Shown here: piece after piece, positions 1 through 64,000 of the stretch
Numbering within the stretch: the first letter of the stretch is position 1
How the letters are laid out: each line of letters starts with the position of its first letter
Assembly: GCF_018143015.1 (NCBI RefSeq)
Contig: NC_054754.1
Location: 27,182,330-27,246,329 of the forward strand
Origin: Lytechinus variegatus
Taxonomy: Eukaryota; Echinodermata; Echinoidea; Temnopleuroida; Toxopneustidae
Reading direction: 5' to 3'
DNA: 64,000 nucleotides
The notes under the pieces: model-generated
What the model was told of the DNA's origin: nothing
The model's input: the letters and a program-made list of their open reading frames with translations, nothing else
Database searches by the model: none
Translations under genes and position numbers: made by a program

Positions 1-967
1 AGAATCATGCTGAACTGTCAATAAAACAATGAATGTATGATCATATCTAGAAAATATTTTGAATGAACAATTGAACATGCATTTTGCATGTTGAAGCTGC
101 CGGCTCTCCATAGTTGTGGTTGATCGAATCAATCACAACTCTTGTACGACTGGGTCCAGTTCTCAAGTCAGTTTGAAAGCACCTCCTGTACACTGCTTGT
201 AACACTAACAGCTTGTGTACTTTGAAATGAATGTACTGTAGGTTGGTCTTCCATAGGAATTCTATGCTCAAACCAGCATGTATAAGCCTTCACGTACATA
301 TTTATCCACGGTCCAAGTACATATGTACAGGCCTGGATTGAGTGATAGTGCACTGGGCCTGTCTCGGTTGTTATTTAGATTGCAAGCTGAGTGGGAAGAG
401 TCTCAGGGTTGTGGAATGTTTATTGTTGTGAGCCATGATAGAGCAGGACGTTTTAAGGGACACATCTGATCTTCGTGGTCCCAATGTTTCTCCGGGAGAA
501 TGTTTGTTTAAGATGTCATTTGTAACAAGATGCATGGTTCTACGGCATTGTTACAATTAATTGTTTGAAATAAATGACATTCGTTATATAAATAAGAACC
601 CTTGGCTTTGTGGATTTGTTAATTCAGCATCAGCAGTGGGACTTGGTGGCCATATTTCTTTCTATCTAGACTACAGCCTTTTGGCCGACTATGAGGTGAT
701 TTGGATCTAGCTCAGGATGACCTTTAACAACTGTAACTATTAGTGTTAGAAGCTCCATGAATTTTGGGACAATGTTACAGTGCAGGCCTTAAGACCTAGG
801 TTTTCAGCTGTGGAGGCTGTTTTGGTCAGACCAAATTTCTAAGATATTTCGAAAACAAAAGAATATTTCGGTCTGTAGAAATCTTGGCAAGGTGGACGAC
901 TTGCATCAGGTAGACTCTGGCTGGCCAAAATGATCTCTTGAACAGTGAAACACATGTTGAATTAAAT

Positions 968-1075
968 TTAAAGGGGAAGTAAACCCTGTGAAAAAGTTCA
1001 TTGTAAAAATAGCAGAAAAAATCATTGAAAATATTGGTGAAGGTTTGAGGAAAATCCATCAAGGATTCAAAAGAT
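968..1075. repeat. Fragment of the TTTAAAGGGGAAGT MITE family
   Basis: This stretch matches the left arm of the complete MITE at 14275-14768: it starts AAAGGGGAAGTAAACCCTG and continues through the shared GTAAAAATAGCAGAAAAAAT and TTGGTGAAGGTTTGAGGAAA motifs. The right arm is missing, so this is a truncated copy. Confidence 0.7.
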
Positions 1076-2495
1076 GCGCCTTTAACGGAGTATCACCCAT
1101 TTCCTGAGCAGACCTTTGCCACCTGTCTCTCTCGCTGGGTATGTTATGATACTGGTAATGATTGAAATCTCATGTTTCCAATCATGTTGTCCTGAAATAG
1201 ATGTCGCACACCCAATCTCATAGCCTCTCCCATTATTCCCATAGATCGTTTGTGTCTAGGTACCAATGAAGTGATATGAAAATAATTTTGCTTCTCAAAA
1301 TTAATCTATGAGAGAGTTGGAATTTGGAACAGAACTTTCCAAACAGTATGAGGCAGAGACCTAACTATATTCAAATTTGTCTTTTGAATCCATTACTCAC
1401 TATGGAAATTGTTATACCATTTTCAGTTTCAAGGGACATGCACAATTAGATTGTTTTCAAATTGCAGAAATAAGTGATACAAGAACACAGCTGTAAAAAG
1501 TAATTGTTTTGGTATTCAAATAATGGCTACGATTTTCCATTGAAAATATGTTAGATTTTCATAGAAAATATGACACTTTCAGCTTGTTACAGTACATACA
1601 TGTATGGATCCTTTATAACTCTTAACCATGAATTATAAATTTCTTCTATAAAGATTTTTAGTTATATTTTCAAATAAAATTATATAAAAAAAGTCAGTCA
1701 CTCGCATCATGTTAACTCAACCTTGCATGAATTAATGCTTTAGAAAGATAGCATTTGTCTTTACTGTAGTTAGCACACCCTCAAATTAATGTAAGCAGTA
1801 GTAATAGATTTAAAATGATCAAAATTAGTTTTTAGAACTTAAAACAGCAAACAATGAATGGTGTCGAATATCATATTTGCTTTACCAAAGCGGTTAAATA
1901 GTACCTTGGCTCACACCTGGCTGAGCTCATGTGAGTGGAATGTGACCAGGTGGTTCCTTGGAGCCCCTTGAAGGATTGACCAAAGACTGACCCCCAAACC
2001 CTGACCTTATCCAAGGGCGCGGACCAGCCCCTCTCAGTCATAAACCCTCTCTAGTCTACTACCCAGGCTCACTTTAATTTCTAGCCCTAGTAGATGTAAT
2101 GTTACCAATATTGTTTTGGCTGTACGGTACCTACATTGTTACAGCAGCAACGTTAGAAACATGTTGTAATGAGCTTTGAACATCATCACTGGAAAATGAG
2201 CATTAACATCAAATATCATTTTACAAAGTAAAGATATATAGGTCATTTCATAGCATTTCAAGGCATTCACACAAAAAATAAAATATGTCACTTAGTTGCA
2301 TACAGACCTACTTGAAATTAACATGCATTCATGCCATCCTAGAAAAGTCAAACAATTAAATAAAGCTCTAACAAGATTTGCCTCTTTGGGGGAAAAACAA
2401 GTCAAAATCTGCATGTATGTACTATGCACATGTAGGCCTATGTGTATACACAGGTGATAGGTCAACACTGTAGGCCTATATATTTTTAGAATGTG

Positions 2496-3035
2496 AAAGG
2501 ACAAGTCCACCCCAACAAAAAGTTCATTTGAATAAAAAAGAAAAATCCAACAAGCATAACACTGGAAATTTCATCAAAATCAAATGTAAAATAAGAAAGT
2601 GATGATATTTTAAAGTTTCACTTAATTTCACAAAACAGTTATATGCACATCCTGCTCTGATATGCAAATGAGGAGACTGAGTGATGATATCATCCACTCA
2701 CTATTTCTTTTGTATTTTGGAGTTTGAAATATTCTAATTTCTCCTCATTATAAGTTAATACTAGGCCTATATAGTTCAGTCAAGTTGGTCCCTATTGTAA
2801 AATTTGTAAAAAAATGAAATATTGCATAATTCAAACAATAAAAAACAAAAGACTGTATCATTTTACATGTCACTGACTTGTGCATATCACTCTTTTGTGA
2901 AAAATAAGAGAAACTTTAAAATTTAATAACTTTCTGATTTTACATCCAATTTTTTTATGAAATTTTCAGCGTTATGCTAGTTTGATTTTCTCTGTTTATT
3001 TAAACCAACATTTTCTGTGGTGGACTTGACCTTTA
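2496..3035. repeat. MITE, ~540 bp, GACAAGTCCACCCCAAC family (copy 1)
   Basis: The two ends are imperfect inverted repeats. The left reads AAAGGACAAGTCCACCCCAA and the right ends GTGGACTTGACCTTTAA. Inner arm motifs are also inverted, for example TCCAACAAGCATAAC on the left against GTTATGCTAGTTTGATTT on the right. There is no coding capacity. A second copy lies at 5051-5668 and a partial one around 23531-23930. Confidence 0.75.
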
Positions 3036-5050
3036 ATTACCCATGGGCCATGGCATGTTCAGAATATTGGGATGCAATTACAGAAACTACATTAAGCAGA
3101 ATTCATTTCAGCCTATCATATTCTTCCAAAAAATGCAGGTTCTAGTACTACCAAGGTCTACATTGTGAAAGCTACATTCTACATGCTGGCCAACGAAGTT
3201 GACTCCGTTCAAAGAGGAGTTTATTGATTTAACAATGTGACTCCTAGAGTATTTAATTGTGTTCACTCTTCCAATTCAGTAATTATTGTTTAATACCCAT
3301 AATGAATGGATATGATTATTGTAATGGATGGCTGCCAAACCTGCTTCGTATTTTCCCAGGTGCAATTCCACAATCATTCATTGCAGGTCTCACTCTTTCT
3401 CTCCAGAAATGATTTACTCTTTGTCAATATCACTAATTCAAGTTCATTGTGATTAAGATTGTCAATAAGAATATGACTTTATGTCTGTTGAAAAAGAAAT
3501 GGTAGGCAATACAAGAATGTGAAGTACAACTAGCTGGCTGTGATATACAAACCAAACCAAACAAACTAAAACAAGTTCAAGAATAAATGAACAAAGATTA
3601 GGCCTATACAGAAGGATTTATGACAGTATCAATATAATATTGCTCCATATTAGTAAATGTACTCAAACTTTTTTTTGCAATATTTCTTTTGGGGTCTATT
3701 GGGGGGGTACATTTACTAAAAATTCAAGGGGCTATTTCATCAATATGGCCTAACATTCATTAATTTAGGAAATACCTGTGAAGGTGACTACATGTATCTT
3801 ATAAGTATACATCAGGAATAAAACTGTACCAATGGGAGTCAGAGAAACATGCTATATAATGTTTTCAAAACTATTGTTTCTAATGATATTTGTGGTAATT
3901 ATATCACCAGACTCTTTTTATCTACCTGATGATGCCTCTTTGGAGGATTATCCTACGCTTGTGGGTCAGTAATTACCCTTTCGGAAATCAGAAATATTTT
4001 TGTTTGTGATTGTCCATAGGAAATACAAATGATTGAATACCAGCCTAGAGGAAACAAGTTCTAAACAAAATGGCCTTGAATTTGACTGTCAAATGCATGG
4101 TACAGCCCCATGAATAGCTAGTACATAAACCCTACATGTATGAAGCTTGTGTTATAACTACATATAGGCCAACATGTACACTTCTGAATTTCTAATGAGA
4201 CAGTTGTATTTGGACAAGGTTTATGGGTCACTTTCAAGGCTGAAACATTTCTCATTCATCCAACTTTTCACAAAACCTACCCAAAGACATTTTGTACACT
4301 ATACACAATACTTTTACTGTAACAGGTAGGCCTGTTATTGGTTGCAAATCGGGTCATTTAGTTTTAAACGTTGTTGATCATTAGCAATTAAACATTTATG
4401 GTTAATGCAGCGCAGCCTTGGATAGAGAATATCATTTAAGTTATTGTAAGTTATCAAACAAGATGTTGTGTCACTTGTGTGTATAAAGGATAGGAGCAAG
4501 GAGGGTACAATCACAGTATTCATACCAGCAGTGCAATCCCTTTTGAGACCATCCCTCATCAATCTCTCTGGGGCTCATCCCAGAATATTTATCAGGGTGA
4601 GTTTTTATCAGTTTCTTTTTATTTCTTGAAGAGTGCGAAAAAAGCTCTAGTAAATAGAGTTTCTTCAAGAGTTGGACCACAAAATGATTTGTTAGTTTAA
4701 CAAATATTTCTTCAAAGCTTCAAATAGCAGCAAGAAAATGATTCAGTGTAGGTTTTTTGCTCATATGTATCTAGATGGATAATAAACAAAATGCAAAATA
4801 GAGCCAATTCTTTCATGTTCCTTATTTCCTGAGTAAAAATCTGGTGGTAAAACCCAGTCATAGTACATCCCTAAGCCCAATAATCCATATTATTTATGTC
4901 ATATCCCCTAGATGAATATTCATGAGTATTCTAAATAAAAGATTGGTCAGTTGGTGCTCGCCTGAAAAAATATGAATTCCACTAAACTTTCTTGGGAAAA
5001 GCTATTCGGAGACATGCGCAATATGGAAAATTATATACTTATAAGAACAC

Positions 5051-5668
5051 GTGACAAGTCCACCCCAACAAAAAGTTGATTTGAATAAAAAGAGAAAAAT
5101 CCAACTAGCATAACACAGAAAAAAAATTATATTAAAATCGGTTGTAAAATAAGCAAGTTACATGTACAGTATGACATTTTCAAATTTCGCTTAATTTAAA
5201 AAAATAGTTATATTCACATACTGGACGGTATGTAAATGAGGGGACTGATGACATCACTCACTATTTCTTTCGCATTTTATTATATGATAATAAAAAATCA
5301 AATTTCTCTCTGTTGTCCTGGAAAACAAAGTTTTATTCCTCCCTGAACTTGTGGTATTATCATTGATTGTTTCAAAATGTTATGGTTCAGTCAAGTTGGT
5401 CCTCATTATCAAATCTAAAAATTGAAATATTGTATAATTCAAACAATAAAAAACAAAAGAAATAGTGAGTGAGGGACATCATTGACTACATGTATCCCAT
5501 CTGCATGTGCACATAACTGTTTTGTGAAAAATAAGCGAAACATTAAATTGTAACTTACTTTCTTATTTTACATTTCGATTTTGATGAAATACTCAGCGTT
5601 TATAAACTTGCTAGATTTTTCTCTGTTGATTAAAATTAAACTTTTTCTGGAGTGGACTTGACCTTTAA
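5051..5668. repeat. MITE, ~620 bp, GACAAGTCCACCCCAAC family (copy 2)
   Basis: It has the same termini and inner arms as the copy at 2496-3035: GTGACAAGTCCACCCCAACA at the left, and GGAGTGGACTTGACCTTTAA at the right. It is non-coding and strongly fold-back. Confidence 0.75.
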
Positions 5669-7002
5669 ATAAAATAACAGTAATTTACTGCAATATGCTG
5701 AAGTTGTAACATTTTATCCAGGCTAATGGGAACACACCCTGATGTTCTGCCTGAGCTGGTTTCAAGCTTTACAAAGAAAGAAGAGGAAATCCTTTATCCC
5801 TTCACTTTACCCTATCTCCTATTCATACACAAATTAGTTTGCCCTGGTGAATGGGTATGGATGGGACTGTGGAAGTGAAAAGAAATAGTGTCAGAGTGAA
5901 TATATTTGTCTGAAATCATTCGTTGGTCAGCCTGCCTATGGCAGAACACCCTTTGTACAGTATGCATTCACTGTTATGAATAATTTAACTCCATATGTAC
6001 ACTAAAATAGTGTGTGGGGGTGGGGTTGGTGGGTTGGAGGGGGTGGTAAATGTTTACATGACAGTGTACTGGTATTGATTTTGTCAACTTTACTCTACAA
6101 CTTTTAGAACATATTATATTTTACAACAGTATACTGGACGATGGAGATGTGGGATACTGTCATTTTAACCAGATGAGAGGGAAAGAGATATGTAGGGATT
6201 ACATTTATAAATGAATATTAATTTAATACATTAGTATACATACAGTTTTCTTTCATGTTTTAGGCATTATCATTGCAATTATTAAAATATACATGGATTT
6301 TTTATTTATGTCTACACCAAATATAACTACATATGTAAATATTTCAACATCCACATGGACATCAGCGCACAGGATTCTCCTTTGTTCATAGGGGTGGGTC
6401 TGAGGGACATCTATTGTTGTGTGCCCCCCCCCCATACAAAAGATAATCCTCTGCTCTGACACCCATGAACATCTAGAAAAAGTTCAAACAAGTGGCTATT
6501 TCATAAAAGAAGTCATTTTTTAATTAATGGTTATCAACCAACAGATCATACTTAATCAAAATCCAGAAAATGAACCGTTGAGCCAATTTTTGAAAATGGA
6601 TTTTTTAAAATCCAAATAACCCCTCCTCTTTCAAAATAATCCTACATTCTACACAAATCAATTATGGGAAAATACCAAATGGTTGAAAAATAATCAGATT
6701 ATTTATGATAACTTGGGTTTCCTGACCTATCATGCGCACCCTACAAACGACATCTTTTGTAGTAAAGTGTCAAATTTCCTCTTGATTGTCCACCTGTCTA
6801 TACAGACAAATGGCCCCCTTTCACACAGGAGCACAACTTTCTTGTATAACCCATAAAGATACATAAATTATGTACGTTTGTTGGGAAAGCATGAAAGTAA
6901 AACTGTAAGATGCATGGCTGCTATAATTGGGAATCAATCTTCATTATCATACCTGTCATTAAAGCCCCCCCCCCTGTAAAAAAAAAAGAAAAAAATGAAC
7001 TC

Positions 7003-7065
7003 TACACAGGGGAGCATTTCATGAAAGGACTTGTCAGACAGTAAGTAATTACTCAATAAACTACA
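7003..7065. repeat. Fragment of the GGGAGCGTTTCATGAAAG MITE family
   Basis: The segment GGGGAGCATTTCATGAAAGG followed by ACTTGTCAGACAGTAAG matches the left end of the complete MITE at 47531-47690. No matching right end was seen, so it is a truncated copy. Confidence 0.45.
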
Positions 7066-7555
7066 CTGACATTTGCCAAAGTATAAGTGCGAAAAAGGGC
7101 TACATTTCTAAAGTTCATGAATATCCTGTGCATGTCTGCAAAGTCTTCATTAAACTAAAATTAGAAGAAAAAAATATTCATACAGGTATTAAAATCATTC
7201 TTTTACCAAATTTAGTGATCCACCTAAACCTCGAAAAAAGGGGGAAGAAAACTTTGTGAAACAATCTGAATGAGGCCTTCATTTTTCTCATGTGAACAAC
7301 CCAGAAGAGTCTGGTTCTATAGAATCAAACCTGTTTAGTCTGTTTAGCAGAGCTTCCGTTAGGTGGGCAATAATAGCGGTAATATTCGTGTCTGTCTGAA
7401 GTCCCTACTTCCTTTTGCATCGAGCCTGTTAAAACCATTCAAGTCTCTGTACTTTCCTCTCATAACCTTCAATCTGACAGCAGTACCAATTAATTTGGTA
7501 CCAGTTTATGAGCACCCCCCCCCCCCCTAAAAAAAGGGCCTACATTGTTTAATAT

Positions 7556-7711
7556 GGGGGCCATTTCATAAAGCTGTTTGTAAGTTAAGACTTTAAGAAA
7601 GACTGATGATACTTTCTTACGTGTTAAAACATCGGGAATGAATATACTATTTACCACAGTAAATGATGACCAGTCATTCTTAAAGTCGCTCTTAACTTAC
7701 AAACAGCCACC
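7556..7711. repeat. Short MITE sharing Harbinger-type termini
   Basis: The left end reads CCATTTCATAAAGCTGTTTG followed by TAAGTTAAGAC. The right end carries CTTAACTTACAAACAGC, its inverted complement. The TTTCATAAAGCTGTTYGTAAG core is shared with the terminal repeat of the autonomous Harbinger element at 21514-34453, so this may be a non-autonomous relative. No coding sequence is present. Confidence 0.6.
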
Positions 7712-9002
7712 AAAATAATTCAATCCTGGATGACACCAGAAACAAAATCATGGTATTTTAAGATGAGAAATGCTAGGGGTTTTTTTATAATGAATCCTAA
7801 ATGAGATGCAAAAAAAATAAACCTGTAATTATGAACTATATTTTGTTTAGGAACAGCCTGGTTAGGAACGGAGCAGGATTTAAACATACATGTAAGATAT
7901 AAAATGAGTACACCTCTAATTTTTTTTTTTTATGAATACACATCTAATTGTTTTTTTTTTAGTATATTACTCAGACCCTTATAATACATGATGATGTCTG
8001 AAGTCTTACATGTAGATGTACATGTATCATCTCCCCTTAAAATTGTTTTGTCTTTTAACCATTTAAGATTTTGAAATTAATACAATCCGACTGTCATATG
8101 TTTGGAAAACTTTACAATTAATTTTAGAATTCAATTGTAGTTATGTGTACCATCCACATTAAGAAACAAAAATGAATGTTTCTTACTTTAAAAAAAAAAT
8201 CATGCTTGTAATCTGCATGTAATGACAAAGCCTGACTGAAATTCTGCTCTAGACTACATGTAGGCACATCAGGTAATTGATAAAGATGTCAATGAATAGA
8301 GTCTAAATTCCCACAAAGGTGATAACTAATTCCAATTACAAAAGTAATTGTGTGGTTATAGGCAAACGGGTTACCAAAGTTCTGTTTAATGAGATAAATG
8401 CAGGAACTAGCTCATAGGGATAACATGAATAGGCCTACTTTTGGAGGCTCTGGCAAAACCGTGGTCAAAGTTGAACTTCCTGAGTTTGTTGTTTTTACGT
8501 AATTCTCATCTTTAAATGTTTTGTTGTCTAGCCAAAAACAGATTAAAGTAAAAACATTGTCCTGATGGTTTCCTGTGCTTTTTGTGTACAATTTTTTTAG
8601 GTGACTTTTTAAGGATTCTACTACCAATACTTGATAAGTTTTTGAAATATTAACTTATAATAGATCTAGAATGATCTCTAGAATTCTCAGCTGAGAGATG
8701 TTTTTTTATTCATACAAACTCAAGTACTCGTCAGTCGTCACTGATCGATGACAATCCTCAGACTTAACAATTGAAAACATTTCTATAACTATGGAAAATC
8801 CAAACTATCCAGTGACAAATGTCATTAGGTCATGAATACATGCAGCACATGTGTTATGTGTATACAGGTGCATACAGTACAAGTACCCCCCCCCCCCTCC
8901 TCCTACAGTATTAACAGAGGGTCCCCCTCCCTTTCTTGAAGTTTCTTCTCTCTCACTCACATGGTTGCTTTTTTGCCAATGATAGTTTTTGTACTGTTAT
9001 TC

Positions 9003-9125
9003 AATTCAATTTGCATTTATTTCAATTACAGTAAAAAATATACATAATACAAAATTCACAAAATTATTAACAAGCAAAAGTAAAAATGAAAATGCCAAAA
9101 AAGGCCAAGGGGCCTTGTAAGAGCG
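9003..9125 (-). mobile_element. LINE 3' tail fragment (minus strand)
   Basis: Read on the minus strand, the segment ends in GAAATAAATGCAAATTGAAT followed by a short GAATTGAATT run. This is the form of a non-LTR retrotransposon 3' end with a short tandem tail. Just upstream is the segment AAGGCCCCTTGGCC. No reverse transcriptase reading frame remains. The family is not identified. Confidence 0.5.
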
Positions 9126-9531
9126 TAATTCCCAAAACATCATATAAAGACCTACAGGTGTATGCTCTTACAATTTCACTCCATGGGTCAATGGCCCCTC
9201 TATCATAGGATCCACACCCCTCAAAAAAATCCAACCCCTTCTTCAACTTTGCATCACCCTTTTCAGGTCTCACTTGCTCAAACTCATATTTTCTGTTAAA
9301 AAAAATGAAATATATATATATATAACAGAATATTACCAAATCTGCTCTTTCGATTTCCTTTTTCATGTCCCCTCCGGCCCCAACATTTTTCACATCTCCG
9401 TTTTTCCCCCTCTCTCTCTCCCTCTTACAATTTTCTCTCCTTCCTTTAAAATTAGAGTTTAGGGCCTTGGCTTCGGCTCGTTCTGGCCTTTGAGATAATT
9501 TGATACATTGTAAGTAGAAAATCATACATAC

Positions 9532-9895
9532 CCAAATGTATGGTGAGGTTGACGGAGTTTGGGTACTGGATATCTTCAAACATCGTTTCACTCTGCCATC
9601 GGGTCATCCTTTCCTCACTGTGAAAATCCGTAAGATACCGTGCTGGATGCGAGCCTCTCTGGCAGTTGTAGCACTGCCCCCGGCCCCGGGCTCCATGGAC
9701 GCCAGTCTGCCTGCAGTATCGTGTGTCGCGATAAAGTCCGCAAGTATTGGTAGCCTCGACACTCAAGTTGAAAGCTGCATTTTCAAACTCCGGAACGCAT
9801 CTTTGAGGCCTGCCTTGATCGTCATAGCAAGGAACAGAATTTTCGTTGGCTCGGCAGAATACTACCAGACCAAGAACCAGCAGGAATAGCTTCAT
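9532..9895 (-). CDS. LAMC1: Laminin subunit gamma-1, first coding exon
   Basis: Laminin gamma-1 is a secreted subunit of the heterotrimeric basement-membrane laminins; its N-terminal (LN) domain drives network assembly. The exon encodes 121 residues plus one base. A hydrophobic signal peptide (about residues 1-16, [16 protein letters not shown]) is followed by the start of the LN domain. The segments [25 protein letters not shown] and [10 protein letters not shown] line up with vertebrate LAMC1 (GRPQRCMPEFVNAAFNVTV, ATNTCG, SSINLTLHLG). Two N-glycosylation sequons (NLS, NLT) are present. The ATG at 9895-9893 is chosen because it gives the signal peptide. The exon closes in phase 1 at a G|GTATGT donor exactly where the family continues into the rest of the LN domain. 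Base composition is visibly more GC-rich than the flanks. All later exons are outside the window or unrecognised. A laminin beta chain or netrin is less likely, given the [14 protein letters not shown] signature. Confidence 0.93.
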
Positions 9896-10330
9896 GATGC
9901 TTTCGTAAAAGTTCCAGGGAACTTCAATGGCAGAACGTCAGTCCACCGCACCTGCAACAGAATCCTCTCACCGAGTCTGCACTGTCAATGCGGGATTCAA
10001 TGCTTAAAACGCGCACTACAATACGTGATCGGGCTGGTCTGGCATACATCGGCTACCCAATTACCCCTGCTCGCTGGAGCCAATCCCTAGCGGTCCGTCT
10101 ATCGCTGCTAGATAAAGTTTTATAACTTTTGCTACGTGTTTTGTACAGTAAACAAAAAATGCGTGCTGGTGTAGTTTAGTCTTATAGCAATTCAACGCTG
10201 ACAAAACCTGATAATGTTAATCGCTCAAATAATGTTCAGGGCCCGTTTGAGATACTATACTTGGCATTATTTTTCGGATATTTCTTTTTTTTATCATCTT
10301 CTTCGTGTACACAATCTACTAAATTTTTGT
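9896..10330 (-). promoter_or_regulatory. LAMC1 5' flank and presumed 5' UTR/promoter
   Basis: This is the stretch just upstream of the LAMC1 ATG on the minus strand. The first ~200 bp are richer in CG dinucleotides than the surroundings, as expected near a transcription start. No TATA box at a defined position, and no upstream exon, could be assigned. The call rests on position only. Confidence 0.4.
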
Positions 10331-10541
10331 TCCGGGGGAACATTTAACCCACAAGCTTCGCTTTTTAGTTCCCCCCTTTTTCCTTATCTACTATATTATT
10401 GTACATGAATTATGAAATGCATTTTTTTCTGCTCTCTTTATGTATGTAAATAATTAATAAAAATGCATTTATAATGTTATGTGTTGTAAATATGAATTTG
10501 ATTTTTACTGATATGGAAATAAAGACATTGAATTGAATTGA
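10331..10541 (+). mobile_element. LINE 3' UTR and tail
   Basis: The stretch runs from a GGGGGAACATTTAACCCACA segment through a non-coding AT-rich region to GAAATAAAGACATTGAATTG, ending in a GAATTGAATTGA tail. A terminal AATAAA-like signal followed by a short tandem tail is the form of a non-LTR retrotransposon 3' end. No open reading frame survives. It lies between the divergent LAMC1 and URM1 genes. Confidence 0.5.
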
Positions 10542-10662
10542 TATTGTTTATAGATGTTGAATGCTTTTGTCTTTTAATTGAATATAATACAATCTTTTTC
10601 ATACTACATAAAATTTATCATAACTTTGGCAACTTAACCTTAAGAAAATAAAAATCTGTGAG

Positions 10663-11130
10663 CAGGGGCGGAAATCTCTCCCAAAAGGTAGGGGGACAAG
10701 GGGCTGGAAAATTTGACAAGCAAATAAAATAAAATAAAAGATAAAATTTATCAACCCAAAAGTAAGATCATCTCGTGTCCTAAATACATTTTATTTCGAT
10801 TTTGAATAATGTAGTTTTTACCGCCATAGAAGACCACAAATAGTAGGGGGACATTTGATATTGTGTCCCCCACCCCTACTATTTTGAGTAGGGGGACACG
10901 TCCCCCCTACACTCTAAAAACGGAAATGTTAACTAAACTTTTGAAAGGACGGTTGGAGGAGTGACAACATATATAGATGTTGCATTTACCACTTTAAATG
11001 GTTACCAACACTTAAAATGTTGGATTCAGCTTTATATACAAGGTTGGATGTAAAATTTGTTGTCATTCCTCCAACCTTTCAAATGTTGATTTAACATTCG
11101 AATTTTTAGAGTGTGGGATTTCCGCCCATG
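10663..11130. mobile_element. Non-autonomous hAT element with 8-bp TSD
   Basis: The terminal repeats are CAGGGGCGGAAATC at the left and GATTTCCGCCCATG at the right. The element is flanked on both sides by the exact 8-bp duplication TCTGTGAG (10655-10662 and 11131-11138), which is diagnostic of the hAT superfamily. The interior contains inverted GTAGGGGGACA / TGTCCCCCTAC type blocks and no reading frame. A second element (10910-11113) is nested near its right end. Confidence 0.85.
10910..11113. repeat. 204-bp MITE nested in the hAT copy
   Basis: The ends are perfect inverted repeats, CACTCTAAAAA and TTTTTAGAGTG. Inner segments are also inverted: TGGAGGAGTGACAACA against TTGTCATTCCTCCAACC. It interrupts the hAT element so that GGGATTTCCGCCC resumes immediately after it. 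It therefore inserted later than the hAT copy. Confidence 0.75.
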
Positions 11131-11516
11131 TCTGTGAGTACAGAAAAGAATGAAAAAGTGATATAAAATGAATTAAAAAGGCTGATATAAAATTGTCGCA
11201 TGAACCGCTTAACTATCGGTAATTAATAAAGATCTCTTTAAAATGAATAAAAGCCAAATGAAAGTTGTTCAAAAAAAGACATAAAGTGAGAGCACATGCA
11301 GGCTGCATATCAGCTTTGAGCCGCCAAATGCACAAAGTCAGTATCTGACGCCACAAGTAACAGGCGCCATATAAGAGGGCTATACATAGATTTTTCTTTT
11401 CAATTCAATTTATTTTCATTTTCAACAGAACAAAGTAATGTGATCAAAATAGTAACAATGAACTTATGCAGACAGAAAAAATTGAGGCATGTACAGTGTA
11501 TGATATTTTGAGTAAT

Positions 11517-11640
11517 TTTGGTTCTGCATGCACTTACGAAATGTTGCGTAATTTTGGAACCCGGGGGTCACAATTTTGGTCTCAAAAAGTTGCGTGAGAC
11601 TTAAAAGCAAAAAGTCAGCAAGCGCCGCGGTCAAAAAAAA
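11517..11640 (+). repeat. Dispersed repeat (matching inverse copy at 51345-51470)
   Basis: The segments GCACTTACGAAATGTTGCGT, TGGAACCCGGGGGTC and AAAAAGTTGCGTGAGAC recur as reverse complements at 51345-51470. No terminal repeats or coding sequence were identified, so its class is unknown. Confidence 0.6.
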
Positions 11641-11974
11641 TCGAGCGGCGGATTTATCGCGAAGAATGTTGAGGGGGGCTTCAGGATTAATCTTTAAATC
11701 TCAAATAATTTAAATTAAATTCCTTTAGCTTTATGTTTAAATCCTAATGGTTTAAATCTTAATCTAATATTTGGCTGGTCACTATTAGCAGCCGATGTGG
11801 ACTTACTTTAAATCCTTGGAATTTAGAGTGTACGAGCGAGGTAAATGAACCCCTTCCTTAGAAATATTTTTTTCTTCATGCACTCCCTTCAAAACGACTG
11901 CTCGAAGTAACCAATCTGAAATTCTTGAATAAGCGTCAGAATGATAAAAATGGTTAACATCAAACAATATTCTG

Positions 11975-12379
11975 CACTGTTAAAAATAAAACTGTTTTAA
12001 AAAACAGCAATTATTACTGGCAGCTGGGACTCACAAAAAGTGTGAACTATTAAATTACGATGGGCTGTAAAAATGCAAAAATACTGGATAACTGTAAAAA
12101 AAAAATTAAAACCCACAATTCTAACATTCATTTAACATGAAAATCGCCGTTAATTTGCAAATACGAACGCTATTTATACGATAGATGCACTGCAATCAAT
12201 GTATAAAGCACAATAGTTCGTTGGCATTTTTTTTTACAAAGATTATGTTACTTTGTGTTACATTTACGTTACATATCACTACATAAATACGTTTGGTTTG
12301 TTAAATCACTGTGTCGTCTGTTTTTGAACAGGCAAACATCCTGTAAATTTACGATTTTATCTTTGTAAAATTAACAGTG
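11975..12379. repeat. ~405-bp MITE with CACTGTTAA ends
   Basis: The left end reads CACTGTTAAAAATAAAACTG and the right end TTTGTAAAATTAACAGTG, which are imperfect inverted repeats. The interior is AT-rich and has no coding potential. Confidence 0.55.
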
Positions 12380-12689
12380 TGGAAGATTCTAACGAATGAA
12401 TGAGTTGAAGTTCATCACTTTCTTTTCTTGGTCGGAAACGTAAATATTTCACGTCGATTAGCTTGACTTGACACTTTTGAAAGTGTAACAATGGCCTTGC
12501 TTTGTGTCCGAAATATTCTTGCGTACATCCCACAGTCCTATTAATGTTCATCATTGAACATCGCATTTTTTTTTCAATTCACTCATTATGTTATTGATGT
12601 ATTTTATTGTTCACAGGACCCAAATTGAAATAGGTATCTGTATTCAATCATCTGAGCCTTTTCTCTCTCCCTCTCCCTCTTTATTTATT

Positions 12690-12955
12690 GATTTCTTTCT
12701 TTATTGGGTTTCACATCTATGCTTTTGAGTCATTCTCCCATTTCCGCAGATGCCCTTTTTTTTTCTTTTATGTATTATAAATTATTTACAGAATATTATG
12801 TATCATTAATTTTATGTCATTGAATATAAGTATGATGTATACTTTGATTCGTATCGTAAATGTTTGTTATATTGTATGAAAATATTTTGTAATATATACT
12901 TTTTTTTCTGTTGGAAATATAACTGAATTTGAAATTTGAAAATTTGAAATGTAAT
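12690..12955 (+). mobile_element. Probable LINE 3' tail
   Basis: This AT-rich tract ends in a degenerate AATTTGAAATTTGAAAATTTG tandem tail, preceded by TTGGAAATATAACTG. The arrangement resembles the 3' ends of the other LINE fragments in this window. There is no reverse transcriptase remnant, so the call is tentative. Confidence 0.35.
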
Positions 12956-13864
12956 AATTCTTATAACAAAATGTGCATCTTAGGTTGATTCGAATGACTA
13001 CACGAATACGGCGATTTTCCCCATATCCTTGATAATTATATTAATGCACATCCTTTGACATTATATAATTAATTGTGTTTTTCTCGATGAGAAAATAAAT
13101 GAATTTATCTTGGAATTTCACTTGTTCACGCCGGGCGCCGAACTACTCAGTCTGGTTTGATTGACACTGTTTGATTGACTTGAATAGCGCCCCCTATTGA
13201 TCATGTGTATATCATCATCACATAGTGTACATCCAGATCAGTGTGTACATCTCATTGATCAGTGGTACATCTCTATGCATCATCACCATCAAATCCCGAA
13301 TCTGTTTATTCCCCTTATAATTTTTAGGTCAATTCAAATTACTGTATAACAGTGTTTTTTTTTTCATTTTGAAAAAGAGATATTCTAATAAATGTAGCTC
13401 ATTTTTGTTTTATATGTGAATAAAGATTACCAGAAATGGTTTAAAGAAAGAAAAAATCCCGAATTTGATGGGCCTCATCCATAGCGGAGGAGGTTTTATA
13501 CACCTCTAAATGGTCTGACCCTGCATTAACATGCATAATGAATAAAAAGAACCCGTTAATTATTGGTTAATATTGATAGTGAGTGCCGTGGCAGACTCGG
13601 AAATCTTGAGACTTTTAGTCTCTCTCTTCTCACGTCGGTTCTTGTTCTTAATTTTATTTTCTTTTTTTTCCAAGACAATTCCTTAATCACGTTAGTTAAA
13701 AAAAAAGAAAGGGGGGGTCACATACAGGCCTATTGACTTTTGGCCAAAAGTGGGGCCTGCCATTGATAATCGTTATAGCAATAAACTATTTCCTTATCAA
13801 ATTATATCGGTGATGAAATTAGTTCTCTTCGTAATTGATTTAGGCCTACACTTTTGAAGGCGCA

Positions 13865-14140
13865 GCAATAGGCGGCAGAAGTGAGGGGGGGGGTCTTGTC
13901 CCCCCTAAATTTGAGGTCGGGGGGGGGGGCGGACTCCCTAATTTTTCTGTGATACCTTTTTTGGTCAATTTTGTTTCCTGCGTCCCCCATAAATTCAGGT
14001 GGACCTCCCCGAAAATTTTTGTGGCCCACCCTAAAATTTTGGTTGATAACCTTTTTTTTTACTTGTCCAATTTTTGAACTGTGTCCATCCCAAAATTTCA
14101 GGTGCCCCCCTATTTTTTTTGGCTTCCGCCGCTAATGGGC
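13865..14140. mobile_element. hAT-like MITE with poly-G/C core
   Basis: The ends carry GGCGGCAGAAGTG and CTTCCGCCGCTAATG, an inverted pair like the hAT copies nearby. The flanks GGCGCAGC and GGCACAGC resemble a decayed 8-bp duplication, although the exact junction is uncertain by one base. The interior has long G runs, repeated CCCCCC(T)AAATTT-like blocks, and no gene. Confidence 0.45.
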
Positions 14141-14274
14141 ACAGCCTCTGAATATTTTTCGTGGATATCGCTTTACTCTATATTCATCCCAATTCGCCCA
14201 CGTATACCCATGATAGATCCTCTTGTTTTTTGAATTCGCAAAGGCTTTGCTGCACAAATTGTTTTTAAAGGGGA

Positions 14275-14768
14275 AGTTCACCCTGAAGAAAACTTTGTTG
14301 TAAAAATAGCAGAAAAAATAGTAAAAAATATTGGTGAAGGTTTGAGGAAAATCCGTTAAAGAGTAAAAAAGTTATTAGAGCTCAAAGTTTTGGATTTGTG
14401 ACGTCATAAACGAGCAGCTGCCCCATGTGTTATGTAATATAAAATGCATGAATTTCAAATTTTGCATGGTTCCTGATGGCTTGATTTTTTTTCTATTCAT
14501 GATTGGGTGTGAAATGATTTGTCTATTGATATACAAAAGGTAAAGTGAAAACCATTTTCAATTTTCTTAGAAAATGACATTTCATTGATTTTTTACCATT
14601 CGCTATGTAGGAATGCTGCTCGCATATGACGTCACAAATCAAATAATTGAAATTCTAATAACTTTTTAATTACTTGATGAATTTTTCTCAAACCTTCGGC
14701 AATATTTTTTATTATTTTTTCTGCTATTTTTACAATAAAGTTTTTGTCAGGGTGAACTTCCCCTTTAA
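14275..14768. repeat. ~495-bp palindromic MITE, TTTAAAGGGGAAGT family
   Basis: The left arm starts TTTTAAAGGGGAAGTTCACCC and the right arm ends GGGTGAACTTCCCCTTTAA. The arms match inward for about 100 bases and also at the inner pair GTGACGTCATAAACG / CATATGACGTCACAAATC. Two CRE-like TGACGTCA octamers therefore sit symmetrically inside. The element is non-coding. Confidence 0.8.
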
Positions 14769-15141
14769 GTTGCTGGAATTAAGTGATGCTATACTCAAAC
14801 TAGCTTACATTATAAACATAACACGAAAAAATAAATTTCTACTCAGTAAAATGACGTAAGGATTTCAGACAAACGTCTTGGTCAGACTCAGAATGTTCCT
14901 GAAATTATTTTCATTCTGTTTTAAAATGAGCTTTTGAAATAAATAGCAACCTTTGCCCCAGTATAAAACACAAGAAAAGGGTTTTAAAGAATGAGTATGA
15001 AAAACAAGTTCACATCCCGGGGACAGTGCTTGATTTAATTACACACAGCAAAAACTGTGGTGTTAACCGGTGTACATAGAGGACCACACCAATTATTTTA
15101 CACCGGTGTTAAATTGGTGGTGTTAGTTTTTCACCTAAAGG

Positions 15142-17565
15142 CATGGGAGGAAATCCCAGGGGGGAGAGGGGGGACGTGTCCCCCTACCAAAATAGTAGGG
15201 AGGACACAATATCAAATGTCCCCCTACTATTTTTGGTCTTTTATGATGGAAAAAATGCATCATTGACATGCAAAATAATACATGTATTTTGGACTAAATG
15301 ACCTTACATTTGGGAGAAAACCTTTTTTTTGCATGCCAAATTTTCCAGAGTGAATAAAATGAGGGGAAGACTTTGAAAATAAAAAGAATCTGTCGTGTCA
15401 CAATAAAAAATTTTCGCTCGCGCTACGCGCTCGCATTGCCTGTTAGGTGATTGTTCAATATGGAGCTTAAATATCAGTTTGGAAGTCAATATACATTACA
15501 CATTCACCTCGGAAATCGAACTTTCATTACTTGTGATTTTCAAACTGATTTTTTTTTAATTGTGCTCTGTTAAAAATATCCCCTTTTGAGTCTGATTGTC
15601 AAAACGTATCAGATAGCGCTACTCGCTCGCATTTGATTGGCGAGTTAGGTATGTCTCAATATTAGTTTTCATGACAGTTTATCAAAGATTTTGGTTCGCG
15701 ATTTGCGCTCGCATTAATGGTTAAAAAATATATTAACTGATGCATTCTATTCATAATTACAAAAGCGCTTGATATGTCCAGTTTTCAGGCCATAATATCA
15801 TCAGATTTCTCATCCTCATTGGGCATTAATAAATAAGATATTAATTTAATGATTAAATTGTCCATTTTGTTTCATCTCGCGCTTAGCCAGAGGAATAGGA
15901 AGATAGTCACCATTTTCACAATGACATGTCCTAAGGATGCCCCGGTTCTTTTTCAAAACTCAAGTAATAATGAAGAATATCAGCTCTTTATTATCTTTAT
16001 TAAGTGCGATCCATATCCATCTCACAACATTCCTATAGAGTGTTTGAAATATAGAGCTGAAATTGACTTTTTTTCAGAACGGAATATCAAATAGTTTAAG
16101 CTCGTGCTTCGCGCTCGCTTTGGTTTTGATGATAAAAGATGTATTTAGAATGCCTAGATTCTATAGGTCTAAGTATGAAACAAGCGCACATGTTTATTCA
16201 GATACTCAACTTGTTCTCTATATACATCATTATCCAGTTTCAGATCACAATATAAAAAATGTTCTGCTCACGCTTTGTGCTCGTATTATTAATGTAGGAA
16301 GATCCCCTATTACTCATTTTTTTCATGGCTTACAAAACATGAATAGAGTGTCCCGTTTTTAGGTATATAAATCTCGATTTTTTTTCTGCTCGCGCTTCGC
16401 ACTCGCATCAATTGTTTAGTTATATAAATATCTGTTTAAATTACAAAAAAATGCTTAGAATTTTCATTCCTTAGGCTAAAATGTAAAAAAAAAAATAGGT
16501 CTCGCGTTGTGCTCGCATTATTTGATTTTTTTTAATATGTAACGTCTTCATGGCTAACTACAAGCAGTTTTTGTATTTTTTCCATCAGTTCATTTCTGCT
16601 CGCGCTTCACGTTCGTAGTAATAATTCATTTACATACACATCTTTTTAAGGATAGCGGCAAACATTGCCCAGAATGTTCAAAATTTTAGGAAAAAATACG
16701 TTATATTTCTAAAAAAATTTGCTCGCGCTTCGCGCTCGCATTATTATATATTTATGTTTATTCATAAGAATAAAGCTAAGAAGTGACTATTAGGACTACC
16801 CCTTCAAAGAAACCAAAAATCATCTTCGAGCGGCCGATCGGAGAAAACATGGCTGAAAAAATCCGCCCCCATTGGCGAAGGCTGAATCCGCCCCTGCTTA
16901 ACAATTACCTTTTATATGTACATGAACATTTTCTGGCCGCACTTTGCACTCGCATCATTAATGTAAGCAAGACCCCAATTACTCATCCTTTTCATGATTA
17001 ACAGAACATGAATAGAGTGTCTCGTTCTTAGGTCTAATTCTCAAAATTTTCCGCTCGAGCTCCACATCAATTGTCCAGTTATATTATGTTTAAGTTACAA
17101 AAAGTGCTTAGAATTTCCATTCTTTAAGGTAAAATTTCAAAAAAATTCAGCTCGCGCTTCGCGCTCGCACTATGTAACGCCTTCATGGCTAATTGCAAGC
17201 AGTCTATTACATGTACCTTTTATATCAGTTCATTTCTGCTCGCACTTTGCGTTCGTAGTAATCATTTAGTTGCATACACATCTTTTTCAGGTTAAGATAA
17301 ATTGCCCAGAATGTTCGGGAAAAAATACATAAAATTTCCCCCAAAAAAAATTTGCTCGCGCTTCGCGCTTGCAATATATAAATACGGATTATGATATTAT
17401 ATATTTAGGTTGATTTATAAGAATGAAGCTAAGAAGTGACCATGAGGACTACCCTGTCAATGAAACAAATAAAAATCATCAAAAAAATCCCCCCCCCCCC
17501 CATTGGCGAAGGCTGGATCCGCCCTTGTGGTCCCCAATACCTTTCAGGACAGATTTCCGCCCATG
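15142..17565. mobile_element. Long (2.4 kb) hAT-type element carrying a CG-rich repeat array
   Basis: The termini are CATGGGAGGAAATCCC and GATTTCCGCCCATG, the same ends as the short hAT copies at 10663-11130 and 38869-39172. The flanks are CCTAAAGG (15134-15141) and CCTAGAGG (17566-17573), a duplication matching at 7 of 8 bases. The first ~230 bp and the last ~40 bp match the short copies. Between them lie about 2.1 kb not found in those copies, containing 14 spaced CG-rich motifs and an internal ~650-bp direct duplication. I recognise no transposase. Confidence 0.75.
15416..17372 (+). repeat. Array of ~14 spaced GCTCGCGCTTCGCGCTCGC motifs
   Basis: The 19-bp motif, exact or with a few changes, begins at about 15416, 15615, 15695, 16100, 16266, 16388, 16501, 16608, 16721, 16935, 17052, 17150, 17238 and 17354. 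Copies are usually followed by ATTATT or AATCAT. The 18-base core is a mirror palindrome (it reads the same backwards on one strand). The AT-rich DNA between copies is itself duplicated: 16250-16905 resembles 16915-17535. This is not a CRISPR: spacing is irregular, the repeats drift, and the genome is eukaryotic. Confidence 0.8.
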
Positions 17566-17700
17566 CCTAGAGGTGTTATTACAACACCTATGGTTGTTAC
17601 TTTTACACACTTTGGTGTTATGTTCAATCTCTAGGGTGTAATTTTAACACCTCAGAGTGTGGTCCTCTATCAACACCAATTGGGGTCAGTTTTTACAGTG

Positions 17701-17936
17701 CAGTGTCGTGTGAAAAAAAAAGAGGGCCAAATCGTGGTTTTGGAAACCACTCATAGATTTGTGTACACGCATTTGTGTACAAAGTGAATGGAGGTGGAAA
17801 TAGGGAACCGTGCGTGCGACTGAATAAAGCGCTGCTGTATGAAGTGAATAGTGGTTACCTATATCACGATAATGCCAAAAAGGGATTGTCTATGTAGACT
17901 TTGCAGTGTTACAGCTACCGTACCTGTAAATCAAAT
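17701..17936 (+). promoter_or_regulatory. URM1 upstream region (presumed promoter/5' UTR)
   Basis: These 236 bp lie between the outer MITE and the URM1 ATG, so the URM1 transcription start probably lies here unless the promoter was captured from the MITE. I see no TATA box at a convincing distance. The call is positional. Confidence 0.4.
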
Positions 17937-17980
17937 ATGGCAGCGCCCACCGGTGAAATTCACGTGAAGCTTGAATTCAG
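17937..17980 (+). CDS. URM1: URM1 exon 1
   Basis: The ATG is in good context (A at -3) and the exon encodes [14 protein letters not shown]. It ends in phase 2 at AG|GTAAAA. Confidence 0.9.
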
Positions 17981-20900
17981 GTAAAATCACTCATTTTAAC
18001 TTAAGCCTAGGCATGATATCTATAAAATAGTTGTGATTCTTTTTTTAAATTTTATTTCTGGTTTATTTTGAATCATGTCAGCGTGTAAATCGAGTGGAAG
18101 AGTGTATATTTGTGCCTGTTAATAACACGGCCCCCGTTTGTTCGCGTTCAACCCCGGCTGCACTCACACAACATGCAAGGTTAGTGCCCCGTGGGCTGCC
18201 TGTTCGCGGGCTGCCGGCTGGAGCCCCCCAGGCCTACCTCGGGCGAAGTTCGTGCAGGCTCCATTCCACTTCACTACCGCGACACTAGCCAGGCAGCTTC
18301 TAGAGAGTAAAAATCATTTACTAACGTAAGCTTACTCTCATACGAAGCCAGGTCTTCCTGGTCATTGACCCACACGACAGAAGCCAAAACCTGAAACTTT
18401 CACCCCGAGATTTCTATTCCTAAGTTCTATTAGAAGATCTAGGCTAGCCCTAAATCATGTACATGGGATAAATCTTCATGTCCGACATTTCTACAGTACA
18501 CTCTCGTTATTTTTTAACAAGAATTCATCAAAAAAAATTACCCGACGCTTGCGTCTGTAACGTTGGCGAAGAACAATGAATAGGAAGCAAGATGGCGGCG
18601 TAAACATCGGGCAAGTCTCTTCCGTCTTCACAATATTCTCATTTTTTTGATGAATTCTTGTTAAAAAAATAACGAGAGTAGAAATGTCGGACATTAAGTT
18701 TTATCCTATGTACATGATTTAAGGCTAGATCTTTTAGAAAGAAAGTAGAAATCTTGGGGGTGAAAGTTTCAGGTTTTGGCTTCCGTCTTGTGGGTCAATG
18801 ACCAGGAAGACCTGGCTTCGTATGAGAGTAAGCTTACGTTAGTAAATGATTTTTACTCTCTAGAAGCCTCCTGGCTACGCGACACAACGCTTCACCTACC
18901 CGAAATTCGGGACGCAAGTATGATTCATGGCCGATTTCAAAACATTGCATTTGATCATTCGCGCCGATCGATGCGATCGCATACGATATTTTGAAATTGG
19001 CCGTGAATAATTAATACGTGTAAGGAAAAAAAAATCACCAATTTTTTTAGGATAACTGGAGGATGGACATGGAGTGAAATATGTAAAGAGTAAGAAATAA
19101 AGCTATTTTTTCTATAATTTTTACAATAAACCACCATTTTATCCCACCTTGGTCACTCGGGTATATCCAAACTGGTTCACCATTCTGAAGTTCGGTACAT
19201 GTAGGTGAAGCGTAGTGTAGCGGTAGTGAAGTGGAGTGGAGCCTGCACGAACTTCGCCCGAGGTACCCCATGCCAGGACTCGTCCATTATTTATAGGCAA
19301 ACATATATACTCTATTAATGGGGTAGAATTAGCCAGGAGGCTTCTAGAGAGTAAAAATCATTTACTGATGTATGCTTACTCTCAATGAAGCCAGGTATTC
19401 CTTCCCATTCATCTGCATGCACAGCCCTACCTCGGGCGAAGTTTCATGCAGGCTCCACTCCATTTCACTACCGCTACACAGTCGTACACTCCACCTACCT
19501 GAACTTTGGGACAGTGAACTTCCAACGACTACAACTACAATTTCCGACATTTCTACGCTATCGATTTTATTTTTAAACAAGAGTTCATCAAAAAATGAGA
19601 AAAATATTATGAAGAGATGGAAGAGACTTGCCTGATATTTACGTCGCCATTTGTTCTTTTTGTTCTTCGCTAAACTATGAGTAGATGAGATGCACATCAG
19701 AAGATATCTCTCTTATTTTGAAGTAATTTTCAGTGTTAACAAACTTTTATGTTTATTCTCTTTTTATCTCTTATCATAACAAATGGACCTTGGGTTGGTT
19801 TCCCTTTTACCGTATTCCAAAATTGAAAAAAAAATTCTACATACATGTATATTGATTATTTTTTTAAATGATATCCTTACAGTGGTGGAGCAGAGTTATT
19901 ATTTGACAAGATAAAGCATCATGATGCTGTTTTGAACTGCAGTGACAACAAGTGTAAGTTCCGTTAGATTTTAGAATATTTGCTCCTACTACAACACATT
20001 TAAAGGGGAATCCAGCCTTGGCCATAAAAGTTGTGTTGGGAAGGAGAAAAATAAATTGAACAGAATGGTGAAAGTTTGAAAGAAATCGGACAAGTAATAA
20101 GGAAGTTATAGCTGTTTTAAAATTGAGATCACTAATACTATGTAGATTTCAAATTGGCAATTGAGTAAGTAAATTATGACAAGGGGCAAGGACAACTTTC
20201 CCATAGGCCATGTACTTTATTATCAGGGATTTGTGGTTTTCTCCTAAGTACCCATTCCCCTGGGGCAGTAATCTAAATATAACCCAGGGAGTATATTGTT
20301 TTATGTCCTCATGAAAGAAAAATATAATTTGAAATAAAACTTTTGGGGAAAATGACATTTTAGCCATAATGTGTATTGGAGTACATGGAAGAGTAGTCCT
20401 TGCCTTACATCACTATCACATCCCATATGCGGCCAATTTGAAGTCTCCATGGGTATAGTGATTACCAATATTTACAACTTTTAAAAATTCATAACTTTCT
20501 TGTTGTTTGTCCAATATTGTTCAAACTTTTACCAATCAACTTGTCTGATTTTTCTTTTCCTTATAAAAACAAGTTTTTATTTGGGTTGGATTCCCCTTTA
20601 ACTCTAGCACTGGCAGATCTGGTGGGGGGGAGGCACAGCCAGCCCATGCCCCACCCCTTTTGAGAGCCAGAATCAACATTTTTCAATGTAAACAAGCCGT
20701 TTTTTAGCCAAGTGTGCCCCCCTTTTAATAGTGATGACCTTTTTTTTTCTTTTTTTTTATTTGCTTGTCAAATTTTCCGCAGACGAAATAGTCTTAAATT
20801 TTAGATGAAACCTATTTTTGTGTTATAAATTTTTTTTGCTTGTCACATATTCATCAGAAAATTGTGCCCTCCCCCGTTTTGAAAAATCTTGGATCCAGCC

Positions 20901-23900
20901 CTGAACTTGTTTGTTTTGGGGGATTCATTGTCCAATTACTTTTCTAATACTTGAAATTGGTTGGAGACAGAACAGATTGTTTCATTCACTGATATTTGTC
21001 AATTTTATTTTTTTTTTTGCTTAAGTAAAAAAAAAATTATTCTTCATGTTGTCAAATAAGTGTGAACAGTGTATTTCACAACACACTTTATTTTGAATAT
21101 AAAATTGATCTTTGTTCTATTTTTTAAATTTCTTTTCAAAGGGACCATCAAGACATTGCTGGTTTGGATCAAAGATAACCTTCTTAAAGAGAGACCAGAG
21201 TTATTCATCCAAGGAGACACAGTGTAAGCATTTTGATTTTTTTTTATCAACACATAAAAGAAAAGAGGTATAAAACAGATTGACAGGTCTTTTCTTAAAT
21301 CTTGTAATATGTGAATTTTAAATAATGTTTACAGTGTATCTTACTTGTAAATCAGGTGAGTGTTTCATGAAGCTGTTCATTAGAGCAACGACTGGTGAAC
21401 ATTTCTTACGCGCCAAATAATCACCAGATGGTGAATATCACCACAAGAAAGGATCACCGATTGTTCTTCAAGTCACTCTCACCCTACGAACAACTCTATG
21501 AAAAGGCCTCCTGGGGGGTGTTTCATAAAGCTGTTCGTAAGTGCCAGAGTTGTGCGTAAGTGCCCTGAGTTGTGCGTAAGTGCCCAGAGTTGTGCGTAAG
21601 TACTCCGAGTTGTGCGTAAGGTTGTGCGTAAAGTCGTGCGTAAAGATACGAACAACTCGGTCCGTTTCATAAAGGTTTGAGTTGTGCGTAAGTCCAAAAA
21701 GTCATGCGTAACTTTACGATAGGTTTGGGCTGTTCTTAACTTCAAGAGGTTGTTCGTAAAGTTGTGCGTAAGTGCAGTCATAGTCATAGCAACAAAATGG
21801 CTGCAAGAAGGAGGAGGGTTTTCCTGCCAAGAGAGGATCCATTTGATGGCCTGGATGACAGGAAAATCAAGAAAGCTTATCGGTTTACGAGGAATGGGAT
21901 CCTGCACATTGTAGACATCATAAGGGCAGACTTGGAGCACAGAACTAGAGCATTGCCAGTGCTACTCCAAGTCTGCATTGCTCTAATGTACTATGCTGGG
22001 GGCACGTTGCTGTACCAAATTGCACGTGCCCACAAAGTCAGCAATGCTTCCGTGAGTAGGTGTATTCGGAACGTGACGTTGGCACTCGTTCGACGAAGAA
22101 GCGAGGTAGGCAGTGACCTTTTTTGACAATATTAAATTTTAAAATATACTAGCAGTTTGTGTTTTTAATCATGGGCAAAATAGAGCCAAATTCAGTTCAT
22201 ACATTACTGCTAATGACAATTTAACTAAGTTAGAATCTTAGATACCTTTGTATTTAATCAAATCATATTGACATTAATTATTCATTTAAATAGGGGCCTA
22301 CTAATAATATTAAATTATTCCTAGATCTAAGGCCATGTCCATACCCTCCTGAGCTGATGCCATTGCTCAATATTCCAAAACATAGATATTCTAGGTGTGG
22401 GCCAAACGTAAAATATTTACACGTCTACGATAGCGGGCCGATAGACTAGGCTTAAACTCGAGCTCTGACTGAGCTGAGCCGATCGTCTCCGTCATCCCGG
22501 CACCGCCGCTTGGGCTGGCGGAAGGGTACGTTCCCTATCGACAGTCCCACCTGCTAGAAAAGAAGTTAGAATAAAATACGAGTTCGACATGGGCTAGATC
22601 TCAGTGATGTTGAGAAGTATTTAAAACTTTAATTCACATTTTATTTCCGATACAGTTCATCAAATTCCCTACCGGAGCTGAGGCTGATCGGGTGAAGAAT
22701 GATTTCTTCGTGATAGCAGGTTTCCCGACTGTTTTGGGAGCTGTGGATTGCACACACGTCGGCTTGAATTCTGCAGTTCTCGGGGAAAACGAAGCAATTT
22801 ACGTGAACAGAAAGTTTCGGCACTCCATAAATGTGCAGATGGTTTGCGACGCAAAATACGTCATTACCAACGTCGTCGCAAGGTACTACTATTATTAATT
22901 TTACCATTGTTACTATTTTCATCACATTATTATAATTATCATTGAAAATTAATGAATGATAATCACAATAATGATAAAAATAGTAATAATGATAATAATA
23001 ATAAAAATGATAATAATAATAATAACAATAATGATAATAATAATAATAATGATGATGATAATTTAGTAGTAGTATTTGAAGTATATAGCAGTGATTACTA
23101 TAATATTTTTTGTCATATATCATCATTAATGATTATTAATGTTATCATTATTTAAATCAATATTACACTATAGTTGTTCAAACGGTTAACGGCACAGGGT
23201 GGCTGGTGTGTCAGCTATATTGAGAGCGTGCAAACGGAAATGTGGCCCACTTTATTCTAAAAAAAAATTATCATCTAACACTTTGTAAACATGCATTTTC
23301 TGTCATATAAACCCAACCCATCATATTTGTATTTAGGATTGACGACCCTTCCCCCCCCCTCATAAAAAATGGTTTGTTCCCTTGGCTTACACGAAGATGA
23401 AGCATATTCTTCTACTAGTACAATAGCCAACTTCAAACAGTGTTATAAATAATAGTCCTTCATAGGGTCCTTATAGGCCTGTGACCCTACTTGCGATTAC
23501 ATCTTTCAGGTACTGTTGAAATACCTATTTAAAGGTCAAGACAACCCTAGCTTGAATTGAATCATCAGAAAAAAATTAAACAAGCATAATGAAAATTAAC
23601 ATCAAAATCAAAGTGTTAAATGAGAATGTTATGAAATTTAAAAATTTTCACAAAACAATTATACAACTTAGTGAGATATGTTTCTCACTCTCTATATCTC
23701 TTTTTTTTTAAGTTTTAAATATTTTACATTAAAGACCAATCTGACTGAACCATAAAAAGTATCAAAGAAAATGCTAATGTTCAGGGGGTTCAGAGAGGTA
23801 TAAAACTTTGTTTTACAGGACAACTTTGATCAGAGAAAATAAAAATATTTCATATCTCATATAATAAAAAAGAAATAGCGAGTGGTTGGCATATCAGTTC

Positions 23901-26900
23901 CCTAACTTGCATACCGACCAGAATGTGCATTTCTTTTTAGCAGGATTTTGTGGTTTCCCCCTCAGTATACCTACTCCCCTGGGGCAGTAATTAAGATATT
24001 ACCCAGGTAGTATTTTTTTCATTTCCTCATGAAAGAAAAATATAATTTGAAGTTAAATTATTGAAAAAAAAATTAACCATGTTGTATATTGGAGTATTTA
24101 ACATGGTTTTAATTACAACATGGCTAAAAAGATTTTTTTCTGAATTACTTACTTTTTAAACTTTTGAAAATTCATAAATTTCTTGTTTGTCCGATATACT
24201 GTTCACACTTTCCCATATCAATTTGTCTCATTTTTCTTTTTCTTCTACAACTTTTTTTATTTGTGTTGGATTCCCCTTGAAGCGAGTCTATTGTGCATTT
24301 GAATTTATCCAAAGCCTATCAAGTGATTTATGTTTCCAAGAAAAAAAAGTTGAATAAAAAAAAGTAGATATTAAAGAAAGAATGAATATCTTGAGCGGAT
24401 TTTTAATCTATGCATTATGTCTGGTAAAAAAAATGCATGCTATATTACATTCATACTGAAGAGGCAACCACAATATATGTTCATGAAGGAGTATGCTACT
24501 TTGTCATTTGCAGATGGCCCGGATCAGTCCATGATGCACGAATCCTTAACATGAGCCACCTTGGAGAGTTTCTGCAAAACAGAAGGGAAAGTGGTTATCT
24601 CTTGGGAGACAGTGGCTACCCCCTAAGACGATGGATTCAAACCCCATTTGGTCAAGACAAAGATGACACACCTGCGAAGAAAGCCTATAACAGGTATGTG
24701 GAATGTTATCAAGTAACCAATTTATCATGCATGATCGCCATTTATATATAAAATAAATTGACAAGTTTCTTGTAAAAGGATATCAACTTCCCAGCTAGAT
24801 AACCATCCTAACAGTAATAAGTATAGAACTACCCTTATAGGCTTGCCTGAATTCAGCTATTCAAATATGTGAGAATTTTTAAAGGGGAATTCAGCCCTGG
24901 TCATAAAATGTTATGTTTGAAAGGAAAATGATAAATAAAACAGAGTAGTGAATGTTTGAAAGAAATCGGACAAGCAATGAGGAAATTAAGGCTGCTTTGA
25001 AATTGAAATCCGTTTTGTATATTTCAACTGCCAACCATGGGCAATTAAATTATGAAAAGGGGAAGGACTTCTTTCACATAGGCCATGTTATCAGGAATTT
25101 GTGATTTTCGCCAATCAAGTACCAATTCCCCTAGGGTACGTAGTAATCTAAATAGAACGTATATTGCTCAATGTTTTCATGAAAGAAAAAAATATTTTAA
25201 GTAAAACATTTTTCCAAAGAAATTACATTATAACTAATTGACTTATCGGCTTATCGGAGTACAGAGGAGAGTATTCATTGCATTAATGACATCATAATAT
25301 ATGCGGCCAATTTGAAGTCTACATGGATATAGTGAATACAATATAGATTTCTTATTGTTAGTCTGATATCAACTTGTCTGATTTTTCTTCTAAATGCAAG
25401 TTATTATTTGGATTTGGATCCCCTTTAAGTGTTTAAATGTCTTCATGAAATGTTTATCTTTATTTATTGAAATGCAGGGCACATGTACGGACACGATGTT
25501 TGATTGAAATGACGTTTGGACAGCTGAAAAACAAGTTCAGGTGCTTGAAGGGGCATGGGATGCAGATGGAACCAAGGAGAGTCTGTGATGTTGTTGTTGC
25601 ATGTGCAGTCTTGTACAACATAGCTAAGTTATTAAATGAACCACCAGACGAAGAAGAAGAAGCGGATCAACAGCCTGAAAATGAAGAGGGAAGAAATGAT
25701 GAAGTCAATGTGGAAGAAAATGATGATCATGAGTACCAGGTTGGCCAGATGGTACAAATGGATATTGTTAATGATTTCTTTACATAGTCTAATTCATATA
25801 TATTTCTTTCAGACCAAGACCTGACCCAAACGTAAAATTGACAAATCATATACCGATTAAAAGCTTATAAACTACTGAATAAACAATGTATCGGTAATTT
25901 TTTTTCACCACCGAGCAGTTGAATATTTTGCTTTAGAATAGCTCTAATTATTGTGCTTTTCATCGGCCTAAAAATTGTGAAGTAATGTTGTGATTAGGTT
26001 TGTACACATAAAAACTGAAATATTGTCAGTGCCTGTTTCCTCTCCAAATGAAAAGAAGGTGAATATATAAATCTGGAAATTAAAAAAAAATCAACAATTT
26101 TTTCTGTGTAAAAACCTTTGTAATCCTAACACTCCTGACACCACATGATTCAAACTGTTAAAAAAAATCAATAAAGTCTTTTTAGGCAATATACTCTGCT
26201 GTCTAGCAGTGAATATCAGACTTACAACATTGCACTATGTAATTCCCACTTGTAAATTTAACTTCTAGCTTCAATCTTGGTCTTTAAGTTATGTGTTCAG
26301 GTACATTGCAGACTCTACCTTTGATTAATGTAGAAAGTTGATAACATAATCCTAATTGTAATTGAGGGTTGGCGGTTGGGGAATATAATTAATCTCATTG
26401 AATGCATTACATACTTTTTATCAATATCATAGCATAATATCAATCACTAAGGGTTGGTCATTATTATTACTCCAGTAACACTTTCATTTTCTAGATGTGA
26501 TTTAATTGCAAATGTCATCTATTGCTTACCGTGAATTATGTAATCCATTACTTTTGTGATAATTATTTGGAACCCGTATGATGTTTAACTGATAGCTATT
26601 TATTGAATAAAAGAAGTATGAGCATTGTGACAGCAACTTTTAATGACAGTTTCATGTCACCATATTGAATAAACAGCTTCCCTATTTCAGTATATAATGA
26701 ACAAAGGTTTAGAAAAGCAACTCTTGAAAATTGAAGCACTTTATTATTCATGTCAGACTATTTATTGACAATTGAATAATTTCATCAAGGTATAACTATT
26801 TTCATCTTAAACACAAATAAACAAATGTATTCTCATAGACATAAAGAAGAATATGTACATGAAATAAAATTACCAAGTAAAAAGTATATTTTTTTAAATA

Positions 26901-29900
26901 ATTGTATATAACTATATTCTATATACATTATGTAAATATGAATTGCGAACAGATTTAATAAATTAAAGGCACTTGGATTCACTGTATCATAAGTAATGAA
27001 ATTATTGAATATATCTATAATTGATCTGTATATAGTTATATAAAGTTCATATATTATTAGAATACATACATTGATATTAATAAATACAATGTAATTTAAG
27101 AATTTAAATTGTACAGAGTTTCTCTCTTTTGTTAAAGTGTGTGAATACTTTTTCAAAATTTTATATTTACAGGAATTAATATTCAAAATGCATCTTTTAT
27201 TCAAAACCTTTCATGACAGAAAAAGATGTAGATATGAATAACGTAAAAGTAGCCCCCTTCCTCTTCAACTGAAAATTGTTACATTGAAAAAAAATTATCT
27301 TACAATGTGTTCTCACTCATGTATGACTTGATTGAGCAATTGTTATTGTTTTTCTTCAAAATATTAGCCTAAATGGTACTGCTGCAAAATTATTTGCATG
27401 AAATCAATTCATCTAAATGTTTATGTACTTAGAAAAGGGGGAGAGTTACTTTTTCGTTATGTGTGAAAAGAGTAAGTCCATGTCAATTCACCAGAAATGT
27501 TCATGTTGCATTATGAATGGAACCTGTAAAGTTTTCATTATTTGAGGGCCCTGGAGATTTATCTTAATGGATACATAAACATTCTTATTTAGACCATATG
27601 TGACCCGCCACCTAAAGATCAACAAAAGTCGTCAGTGAAGGTGCTCTTTTAATAGCAAAAATAATAATTTGGTCTTCAAAATGAAAAAAAAAGTTAATTG
27701 GAAAGGATAAATATTCTTCATACTGTCAAAGGCTGAAGATTTGAAGTTGACTAGAAAACAAGATACAAAATTCTATCTAACACAAGTTTTAGCAGAGTGT
27801 GCACATCTCATGCTTGAGTGAACCACAAACTTCAAACCTTATTTTCTCCATATTTTTTGAAGCTCTCGCTTAATTTCATCTGCTTTCAATCAAGTACTTG
27901 TAACAATTATTCTTGATCAATTTTGACAAGTTATATATCATATCAAAGTTTAGGCTATGCTTTTCAATCTCAATGAAAACATCAAAATTTATTCTGGGAG
28001 ACTTGTTGATTTTGGGTGGCTGGTCAAATATAATATTTATAGATCTAGAATTTCAAGTATTTGACCATCCTTCTAGCTGATAAATTTAATGAAATTTAAA
28101 TGACAATTAGCAATTTTGTTCATTAATGAAACTATATACACCCTATGCTCAAATCACAATTCTTTATTGTTAACTTCTTCTTTGTAAACTGAAACAAACA
28201 TAATATTGCCTGGTATATTATGCCTATTGTTAATTGATTCTTGGGGATTAACAGTTGGAGAAATTGCAAATTTTAATATTCACTGTCTGAGGCTCATTGT
28301 TACTTCTTCAAGTTCTAATCCTGGATAAATCTCTGAAGATACTTTTTTTTCGTTTCACCAGGTCATTAGTGGTTCTCAAAATGACATTGTGAGCTTAATA
28401 TATATTGTTTTAATACCATAGGATTTTTAGTGGACTTTGGTCAAAGTTGAGGGATAAATTGTCATCAGGGCTGTTATGCAATTCAAAACTTGGATTCCAC
28501 AAAGATTTTATGATGTATTTTACACTGCAAAGAAATATTCTTATTTTTCATTCAGGTCAACATTGTTTTACTTTTGTAACAAAATATATAAACCAAACAT
28601 GCTGGACAATGTGACATCACCAACTTTGTGCACTTAATATATTCACCAAAAGCACTAAAACCCAATTCTTCAACTCAGGATGACTGCAAACACACAAAAA
28701 AATTACCTGTCAATACATCCCGAAATTATTTTATTTACCAATTTTTTCAATTAACTTATTCAAAAAGACTTAAGTATTGAATTGAATACAGGCCGAGTTG
28801 AATTGACATGGGCTGACCCTAAAAAAGAAGCTTTAAATACTTAAAATAGTAAAGAGAGAACCTGAACACAGTGGACCATTATTGTTCATTGCCTCCCCGC
28901 TGTCTATTGACAAGAAGATCTATTATCGTATCTAACTGACCACTGATTCTCAACAGGTCAGCATGGATAACATCGGGGGGACAAGTAACAAGTTGTGTCA
29001 CTGTGTCCAAGTTCTCAAGAACCTGAATATCCCCAATATCATCTCCCAAGTCCAAGTCTTCTTCATCATTGACCATGCTCTGGTTCGTGTCTTCGGCGAG
29101 GGCAGCAACCTCCAAATCCTGGGAGCTTGTGCATTCCTAGTAATAAGATTTTTAAAAATATAAAAATATATTAACAATCGTAAAATGGGAAGGGTTTTTA
29201 AAAATCCGATCTTGCAACACTAACCTAGTATTAACAGATTATAATGCTTATGCTGGTTGAGAAGAAAATATGCCCCTACATATTATTTTCAAATCCTCTC
29301 AAGAAAAAAAATCATTCATAAAAACTAAATGAAAAAAAATTATTTTCTCATTGGTAAGATTAAAAAAGAAAATATATGAAGGTATTGAAGTCACTTTAAC
29401 CATCATAAATGGATATGCCTGGCATTGCACTTTAAATCATACTTAACTCATTGTGAAACACCCCCTGAACTGTTCTCCAACCAAGTATTAATAGAATGAT
29501 ATTGTGTCTACTAGTTGAAAAGAAAATTATGTACTTCAAAATAAGAATTACAAATTTTTATTAAGAAAACAAAAATCATTTATAAACCCCAATTTCCCAT
29601 CTGATTATGTTTTCTTAATATTATCCCCAATCACTAACATTGAATACAAAGTTCACACAACAGGATAGGGTAAGTGAGATAAAGAGTACCCCCGAATTGT
29701 TCCTTGTCAACTTTAAAATGTAGAAAGTAATGCCTTCATGGATGTTTTGTCACCTTAACCCCCCAATTTTTGAGGGGGGGGGTAAAGATATATAATAGTT
29801 TTTGCAGACACATTTTAGTTGAAGTGAACAGCCACTTCCAAGAGTGATTATATCATAGAAACTGATATCAAATTATAGTTTTGATATGCTCTTTCACATA

Positions 29901-32900
29901 AACTGTGTACTTACTAAAAATTGTATTCATGATCTATAAAAAATAGCATTTTCACAGTTACATAGCAAGTATATCATACAAATAAAACAAGGATATCTTA
30001 GGAATGGCAGGCAAACCGCAATCATTCTAAATAAAGGTATAGATGTTTTCCTTAGCACTCAAAATGATTCTTTGTAATTTGTATGATTTATATTAATTCA
30101 ATTTTTTACATTATTCAAGTTTTTTTTTAATATTTTGGTTTTTGATGAAAGAAAAATACAATTTCGATTGTCAATCACACAAACAAAATAACTTACACCC
30201 AACCCAGCTTCGTTCTGGGAGCTCGCCAGCCCCTCCCTCACTTCGGTTGCTACGGCTTCCAATACCTTTTCAGATATAAAATCTATAGACTTTGGGGGTC
30301 CTCCTCCTGAATATTGAAGCATAAAAACAAATACAGATTAGTTATTGATTTCAAAAATTTGATTTTCATTAAATTTCATTCAGTGGACTAGTCTTCGGAC
30401 TATGAAACAGAGGGTCATCGGTCCAAATACCAGCCATGGCATAAATTCCTTTGGCAAGAAATTTATCCACATTGTGTCGCATTCGACCCAAGTGAGGTGA
30501 ATGGGTACCCGGTAGGATTAACTCCTTGAACGCTTTAGCGCCTATCAATATGGCCGCTCAGCTACAGCCGGGGGTAATAATATGATACCAAATATCAAAG
30601 CGCAGTTGAGTATATGCACATAGTAATTGCGCTATATAAATGGACATTATTATTATCATTAATTTAATAATTCAAACTGACATCAATGAATGACAAAAAA
30701 TAAATTGATGACCATGTATTTTGATTGATATTTGCCTAATCATAATCAACCATCAGTCATCTTCTGCATCCTTGCAACAGTGAACAACAAACATATATTC
30801 ACAGAGATATGCTCACCTGTAAGCTTGGCGTGGGCCGTGCATTTGAGAGCCCTGCTCTTCAGCTCCTGCCACTTCTTTTTTAACTCTCTCCAATCCCTCT
30901 CTGGACCCCCACAGCTTCTGAGTAGGGTAGCAAGCTCTTTCCAAGTCCCTTGCTTTCTCTGCTCAACCTAAAAAGACAAATATCTTTATCAAGTTTGTTT
31001 TGCCCCAGGAAAAAATGTTTTCATTGAAAATCAGAAATCAAAAACATTCATGTACAAACACTTTTTTTTTCCTTCCAAAGTCTAACAAGCTTGGCTTAAA
31101 AAAAAGAACAACCTGAGAACTCACAATATTCCCCAATACTTTCCTGTTTATGATTCTATTATAATCTGAGGCGGATCCAATGCGAGGGGGGCTCCAGCCT
31201 GTGCCCCCCTTTTGAGAGTCACAGAATGTATTTTAATGGTTATCATTCATTCACAAGTGAGGACATTTTTTTTTTTGGGGGGGGTCAAAATTTGCTTGGG
31301 GAAAATGTGCCCCCCCCCCCATTTTGAAAATCCTGGATCCTGCCCTGGGCTACGTAACACAAAGGTTTACACTCAATCGCTAAATACCAATGACCAATCA
31401 AGATCATCTTTGCATGCGTACTCTGCTTAAAATACTGACCGGGAGCCAATCTTTCATATTTGCAATTCATTGCAAACCTTTGAGTTACTGGGCCCTGATT
31501 ATAATTATATTGATATTGGAAGATGCAGCGAAAATTCTCATCAATATATTTCAGGTATTAGACAGGATGTTCAGTGATACTTGATTACTCTTATGTGCAT
31601 GTAAAAGTTTCATGAATTAGATCCACATACTTTAAAGGTTATGATGATCATAGCTTAAAAAAAAATCATAATGGATTTGAGTGTGACCACAAACTTTACA
31701 TTACCTTCACTCCACAATACCCTGCCTTCCCGAACAGGTCCACTTTTCGTCTCTTCACAAATTCCACCAGCTGCAACTGCTCCTCTTTGGTATAGTTTAC
31801 CCTTCTTTTCTTCTGTAATAAAGGTAAGGTAAAAACAAATTAAAAAAGGGCATGAATGAATGAAACTTAATTTATTTCCAACAATAAAACTAAAAGCATT
31901 AATATCTTTTGTAAATCTTTACCAATGGAGGTATCAACTCAGAAAGCATAGCTTTTGATGAGTGCACCGTGACATAGACAATACATATATGAAAAAAAAA
32001 ATTGTAAAAAGTACATTACAAAACAATCAGGGATAAAAACAAGGGGAAAACAAAAAACAGGGCATTGAACAGTAAGTAAATCGTCAAACCAATCCTGCAA
32101 ACAAAGCTATAAAGCAAATCACAAAATTTAGATCTTGGTCTTGCTCCAGCTTTATCTTGATTTGTAACTTTTCTCTTAGATCTTGAAAGCGAGAACACCA
32201 TTTAACTGAGATGAAAATACTCACTGCGCAAATATTCACTGCTGAATGATATAAGTACTTTTAACCAAAGTATCCCTCATCATAAAAATACCATTAAAGT
32301 AACAAAATATAAATATATGATGTAAATTGTGTACTATTGGTGAATAAGAAACATACCTTGCCATTCCCAGATGGGGTTGAGCTCCCAGCTGACGTTCCAG
32401 CTTCTTGTTCTGACATACTGCAGCTGAAATTGACAAACAATAGTCAAAAGTATTGTTTTAAGTAACTGATCTTATTCAAGCGTGATATAAATTTAGAGGT
32501 CAAACCGAGGCACATGACAAGGACATTCCAACAAACCACACCCATAAACGCATATTCATGCCAGGTATCAAGGCTCATTTTTGGTGAAGGTTTTCATTCT
32601 TTTTTTTTCATGGAACATTCTGAATAAAAATACCTAGGTATTGATTCGAAGTCTTCACAAAACAGGAGACAAACAATCTCGTCCTAATAATTCCTCTGGC
32701 CTCCAGCTTCGATGTTATATGAGACCAAAGGAAAAACCAATATCAGATTCCCCATTTTTCAACTGCCATGATTGAATATTATTTTGAAGAGGTCTTTGTC
32801 GAAGTGTATCAAGTTGTAACTCTGTGTCTGTGACTTGTCTTGTGATGCCTCTTTGTCTGAATCTGATTGATATTCATTGATTTTTCAATTGAGTACAAAT

Positions 32901-35400
32901 GCTCTGCATCAACAGTTACGCATCATGACCTGGGCCTATCTTAATTTTTATTTTGTTTTGTATATGGACTTTGTTAATTTATTTCCTTTATTGTGATTTC
33001 AATTTTTTAAAAAAGTTTCTAACTAAGGCTAAGCCTAAATCTAGTCTACAATTTAAATCTTTACTACTACAAACGGAACTATAACTTAACATTATAATTA
33101 GTAGACCCTATCTAGCTTTACTACTAAGTTACAAACATTACAAATACTTTACTTATTTAGGCTAGCAAAAAGTAGCAGACTCTTGAGCACTCACACGTAT
33201 TCTATTTATTGCCAGATAGCTGGCAGCCGTCTGTTTCAAGGAGTTTTTTTTTATTAATTTCTCCTCATAAACAGACGGCTCGCTATCGTGCGGCAACCAT
33301 TAGGGCACTTACAATGCAAAATCCCCCCGTCGGGGCTCTTCAATTTTTGTCTTTTATGAATCAAACTTTTGAAAATCAACACGACCAAAATGCAAATTAA
33401 CATTCCCTCTCAACATTAATTGCCAAAAAAAAAACGGGGAAAAAATCAAGTTAAAAGGAACAAAATTTCAATAACAGTGACTTAATTTAGCTCCGCTGTC
33501 ACGCAACATAATATGGCCATTGAGTCCCCACATCGCGCTAACGATACTGCTATAGATAGGCCTAGTTAGAACTTCGGTCTTTCTATTTGGTAAATGAGGC
33601 CAACGGAGTTCAGCTGAACAACCAACATTACACTAACAGAGACCGACAGTTTTGGTCTAACTTCAACGTAACAGTAGGTAACACAACTTCACAAGTCTAG
33701 AAGATCAAGACTGTAAAACACTCAAATTAATTCAAATCAGTCCATCATCAATGATTCATGATCATCCACATGCCCATGACATGTTGTTTCCCATATTTTT
33801 ATGAAAATATTCAGGACCATTTATCCTTAACTTTCATTAAGATTTAACTCAACCCTTATCTAAAAATTCGTCGTACAATCTGAAACAAACTTAAGTCTTA
33901 AGACACAAAATTTAAATACAGATGAGATAAAGTCAGACAAAAAGTCAAGACTACCCATGCAGCGCCCTACGGGATTGTCTACATGTGGGACTGAATTGAC
34001 CAGCGATCGAACAACACTGCGAACACCGGCCATTTCAGTCACGACTTTGTCGCTTTATTCACGGTTATATCTTTTTCACTAATCCTTTAATTGTAAAAAG
34101 AAATCCATATTTTCTTAATAAACACAAACAGAAAATAAGAATACGAATCTTACCTTGTGATATCAGCAATCGAACGATGAAACCCTTCGTTTTAGCAGAC
34201 GGCAAAATTATCAGCGGGAAGATCGAAACGTTGATAAATTTGTCAACATTCATTTGCATCTAATTTGCATCTAATTTGCTTAAGAACAGGCTCGTTCATG
34301 AATATCGAAGTGTTTTTTTATTAATCGAGTCGCTCTTAGGTTACGAGCGACTTTATGAAACGGCCTTTTCCAGTTGCTCGTATCTTAAGTGCGACTTCAC
34401 CAACTTAAGAACGACTGCTTGGACTTACGAACGACTCTTTATGAAACACCCCCCTGGTCTGTTTTCAAGTTTACCTCCATTTTAACTTTTGAGACATTTA
34501 TTTCATTTGTTATGTTTCATTTTTGCATGAATTAAACATGGAAGTGTTTATTTTCTTCAGACAAACAAGATTTTTGTTAGTTGGCTGTTGAATGTTATAA
34601 AGGTAATTAGTTTTGTTTGCAGAGTTAATTTCAGGCAGCATACTTTGCCGGTGGGTGTGGGTTGGGGTATGAACGCTAGCATTTCTGAAAAGTATTATGT
34701 TGATATTGTATTTCATGTTTTCATTGACAACTGCATATTTCTAATAGTGAAATCTGTACTTTTGTATCATTTCTTTTCAACAGGAGACCTGGTATACTGG
34801 TCCTTGTAAATGATGCTGATTGGGAATTAGTGGTAAGACATTGCTATAGTTGATGACTATGAAATCCTAATAATGTCATTCAAACATTTTTTTTTAAATT
34901 GGAAACCTAAGAGTGCACATTAGTTTAGGAAAGTAGTGTGAAATTGTTTTATCCTTTTCAATTTTCATAGATTGCGCAAACAAAGAAGACACAAAAGACA
35001 CAATCTTCTTAAAATGAATCAATGTATGTGTCTTAGGAAATGTCAAACCTGTTGAGAGTGATGTCAATTATTTCTTGTATACTTCAGTGGTAAAAAATAC
35101 AATGAAATTTGTAAATTTCTTTTTATCAATAGATTTAGCTTTGTTTTGATATTCTTTGCTTTGTTCATGCCATCAACTTAAATTTGATATTTAGAACAGT
35201 CATGTAAAGAGATATTATATCATGTAGAAAAGAGAAAAATAAGGATGTTATCTAAAATATCCATAAAACTGATGACCATTTACATTTATCCTTGCTTCTA
35301 AGCTTTTGTTTTTATCATCCGTTCTATCCAGGGTGAGTTGGAGTACGAGATACAAAATAACGACAAGATTATCTTCATATCAACCCTTCATGGTGGATGA
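17937..35400 (+). CDS. URM1: URM1, ubiquitin-related modifier 1 (five exons)
   Basis: URM1 is a small beta-grasp protein. Activated by an MOCS3/Uba4-type enzyme as a C-terminal thiocarboxylate, it supplies sulfur for 2-thiolation of tRNA wobble uridine and can be conjugated to proteins. Coding exons are 17937-17980, 19883-19953, 21142-21223, 34784-34832 and 35332-35400. All boundaries are GT-AG, and phases 2, 1, 2 and 0 join without a break to give 104 residues (human 101). Diagnostic stretches are [13 protein letters not shown] (about 16-28), [36 protein letters not shown] and the C-terminal FISTLHGG, with the essential terminal Gly-Gly immediately before the stop. The ATG at 17937 starts [14 protein letters not shown], matching the family N-terminus. 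Intron 1 holds a fold-back repeat cluster, intron 2 a MITE and a hAT-like element, and intron 3 a 12.94 kb Harbinger transposon. POP7 follows 59 bp downstream. Confidence 0.95.
18236..19700. repeat. Fold-back repeat cluster in URM1 intron 1
   Basis: Arms of about 250 and 234 bp (18287-18538 and 18642-18875) are near-perfect inverted repeats around a 103-bp spacer. For example, CTAACGTAAGCTTACTCTCA recurs as its reverse complement. The spacer contains AAGATGGCGGC (18589-18599), a YY1-type core. Further degenerate copies lie alongside: 19195-19265 repeats the segment at 18236-18285 in reverse, 19331-19400 repeats the start of arm 1, and 19434-19700 repeats other parts. A smaller inverted pair (CATGGCCGATTTCAAAA / TTTTGAAATTGGCCGTG) sits at 18920-19010. 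I recognise no protein. Confidence 0.75.
19883..19953 (+). CDS. URM1: URM1 exon 2
   Basis: The exon follows a CTTACAG acceptor and encodes [19 protein letters not shown] to CSDNK. It ends in phase 1 at AAGT|GTAAGT. The split codon with exon 3 gives the conserved Trp. Confidence 0.92.
19999..20601. repeat. ~600-bp MITE, TTTAAAGGGGAATCCAGCC family
   Basis: The left end TTTAAAGGGGAATCCAGCC and the right end GGGTTGGATTCCCCTTTAA are inverted. Inner arm motifs (GAAAGAAATCGGACAAG on the left, CTTGTCTGATTTTTCTTTTC on the right) are too. It lies in URM1 intron 2. Further copies are at 24882-25428 and, truncated, at about 23931-24283. Confidence 0.75.
20606..20904. mobile_element. hAT-like MITE with GGATCCAG end
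   Basis: The left end is CACTGGCAGATCTGG and the right end TTGGATCCAGCCCTG, an imperfect inverted pair of the common hAT GGCGGATCCAG type. Inside are CATGCCCCACCCCTTTTGAG and an inverted TGTGCCCTCCCCC block. The 8-bp flanks match only partly. It lies in URM1 intron 2. Confidence 0.5.
21142..21223 (+). CDS. URM1: URM1 exon 3
   Basis: The exon follows a TTTTCAAAG acceptor and encodes the helix region [20 protein letters not shown] then FIQGDT. It ends in phase 2 at ACAGT|GTAAGC. The next intron contains the Harbinger element. Confidence 0.93.
21366..21506. repeat. MITE adjoining the Harbinger left end
   Basis: The left end GTTTCATGAAGCTGTTCAT and the right end ACGAACAACTCTATGAAAAG are imperfect inverted repeats. 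It resembles the MITEs at 7556-7711 and 54066-54243, including the shared AAGAAAGGATCACCRRT segment. The big transposon inserted just beyond its right edge. Confidence 0.6.
21541..21776 (+). repeat. Subterminal GTTGTGCGTAAG repeats of the Harbinger left end
   Basis: About nine copies of GTTGTGCGTAAG or one-base variants (GTCGTGCGTAAAG, GTCATGCGTAAC, GTTCGTAAAG) are packed between the left terminal repeat and the transposase ATG. An inner TCCGTTTCATAAAGG repeat lies at 21661-21676, matching AAACGGCC-flanked TTTATGAAACGG at the right end (34346-34368). In related elements such subterminal repeats bind the Myb-like protein and transposase. That role is inferred here. Confidence 0.65.
21797..22105 (+). 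CDS. Transposase exon 1
   Basis: The exon encodes residues 1-103 with the N-terminal helix-turn-helix region. It ends in phase 0 at GCGAG|GTAGGC. Confidence 0.9.
21797..25787 (+). CDS. Harbinger DDE transposase (four exons, HARBI1 family)
   Basis: This is the nuclease/strand-transferase that cuts and pastes the element. Exons 21797-22105, 22656-22882, 24514-24693 and 25478-25787 join at GT-AG sites in phases 0, 2 and 2 to give 341 residues, close to the 349 of human HARBI1. A helix-turn-helix-like segment (about 72-98, [20 protein letters not shown]) precedes the RNase H-like core. The three catalytic acidic residues are in place: D134 in GAVDCTHV, D211 in LLGDSGYP and E249 in [12 protein letters not shown]. 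The VNRKF and [10 protein letters not shown] motifs are also typical. The tail is acidic (EEEE-rich, about 285-325). I start at ATG 21797 (MAARRRRVF); in-frame sequence upstream lies in subterminal repeats and lacks an ATG. No stop or frameshift was found. Introns 2 and 3 carry nested MITEs. An AATAAA at 25878 follows the stop by about 90 bp. Confidence 0.93.
22656..22882 (+). CDS. Transposase exon 2
   Basis: The exon follows a CGATACAG acceptor and starts [18 protein letters not shown]. It holds the first catalytic Asp (AVDCTHV) and the VNRKF motif, and ends in phase 2 at GCAAG|GTACTA. Confidence 0.9.
22885..23070 (+). repeat. AT-rich trinucleotide microsatellite (AAT/GAT)
   Basis: This is a run of imperfect AATAAT / GATAAT units in transposase intron 2, just after the exon 2 donor. 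Poly-Asn or poly-Tyr open frames across it are repeat artefacts. Confidence 0.8.
23531..24283. repeat. Two MITE fragments joined head to tail in transposase intron 2
   Basis: 23531-23930 begins AAAGGTCAAGACAACCC and follows the family of 2496-3035 through TTAAACAAGCATAATG. From about 23931 the sequence switches to the right part of the TTTAAAGGGGAATCCAGCC family, with GGCAGTAATTAAGATATTAC and a TTGGATTCCCCTTGAA end. Neither element is complete, so one probably inserted into or recombined with the other. Confidence 0.6.
24514..24693 (+). CDS. Transposase exon 3
   Basis: The exon follows a CATTTGCAG acceptor and encodes [10 protein letters not shown] and the second catalytic Asp (LLGDSGYP). 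It ends in phase 2 at AACAG|GTATGT. Confidence 0.9.
24882..25428. repeat. MITE, TTTAAAGGGGAATTCAGCC family, in transposase intron 3
   Basis: The left end is TTTAAAGGGGAATTCAGCCC and the right end TTTGGATCCCCTTTAA, with the same inner arms as 19999-20601. It lies just upstream of exon 4 and leaves the acceptor intact. Confidence 0.7.
25478..25787 (+). CDS. Transposase exon 4 (terminal)
   Basis: The exon follows an AAATGCAG acceptor and encodes the third catalytic residue ([10 protein letters not shown]), a Cys/Val-rich helix and the acidic C-terminus ending VNDFFT. The TAG stop is at 25785-25787. Confidence 0.92.
25878..25883 (+). terminator. AATAAA poly(A) signal of the transposase gene
   Basis: A canonical hexamer lies 91 bp past the transposase stop. 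It is in the same sense as URM1 transcription and so could also truncate URM1 transcripts. Confidence 0.6.
25884..27597. other. Harbinger spacer without recognised genes
   Basis: This AT-rich DNA separates the convergent transposase and Myb-like genes. A 123-residue open frame on the minus strand (26833-27204) is rich in Ile, Tyr and Asn, matches nothing I know, and looks like a composition artefact. Confidence 0.6.
27598..28027. repeat. ~430-bp MITE with GTGACC-GCCACC ends
   Basis: The left end TGTGACCCGCCACCTAAAG and the right end TTTTGGGTGGCTGGTCA are inverted. Shared internal segments (GAAGCTCTCGCTTAATTTC, AAAAGTTATATATCAT-like) recur in the copy running off the right edge of the window (63527-63970). 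It is nested in the Harbinger spacer. Confidence 0.65.
28730..28735 (-). terminator. AATAAA poly(A) signal of the Myb-like gene
   Basis: A canonical hexamer on the minus strand lies about 145 bp past the Myb-like stop codon. Confidence 0.45.
28879..29136 (-). CDS. Myb-like gene exon 5 (terminal)
   Basis: The exon follows an ATTACTAG acceptor and encodes [19 protein letters not shown] through the acidic region to RQRGGNEQ and a stop. Confidence 0.85.
   Translation of the reverse strand, partial: ECTSSQDLEVAALAEDTNQSMVNDEEDLDLGDDIGDIQVLENLDTVTQLVTCPPDVIHADLLRISGQLDTIIDLLVNRQRGGNEQ
28879..32416 (-). CDS. Harbinger Myb/SANT-like DNA-binding protein (five exons)
   Basis: This is the accessory protein of Harbinger elements. 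In characterised relatives it binds the transposon ends and brings the transposase into the nucleus. Exons, in order, are 32357-32416, 31705-31812, 30817-30967, 30197-30306 and 28879-29136. They join at GT-AG sites in phases 0, 0, 1 and 0, giving 228 residues. Residues 21-100 hold a trihelix/Myb-like domain of the Myb_DNA-bind_5 type: [34 protein letters not shown] and [18 protein letters not shown], with regularly spaced Trp. The middle is linker-like (SSQNEAGLG). The C-terminus is acidic ([14 protein letters not shown]) and ends in a probable amphipathic helix ([20 protein letters not shown]), possibly for dimerisation. The ATG at 32416 gives [11 protein letters not shown]. No internal stop was found. 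It is convergent to the transposase, as in other Harbingers. Confidence 0.88.
30197..30306 (-). CDS. Myb-like gene exon 4
   Basis: The exon follows an AATATTCAG acceptor and encodes [20 protein letters not shown] to NEAGLG. The donor is GGGT|GTAAGT. Confidence 0.85.
30376..30655 (+). mobile_element. tRNA-derived SINE
   Basis: The head has degraded A- and B-box-like segments (CAGTGGACTAGTCTTCGGAC; GGTCCAAATACC). The body matches the SINEs at 37009-37240 and 56434-56720: CAAGAAATTTATCCACA, GGGTACCCGGTAGGA, and a TTATTATTATCATT tail. It is nested in the Harbinger, in the intron between Myb exons 3 and 4. Confidence 0.8.
30817..30967 (-). CDS. Myb-like gene exon 3
   Basis: The exon follows a CTTTTTAG acceptor and encodes the second half of the Myb/SANT domain ([33 protein letters not shown]). 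The donor is ACAG|GTGAGC in phase 1. Confidence 0.9.
31167..31350. mobile_element. hAT-like MITE with GGCGGATCC end
   Basis: The left end CTGAGGCGGATCCAATG and the right end ATCCTGGATCCTGCCCTG are inverted. The interior has the CCTGTGCCCCCCTTTTGAGA block also seen at 20606-20904 and 58842-59030. It is nested in the Harbinger between Myb exons 2 and 3. Confidence 0.55.
31705..31812 (-). CDS. Myb-like gene exon 2
   Basis: The exon follows an ATTACAG acceptor and encodes [20 protein letters not shown] then [16 protein letters not shown]. The donor is GTGAAG|GTAATG in phase 0. The leading basic run could be a nuclear localisation signal. Confidence 0.9.
32357..32416 (-). CDS. Myb-like gene exon 1
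   Basis: The exon encodes the Ser/Gly-rich start [20 protein letters not shown] and ends at AAG|GTATGT. The frame is set by joining to exon 2. Confidence 0.8.
32417..34270. other. Harbinger right-end region upstream of the Myb-like gene
   Basis: This is AT-rich sequence that should include the Myb-like gene promoter on the minus strand. No further exon or element was recognised. The inverted terminal and subterminal blocks start at about 34275. Confidence 0.5.
34784..34832 (+). CDS. URM1: URM1 exon 4
   Basis: The exon lies 330 bp beyond the Harbinger right end, after a TTTTCAACAG acceptor. It encodes [16 protein letters not shown] and ends in phase 0 at GTG|GTAAGA. Confidence 0.94.
35332..35400 (+). 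CDS. URM1: URM1 exon 5 (terminal)
   Basis: The exon follows a TCTATCCAG acceptor and encodes [20 protein letters not shown] then GG, with TGA directly after the Gly-Gly needed for thiocarboxylation. Confidence 0.95.
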   Translation, partial: GELEYEIQNNDKIIFISTLHGG

Positions 35401-35429
35401 GCTGCCTTTGACAGTTTCACTAGGGGGAA

Positions 35430-35435
35430 AATAAA
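35430..35435 (+). terminator. Candidate URM1 AATAAA signal
   Basis: A canonical hexamer lies 29 bp past the URM1 stop and only 24 bp before the POP7 ATG. Cleavage would therefore fall at about the POP7 start codon. Confidence 0.5.
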
Positions 35436-35459
35436 ATTGAAAGTTCAACTCAAAATAAG

Positions 35460-35909
35460 ATGGCCTCGGGCGATGCGCAGCCGGCTTCCCCCGAAGCCCG
35501 CCCTCACAAGTCGGCCAAACCGAAGGTCAATCCAGCGGCGGTGAGTATCCGGAAGCGTCAGCCCCGCAGACTTCCGAAGCGCAAGAACGACATCTACGTG
35601 ACCCGCAAGTCTAACTTTGCCAGTCAGATGGAGAAATGTGAGAAACTCTTTGATGGGGGAGAGAAAGAGGTGTTCATTCATGGTCTTGGTGCAGCTATCA
35701 ACAGAGCACTGAACATTGCTCTTCAGTTGGAGACCCGAAGCCTTGGCACCCTCCAGATATCCATCAGCACGTCCACTGTCAACCTGGTGGACGATATCGA
35801 ACCACTCTGCGATGAAGGGGACTTCGATACGAGGGAGAGAAGCAACTCTGCTGTCCATATTAGAGTGTTTAGAACCGAAAGCAAGAAACTGGATGGGCCC
35901 AATAAGTGA
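35460..35909 (+). CDS. POP7: POP7, RNase P/MRP protein subunit p20
   Basis: POP7 (Rpp20) is an Alba-family subunit of the nuclear RNase P and RNase MRP ribonucleoproteins, acting with Rpp25 on the RNA during pre-tRNA 5' processing and rRNA processing. The 149-residue single-exon frame has a basic, Pro-rich N-terminus (about 1-45). The Alba-like domain follows: KRKNDIYVTRKSNFASQMEK, EVFIHGLGAAINRALNIALQ (about 68-87), STSTVNLVDDIEP and NSAVHIRVFR. These align with human POP7 (RPNDIYV, EIYIHGLGLAINRAINIALQ, NTSTVELVDELEP, NSAIHIRVFR). Human POP7 is also intronless in its coding region and about 140 aa. The ATG has A at -3 and G at +4. The gene begins 59 bp after URM1 on the same strand, leaving almost no room for its own promoter outside URM1. 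Confidence 0.95.
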   Translation: MASGDAQPASPEARPHKSAKPKVNPAAVSIRKRQPRRLPKRKNDIYVTRKSNFASQMEKCEKLFDGGEKEVFIHGLGAAINRALNIALQLETRSLGTLQISISTSTVNLVDDIEPLCDEGDFDTRERSNSAVHIRVFRTESKKLDGPNK

Positions 35910-37005
35910 TGTGACTTATAACCATGGTTAAGGTCTTTTTGAGGAAGGATGCAGACATTTTGTTGTGATGATAAAGTTGTATGATGAACTAATCTTTTCT
36001 CTACTTTCTCTGGTTTTAGTATTAAATTTGTAGCAGTGTCAGTTGACCCACCTTTGGTTTTCACTGAAACGTTCATCAGAGCATACTAGATGATGATTTG
36101 ATTTTTTAATGGGAATTAAAACAGTGGAGGAATATACCTTTATTCTTTAAAAATACATGTATGAATGTTCATTTATGGTTATTCCACATGAGAAAAATAA
36201 TCACCTCATTTTGTGATTACAGAATACTTGTATGCATATAAGAAATAATGCCATGTTAGTTCATGCAAGTTTGATTGCAATAGATATTTTTGTTTTGTAA
36301 AAATTGCTTAACTTTCTGGTAATTATGTTACCATGGTATCTATGATAGCTCACATATTTGCAAGAAAAAACAAACATTTGCATTCTCTTAAGGTATTGAT
36401 TGTGGAATTATGATTTATGAAACCAGAAATTATTTTTGAGACATACATGTATTTATATTAACCATGAGTCATTGTTAGGGGCAGTGAGTTTCCATTAGAG
36501 CAAAAAAAAATAACCCAGCCTATTCCATTTCTGAAAACCTGCAATTTCATTTATATACCGTCAAACAGACAATCACTGACCCTACATTATGTAAATGGGA
36601 TCAAGTACTTTTTGCCACACCATGTTTGATACATGTATGTGTACATGATTGGTAAAGCTCTCATTAGCTCAAGAGTTCACAAACATTATTGATGCAAGGA
36701 TTATGACAAAGTTGCAATGAATTAACCTGTTGACATCTGAATTTTGTGATTCACATAATCTTTGTTTCAGGATATTTTAGCACTTGCTTCCAACTTGCAA
36801 TAGTAAAAGATAAAGCAAAACACACAAAAAATGAATGCAGTATAGTTTAACCATTTTTGTACAGGTTCATGTTCTTGGGTAGCAGGGGAAAAATGATTTA
36901 AAGATAATATGAAGTCAAATTTGTTTTTCAAAAAAAAACAACAACATGGGATTATTGGAATGACAAATGCATGTACATAACTTGATGCTAAAGTGATAGA
37001 TGATG
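35910..37005. other. POP7 3' flank, no gene seen
   Basis: This is the 3' UTR and intergenic DNA. An ATTAAA lies about 200 bp past the POP7 stop and could serve as its poly(A) signal. The rest is AT-rich without recognised repeats. Confidence 0.5.
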
Positions 37006-37240
37006 GGTGGCCCAGTGGATAAGTCTCCAGACTTTGAAACAGAGAGTCGTGGGTTGAATCCTAGCCATGTCATACTTTCTTTCAGCAAGAAATTTATCCA
37101 CAGTGCGATGCACTCGACCCATGTGAGGGAAATGGGTACCCGGTAAAATAAATTCCTTGAATGCACTAAGCACCTTTAACAGCTGGAGCTAAATCTGGAT
37201 TGTGCTCCGTCAGCTCCGGATAATTATTATTATTATCATG
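37006..37240 (+). mobile_element. tRNA-derived SINE
   Basis: The head has GGTGGCCCAGTGGATAAGTC (A-box region) and GTGGGTTGAATCCTAGCC (B-box region). The body AGCAAGAAATTTATCCACAG and GGGTACCCGGTAAAAT precedes an ATTATTATTATTATCAT tail. The layout matches 30376-30655 and 56434-56720. It lies downstream of POP7. Confidence 0.85.
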
Positions 37241-38514
37241 GAAATAAATGACAATACAAAAAATAAGGAAAGGAAACATAACTTTAATAACCATAAGATG
37301 TTCAAATCTGAACTAAATAATTGTCTTTTTCCAGGTATTGTGTAAATGATGTCTGACATATTGTAAAAAACCTGTGTCTTGTCACATATAAATGACATGA
37401 TAAAAATGTTATACATAAACATCACTGTATATTTTCTCTCTCGACACTTTCCCTGTTAGCCATAGGCTACCCAATAGGCTCCGGATGAGCCCAAAGACGT
37501 CAATATAAAGCTGTTTAATACGTAATAACAAGTGGAGTATTATGACCCTTCGTCACCAGGCTTATAATGTACTCCACCTGTGAATATAATTCATACATCA
37601 ATGTGCAACAGGTTAGGAGTGATTCTGTTAACCCTAGTCGTGTGAACCTGTGTAACTCATTGGTCAGATCATTCTTGAGGAATGCTTGTTATTGGTCAAT
37701 CTACCAATCAGGTTGTGCTTTAAATACTATTTACATTTTACAACAGGTCTATGTATAATTGAAAGTAAAATTTATACTCCATTTTCAAATAAAGACCATC
37801 AGGAATATAGAGCAAAATTGGTTGCATCAGAGTTAATTCTGAGTTAAAGATATAAAAGAAAAAAGTTTTGATGTATCTAATGTATCTATTAAATATTAAT
37901 TTCCCCCCATATATTTCATCATGATATTATGATGAGTTTTGTTTCTAACATTACTTTCTAATAAATATTTGGGATATTGAAAACAAATATTTCAACTTTA
38001 TGCCATCTATAAATACCGGTATATGTAGTTGAATAAATTGAGCACTTTATCAAAGCTAGTTCAGATGTATGGAAAATGATTGCAGGAAATGTGTAGAATC
38101 AGGTTATAAGCTTGTCTGGCAAGAGATGTTGCATTTGGTGAATTTGATTATGGTAGATACGATGATGTCATTGCCTTCAACTTGTAAATTATAGGTAATG
38201 GATAGGATTAGAGGAATGGAAAGGCAGAGAGAGGGAGAGAGAGAGGGGGGGGGGAAGAGAGGGAGGGGAAGAGAGATGGAGCAAGGCTTGGGTTGTATTA
38301 GGTCTGTGCCTTGATAAAGTTTTGTATGCGTTTATTGGGGAAAAAAGCTTTGAATGACATCTTGATAGTTTGAGGGAGTTTTTTTTTCATAAAAAGAATA
38401 AAATTTGGGTTTCTAAAGAGAGGGGGGGGGGGTCAAATAAAGTGAAATGAATAAAGCTGGTAGGTAGAGTAATGTTAAATGTAATGATTATTTTTTACAA
38501 AAATTATGTGAACT
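37241..38514. other. Intergenic, no gene seen
   Basis: This is AT-rich DNA with a GA-rich simple tract (38221-38280, GAGAGAGGG type) and poly-G runs. No open frame resembles a known protein. Confidence 0.6.
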
Positions 38515-39660
38515 TATATCTCAACGCCATCTTCAGACCCATGGCTTTTATTCTTCCAACACCCCCCCCCCCCTGTTCAGTATTGATTCCTCCCTCTATT
38601 CTGGGTTTTATTGGATAGAAAAATGCTCAAACCCGACTACAACATCACATTGAAAGTCCTATAAATTTACATTTTAAATTGGTTGAAAATATTTTTTTCA
38701 AAGCCTCTTGCATTGTCTTAGTTCCTATGCCTCTCTCACCCCCCCCCTCAATCTCTCTCTCTCGCCCCTACTCTCTTCCTCCTCTTCACCTCACTCTCGT
38801 CCTCTCTCGGTTCCTCCCCCTCTCTCTCCCATCTCTCTGTCCACCACTCTCCTTGATTCATGGGCGGAAAATCCCAGGTGGGATGGGGGGGACGTGTCCC
38901 CCTACTCTAAATAGTAGGGGGGACACAATATCAAATGTCCCCCTACAATTTGTGGTCGTTTATGATGGTAAGAAAAAAAAATCATTCAAAATCGAAATAA
39001 AACATGTATTTTAGGACGAGATGACCTCACTTTTTGGATGCTAACCTTTTTTTTGGCTTGTCAAATTTATTTTCGTCGAAATCACCTTAAGTTTGGGGTG
39101 ATAACTTTTTTTTGCTTGTCAAATTTTCCAGCCTCTTGTCCCCATACCTTTTGGGAGAGATTTCCGCCCCTGCCTTGATTCTTCTTTCTCTCCCCCTCTC
39201 TATTCTCCCTTCACTTTCTTCTACGTATGCTCACATATGAAAAACTGTACCATATTTTTTGTTTTACTATTAAGAGAGCCAAAATTCTGTGATTTCATAC
39301 CTCGACGTCATCTTCAGACTCGTGGCTCTTTTTTTTCAGCAATTTCACCTTGTTCAGTATTGATTCATGCTCTTTATTCTGGGTTTTGTTGGCTAGAACA
39401 ACGATCAAACCCGACTACAATATCACATTGAAAGTCCTAAATTTGCATTTCAAATTGGTTGGAAATCATTTACTCAAGCCCTCTTACTTTGTCTTATTCC
39501 ATACGCCTCTCTCGCCCCCCTCCACCTCCTTCACTTCCTCCCTCCTGTCCCCCTTTCTCTCTCTCATCTCTCTCTCCATCACTCTCTTGATTCTCCCCGC
39601 TCTATTCTTCTACGCATGCTCACATATGACATTCAACCCCAAAATATGCCACATTCTTTG
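38515..39660 (+). repeat. Local tandem duplication (two copies, one interrupted)
   Basis: Copy 1 (38515 to about 39245) and copy 2 (39295-39660) share ATCTTCAGACYCRTGGCT, GTTCAGTATTGATTC, TCTGGGTTTTRTTGG, AAACCCGACTACAAYATCAC and ATTGAAAGTCCT, a CT-rich tract, and CTACGYATGCTCACATATGA. Copy 1 is interrupted by the hAT element at 38869-39172. Confidence 0.75.
38869..39172. mobile_element. Non-autonomous hAT element, 304 bp
   Basis: The ends are CATGGGCGGAAAATCCC and GATTTCCGCCCCTG. They are flanked by the exact 8-bp duplication CCTTGATT (38861-38868 and 39173-39180). Inner blocks of GGGGGGACGTGTCCCCCT and ATCAAATGTCCCCCTAC are shared with the copies at 10663 and 15142. Confidence 0.88.
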
Positions 39661-40971
39661 TTTACTTTATCAAAAGAGCCTGGGATGATAGCGGAATGTC
39701 AAATATCAAAAGCCATTCGGAAACACTTGTTAACGATACATTTCCCAATCTGTCTAATTAGAACTGATATTATAAGCTTTTCTAGCAGTAGAAATACGCA
39801 GAAAACGAATGCGTCACGGGGAGGAGGCCCGTGATGATGATAATTATTGCGGTAATTTTGTCGGAAGCACGGTTTATCTTCAGTAATTGCAAGAGAGAAA
39901 GCCTTTTGTCGGTTCTTGATTGAATTACTTCCAAAAAGGGGGCGAAATGGATCGCGCGCATTATCAGTTAGTTTACTTCACTGAAGCAAAAATATAGGAG
40001 GTATATATTATGAAATTTGTGGATATTTTTTAGACCAACTTCATGACTCATGTGTTAACGAACCTCCGACAAGAATGGTAAATTTGTACATTGCTTTACA
40101 CATACTTTTAATTAACTAGGTTGGGACAGTAAGATGCTGGTTGCGACCCCTTCCTATTGTATATATCGGGAATAATATAGACCTATATGGTCCTACTTAA
40201 AAAAAAAAGTAAAGGAAAAAAAGAGAAAAGAATGTGACGACAAAACCTTATTATTTTTCCCCCGCATCTAATTCTAAGTAATATTATTTCTATAATACGC
40301 TCAAAATAAAAGACAACAAAACAATTAGAAAGTCTCTAACCAAACAGGGTGGATTTTTCTAGTCTGTATAATATCGCTCTTTGAAAGGGCATGCCATTCT
40401 TGACTTAATGTCTGTGTAGCACAATGAAATAACTTTGAAACTTTAAATTGTAGCCGGCACCCCACCCCTTGCCCCGCTGATCCAGGCTAGGATGTCGAAT
40501 CAGCCATCATACACTTTTTTGTCGGGGATTTGTTTTTAACTTGCTCCGACCTTCCATGCAAGTTTTCTACAATTCCCTTGGAAGAAAAGCTTTGACCCTC
40601 GATCCAATACCCCCCCCCCCTTCCCCCCCCGACTGCCTGGTAGGTAGGACGATGTTACTCGCGGTCATTTGGTGCTGGTACCACAACAAGAAGAAATTGG
40701 ATGATCGACTGATGAGTACCCTCCGACCGTGGAGCTGTACAATCACATCCGTAAGATGAACTTCAGAAAATTGAATAATTTGGCTAATGGGCTATATTTA
40801 GAGCTCTTCCTTATGAAAGTGGTTTCGGGGATTAGCGAAGGAATTATGCTAATGTCACGTGTTCATTTCTCAGGGTCCAGTGATTATTATTGGTTATGAA
40901 TTTAGAGAATAATCGTGATTTGTTCATCGATTCGTGAAAGCTCCCTCCCCCTCCATACTGCTTGGGGGATG
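39661..40971. other. Intergenic, no gene seen
   Basis: I see no coding signal and no complete repeat here. It includes a poly-C tract near 40611-40630. Confidence 0.6.
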
Positions 40972-40979
40972 ATCTGTAT

Positions 40980-41311
40980 CAGTGGTGTACCTAGGATTTT
41001 CCAAGGGGGGGGGGGCAAATTCGTCCGCCCAAAATTTGACAAGCAAAAGAAAAGGTCTTCAACTACAAATATAGGATTTCGTACCAGAAAAAGAAATTGA
41101 CAAGCCAAAAAAGGGTCATATCAACAGGATATAAAGGACTTTTCACAGCAGAAAAAAACTGACTACCAAAAAAAAGAATAGTAATAATAATAATAATAAT
41201 AAAGGGTCTTCAACTACTCGTCAGGGGGGGGGGGGCAAGGATAGATCCCTTGCATGGATTGTGACTCGTCAGGGGGGGGCAGTCTGCCCCCCCCCCCCAG
41301 GTACGCTAGAG
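40980..41311. mobile_element. hAT-type MITE with 8-bp TSD ATCTGTAT
   Basis: The left end is CAGTGGTGTACCTAGGATTT and the right end CCAGGTACGCTAGAG, an inverted pair of the common hAT CAGTGGCGTACCTAGG kind. The 8-bp duplication ATCTGTAT is exact (40972-40979 and 41312-41319). Poly-G/poly-C blocks and repeated TTGACAAGCAAAAGAAAAGG-like segments fill the interior. Confidence 0.82.
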
Positions 41312-41760
41312 ATCTGTATAATGTATAAAAAAGGTTGGTATTATATTATTCATTTAACATACAATAATTAATTAAGAGCAGGGTGCTACATGGGGCAAAT
41401 GCCTTATCTATTCATTTTCTCAAGTATTTATAAGGGACAAAAAATGAGAGAGAGAAGGAAAAGAAAAGAATAGGATTAAAGAGAAATAAAGAATTATAAA
41501 GAAAAAGCCGAGGTCGTGTATACTACCCCTAATTTTAGAGAATGAAACCCTCGCACTTACATCGTCTATCAAAAGACCATGGACCTGCACAGATTTAAAA
41601 TCATCTAATTGTAATTTTTACATATTGGTTCTCGTCGAAAATTTGGGACGACATTTGGCACATCGATAATAATAAATGTTATGAACTCCCAAATAGGTCC
41701 TGTATTTTTCGATTTCTTGGTATTTACTTTTTGGGGTGGCGAAACACCGGAATCCCTATA

Positions 41761-42750
41761 CAGTGCGTATCAAAAAAAAGTTTACACTTGGAAAAAAAAT
41801 CCTGTAGAATTATACATTTGTAATATCCTAAACATTATTCCACATTTTAAGATTGACACAGATCCATTTAAGCAAATGATGGTATAACTGTCTAAAAATA
41901 TTTCCGCTTGAGTGAGCACCAATCACTTTTGAAAAGTTAGTGAAAAAATTATTTGAACTTTGAAATAGTTATGCAAATAAAAGTAGACCTTAATAATGAA
42001 GAACATTTGAAATTTAGCTAGTAAACTTGATTTGAAGATATCTTTTACCTTTTTTTTTAACTTGTTTCCTTGCCCAAAACACTTCGAAGAGTGCATTGCG
42101 CCCCACCCCACTCACCCACACACCAAGGCCATCGTGACGATATTTGCTTTACACTGAGCTGTATTTTACATGAAATGGTTTAGGCTTGATTTTCATTTTG
42201 TTAATCATTGTCAAGCTTGGGAAAAGTGTGGAGAAACAAGTATTAATTAAAATGAAATGTAAACCCACTTTAAATGATAAAAACTTAGTGAAAAATATGC
42301 TAGAGATGTCTGATATAAACTTTTGCTCAGATTCAGTTATGCCCTCCGATCCAGCTGGCACAAAAAGGGTAAAGGTTGTGCTTACTAAGTGTTGAAATTT
42401 CAATTTGGGTGGCAAAATTGTTTACAAAATGCTTGAATTTATCCATTTTATTTCAATTGACCAAAAGTGCAAGGGATATGCATGAGAAATGTTTTGCAGG
42501 GTAAGTTTGACTTCGCCCTTTCCCCTTGACACAGCATGAAAATGAGCATTTCTGCGCAAACAGATTTCTGCGAGCTTTACAAAAATGGACAGTGCTCACT
42601 CAAGTGTAACATTCTGTCAAAAACCTTTACTTTCATTGAACAGATGAGACCCAAACCCAAGATTGTATGTGAAAAAAATAACACATGTTGTATATTTTTT
42701 AATCCCCAGGGCTTTTTCAAAGTGTAAACTATATTTTTTGATACGCACTG
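41761..42750. mobile_element. Tc1/mariner-like non-autonomous element, 990 bp
   Basis: The inverted ends CAGTGCGTATCAAAAAAAAG (left) and TTTTTTGATACGCACTG (right) continue inward through GTTTACACTT / AGTGTAAACT. A TA dinucleotide lies on each side (41759-41760, 42751-42752), the hallmark target of Tc1/mariner. No transposase DDE motif was seen in any frame. The short open frames inside resemble nothing known, so it was probably mobilised in trans. Confidence 0.82.
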
Positions 42751-43552
42751 TATTTTGTACAGCCCTGGCGTTGCTTTTACATTCTGCTTTGAATACAATT
42801 CAAACCAGCTTATAAAGATGTAATTATGCTCAACAAACATAACGAAATTATATAGATGTATATTATAAATCTTACTTTTATTCCTTAGTATTCACATTTA
42901 TTTATAATTGCCACAGAATACAGAAAACATTTTGATGCTATATATTCCCATATCAGATTCATCGGAATGCCCTAGCATGTGGCCATATTATACTCATATA
43001 ATAATACTTAACATTAATAATACTAAACAATGTAATGTCAGTATGGCATCTGTTTGCATTTACAATAAGTGACAACTAACGTTGGTGTCAACATTTACAT
43101 AGTGAATGGAGTCTATAAAAGAAACAGTAATATCTTCAATATATGCTTATTATCAATCTGTAACTTGAATACATATAGATTGCACTTAACTTGAATAGAC
43201 AATCCACAAAAATATATAAATTTGGGAAAGGAATCGGGCAACTGGAGGGAAATCTGAGGTAGAACTATTGTATTCAAATCATACAGATGACTTTATCATC
43301 GAACGGAATCATGAAAGAGAAGTTTGCTCCCGCAAGGTGAGCGCAAATATGGTATCTGATTAAACTCTCGCCGTCTTCTGATCAGATTCTTCGATAAAGT
43401 TGAAATTATCTCATATTTCTATCGCTGTTAGATGTAAGATAGAAAAAAGTCATTATTACAAATCCATTGTCATCAATCACTCTTTGTTCGAGAACTGTGC
43501 AGGTCGTGGTGTACTAGTATTGTGTGATATAAAATAGAGAAGCAGGGGCGGA

Positions 43553-43735
43553 TCGAGTATTTTCCAAAAGGGAGGACACGTTATACCTAGGAAAACTTTG
43601 TCAAGCAAAAAAAAAAAAAGTCTTCACTTTCAGGGGGGGGGCACATTTATTTTTAACGACATTTTACATTACAAATTTCAATTGTGCCTCCCAAAGGGGG
43701 TGGGGCACGGGCCGCCCTCCCTGGATTCGCCAGTG
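43553..43735. mobile_element. hAT-like MITE
   Basis: The left end CAGGGGCGGATCGAG and the right end CTGGATTCGCCAGTG are inverted. The flanks TAGAGAAG and TACAGCAG match at 6 of 8 positions, a decayed duplication. The poly-G core resembles the other hAT copies. Confidence 0.6.
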
Positions 43736-44582
43736 TACAGCAGTACTAATATTTAGAGATTTATTTTTATATAATGACATTCCCAAAGTATATTTCAAAA
43801 TACTTTAAAAGAGTACGACTAAAACCAGGTTTGCTTTAACGCATATCTGAAGGAACGTTACTGTAGAAAGTTAGCCATTATACAGACAGATGTATACAGG
43901 TGCGTGATGTGTACTAATGACATTGTGTCAAATATTTTGAGGACGGCGAACATGACCAGCGTATGGAGACAACATTCTAACAAGTCGCGGGGGAGCGAAA
44001 ATGTTAATCTTTAAAACAATAATATTATAATTTGGGATAAATTTTAACGTAATATTCAGAAAGATATATAATGTTTCAGCCCTTTTTCTTTCCTTTCTTT
44101 CGTTGTCTTCTTTCTTGATCGAGACACATTTTTGGGAGAAGGGAATGGAATCCATACGTCAAATTTAGAATTGTTGTCTTCAATACGCGACCAGTGATTT
44201 TTGTTAATGCCTGTAATCTAATATACCAAATATTGAAAATACAAGACTCAATCGTTGGTCGTGTTGTATGTAAGCCAAAGATATATTTTACGAATTCATC
44301 TATTCGTCTATCTTTTCAGCAAGAAATCAGACAATCAGACCAGATTCATCCTTTTCCCATTTGTTTACATTTTCTTATGTAACAATTACTCTTCATTCAT
44401 ATTGAATTCGAATAGCAAGGAAAACTTCGCTCTGCGATGATTTTGTCAGATGCACAATAGAGTTCTGTCTCTTAAATCATCTAGGAAACCATCTGAATCA
44501 AATACGCAAAAAGGTTATCATGGTTATCAAAGTACAAATGAAATGTGGCATGGTTTGTCTACGATGATTATGATACCATATT
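43736..44582. other. 3' flank of the TMEM121-like gene
   Basis: No coding feature was seen. It should contain the 3' UTR of the minus-strand membrane protein gene. Confidence 0.4.
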
Positions 44583-45521
44583 TCACTTGTTGAACCTAAC
44601 GACCAATCCAAGTTCTAATAAAGGCCGATTTTTCTTTTTGTCTCGCGTACATAGTTTGACTTCCTGCAGAAGATCAAAAGTCCCTCTTAAGAACATGATA
44701 AGGTTCTTGGTGAGAAAGACCGATGCCGACATGCCGTAGTCAAGCCAAAGATGACATCGAAGCGCAAAGTACGGGACATCGACGAGGAGCATGAACAGGA
44801 CGTTCTTTAGGAAGAAGACTTGTTCCCATGATTCCGAGTTGCGCTTGTGCGCGCTACGTTTGGCAGCGATGAGACGAAGTGCGAAGAGCGGAAAGACCGG
44901 AAGTACGATGCAGATGCACCCAAATGCCAAGATGGCAGCCCTGAGATGGAACGGAAGTGTTGCGTTTGACTCGATTTCATGCAGCATATCAAGGAGGTCA
45001 GTGGTGTCTAAAATGGCCAGACCGACGACGGTGCCTAACTTTTGTATCTGAAGACGGTATCTTGCATTGTCGACATCCTCATGATGACTGTAGGCAAGGA
45101 GCATGAAGATGAGACCCGCCATTGATACGGCAATCGTCAGCATGTCGGATGACGACAACCACCAGAAGATCTGTGGGTGGTCTTTGCTATTGTAGATCTT
45201 GACCAACTTTGCGATGAGCACCCCAGAGTAGACCAGCCATGAACAGTAAGCGAAGGGAAGTTCTTGAGGTAAATGCCGCTCCTTTTTCGGGATTTCCGGA
45301 TAGGGTTGCCTGGCACGGATCCGGACCATCACAAAGGCAACGGTCCAGAAGATCAGGACTAGACTGTCGCAGATGATCCAGATATAACCCCGACGGAAGC
45401 CAGTCCCGTTTCCAAAACGGATCAAATAATAGTCTATCAGAGCATTTTGTGTCACGAGAACAATGAGACACAAGACCTTTACGAAGACATCAACGCACCC
45501 CGAGCGCACCTCTTCCCCCAT
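44583..45521 (-). CDS. TMEM121-family multi-pass membrane protein
   Basis: This 312-residue intronless frame has about six hydrophobic segments: near 12-34 (FVKVLCLIVLVTQNALIDYY), 44-65 (YIWIICDSLVLIFWTVAFVM), 90-108, 128-146 (LTIAVSMAGLIFMLLAY), about 190-212 (AAILAFGCICIVLPVFPLFA) and about 233-252 (VLFMLLVDVPYFALRCHLW). Family signatures are the early (A/I)DYYLI matching MDAYLV, the LDTTDLLDML segment matching the DLLDLLDM motif, and SASVFLTKNLIMFLRGTFDL matching [20 protein letters not shown] of human TMEM121 (319 aa). Molecular function is not established for this family. I chose the ATG at 45521 (MGEEVRSG). The frame stays open upstream to 45572, but without an ATG; an AG before AATATTTTACAATATGG there could instead be a splice acceptor of a 5' UTR intron. 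Codon use is more GC-rich than the flanks. Confidence 0.8.
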   Translation of the reverse strand: MGEEVRSGCVDVFVKVLCLIVLVTQNALIDYYLIRFGNGTGFRRGYIWIICDSLVLIFWTVAFVMVRIRARQPYPEIPKKERHLPQELPFAYCSWLVYSGVLIAKLVKIYNSKDHPQIFWWLSSSDMLTIAVSMAGLIFMLLAYSHHEDVDNARYRLQIQKLGTVVGLAILDTTDLLDMLHEIESNATLPFHLRAAILAFGCICIVLPVFPLFALRLIAAKRSAHKRNSESWEQVFFLKNVLFMLLVDVPYFALRCHLWLDYGMSASVFLTKNLIMFLRGTFDLLQEVKLCTRDKKKNRPLLELGLVVRFNK

Positions 45522-47530
45522 ATTGTAAAATATTCTGTAAGAACTGTTGTCAAAGGTAGGGCACACACCCAAGGTAATCAGAAATTATTATTCTTGCGAA
45601 TAGCAAAGATTGCTTATTTAAAAACTAGGTCATGCGAGCTGAAAACCTCACGATATAAGTTAATTCAGTCAATTGTAAATCAAAAAGCGCATTCGGTGTA
45701 TCAATCCACAACAGTATCCAAGCTTTAAAGTATGGCAAAGTCTTGGCACGTTTGAATCAATATAGATATATCTTTCAAACTTCGTTTTGTTTATCGACAG
45801 TACGAGGCACAACTCTTCCGTTCTGTATATTTCTTCAAATATGATCACTCACACAATTTGTACTATTTCCGTTTTTCATTTCCAATTAGAGGTACTACAT
45901 TCAAATAGTTGAATGATACCGGGATGTCTTCAAGATTGAGTGGCTTTTGATCAAGACGAAACTAGGACGCGTCGCGTCATTCTAACGACGATAACTGCGA
46001 AATTGGTGTGGTGTGCGCTTAGTTGAAAAAGTGCGATTTCATTTCCATTGAGCAATTAAGGTATGAGAAGCAGCAGGTTCAAGCTGCTACATTCGCACGG
46101 AAATATATATGCTCTGCGTTCCATATAATCCCAGTCTTCTGAAATTGACATCAAAATAATCAACATTCATTTGTTTGAATGTTCTAATAAAGTTATCGAG
46201 GTAAGTATGAGATTGACGTCAGAGTTCGGTGATCCTTAGCTCTATCCGTCGTCACAACATTCCAAAATTATACTCACTGAATTGAGCGGGATTATCATAT
46301 CAGTTCAAATGCTAAGACGTGGAATGATACCCGGTAGCACAAGATGAGTAGGATCACGGGAATTTATTCCTGATGGAAGTTAGGTGAATCATCACAGCAT
46401 CTTTCATTCATATAAATCTCACAAAATGCATGTAAATGTCACCGACAATACATGGGTCAATGATCCGTGAACAACACCAAAGCTCACTTTGTCGGCATAC
46501 AGGGTGTGAAGTGGATCAACAGTTTGAGCTTATTCATAATAATGTATCTCCATTCTGAACCCCTGCTAACTCGTTTTTCGCGTCTTCCGCCGCGCCAAAT
46601 CCCCGATGACAGCAAATAGGGTTAACACATAGCGATCGTCTGCAAAGCAACCCGCGATGATTTGGCGGGAAATTGATTCCGCTGCCTGCTGGGGGCAGAT
46701 AATTTCACTGTTCCTTCTGTTTCTTTTCTCTCGCATTAACGTCATCAATTAATCTGAAGTGTCTTCGCCTCAGGGAACACACCTTTTTTTTAATACAAAG
46801 AGATTAGATGAACACGACAGAAATACTTTCTCTAGCGTATAGATCGCTTTGATGGAAGATACGAACTTTATACTTGCAGATGTGTGGTATCTCACTCTCT
46901 GTTTAATCCAAGCTTGCCATCCAATAGATTAAAGAGAGGTGAAGTAGTTCATCTTGTTGCAACTCGTCTTTATGAAAACTCCATTTGGTTCACAATCCTT
47001 TGTTCATGGGGCAGGGGCATCAACAACTGAAAACTGACTATCGCTGCGCTGAAGACTCGTAAGCTACCAATTCCAGATGAAAATGGTGACGGAATGATGC
47101 AATTAAACGAAGGTTTGTTCAATGTAACCCAATGGTTAATCTGACCAACAAGCAAAGAACCTTTTACAATCTAGACCACCTCAGGTAACGATGAACTACT
47201 TCTCACCTCATGTATGAAATGGCGCGAAAGATTTTAGGGGACACCCCCTTTTTCCATAGTTTCGGCAGGTTCATTAGTTCGTTGATGATTCAACATCGAA
47301 ACAGATAGCAATGCGCATGCGCAATTCAACCCCTCTCTTCTTTATCTCGATCTCTGCCGACAAATTTCTACCTGATTTTGCACTCGGCTCCAAAAGTAGG
47401 GGGACTCTCGTCTGCTATTTTCGGCATTCTTGACGTCATTGATTTGATAAGCCAAAACAATTGACTTAACTTGCTAGTGCAGTGTCCCATTTTTGACCGC
47501 TTCTTGATTGCAGGCCAGTAGGACACACCT
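45522..47530 (-). promoter_or_regulatory. Upstream region of TMEM121-like gene, with E2F-like sites
   Basis: No coding exon was recognised. The stretch 46560-46690 is unusually CG-rich and holds TTTGGCGGGAAA (46661-46672), which matches the E2F consensus. CGCGCCAAAT (46591-46600) and GGCGCGAAA (47221-47229) are two more E2F-like sites. Whether they serve the TMEM121-like gene is unknown. Confidence 0.4.
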
Positions 47531-47690
47531 AGGGAGCGTTTCATGAAAGAACTTGTCAGATGTTTTATCTGACAAGTACCGTTTCATCCGCCAGTTACTA
47601 TGGTAACAGTGCCTCTCTGCCAATCATGATCAAGGAAAGTTGTCAGACCTGACAACTTGTCGGACAAAAATGTTGATGAAACGCCCCCTG
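47531..47690. repeat. MITE, GGGAGCGTTTCATGAAAG family
   Basis: The left end AGGGAGCGTTTCATGAAAGA with ACTTGTCAGATG is the inverted counterpart of the right end GACAACTTGTCGG ... TGATGAAACGCCCCCT. Inner CAGTTACTATGGTAACAGTG and CCAATCATGATCAAGG blocks match the copy at 61650-61772. Confidence 0.8.
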
Positions 47691-47847
47691 GGCTCTGTTT
47701 CATAAAGGACTTACAACTGTTGTAACTTTGCCATTATGGCAACTACCATGGTAACAGGGCTCATCAGCCAATCAGAATCAAGGTTACCATAGTAGTTGCC
47801 ATAATGGCAAAGTTACAACAGTTGTAAGTCCTTTATGAAACGGGCCC
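47691..47847. repeat. Near-perfect palindromic MITE, GTTTCATAAAGGACTTACAA family
   Basis: It abuts the previous MITE without a gap. Left arm (GGGCTCTGTTTCATAAAGGA, then CTTACAACTGTTGTAACTTT and GCCATTATGGCAACTACCAT) is repeated almost exactly in inverted form to the right end at CGGGCCCA, leaving a short loop. The pair of arms is nearly undiverged, suggesting recent insertion. A diverged copy is at 59465-59627. Confidence 0.88.
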
Positions 47848-48177
47848 ATAACTTAGTGCAGTGTATTTTAAACTGCAATTTAAACCTTAATTTTTAGTTT
47901 TACATCTACGATATATACGTTTTTTTTTACCGAAAAAGTATATCAATAAATGCATTGTGCACACACTTTGAGGTAGAACATATTTCTTAGATTTCCACGA
48001 TGATATTGAAAACTGTAGATATACATACATGCATGTATATTTTTTGCACTTTTTTTGTACAAAGATATAACAAAATAAAAGGATATTATTAGAGGAATAA
48101 ATTTATGGCAAAAGTTATAATAAAGTTTCATTGATTTTCCAAAGAAAGTAAGTTCCAAGAGCATTTTATTATCCATC

Positions 48178-48265
48178 GAATAGTAAACTTGTGAAGAGGA
48201 AAGTTTCGAACCCCGATCGGTCACCCAGTCGCGAGACCACCACCACTGGGACCTGGCACCCCTGT
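48178..48265 (-). other. tRNA-like sequence, probably a SINE head
   Basis: On the minus strand, a CCAGTGGTGGTGGTCTCGCG segment (A-box-like) and ATCGGGGTTCGAAACTTTCC (B-box-like, GGTTCGAAAC) are spaced as in tRNA. The cloverleaf stems do not close convincingly, so I call it a tRNA-derived repeat head rather than a tRNA gene. Confidence 0.4.
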
Positions 48266-48787
48266 GCCCCTTTTCTTGAACCCCTGTCCTATCGGTAGAA
48301 CAAATCCAACGATCCGCTGAAAGTTTCCGATTATTTCCGGAAGAACTCTATTTGTTTCGATTATGGTGACCGTGTTTTCAGGAGCTTGCAATTTGGAAGA
48401 TCACCGTGAAAATGCCATTCAACATCAAAGTCAAAGGGGAAAAATATTGATAATAAATCTGATTTTTTCTTATTTCATCGAATAGAATAGGCGAAAGTAA
48501 TATTGTGATGTGCAGAGGTTAATTAGAGTTCAATTGCATGTCAGTGATAACTGAATAAGTATTTCTCTGCAGGAATTTCCTATACCTCCCTCGATATTAT
48601 GCCAATGACCTCTCAGTAATTGCCGGATCTGAGTCAAAACTATATAGTTATACTACTACTAGTATTCAAAGAGAAGAAAGATGGGAAGCAGAATAATGCA
48701 CACAAAGTATCTCAACAGAAAAGGAGGTCTTTTGGTTTCTATTCTAAATCGTTTCAAATTAACAAGACGTCTCAATCAGTAATCAAT

Positions 48788-49012
48788 AACCAGTTGGTCC
48801 AATAGCCACTTAGTCCATATACCATTTGGTCTCATTGGACTAAATGAACGAAAATAAAATGGATATTAGACCAACTGGTTATGGGACAATGGTCATAGAC
48901 GAACTTGTAATTAGACGAAGTGATGATTGGACCAAATGATTATTGGACCAAACGGTTGTTAGACGAAGTGTTGATGGACGGAATGACATTAGATTAAAGG
49001 AATAATAATAAT
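48788..49012. repeat. Degenerate ~20-bp repeat block in two orientations
   Basis: Units such as CCAGTTGGTCCAATAG, CCACTTAGTCCATATA and CCATTTGGTCTCATTGG lie on one side. Inverted units (ATTAGACCAACTGGTTATGG, ATTGGACCAAATGATTATTG, TTAGACGAAGTGTTGATGG) lie on the other. It is non-coding. Confidence 0.65.
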
Positions 49013-49019
49013 CATGATA

Positions 49020-49262
49020 ACGTCATATTTTACCCAGGGAATCCACTTCAGTTCTGAAAACTGTTCTACCAGCGGGCCCTGCATAACATGATAGTATTAT
49101 TACCCCGGCTTTAGCACGGCTACGTTGATCGGGCGCTCGAGCATTCGAGGAATTTCTTCCTACCGGGTACCCATTCACCTCACCTGGGTCAAGTGCAGCA
49201 CTATGTGGATAAATTTCTTGCTGAAGAAAGGTAGATGTGGGGAGTGAACGCGTTGGCAGGTA
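49020..49262 (-). mobile_element. tRNA-derived SINE body (minus strand)
   Basis: On the minus strand the segments TTCAGCAAGAAATTTATCC, GGTGAATGGGTACCCGGTAG and GGGGTAATAATACTATCATG match the body and tail of the other SINEs of the window. The tRNA-like head is missing or replaced. Confidence 0.75.
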
Positions 49263-51344
49263 ACGAATTGGCAATTTACCGACTAAAGGTAAGCGTTAGT
49301 GTTTGATTCTTAGAATAAATATCAAGATACCGAGGCTTCCCTGGAATGTATTAAGAATAATTGGTTGTATTTGCAGTGGCAATGCAGGAAAAATTCAATT
49401 CATTTTTAATCTGTCAATACCTATTGACCTAGGTAATATGCCTACGGCTTATCCTAATCCAACTAATTAACCTACATCTTTTATCATCGTGAAACCATGA
49501 TCCGGTCATCTTCCGATTTCATTCACTGATGACGTGAAGTGAATACCCTATACGTCTGATCAGCGAAGATGGTCGTCGGCAGATCTTAGAATTTGTAAAA
49601 GATTATTTATTTGATTGATATTAAGAAATAAAAAAAAATATTAAGAAATAAATTCATGCCACATCTATTTGTTCACTTTGGTTGAGTGCAGCACAATTAA
49701 GATGCATTTGTTGTTAAGAAACTTCGCGCCAGTTCTAGAGCCAATTTTGAAAACCAAGTCGAAATCTTATGGTGTTTGATTTTCATTTTAATAGTAGTTT
49801 GGCAAGTAACACCGAATCAAACGGTAAATAAAATCATACTTCTCCCGAATTTTCCTTAATTCCACATTGATATTTTCAAAATTGAACTTTTATTTCATTA
49901 ATCTCAAAGTCCAATGAAGGCTATATATAAAGTGCCTATATTTAAGGTGAGGAACTGTCCGTCTATTATGACGTCATAAATTCGTGACGAATCAAAAGGC
50001 TCGCTCGAGATAAACAGGTGTACAAGACACATACTGAGAGGATTAGTTATGTGACGTCAACTATGTATGAAAAACATAGCAAAATGACAACACATGTTGG
50101 TGGGTGGTTGTTTGTCCCACATAGGACAATATTTTTTCTTAATTTCTGCGGATATTTTAGACACCTTTGGATGACGTCATCACCATGCCTGTCTATTGTT
50201 TCATCAGTAAATGTCAGTATGTATTTCCTAAATCATCTCATTTCGAGGTAGCCAGATTTGGCGTCGAGGACTGGTCATTAATTTCCGCCAATTCCGTGAT
50301 CAAAGGAGGCCTTGAGCCAAATTCGACCAAAACTTATTTGCTGTACGATCTCTCAACCAGGGAACTGGAGAGCGTTTCATGAAAGGAAATGTCGGATTTT
50401 TTTATCCCAGAAATCCGTTTTATTCAACTATTACCAAAATCAGGAAAACCGTCAAATCTGTCAACTTGTCGGACAAACATTTTTGCTGCTTCTCTCACCC
50501 GATTTGGTTATGGTGACAACAAATGTAAAGGAGTATCCGGGAAGTACTGGACCAGCAATAATGTTTTTTTTATTTATTATTCTTTGAAGATACAGCATAT
50601 TGAAAGTCATTATAAAGTTCCGTCACAAGTTCAAACGATACTAAGAATTAAATCAAATATTTTGTAAATTGCTCATAAACTTGAATCATACATTCACTGT
50701 AATAAGAAAGACTATCCTTTTCATTCACACATGCCATTTATTTCTGCTACTTTTCAAAAAGATTCAAAAGCTCCGAAGTCAACTCACCGTCTGTGCCGAA
50801 TTACAACTTAAAAACAGGTTCTTGTGGTCTCAAACTTTGAGAACCTTTTGATGATACAAGACTAAAGAAATGATGAAAATATTTAAATGATAAAATCTGA
50901 TGAGGACCCATGCCCATACGAGGCACGTCCTTCTTCCGTAACTGACTGGGTGTATCTGCCCCAACTTTTACTACTTAATTTGCATATGTACACCTGAAAA
51001 ATCCCAAACACAAAAGCCTTTCCTTGGCTGATTACAAAAAAAGTGAAATAAGGCATGCATTCCAATGACCTCTATCTAGACATCCTTCACACTTTAAAAT
51101 TACACCTCATTCTCCAACACTAATAACAAAGGCCTACATTTCAATAATCTCTGGCATCAGTGTTAAGAAACTGCAAAGCATGCATGCAAGGCTGGTATCC
51201 AATTGAAAGTATTGATTCTACTTAACATTTTACATGGCAAGCAAAATGCTTAAACTCGTATTCAGATCACATCTCACTATTTTACTTTAGCAAGCCAAAA
51301 TATAACCAAAATACCTTAAAATAATCATCGTGACGACATAAAGT
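49263..51344. other. Intergenic; one MITE fragment, no gene
   Basis: A diverged copy of the GAGCGTTTCATGAAAGG MITE lies at about 50369-50500 (with GTCAACTTGTCGGACAAACA). The rest is AT-rich and shows no recognisable coding sequence. Confidence 0.5.
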
Positions 51345-51470
51345 TTGAGCATGACTTTTTACTTTTCAAGTGTCGCGCAACTTTGGAGACCAAAATTGAA
51401 ACCCCGGATAAACGGTTCCGAAATTACGCAACATTTCGTAAGTGCATACAGACCCCAAAATTGCTCCAAA
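51345..51470 (-). repeat. Dispersed repeat, inverse copy of 11517-11640
   Basis: It contains TCGCGCAACTTTGGAGACCA, AAATTACGCAACATTTCGTA and AGTGCATACAGACC, the complements of the segments at 11517-11640. Confidence 0.6.
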
Positions 51471-52960
51471 AAGTGAATTCGTGAACAAATCAAATGCAAA
51501 TAGTGGGATTTTTTAGCCAAATATCATGAATTATTTGTTTTTCCTTTTACTGATCGATTAAGGACGTTCCACAGGTAAAGTGGAATCCATGTCAATTTCA
51601 CCAAACTTTTCACATATATCCTTTAGCACTTGAATTTTGCAAAAATTAACATGGGTCCATGTGCTTGATTTTTTTGCTATAAAGATTAGAAGTTCGCCCA
51701 AATGAATATTCTTTAAAAAAAACGCATTCAAAAGAATTTGGCATTTTTAGACCTCACGAGATCACTACAACGAGTTTAAACCTCCATTACTCGGTTCATA
51801 TCCATGAAAATGTCATTAAATTTCGCAATAAAGTTAATAATTGTATCCATAAGATGGATAATCTATTTATATTACTATTTTTTCAAAGTCTAACAACACT
51901 GGCAGTTCTTCAAAATGGTGTGAAAGATAATAAAAACCAAATCTCAAAAATGTGAAATTTCAATAACAAAACTGAGAAGTACAATAAATGCTGCCCTTTA
52001 CTTAAAACCCATGTCATTTTCACCAAACTTTGCAAAGTCCTAAAGGAATGTATGCCTAAGAGGTGTAAACATTAAAAAAAGTAGGGGTTCATACGCTTGT
52101 TTTCAAACTATCAGCACTTTTATTAGAGCAAATGTGCTTTTTAAAACACTAAAAAACGCGCCAAATTTTTTGTATCTATGTGAGGAAAATTCCAAACCAC
52201 TCTACCATTTATTCAAACTCGGGGTTATATTCGTCATACTTTGTAGCACTGCAGAGTAAAGTATTTTGAAACCGAAGAGGTATATAAAAAGTATGGTCAA
52301 TAGAATAATTCGAGTTTATTAGCTTCATACAATAACACATCGGATCGGCAGTTAGAGGGCAGATAATTGGAAAAATCAGCTCATACCTACAGCTAATTAA
52401 TCACCTGTTCATCAATTGTGACGTCAGCGCACATTTTGTATATTATGGTCAGGATAAAGTAAAGGATAAAATACATAAGAAAATAATTGTGAAATTATAT
52501 TTTTTATTAATTTTTTTAAGAATCTCATAAAGTCTGTGAAAAAAAAAACATTTCAGGTTAATTAAAGCAAACTTTTGATTTTACACATGAATTAGCGTAA
52601 TTTATTAGAAATGGGATTTTTCTAAGAATTCGATCATACAACTTGGAAATTATGCCATGTGCAAAGCGCGTGCCGATTTTCGTTACGATCACATGATCGA
52701 CGGCCGAGATCATAAGGTGGAGCTGAATCACCCCCCCCCCCCATTCTTCTTGGGTGTTGAAATAGCCTGGTCTTTTCAGGGTTAAATGCCCAGACCTTTT
52801 TACACTGGAAAGTTAACTAATCTCATTTCACCATCATTTACCACCAATGACACAAAGAGCAAGTTCTCTATTTTATCTCTTTATCGGTATTTACTTTAAG
52901 GGATACACGGGTAGTAAATGCAATTCCAATTCCACTGTGACATTTCCCATCATCTTCACT
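51471..52960. other. Intergenic, no gene seen
   Basis: This is AT-rich sequence with several short direct resemblances (CATGTCAATTTCACCAAACTT against CATGTCATTTTCACCAAACTT near 51590 and 52010), suggesting a diverged internal duplication. No coding potential was found. Confidence 0.5.
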
Positions 52961-53552
52961 CTTAAAGAGATGATCCGGGCTGAAAGTATTTATAGCTTAA
53001 TAAATAGAGTAGAATTCACTGAGCAAAATGTAGAAAATTTCATCAAAATCGGATAACAGATAATAAAGTTATTTAATTTTAAACTGTATCAATATTTCGG
53101 GAAAACAGTTGTCATGAATATTCATTAGGTGGGCTGATGATGTCACAACCCCACTTGTTCTTTTGTATTTCATTACATGAAATTAGGTTTATTCAATTTT
53201 TTTCTCCAAGAACTAAAAATATTGGATTGACAACTGATTTAGTGCATTAGATATTTATTGCTGCAACTTATTTCATTATAAGGGAGACATATTATTCACA
53301 CAAGTATGAAATAATGAAAAAAAATATATGATTTTATGCAATAACATAAGAAAACGGAAAGTGGGGGTGTGACATCATCAGCCCACCTAATGAATATTCA
53401 TGACGACTGTTTTCACAAAATATTGCTAAAATTTGAACTTCTGTAACTTTATTATTTGTTATCCGATTTTGATGAAATTTTCGGCATTTTGCTCAGTGAA
53501 TTCTACTCTATGTATTAAGATATAAATATTTTCAACCCGGACCATCCTTTTA
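52961..53552. repeat. ~590-bp palindromic MITE, CTTAAAGAGATGATCCGGGC family
   Basis: The left arm (CTTAAAGAGATGATCCGGGC, then TAGAGTAGAATTCACTGAGC and TTTCATCAAAATCGGATAAC) is mirrored by the right arm (GTTATCCGATTTTGATGAAA, GCTCAGTGAATTCTACTCTA, ending CCCGGACCATCCTTTTAA). An inner pair (GTGGGGTTGTGACATCATCAGCCC type) is inverted too. Confidence 0.82.
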
Positions 53553-53558
53553 ACATCA

Positions 53559-53709
53559 TCATCAATACCACCTCCACCACCACCATCATCATCATCATCA
53601 TCATCACCACCATCATCATCACTTTATCATCATCACCACCACCACCATCATTATCATCATCATCATCACTATCATCATTACCACCACCACCACTATCATC
53701 ATCATCACC

Positions 53710-53756
<47 letters not shown>

Positions 53757-53869
53757 CCCATCATCATCATCATCATCATCACTTTATCATCATCACCACC
53801 ACCACCATCATTATCATCATCATCATCACTATCATCATTACCACCACCACCACTATCATCATCATCACC

Positions 53870-53952
<83 letters not shown>

Positions 53953-53954
53953 CC

Positions 53955-53986
<32 letters not shown>

Positions 53987-54036
53987 CTTTATCATTATTA
54001 CCACCACAACCACCATCATCATCATCATCATGATTA
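53559..54036 (+). repeat. (ATC)n microsatellite with higher-order units
   Basis: About 480 bp of ATC/ACC trinucleotides. A ~160-bp higher-order unit starting ACTTTATCATCATCACCACC recurs at 53621 and 53781, with a shorter third start at about 53985 (ACTTTATCATTATTACC). Length differences between units are confined to the pure ATC run. Confidence 0.9.
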
Positions 54037-54065
54037 TTCTAATCAAAATCATCTCAATTACATCA

Positions 54066-54243
54066 GGGATGTGTTTCACAAAGCTCTTTGTAAAGTTACA
54101 GATGACTTTACAAATAACTGGAACATGATCTTATGTGCTACGTGATAAGCTATAATACAAAGGGATATTATCTTTTAGCACAAGAAAGGATCACCAGTCA
54201 CACATAAAATCATATATAATTTACAGCTTCATGAAACGACCAC
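54066..54243. repeat. MITE related to 7556-7711 and 21366-21506
   Basis: The left end GTGTTTCACAAAGCTCTTTG and the right end TTACAGCTTCATGAAACGAC are inverted. The internal AAGAAAGGATCACCAGT is shared with 21366-21506. Confidence 0.6.
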
Positions 54244-55231
54244 ACTTTACCAAAAACAATCTTTATGAGAACATAAGGATACAGGCTCTCTATGATATAT
54301 TGAATCACACAATTTATTTGTATGTTTTTTAAAGGAATATCACAAAAATCATGGCAGTTTTCTTCAAATACTAGTAGTGAAAATAGTATCAGCTAACATA
54401 ATTAATTAAACTGACGAGCTGTTGAAGACGGCTACACTGAAAAAAATAATGTATTTGTATGTGTTATACTGGTAATACATTTCTCCCTACATAATGATAT
54501 AGCAAAGATACAAGGAGTGGGAAAGAGAGAGAGAGAGGGAGGGGGAACAGACAGAGAAAGAGTAAGAAAAAGGTTGGACATGGTACTCATTGTTAAGTAC
54601 AAGTTGTTTCAAAACTGAAATTTACAAATTCATCAAGAGATTTAAAACAATTTACAACATATTTGTTTGTATCAATTCACATCCATTCATGCAATACAAA
54701 AATAGCAAATTTTAATGACAATAGATTCATAAAATGTCAAATGCTGACAACATAATGGTAAGACTCTAAATACAATGTCATGAAATATATGGATGAGTCG
54801 AAACACAATTTTTTCTTGGTGCAAGTACATAAAGATTTGTCAGCTTAATTACATGAAGGAAAGCTTAAAGGACTGTAAAACAATTAGGATATTCAATATG
54901 ATCCAAACCATGCCCAGTGTAATGATCCCAATCTGTTCCTAAACCATTAAAACTGTACCCGTTTGTCAATACCAGATTTATATGGTCAAAAACCAATGTC
55001 TTCCATTCTTTCAAAAATAAACACAAATTTTTGAGCAATCACGTCCACATAGAATTGTAAGTAAGGAGGGGCTTCTCTGAACAGGAAAAAAAACTGCAAT
55101 CTCCCAACAGTGCAGTATTAAAAAATGCCCCAAAATCATCAGAAAATAAAATTTTGTGCAACATTTCAAACATTTCATATCTCTCCATACAAATCGATAG
55201 CTTTTCATCCCAACTTGCATATTGCATTCTC

Positions 55232-55449
55232 TCAAGGAGCGCAGGAGGGCGTGTCTCCATTGTACCGGGCCTTGCCGACACGTTGCCCAGTTTCGGTATT
55301 GGCGCACCAGCATCGTTCCTGTGGGTAGAGGCACTGGAGTTTGTGGTAATTGCCGTCTTCGTCACACTGAGGGACGTAGAATCCGTTACGAGGGGGGTTG
55401 TTCTTCAACTTGGCCATGACGATGTCATAACGTCTCTGACAGGCTCTCC
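55232..55449 (-). CDS. Fusion gene terminal exon: thyroglobulin type-1 domain
   Basis: After a CTCATAG acceptor the exon encodes ACQRRYDIVMAKLK, GFYVPQCDEDGNYHKLQC, RCWCANTETGQRVG and TPSCAP, then TGA. The spacing of six Cys, with QC and CWC(A in place of V), is that of thyroglobulin type-1 repeats. The domain ends only one residue before the stop. Confidence 0.92.
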
Positions 55450-58400
55450 CTATGAGAAGATGATTTAAGAATTCATTTGTAAAGACACTTCTGATACGGA
55501 ACTTTTAGGAGCCTAGGGTTCCATAACACAAAGCTAAGTAATTGATCATAGGTTGATTTTTAATATTGATTGCATCGATCACTATGTTCAATTAAATGGC
55601 TAAAATTTTTGTTTAATCAATTGCTTAACTATGTGATACAGCGATATAATATAAATAAATATAAGAGGACCATAGAATAGCTACCAAGAGATGGAAAAAT
55701 GGTCCAAAATAGATATTTTTTAAATCTTGAAAGCAGAATATTGTTTGGTTTTATTTCAGCATTCAAAATTATACAATACATAATATAAAACATGTTTACA
55801 AACACATTATACAAAATAATTAATAAAAACAATGCAGTCATATAATGAATAAAATACAAAATACGATGTGAACAAAAAAAATTCTTTTATATAAAAATGC
55901 TACTAATGAAGACAGGAGACCCCTATCAATTCAATTCAATTCAAAATGGTTTATTTAGATAAAAAACTTTCATCACAGCACAGAGCCGAATTACAAAAAG
56001 TTTTTACAATATAAAAGATTGAAATCATAAGGAATAAACAGAGTGTGGCATACAACAAAAAAAGTAATACAATAAAAAACAAATATGGTACACAAAGAGA
56101 ATCGTGAGCAGGTAAGTTGGAAATTGATGGTGGTCTAATAAAAAAATTGTGTAATTTAGTTAATTTATTTGGAAAATTTATACTTATAATTGAAAATGTA
56201 GAAGTTAGTTAGTATTGAGTAACTTACCTCTGTGACGAGGCTGATCTGGTGTTAGAACTGAATGGAACAAAATATAAAAACAAAGTGAAATTAGCATATA
56301 AGTTTTTATTTATCTCTATTTGTAAACCCCCAACAAATGAGGAATTCTCAATGATTCATTACACATTAGTTAACGTTTTAAGGGAAACGTAAACAATATA
56401 AAAGATGAAATCTACAGACATTTCTACAGACATGGAGCGTTGTGGCCCAGTGGATTAGTCTCCGGTCTTTGAAACAGAGGGTCGTGGGTTCAAATCCCAG
56501 CCATGGCGTAGTTTCCTTCAGCAAGAAATTAATACACATTGTGCTGCACTCAACCCAGGTAAGTTGAACAGATACCTGGCAGGAACTTATTCCTTTAAAT
56601 GCCAAGTGCGTAAAAGCTGCTTGAGCTACAACCGGGGTAATAATATGCAAGTCCTTTGGAATCACAGAGAGACGTTATTCATAATGTGTTATGCACTATA
56701 CAAGAACAGACTATTATTATTTTGCCAATCAAAGATTACTCTGATGCCATATATGTAGAACCATCTTCAAATAATTTGCATCTGTTTTCTAGTTGATATA
56801 AAACGCTGTGATGCTTTTAAATGATCTTGCATTGAGCAGGGTGACACGACTTTTCCTCCTGCGACAATTGCTCTGGGCTTAATTTCGTCTCAGATGTATG
56901 GTTAGGGTTGCAACAGGGTTTATGTTAGGTTTAGGGTCAGGTATAGTGTTAAACCCAGGGTTAAATTTGGTCATTCACTTAGTGTGTGGAATTTAGAGTG
57001 GAGGAATTGTTGCAGGAACAAAAGCCATGGAGCTTTGAGCAGATTATGATTATGAAATGAAGTAAGAAAAAGAAACATCTTGGTCGGGTGTACGCAATAA
57101 ATTGATTAATTCATGGCAGGAACTACACAGGGCTCGGGATGATTTCACCCAGAAATGCTTGAAAGAGCACCGGGGTTCGTTGGAAAAAGAGTTGCGTTTA
57201 AACGCAAGTCCCAAATGCGCACTGTGGATTGGTTGAAAATCAAGTTGCGCATGATTTTTAGAGTTGCGTTTGAAGGCAACTCTTTCTGCAACGGGCCCCT
57301 GGACAATAAAGAATAGCTAGAGCACTGGAAATCCTCATTCATTGCAATGTTAAAAGCTTATCCAATGTCGCAGATTTACGCAGTAGGTTGTTAAATTTAG
57401 CCCCCTCCCCCTCCCCTTCTCCCCCCAAAAAATTCTTGCCTGTGTGGATTGCCTAAAAATACTGTTACGGAAACTGGTCACATCACGTAGGAATGTAGCT
57501 TTAGAATGTTTGATAATAAAACTCTTACTTGGTGCTTCTGAACATGCATTTATTTTACAGTTGTACAAAGTAAGAATTGAGAAAAATTTGAGTTGGGCGA
57601 AACTAAAAATTGATTACTTTATGGAACTACTCTGAACACACTAATGATGTTACTGGTGTTACATCATATGTGAACATAGAACATATGATAATAGAACTCT
57701 TACTTGGTGCTTCGGCGCATGCACATATCTCACAGTTGTCGCTGTCTCTCTTGAATCCAAAGCGGCAGAACATCTTGCAATTCAAGCGCTTATCACAGAC
57801 AGCTGGAAGGCAGGCAGAACAGAATAAAATGTGATCAGTTATCTATCATTAATTCATATAAATCATCATGGATGCAGTTGAAGCTGGTTCTTTTTTAATT
57901 CACAAGGCTGCTGCAGGAGTCCTTCTTCAATAGACTTTACCTGTGACTCGGCCCAAGGCGAAGGCAAGCAAACTTACTGAACTTACCGAAGAACCACACA
58001 GTCCATCTTGGTAGTATACCGAAGTGGACTGCAGTGTGGCAAGGATGAGAGGGGCTATTTGCCCTTAGTAACCCCAAAATGACTCTAATTTTGTTTTAAA
58101 ATTCTACAGAGATGGTGCATATACTGTTTAAGAGAGGGAAATTTTTCCGATTTTGGATGACCTGGCCTTCATCCTTCCACATTACCAGTGCTTTCTTTAA
58201 ATCTCATTTCAAATATAAACCAATCTAGTCTGTAACTAAAATGAAGGCAGATTAGATTCTCAAAGACATATACATGTAGATACATGTACCACTATAAGAG
58301 GTGCAAATAATATTCCCAAGTTGATCATAATTTTTTTTGGTACATGATTTGCAGTAAACTTACATTTACTGTTATGCTTAATGGAATGTTCATACATTCA

Positions 58401-61400
58401 AAACATCTATAATAACCATTTTGAAAAAAAAAAAACAATGAAACCTCAATGCATCAGTGGTGTCACAAAAAGAAATATAATCAATATTTACAACTGAATG
58501 TAAATGGTTGAACATAATATGCCATGGAATATAATTATGGTTTATCATACCACTAATTGTATCTTTTATCTTACAGGGCCAAGGGACCTGTTTCACAAAA
58601 CATATTATAATAAAAAAATTTCAATTAACAGTTAAAAGCTACTGAAATCCTTCATTCTGATTGGCTGAGGGTAACAGATCATTATGAAACAGGGCTGAGG
58701 AATATTGTCCTACCTTCACCTTCAACAATGCTAACAGGTGCTTCAGGGATCATCTGGCCAGCAACAGGGGGCGCTACACCTGTATTTAATACAAGAACAT
58801 AATACAGATATTCAATGGATCAACATATCACATACAGAGTTGGATTCGTGGGGCACATCTGGCCTGTGCCCCAGCCCCTTGAGAGTGATAAAAACAATTT
58901 TGAAGTAGAAAGTTGGCAGACATATGCAAGAGAAGACCTTTTTTAGGGGTGGGGGGGGGCTTGTAATAATTTTTTTGAACAAAAAATGCCCCCCCCCCCT
59001 CTTGAAAATTCTGGATCAACCCCATGCATGAACGATGTTGGTGACTTCGTGAATGAATGATATATGGCTTCTAATCAACCTCCAAATTTCAATGTCAAGG
59101 AAAATTTAGTTGTGTGTTTTTTCAAAGGAGCTACAGAGAAAAAATATTTTCAATGTAAAATGACATATGCATACATAAGTTTTGTCTTTTTTGTATCATA
59201 AGAATCAACTTTATATAACTCTAATCAATATTTTTGTAAAATTTGAAACTTTACAATTAGCTGTTTGATAACAAGAATTTCAAATTTAATCTAAGGGATT
59301 CCATTTAAATCTTACCTATAAATGAGAATGAATTTTGTTGAGAAACTAATTGAACACTAGAAATATTTCTAACAGCTTTATGAAAAGCATCCCTGAACAA
59401 GGGATTTTTTTGTTAGGTCTTTGTTGGCCAATTACAAATACAGCATAATCTAATGTGTCATTTGTATCATGGGACTGTTTCATAAAGATATCATTACAGT
59501 ATTTTTGCCATTATACTTCTGGCCATGGAGACCTTTTTTTTGATTGGCTGTCAAGCTCTGTTACCAAGGTAGTCGCCATTATGGCAAAGTTGCCACAATC
59601 ATTAGTCCTTTATGAATCTGGGCCCCTGGAACTTAAAAAATATAATGAAATCAAATGCAAGTGATGATTGATGGGGTCAGGTGATTACTCACGAGGACAG
59701 TTTGAGTAGTCGGCATCGACAGCGGCCTCAGCAGACAAGAGACAGCATCCAAATCCTATGTCCTCACAAACTACGTTGTCAACTGGTGCTGGATAGAAAA
59801 ATAAGGAAGATCTTTACTATCACTATGAAAATGTCAATGAATTCTTTTGATGCATAAAAACATTGGATGGTCTAATTCAGCCCCATCCCCAAGAAATGCA
59901 CCAGTTAAAAATTCAAAAGATAAAAAGTACACTCGTGGATCTATTATAGATGGAACTCAACGCTATCATTTCTTTGATCGAATGAGATCCGCTGCCTCGT
60001 GATTATGTGCGTCTTAGTGAGAACATACAGGTGTTTTGACAATAGCAACTACAAAAGGACAGTTTTCCTGGTTTTGGTTTGTGGTTATACATAATAGACA
60101 ATCAATTACAATATTGCCTCTATCTTAAAATATGCATACATTTTCCCAAATAAAACACATTGAAATATGATTGCCAAAGGATAACCAGAACTGCACATGG
60201 ATTTTCCAGGATTTATGTGATTTATCATCTTCTGTGTATATAGTTTGTGCAATATCAATGTCTAATCATGAACTGCTTCTTTCAACTAATGGTCTAAATT
60301 GATGGCAGAACAAGGAAGGATCAACGTAGACAAATATGAAGAGAATGTTATTCAGAGCACAATGACGGTCACCAATTAGTGAATTCATTAACTAATTGAT
60401 GAGTGTCCCTCTCTAATAGGTCCATGTTGGTACCAACAATGCCTAAAGCATTTCCACTTATTTCATTGTATGATCGATAAAAGAATAGGTTGATTTGACG
60501 TGCCTAGGCACCTTGTCAAAAGTCTTGTCTTTTCTGCAGGGATCCCTCAAGCATCTTTTTCAATCCTCAGTTTTCATTATAGACAAAACAAAGGAAAGCA
60601 GGAAAGCCGCAGTTGATAGATATATATAGTGCCTTCATTATGGGATTCCTGCTAAAAGGCGCAGCATAGACTATCGACAAGTTGCCTTTAAGGGCATAGG
60701 TGCTGTGGCTGGGGATTGAACCCTACAACTTCATGTGTGTAGTCGGGCGTCTTAGACCACTCTACCACGTGCCCCATCGTTCTATACCATTTTCATCTGA
60801 ATCTAACCACTCTTGGTACACACATATTCTATCATGTGTACAATCTACAGGAATGTGATGTCATATTTACACTCTCTTTCTATTCTCAATTTATGCATTT
60901 AGTAAAATGAGGTAAACATTAAAATTTTCACAAAATGTGCATGTTCCCATTTCCTTGGATATTTTCAAACTATTCTTGTTTATTAAGGAATCTGGATGTG
61001 CTACATCATGACTTATTACTGTTATTGATTTAATTTGTCACATCTGCTACTTTTTTAATTAAGATTTTTATTTTGATTATGAATTGGAAATACGAAAAAA
61101 AAAATTATAATGTATATCTTTGCCATCAATTTCCTATGGATTTGTCAATTTCATGTTTACCACTATTTTGTATATTGAGAAATTACAAGCATAATCAAAA
61201 TACTTTGACCTGATGGGGAACAGGGGAAAAAAAAGAAGCTGTAGCGGGATATAAAATACTTTCAAATTACCTGGGCCAGCATTAGATTCCTGGGGACAAG
61301 GAGCTGTAATGATAAAAAAAAGAAAGGATGAAAAAAAAAGTAATGGTTATTCATACTATGATCTTGTCATACATGTACCTTCTGAGGGTTTATAATAATC

Positions 61401-63126
61401 ATAATCCCCTCTAAAATTCTTGATGAAATCTAACATTGTTTTAGTCTATGACAAACCCAGTGACTATATTCATAATTACTATATATTTTTGTTTGAACAT
61501 ATTTCAATTTATCAGCTTATATCTATGGAAAGGGATCCCTATGTGTATATTCATAACAAGGGCAAAGATAAGAGGGCTACAAGTGATAGTGGTTAATGTA
61601 GAACAGGCTTTTATACAAATACTGCAGATTCGCGAGTAAAACCTAAGAACTGGGGAGCATTTCATCAACATTGGTCTGAAAACTTTCCTTAATTATGATT
61701 GGCAGAGAGGCACCATGACCACAGTACCTTTCAGGTAAAACTTGTGACAAGTCTTTCATGAAACGCTCCCCTGATTTCTCTGTATTTATGATGGCAAGCA
61801 TATAGCCAGTGTGATGCATGCATGACCAACCAGAGAGCAGCGCTGCACCCAAACTGCACAGCGCTGTGCCCAGAAATGCCAATTGGAATGTAGAGTAGTA
61901 TTAAAGCATGAACACGACACTTGCTATTGGCAACATAGTTGAAGCCCTATTATAAATAATCATAAAACACAATAAGTCTCTTACCTGGGTTAGCCTGCAC
62001 TGTGGCCTGGTCAACGCAAGCTTCCTCGATGACCCTCTGAACGGTTGCCCAGAATCTTGGCTGAATTTGCCTCTCTCTACCCAAGATCCAGAGACCCATG
62101 GCCAATGGGTCACAGGTGCCGTCCCTCTTGATCCGATGACAGGTGTACATGATAGCGTAGTTGTCATAGTCTGTATCCAGCACCCAGTAGTTCACTGTAT
62201 GATGCGATAATGGATATTATACAACTCAAAAAAGATTCTTGTCATTTCATTGGCTGAAAGTCATTCAATATATGATCCATTTTGTCATTGTGCTGCTTGC
62301 AAATTTTATTTTCCATTGCACAGCAACGATGCATTTTTCATTTTTTCATTGCATAGTTGAACTCTCTCCCTCAGTGTGTACCACGTACTGAGCACGTGTG
62401 TGTACGTACATTTTGTATGTGTGTGTGGTCGCGCGCATCAACACGGCTGTGTATACTTTATAAATGCATGAATCAAAGCACGTTACAAAAAAAAACAAAA
62501 ATTAACTGCCTTCATACATGGGGAAAATAATCATGTCATCAGAGAAAATGTTTGAGACAAAGGCAAATACATTTTAATTCCATCTGCTTTTTTTCATTGA
62601 TTTTGTCAAATAACACATTCTAGAAGATTTGTTGTATAAACCAAATGATGCTTGTCTTCATTCGTCCATTATGCGACCTATCCACTCTCGTTGAGGCTGT
62701 GTTTAATGAACCCATTGCATTCAGCCTAACAGCTTATACAGAATTGGCTAAGAATTTGTCTTAGAATTTGGCTAAGAGTTTTTGCGCGACTTAGACAGAT
62801 ATAGGATGAATGGCTAAGTAACTTTTCTTAATTAAAACTGGCTAAGAATTTTGCCCTAACTTTAAGACAGATGTGAATTGTCTAAATGGTTTTAGTTTCA
62901 AGGCAATCTTGACCCACGCCTTTTCTTTGTAGTCCACAAGGTGCGGTCATTGGTCCAATATTGTTTAAAACTTTATTCCCGATTCTGGCATTTTAACTTG
63001 TACTTACCCACTTGGGGTACTTGATAACCTTCTGGTATAAGAGGAAATGATACAACAATCTTAGCAGGCTCTTCACGACCAAGCCATCCCATGCCTGGCA
63101 TATCATTTGGTAAGCATTCTCCATCC
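55232..63126 (-). CDS. Secreted lipocalin-antistasin-thyroglobulin type-1 fusion protein (3' eight exons)
   Basis: Exons, in transcript order, are 63008-63126, 61985-62194, 61271-61303, 59693-59788, 58714-58779, 57704-57802, 56228-56257 and 55232-55449. All junctions are GT-AG and every one of the seven internal junctions is phase 1, giving 223 residues in one open frame to a TGA. Exons 1-2 form the C-terminal part of an ApoD-like lipocalin barrel: EEPAKIVVSF and YWVLDTDYDNYAIMYTC match EPAKLEVKF and YWILATDYENYALVYSC of ApoD. Next come a short Cys-containing linker, a Cys-rich exon (CEDIGFGCC...SNCP) of unknown fold, and an Ala/Pro linker. An antistasin-like module follows (CKMFCRFGFKRDSDNCEICA). 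The C-terminus is a thyroglobulin type-1 domain with six Cys (QC, CWCA, PSC). Antistasin and thyroglobulin type-1 modules often inhibit proteases, so a secreted ligand-binder/inhibitor is plausible. Signal peptide and N-terminal exons lie beyond 64000. Confidence 0.85.
55920..56165 (-). mobile_element. LINE 3' tail fragment (minus strand)
   Basis: On the minus strand it ends in AAATAAACCATTTTGAATTG followed by AATTGAATTGAATTGA, like the fragments at 9003-9125 and 10331-10541. It lies in the last intron of the fusion gene. No coding remnant was seen. Confidence 0.5.
56228..56257 (-). CDS. Fusion gene exon 7 (30-bp linker exon)
   Basis: A very short exon, LTPDQPRHR with split codons at both ends, between CAG and GAG|GTAAGT. 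It is supported by phase continuity with both neighbours. Confidence 0.7.
56434..56720 (+). mobile_element. tRNA-derived SINE (best-preserved head)
   Basis: The head has GTGGCCCAGTGGATTAGTCT (A-box) and GTGGGTTCAAATCCCAGCCA (B-box GGTTCAAATCC). The body CAGCAAGAAATTAATACACA, GATACCTGGCAGGAA and AACCGGGGTAATAATATG precedes an ATTATTATT tail. It lies in the last intron of the fusion gene, opposite to its transcription. Confidence 0.85.
57130..57305. repeat. MITE with GTTGCGTTT / GGGCCC ends
   Basis: GTTGGAAAAAGAGTTGCGTT with TAAACGCAAGTC on the left mirrors AGAGTTGCGTTTGAAGGCAA and CTCTTTCTGCAACGGGCCC on the right, around a GATTGGTTGAAAATCAAG core. It is non-coding. Confidence 0.6.
57510..57575 (-). 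pseudogene. Relict duplicate of the antistasin exon end
   Basis: On the minus strand, YNCKINACSEAP followed by an AGTAAGAG donor parallels DNCEICACAEAP|GTAAGAG of the true exon at 57704-57802. The similarity continues into the intron (GATAATAAAACTCTTACTTGG against GATAATAGAACTCTTACTTGG, given on the plus strand). A module Cys has become Asn, and the 5' part has no recognisable antistasin sequence. I read it as a tandem-duplicated exon that has decayed. Confidence 0.65.
57704..57802 (-). CDS. Fusion gene exon 6: antistasin-like module
   Basis: After a CCTTCCAG acceptor, AVCDKRLNCKMFCRFGF then KRDSDNCEICACAEAP. The pattern C-x5-C-x3-C-x-x-G-F-x2-D-x3-C-x2-C-x-C fits antistasin-family inhibitor repeats, apart from the spacing near the N-terminus. 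The donor is CCAA|GTAAGA in phase 1. Confidence 0.85.
58586..58697. repeat. Short MITE
   Basis: GGGACCTGTTTCACAAAACA on the left is inverted against TCATTATGAAACAGGGCT on the right, with a CATTCTGATTGGCTGAGG core like that of 47691-47847. Confidence 0.55.
58714..58779 (-). CDS. Fusion gene exon 5 (Ala/Pro/Val linker)
   Basis: It encodes VAPPVAGQMIPEAPVSIVEG then E, with split codons at both ends in phase 1. The acceptor is AATACAG and the donor GAAG|GTAGGA. It looks like an unstructured spacer between modules. Confidence 0.75.
58842..59030. mobile_element. hAT-like MITE with GGATTC/GGATC ends
   Basis: GAGTTGGATTCGTGGGGC on the left and AATTCTGGATCAACCCCAT on the right are inverted. The internal CTGTGCCCCAGCCCCTTGAG matches 20606-20904 and 31167-31350. 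Confidence 0.5.
59465..59627. repeat. Diverged copy of the 47691-47847 MITE
   Basis: TGGGACTGTTTCATAAAGAT on the left and TAGTCCTTTATGAATCTGGG on the right, with CCATTATGGCAAAGTTGCCA and a TTGATTGGCTGTCAAGC core. Confidence 0.7.
59693..59788 (-). CDS. Fusion gene exon 4 (Cys-rich, unknown fold)
   Basis: It encodes PVDNVVCEDIGFGCCLLSA then EAAVDADYSNCP, bounded by a TATCCAG acceptor and a CCTC|GTGAGT donor, phase 1 at each side. Four Cys, including a CC pair, suggest a small disulfide module that I cannot name. Confidence 0.8.
60640..60776 (-). mobile_element. tRNA-derived SINE of a second type (minus strand)
   Basis: On the minus strand, GGGGCACGTGGTAGAGTGGT (A-box) and GTAGGGTTCAATCCCCAGCC (B-box) are spaced as in a type II tRNA (Leu/Ser-like) head. 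They are followed by a body with TGCGCCTTTTAGCAGGAATC. It is in an intron of the fusion gene, in the same sense. Confidence 0.65.
61271..61303 (-). CDS. Fusion gene exon 3 (33-bp linker exon)
   Basis: It encodes PCPQESNAGP with split Ala codons at both ends. The acceptor is ATTACAG and the donor CCAG|GTAATT, phase 1 both sides. Confidence 0.7.
61650..61772. repeat. Copy of the GGGAGCGTTTCATGAAAG MITE family
   Basis: GGGGAGCATTTCATCAACAT on the left and TCTTTCATGAAACGCTCCCC on the right, with the inner GATTGGCAGAGAGGCACCAT also seen at 47531-47690. Confidence 0.75.
61985..62194 (-). CDS. Fusion gene exon 2: lipocalin C-terminal barrel and helix
   Basis: After a CATACAG acceptor: NYWVLDTDYDNYAIMYTC, HRIKRDGTCDPLAMGLWILG, RERQIQPRFWATVQRVIEEA then CVDQATVQANP. 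It matches the last strands and C-terminal helix of ApoD-like lipocalins, including the Cys pairs. The donor is CCAG|GTAAGA. Confidence 0.92.
62195..63007 (-). other. Fusion gene intron
   Basis: This is an intron between the two lipocalin exons. It contains repeated GGCTAAGAATTT-like phrases near 62745-62860 and no other feature. Confidence 0.7.
63008..63126 (-). CDS. Fusion gene exon 1 in window: lipocalin strands
   Basis: It encodes DGECLPNDMPGMGWLGREEP then AKIVVSFPLIPEGYQVPQV. EEPAKIVVSF corresponds to EPAKLEVKF of ApoD. The acceptor is CATGTAG (incoming phase 2, so at least one upstream exon exists outside the window) and the donor GTGG|GTAAGT. Confidence 0.9.
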
Positions 63127-63526
63127 CTACATGCAATAAGTTGGGAGAGGGATAAAATAAAATATGCTCAAGAAAAACTGATAAATGATGAAGTTCAAAT
63201 TAATAAAAAAAATGTGATTGGTACCTATTAAAATTGCCAATCATCTCTGCATAATTAGGAAATTTTATTTGAGAAAAGCTGTTTATTATGAATAAAATAA
63301 ATCTGAAGTAAATGTATGATTACTTGTATCAAACAGAAATGTTGTCATTTTGAAATGAGAGGATATAAAGTTTGATATACAAAAATATATTCACTGGAGG
63401 CAGGAAGTTATGGTTATTTAAATCTCATTATAAGTTCATTCTGTCAATACAGATTTCAACAATATGGGCAAGTTATAAGAGATCAAACACTTTGTAATGA
63501 TAAGGAAAATGTAAAAATCAACCATG

Positions 63527-63970
63527 TGACAGCCACCCCAAAAGGTACTCTGTAAACATCCAAAATGGTTTCGGATTCAAAAAGCAAAATTTGGAAAATA
63601 AGCTTTAAAAGAGTAATTCTTTTCATGTTGTCAAAATTTGAAGTTGTACAGTTGAATAAAAGATAAGTTACAAGAATTTCTTTGATAACCAATTTTTGTT
63701 AGCTGCTTGGAAGTTTGAATGAAAGTGTACAGTGTGCACATATGTCATGATTGAGTGAATGCCCAACTTCAAACCTTGTTTTATCCTTTGTTGAAGCTCT
63801 CATGGAATTTCTTCTGCATTCAATCTAGTACTTGTGAGGGTCATTTTTGATCAATTTGAAAAGTTATATATCATTTTAAAGCTTAGAATATATGCTTTTC
63901 AAGCTTGGTGTAAATCTCAAAATCAATTTTTGGCGACTTAATATTGGTTTTGGGGTGGTTGGTCGCATAT
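63527..63970. repeat. Copy of the 27598-28027 MITE family
   Basis: It starts GTGACAGCCACCCCAAAAGG and ends TTTTGGGGTGGTTGGTCGCA. Shared internal segments include GCATTCAATCTAGTACTTGT and AAAAGTTATATATCATTTTA. Confidence 0.7.
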
Positions 63971-64000
63971 TCATAATACAAATACCAGTATTAGGCCTAT

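Follow-up and report, generated by a model that had tools for sequence, protein, structure and literature searches.

Introduction

Chains built of many lipocalin domains are already known from polycalin of the moth midgut, which binds chlorophyllide, is GPI-anchored or membrane-bound, consists of insect-type barrels and, to our knowledge, has no antistasin or thyroglobulin type-1 (Tg1) modules. AMBP joins one lipocalin to Kunitz modules and is cleaved into alpha-1-microglobulin and bikunin. In the excerpts of the literature used here, the Helicoverpa armigera "Multidomain lipocalin" and "Polycalin" entries have many lipocalin domains per chain, and a 252-kDa chlorophyllide-binding lipocalin-like midgut protein of Bombyx is cited in the same source (PMC4985599), while AMBP is described as a fusion in which a lipocalin is encoded jointly with a protease inhibitor (PMC8420045). 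Two lipocalin or lipocalin-like barrels per chain are described for yeast Svf1 (PMC10583516) and for vertebrate APCDD1, which has a membrane anchor and is 5-10% identical to lipocalins (PMC10193966). As for RBP4, a review passage states that the RBP, STRA6, and LRAT genes are absent from invertebrates (PMC5133064), and in an extract from a phylogeny of 16 jawed vertebrates plus Ciona, RBP4 is traced back, within early chordates, to an APOD-like ancestor (PMC8420045).

Here we describe a gene of the sea urchin Lytechinus variegatus that, to the extent these excerpts describe the other proteins, is like polycalin in having many lipocalin domains in a single chain (six units in this case), is like AMBP in combining a lipocalin and a protease inhibitor in one gene, and is unlike Svf1 and APCDD1, which have two barrels and no inhibitor tail. 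The gene probably encodes one secreted protein made of a signal peptide, six RBP4-like barrels, a Cys-rich segment, an antistasin module, and a Tg1 module, with a predicted function as a multi-site ligand binder.

Results

Extent of the gene

The window, that is, the whole stretch of 64,000 nucleotides that was analyzed, contains eight minus-strand exons (63126-63008 to 55449-55232) that the earlier note had read as one open frame; joining them reproduced this frame, with phase 1 at each of the seven junctions. These exons make up only the 3' part of a larger gene. Beyond the window edge the gene runs for a further 61 kb on the minus strand, up to a signal-peptide exon (124865-124713, continued coordinates) that starts at an ATG, is the N exon of unit 1 and forms the 5' end of the gene model. 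The product of the predicted single transcript has a length of about 1.3k amino acids and comprises, in this order, a signal peptide, which predicts secretion, six lipocalin domains, a Cys-rich segment, one antistasin module, and one Tg1 module. The exon order, the frame, the repeated exon scheme, the cysteine pattern, and the Pfam modules are read directly from the DNA.

Of the 35 exons of the model, 33 were seen; the remaining two, D3 and N4, fall in or near a run of 2500 N; a look at the 1.1 kb preceding that run did not reveal D3 either. The intron between A1 and B1 is 24.7 kb long, and the GC content is 0.496 in the exons and 0.359 in the introns. Since the exons were selected by their AG/GT borders and phase, these two properties are not independent evidence for the model, and some of the N and D exons were taken out of two to four candidates. 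Among the 40 longest DNA self-matches within the gene, one links homologous exons and only two touch an exon at all, so the lipocalin units are not recent copies arising from the assembly, an origin that the self-matches rule out; the match between C1 and C2 amounts to 78% over 96 bases. A tRNA scan of the window gave no hit. The units probably belong to one gene.

Six copies of a lipocalin unit

The lipocalin of the window is the last of the six units and crosses the window edge. Its exons B (63126-63008; phase 2 in and 1 out, with an open frame and AG/GT borders), C (62194-61985; phase 1-1), and D (61303-61271; phase 1-1) lie inside the window, and exons N (64680-64622) and A (64150-64008, bearing the G-x-W motif) lie just outside it on the same minus strand, in continued coordinates. 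The lipocalin barrel described in the earlier note is thus incomplete within the window. Exon types A and C were found in six copies each, all on one strand, in a search whose queries included the exons of unit 6 itself, and when one lipocalin exon was searched against the whole genome, the six copies in this gene were the sole matches. The phase pattern 1-0-2-1-1-1 is repeated from unit to unit, exons A (0-2), B (2-1), and C (1-1) conforming to it in all six units, exon N (1-0) in four, and exon D (1-1) in five.

The odd cysteine counts of most units prompted the search for exon D. A tiny fifth exon starting with Cys-Asp was found once in each of the four searchable inter-unit intervals and in neither control (150 kb of minus strand and 70 kb of plus strand), with a filter that was fixed only once the exons had been seen. 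A looser filter, requiring Cys among the first two residues, gave 9 candidates per 150 kb of control, an expectation of about 0.5 for the 8.3 kb that were searched. In unit 6 this exon provides the sixth cysteine, and six cysteines are present in all four complete units (1, 2, 5, and 6), units 3 and 4 missing the unseen exons.

The overall identity among units 1-5 is 38-50%. In a scan of the units with exon D omitted, and unit 4 also without N, PF08212 exceeded its cut-off in all six, in unit 4 by 0.6 bit, and PF00061 did so in five. The G, W, Y, T, D, Y, and R positions of lipocalins (G-x-W, T-D-Y, R) are invariant throughout the six units. Profile match and conserved positions place all of them in the lipocalin family, whose eight-stranded barrel fold they would be expected to share.

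The possibility was then considered that the units are divided between at least two transcripts, with units 1-4 in a gene of their own and two lipocalins plus the tail encoded by a shorter one that begins at unit 5 (or elsewhere). Exon N5, when extended upstream, does open with an in-frame ATG and a hydrophobic stretch (69435), which makes a shorter product possible. That stretch, however, is simply an ordinary acceptor's pyrimidine tract, the control contains 1.4 start candidates of this type per 5 kb, and the donor of exon D4 is in phase 1 and thus compatible with N5; we regard such a division as unlikely.

The predicted inhibitor tail

The one-gene model continues downstream of unit 6 with five exons on the minus strand. 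They encode a Cys-rich segment (h2, 59788-59693; phase 1-1), which lies between lipocalin and antistasin as the earlier note had it and has no match in Pfam, a linker (h3, 58779-58714; phase 1-1), the antistasin-like module (57802-57704; phase 1-1), a short basic linker (h4, 56257-56228; phase 1-1), and the Tg1 module with the stop codon (55449-55232). The Pfam scan of the spliced product bore out the proposed pair of modules downstream of the lipocalin, each over its full length: PF02822, a single antistasin module (5.5e-8; 26/26 positions), and PF00086, a Tg1 module with CWC and six cysteines (1.3e-14; 67/67 positions). An alternative donor of h3 would put the end of that exon at 58720. Both modules are of a protease-inhibitor type, which is the activity predicted for them from sequence.

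The seven phase-1 junctions had also been taken as a sign of exon shuffling. The first two are introns inside the lipocalin unit, so only the junctions after 61303-61271 bear on the joining of modules. The sequence supports a lipocalin linked by phase-1 junctions to antistasin and Tg1 modules.

A separate start of the tail was sought as well. The interval 61270-57803, outside tail exon h2, contained no signal-like start exon, and the single candidate in 57703-55450, where the scan was confined to starts that end in phase 1, was the pyrimidine tract preceding h4; within this scope a separate start was rejected. The Tg1 module was also picked up in a separate search that gave 14 Tg1 matches. Eight of these were examined as 3-kb loci (L001-L008, L007 being the present gene) and contained no antistasin or lipocalin match, a weak comparison, as the antistasin exon of the present gene also lies outside its 3-kb locus.

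Arginines occur in the D4-N5 and D5-N6 linkers and in h4 ahead of Tg1, as could be expected of a polyprotein cleaved after secretion, in the manner of AMBP, to release individual lipocalins and separate inhibitor modules. In linkers 1-2 and 2-3, however, the stretch from the final cysteine of a unit to the initial cysteine of its successor is free of Lys and Arg (linker 3-4 is unseen). The linkers thus share no basic site for cleavage, and processing of this kind seems quite improbable.

Relationship to RBP4 and other lipocalins

Taken alone, the eight exons of the window give the picture drawn in the earlier note, namely, a single ApoD-like lipocalin with an antistasin/Tg1 tail. A stand-alone lipocalin was rejected in view of the five additional in-phase units on the same strand. 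Moreover, exon N6 has no signal peptide, a scan between units 5 and 6 gave no start exon, and the assembled unit 6 is closest to RBP4 among solved structures, with 61.2 bits versus 38 for ApoD. This makes the single-lipocalin reading, ApoD-like identity included, very unlikely.

The six units taken together gave the same ranking, the best scores of the units against solved structures being those of vertebrate RBP4, then ApoD. Among the matches listed (60 of 147) for a profile of the six units, 17 RBP4 rows scored 94.3-105.7 bits, ApoD 83.5, sandercyanin up to 63.8, and the AMBP lipocalin 32.3 at best. ApoD as the nearest kin was rejected on scores.

The cysteines of RBP4 that we take to be paired are C4, C70, C120, C129, C160, and C174. 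Five of the six cysteines of each complete unit fall in alignment columns of human RBP4; C129 and C160 are common to the units and RBP4 only, among eight references, and the same is true of C4, although ApoD and the insect lipocalins have a cysteine two columns off. The cysteine of exon D6 aligns with C174, a column also present in ApoD, insect lipocalins, PTGDS, and AMBP. Unlike in RBP4, the remaining cysteine (C70) lies three columns off, in a column common to PTGDS and AMBP. Of the cysteine columns of ApoD, sandercyanin, insecticyanin, and BBP, column 57 is occupied in none of the six units and column 18 in none of the five with a seen N exon, all of which carry their cysteine two columns from it. 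According to the extracts used, human RBP4 is interrupted by one intron following c.111 (phase 0) and another following c.248 (phase 2) (PMC3506607, PMC8006376); the former coincides exactly with junction N-A, and the latter agrees in phase with junction A-B, from which the alignment places it some three residues away. RBP4 differs in being one lipocalin, versus six in tandem plus an inhibitor tail.

In a tree with eight references, RBP4 was placed with a support of 34/35. With the same references, neither a clade of the units and RBP4 (p-AU 0.255) nor a grouping of the units with ApoD plus the insect lipocalins (p-AU 0.827) was rejected, while a clade of the units with ApoD and sandercyanin alone was (p-AU 0.0025).

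The putative ligand pocket

We then compared the units with RBP4 at 21 positions presumed to line the retinol pocket and 13 rim positions presumed to contact transthyretin or STRA6. With the proviso that the loop alignment is uncertain, no unit keeps more than 3 of the 21 pocket positions, which is not above ApoD, or more than 2 of the 13 rim positions; chicken RBP4 keeps 20 and 12, respectively. The rim loop is also shorter in the units than in RBP4. Units 1-5 are alike at 9 of the 21 pocket positions, not clearly above their overall identity. Since the RBP4 pocket residues are mostly not kept, retinol is not predicted as the ligand; a small hydrophobic molecule or a pigment would be the more general class expected.

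Discussion

With one chain of six barrels as the preferred reading, the protein would act outside cells, much as polycalin, with several sites at which a pigment or a small hydrophobic ligand is bound, carried or stored. The tail may shield the protein or its site of deposition against serine and cysteine proteases; alternatively, it may serve for anchoring.

Within the literature searched, the combination of RBP4-like barrels and an inhibitor tail in a many-lipocalin chain is new: the open-licence PMC literature contained no report of lipocalin, antistasin, and thyroglobulin type-1 together, and the word "lipocalin" did not occur in a small sample of echinoderm literature. An annotated orthologue may well exist. 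An origin independent of the moth polycalin, with which the comparison was by description only, is likely.

A tentative history, which we hold to be possible rather than probable, is that a lipocalin of the RBP4 lineage pre-dated the chordates and survives here only as a six-barrel chain with an inhibitor tail, formed when a five-exon unit with phase-1 borders was duplicated in tandem, independently of polycalin. If the kinship with RBP4 holds, RBP4-type domains occur in an invertebrate and the origin of RBP4 would be earlier. The protein, if it is as modeled, would be a second many-barrel lipocalin besides the moth polycalin, with another type of barrel and with an inhibitor tail, and it shows how a phase-1-bounded lipocalin gene can multiply within a single protein.

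Exon scheme of a predicted six-unit lipocalin gene

The eight exons that an earlier note had joined into one product between 55232 and 63126 are all present and open in a single frame, and phase 1 holds, as it had stated, at all seven junctions between them. When the 60 kb around the window's right-hand end and a further 200 kb upstream were covered, the array on the minus strand of the window G000:C15:27182330-27246329 and beyond was found to comprise six lipocalin units, which likely form one gene in the predicted model; only unit 6 reaches into the window. In tblastn searches with exon peptides as queries, exon C and exon A were each found at six sites, all on one strand, with exon A of unit 6 detected by its own peptide only; exon B of unit 6 was taken from the ORF list. 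Exon calls required splice borders and phase, and the units share one scheme, in which exon N enters in phase 1 and leaves in phase 0, followed by A (phases 0 and 2), B (2 and 1), and C (1 and 1). The first N exon (124865-124713, minus strand, in window numbering continued past the right edge) opens with an ATG and a signal-peptide-like stretch and was the only fitting choice of first exon, two candidates having been seen in 79 kb; the control rate of N-like exons was 1 per 150 kb. Unit 4 showed no N exon in its interval, which contains a 2500-N run at 76001-78500. The model comprises 35 exons, of which 33 were seen, and a product of ~1314 amino acids, including ~34 placeholders. GC content is 0.496 in exons versus 0.359 in introns.

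Since most units had shown an odd number of cysteines in the visible domain, and since the sixth cysteine of unit 6 lies inside a small exon at 61303-61271, we searched after every exon C for a short cysteine-containing exon of phase 1-1 (exon D). Each interval held two or three small-exon candidates, and one exon starting with Cys-Asp was present in each of the four intervals that are free of an N run. The same scan found no Cys-Asp-starting exon in 150 kb of minus-strand control or on the plus strand at 55-125 kb. The Cys-Asp start was recognised post hoc; under a looser rule (Cys within the first two residues) the control gave 9 per 150 kb, which amounts to an expectation of ~0.5 over the 8.3 kb covered. 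Unit 3 showed no exon D in the 1.1 kb preceding the N run. That run (6001-8500 of L010, the locus beyond the right edge) is exactly 2500 N, lies in the interval expected for D3 and N4, and is perhaps an assembly gap.

As possible starts of separate genes, only two start exons with a hydrophobic stretch occurred besides the first in the intervals scanned (other than that before unit 4; starts in phase 0 or, in the tail, phase 1): one before unit 5 and one before h4, the linker preceding the thyroglobulin type-1 (Tg1) domain. Both were rejected as pyrimidine tracts read as protein; the control gave such candidates at rates of 1.4 per 5 kb in phase 0 and 0.43 per 5 kb in phase 1. Among the gene's 40 longest DNA self-matches, 2 touch exons, so the lipocalin array is neither recently duplicated nor an artefact of assembly. 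In one of the two, C1 matches C2 (78% over 96 bases); in the other, 75228-75347 is a 79% copy of the adjoining 75083-75200, which holds the beginning of A4 and its upstream intron (continued coordinates, L010).

The antistasin-Tg1 tail

The tail proposed earlier is a well-founded prediction: the Pfam scan matched the antistasin module (PF02822, 5.5e-8) and the Tg1 module (PF00086, 1.3e-14), both over the full profile length. The Cys-rich segment at 59788-59693 was without a Pfam match in the same scan. Within an intron, 57502-57564 repeats at 83% identity the antistasin exon's 3' end together with its donor site (57677-57739), a partial exon duplication. A dispersed repeat at 56433-56650, 85% identical to 88398-88617 (continued coordinates) and with a tRNA-like stretch by eye, is perhaps a tRNA-derived SINE. 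A CAT trinucleotide array of ~151 copies (53584-54031) lies 1.2 kb beyond the stop codon.

Relation to RBP4 and ApoD

The barrel had been called ApoD-like, a description that the scores did not bear out. RBP4 was the best match of units 3 and 6, the two units searched singly (67.8 versus 38.2 bits for ApoD with unit 3 and 61.2 versus 38 with unit 6, one search each), and it also led with the six-unit profile (RBP4, 94.3 to 105.7; ApoD, 83.5; sandercyanin, at most 63.8; crustacyanin A2, 51; among the best 60 of 147 matches). When the six units were aligned with eight references, the columns of RBP4 C129 and C160 held cysteine in all six units and RBP4 and in no other reference, and that of C4 only in RBP4 and the five units whose N exon was seen, whereas ApoD and the insect lipocalins have a cysteine two columns away. 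The units' C70 cysteine, in contrast, lies three columns off that of RBP4, in a column common to PTGDS and AMBP, and many lipocalins share the cysteines at C120 and C174.

Two introns of human RBP4 lie after c.111 and c.248, and its signal peptide has 18 residues (16 by one passage), according to PMC3506607 and PMC8006376. With 18 used for numbering, computation places the intron at c.111 after residue 19 (phase 0) and that at c.248 within residue 65 (phase 2). The former coincides exactly with junction N-A of the units; the latter has the same phase as A-B and lies ~3 residues from it in the alignment. Such agreement may be shared by lipocalins at large and does not prove descent from RBP4.

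Other results speak against a close kinship with RBP4. In trees with eight references, the sole group held was units 1 to 5 (98/96), while RBP4 (34/35) and unit 6 (66/37) were unplaced. The AU test did not reject the units with RBP4 (0.255), allowed them with ApoD and insect lipocalins (0.827), and rejected them with ApoD and sandercyanin alone (0.0025). Identity was 24 to 32% to RBP4 and 25 to 28% to ApoD. Of the 21 positions that we take to form the retinol pocket of RBP4, no unit keeps more than 3, equal to ApoD, against 20 in chicken RBP4; of the 13 presumed transthyretin/STRA6 rim positions, no unit keeps more than 2, against 12 in chicken RBP4.

Occurrence and possible role

When the whole genome (869.6 Mb, 33 contigs) was searched with exon C from unit 3, six of the 13 scored candidates matched at an E value of ≤0.01, and all six lie in this gene; more distant lipocalins may also be present. 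Tg1 matches numbered 14; neither a lipocalin nor an antistasin match was found at the eight of these loci examined (3 kb each), a weak negative. Multidomain lipocalins are already known: the moth midgut polycalin is described as one in PMC4985599, where a cited title gives the Bombyx polycalin as a 252-kDa chlorophyllide-binding protein. Two barrels, as opposed to the six here, are described for yeast Svf1 (PMC10583516) and APCDD1 (PMC10193966), and AMBP joins a lipocalin to an inhibitor (PMC8420045). Our literature search found no paper naming lipocalin, antistasin, and thyroglobulin type-1 together, and none on an RBP4-like lipocalin array or an array with an inhibitor tail.

By analogy with polycalin, a chain of many barrels could bind large amounts of a small hydrophobic ligand or a pigment in the extracellular space. 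At the pocket positions, units 1 to 5 agree at 9 of 21 and unit 6 differs, a hint of five similar sites and a sixth that is distinct, although this agreement is not clearly above overall identity. From the known roles of lipocalins, antistasins, and Tg1 domains, the product would bind a ligand, be secreted, and act as an inhibitor, and the inhibitor-type tail may protect the chain or serve to anchor it.
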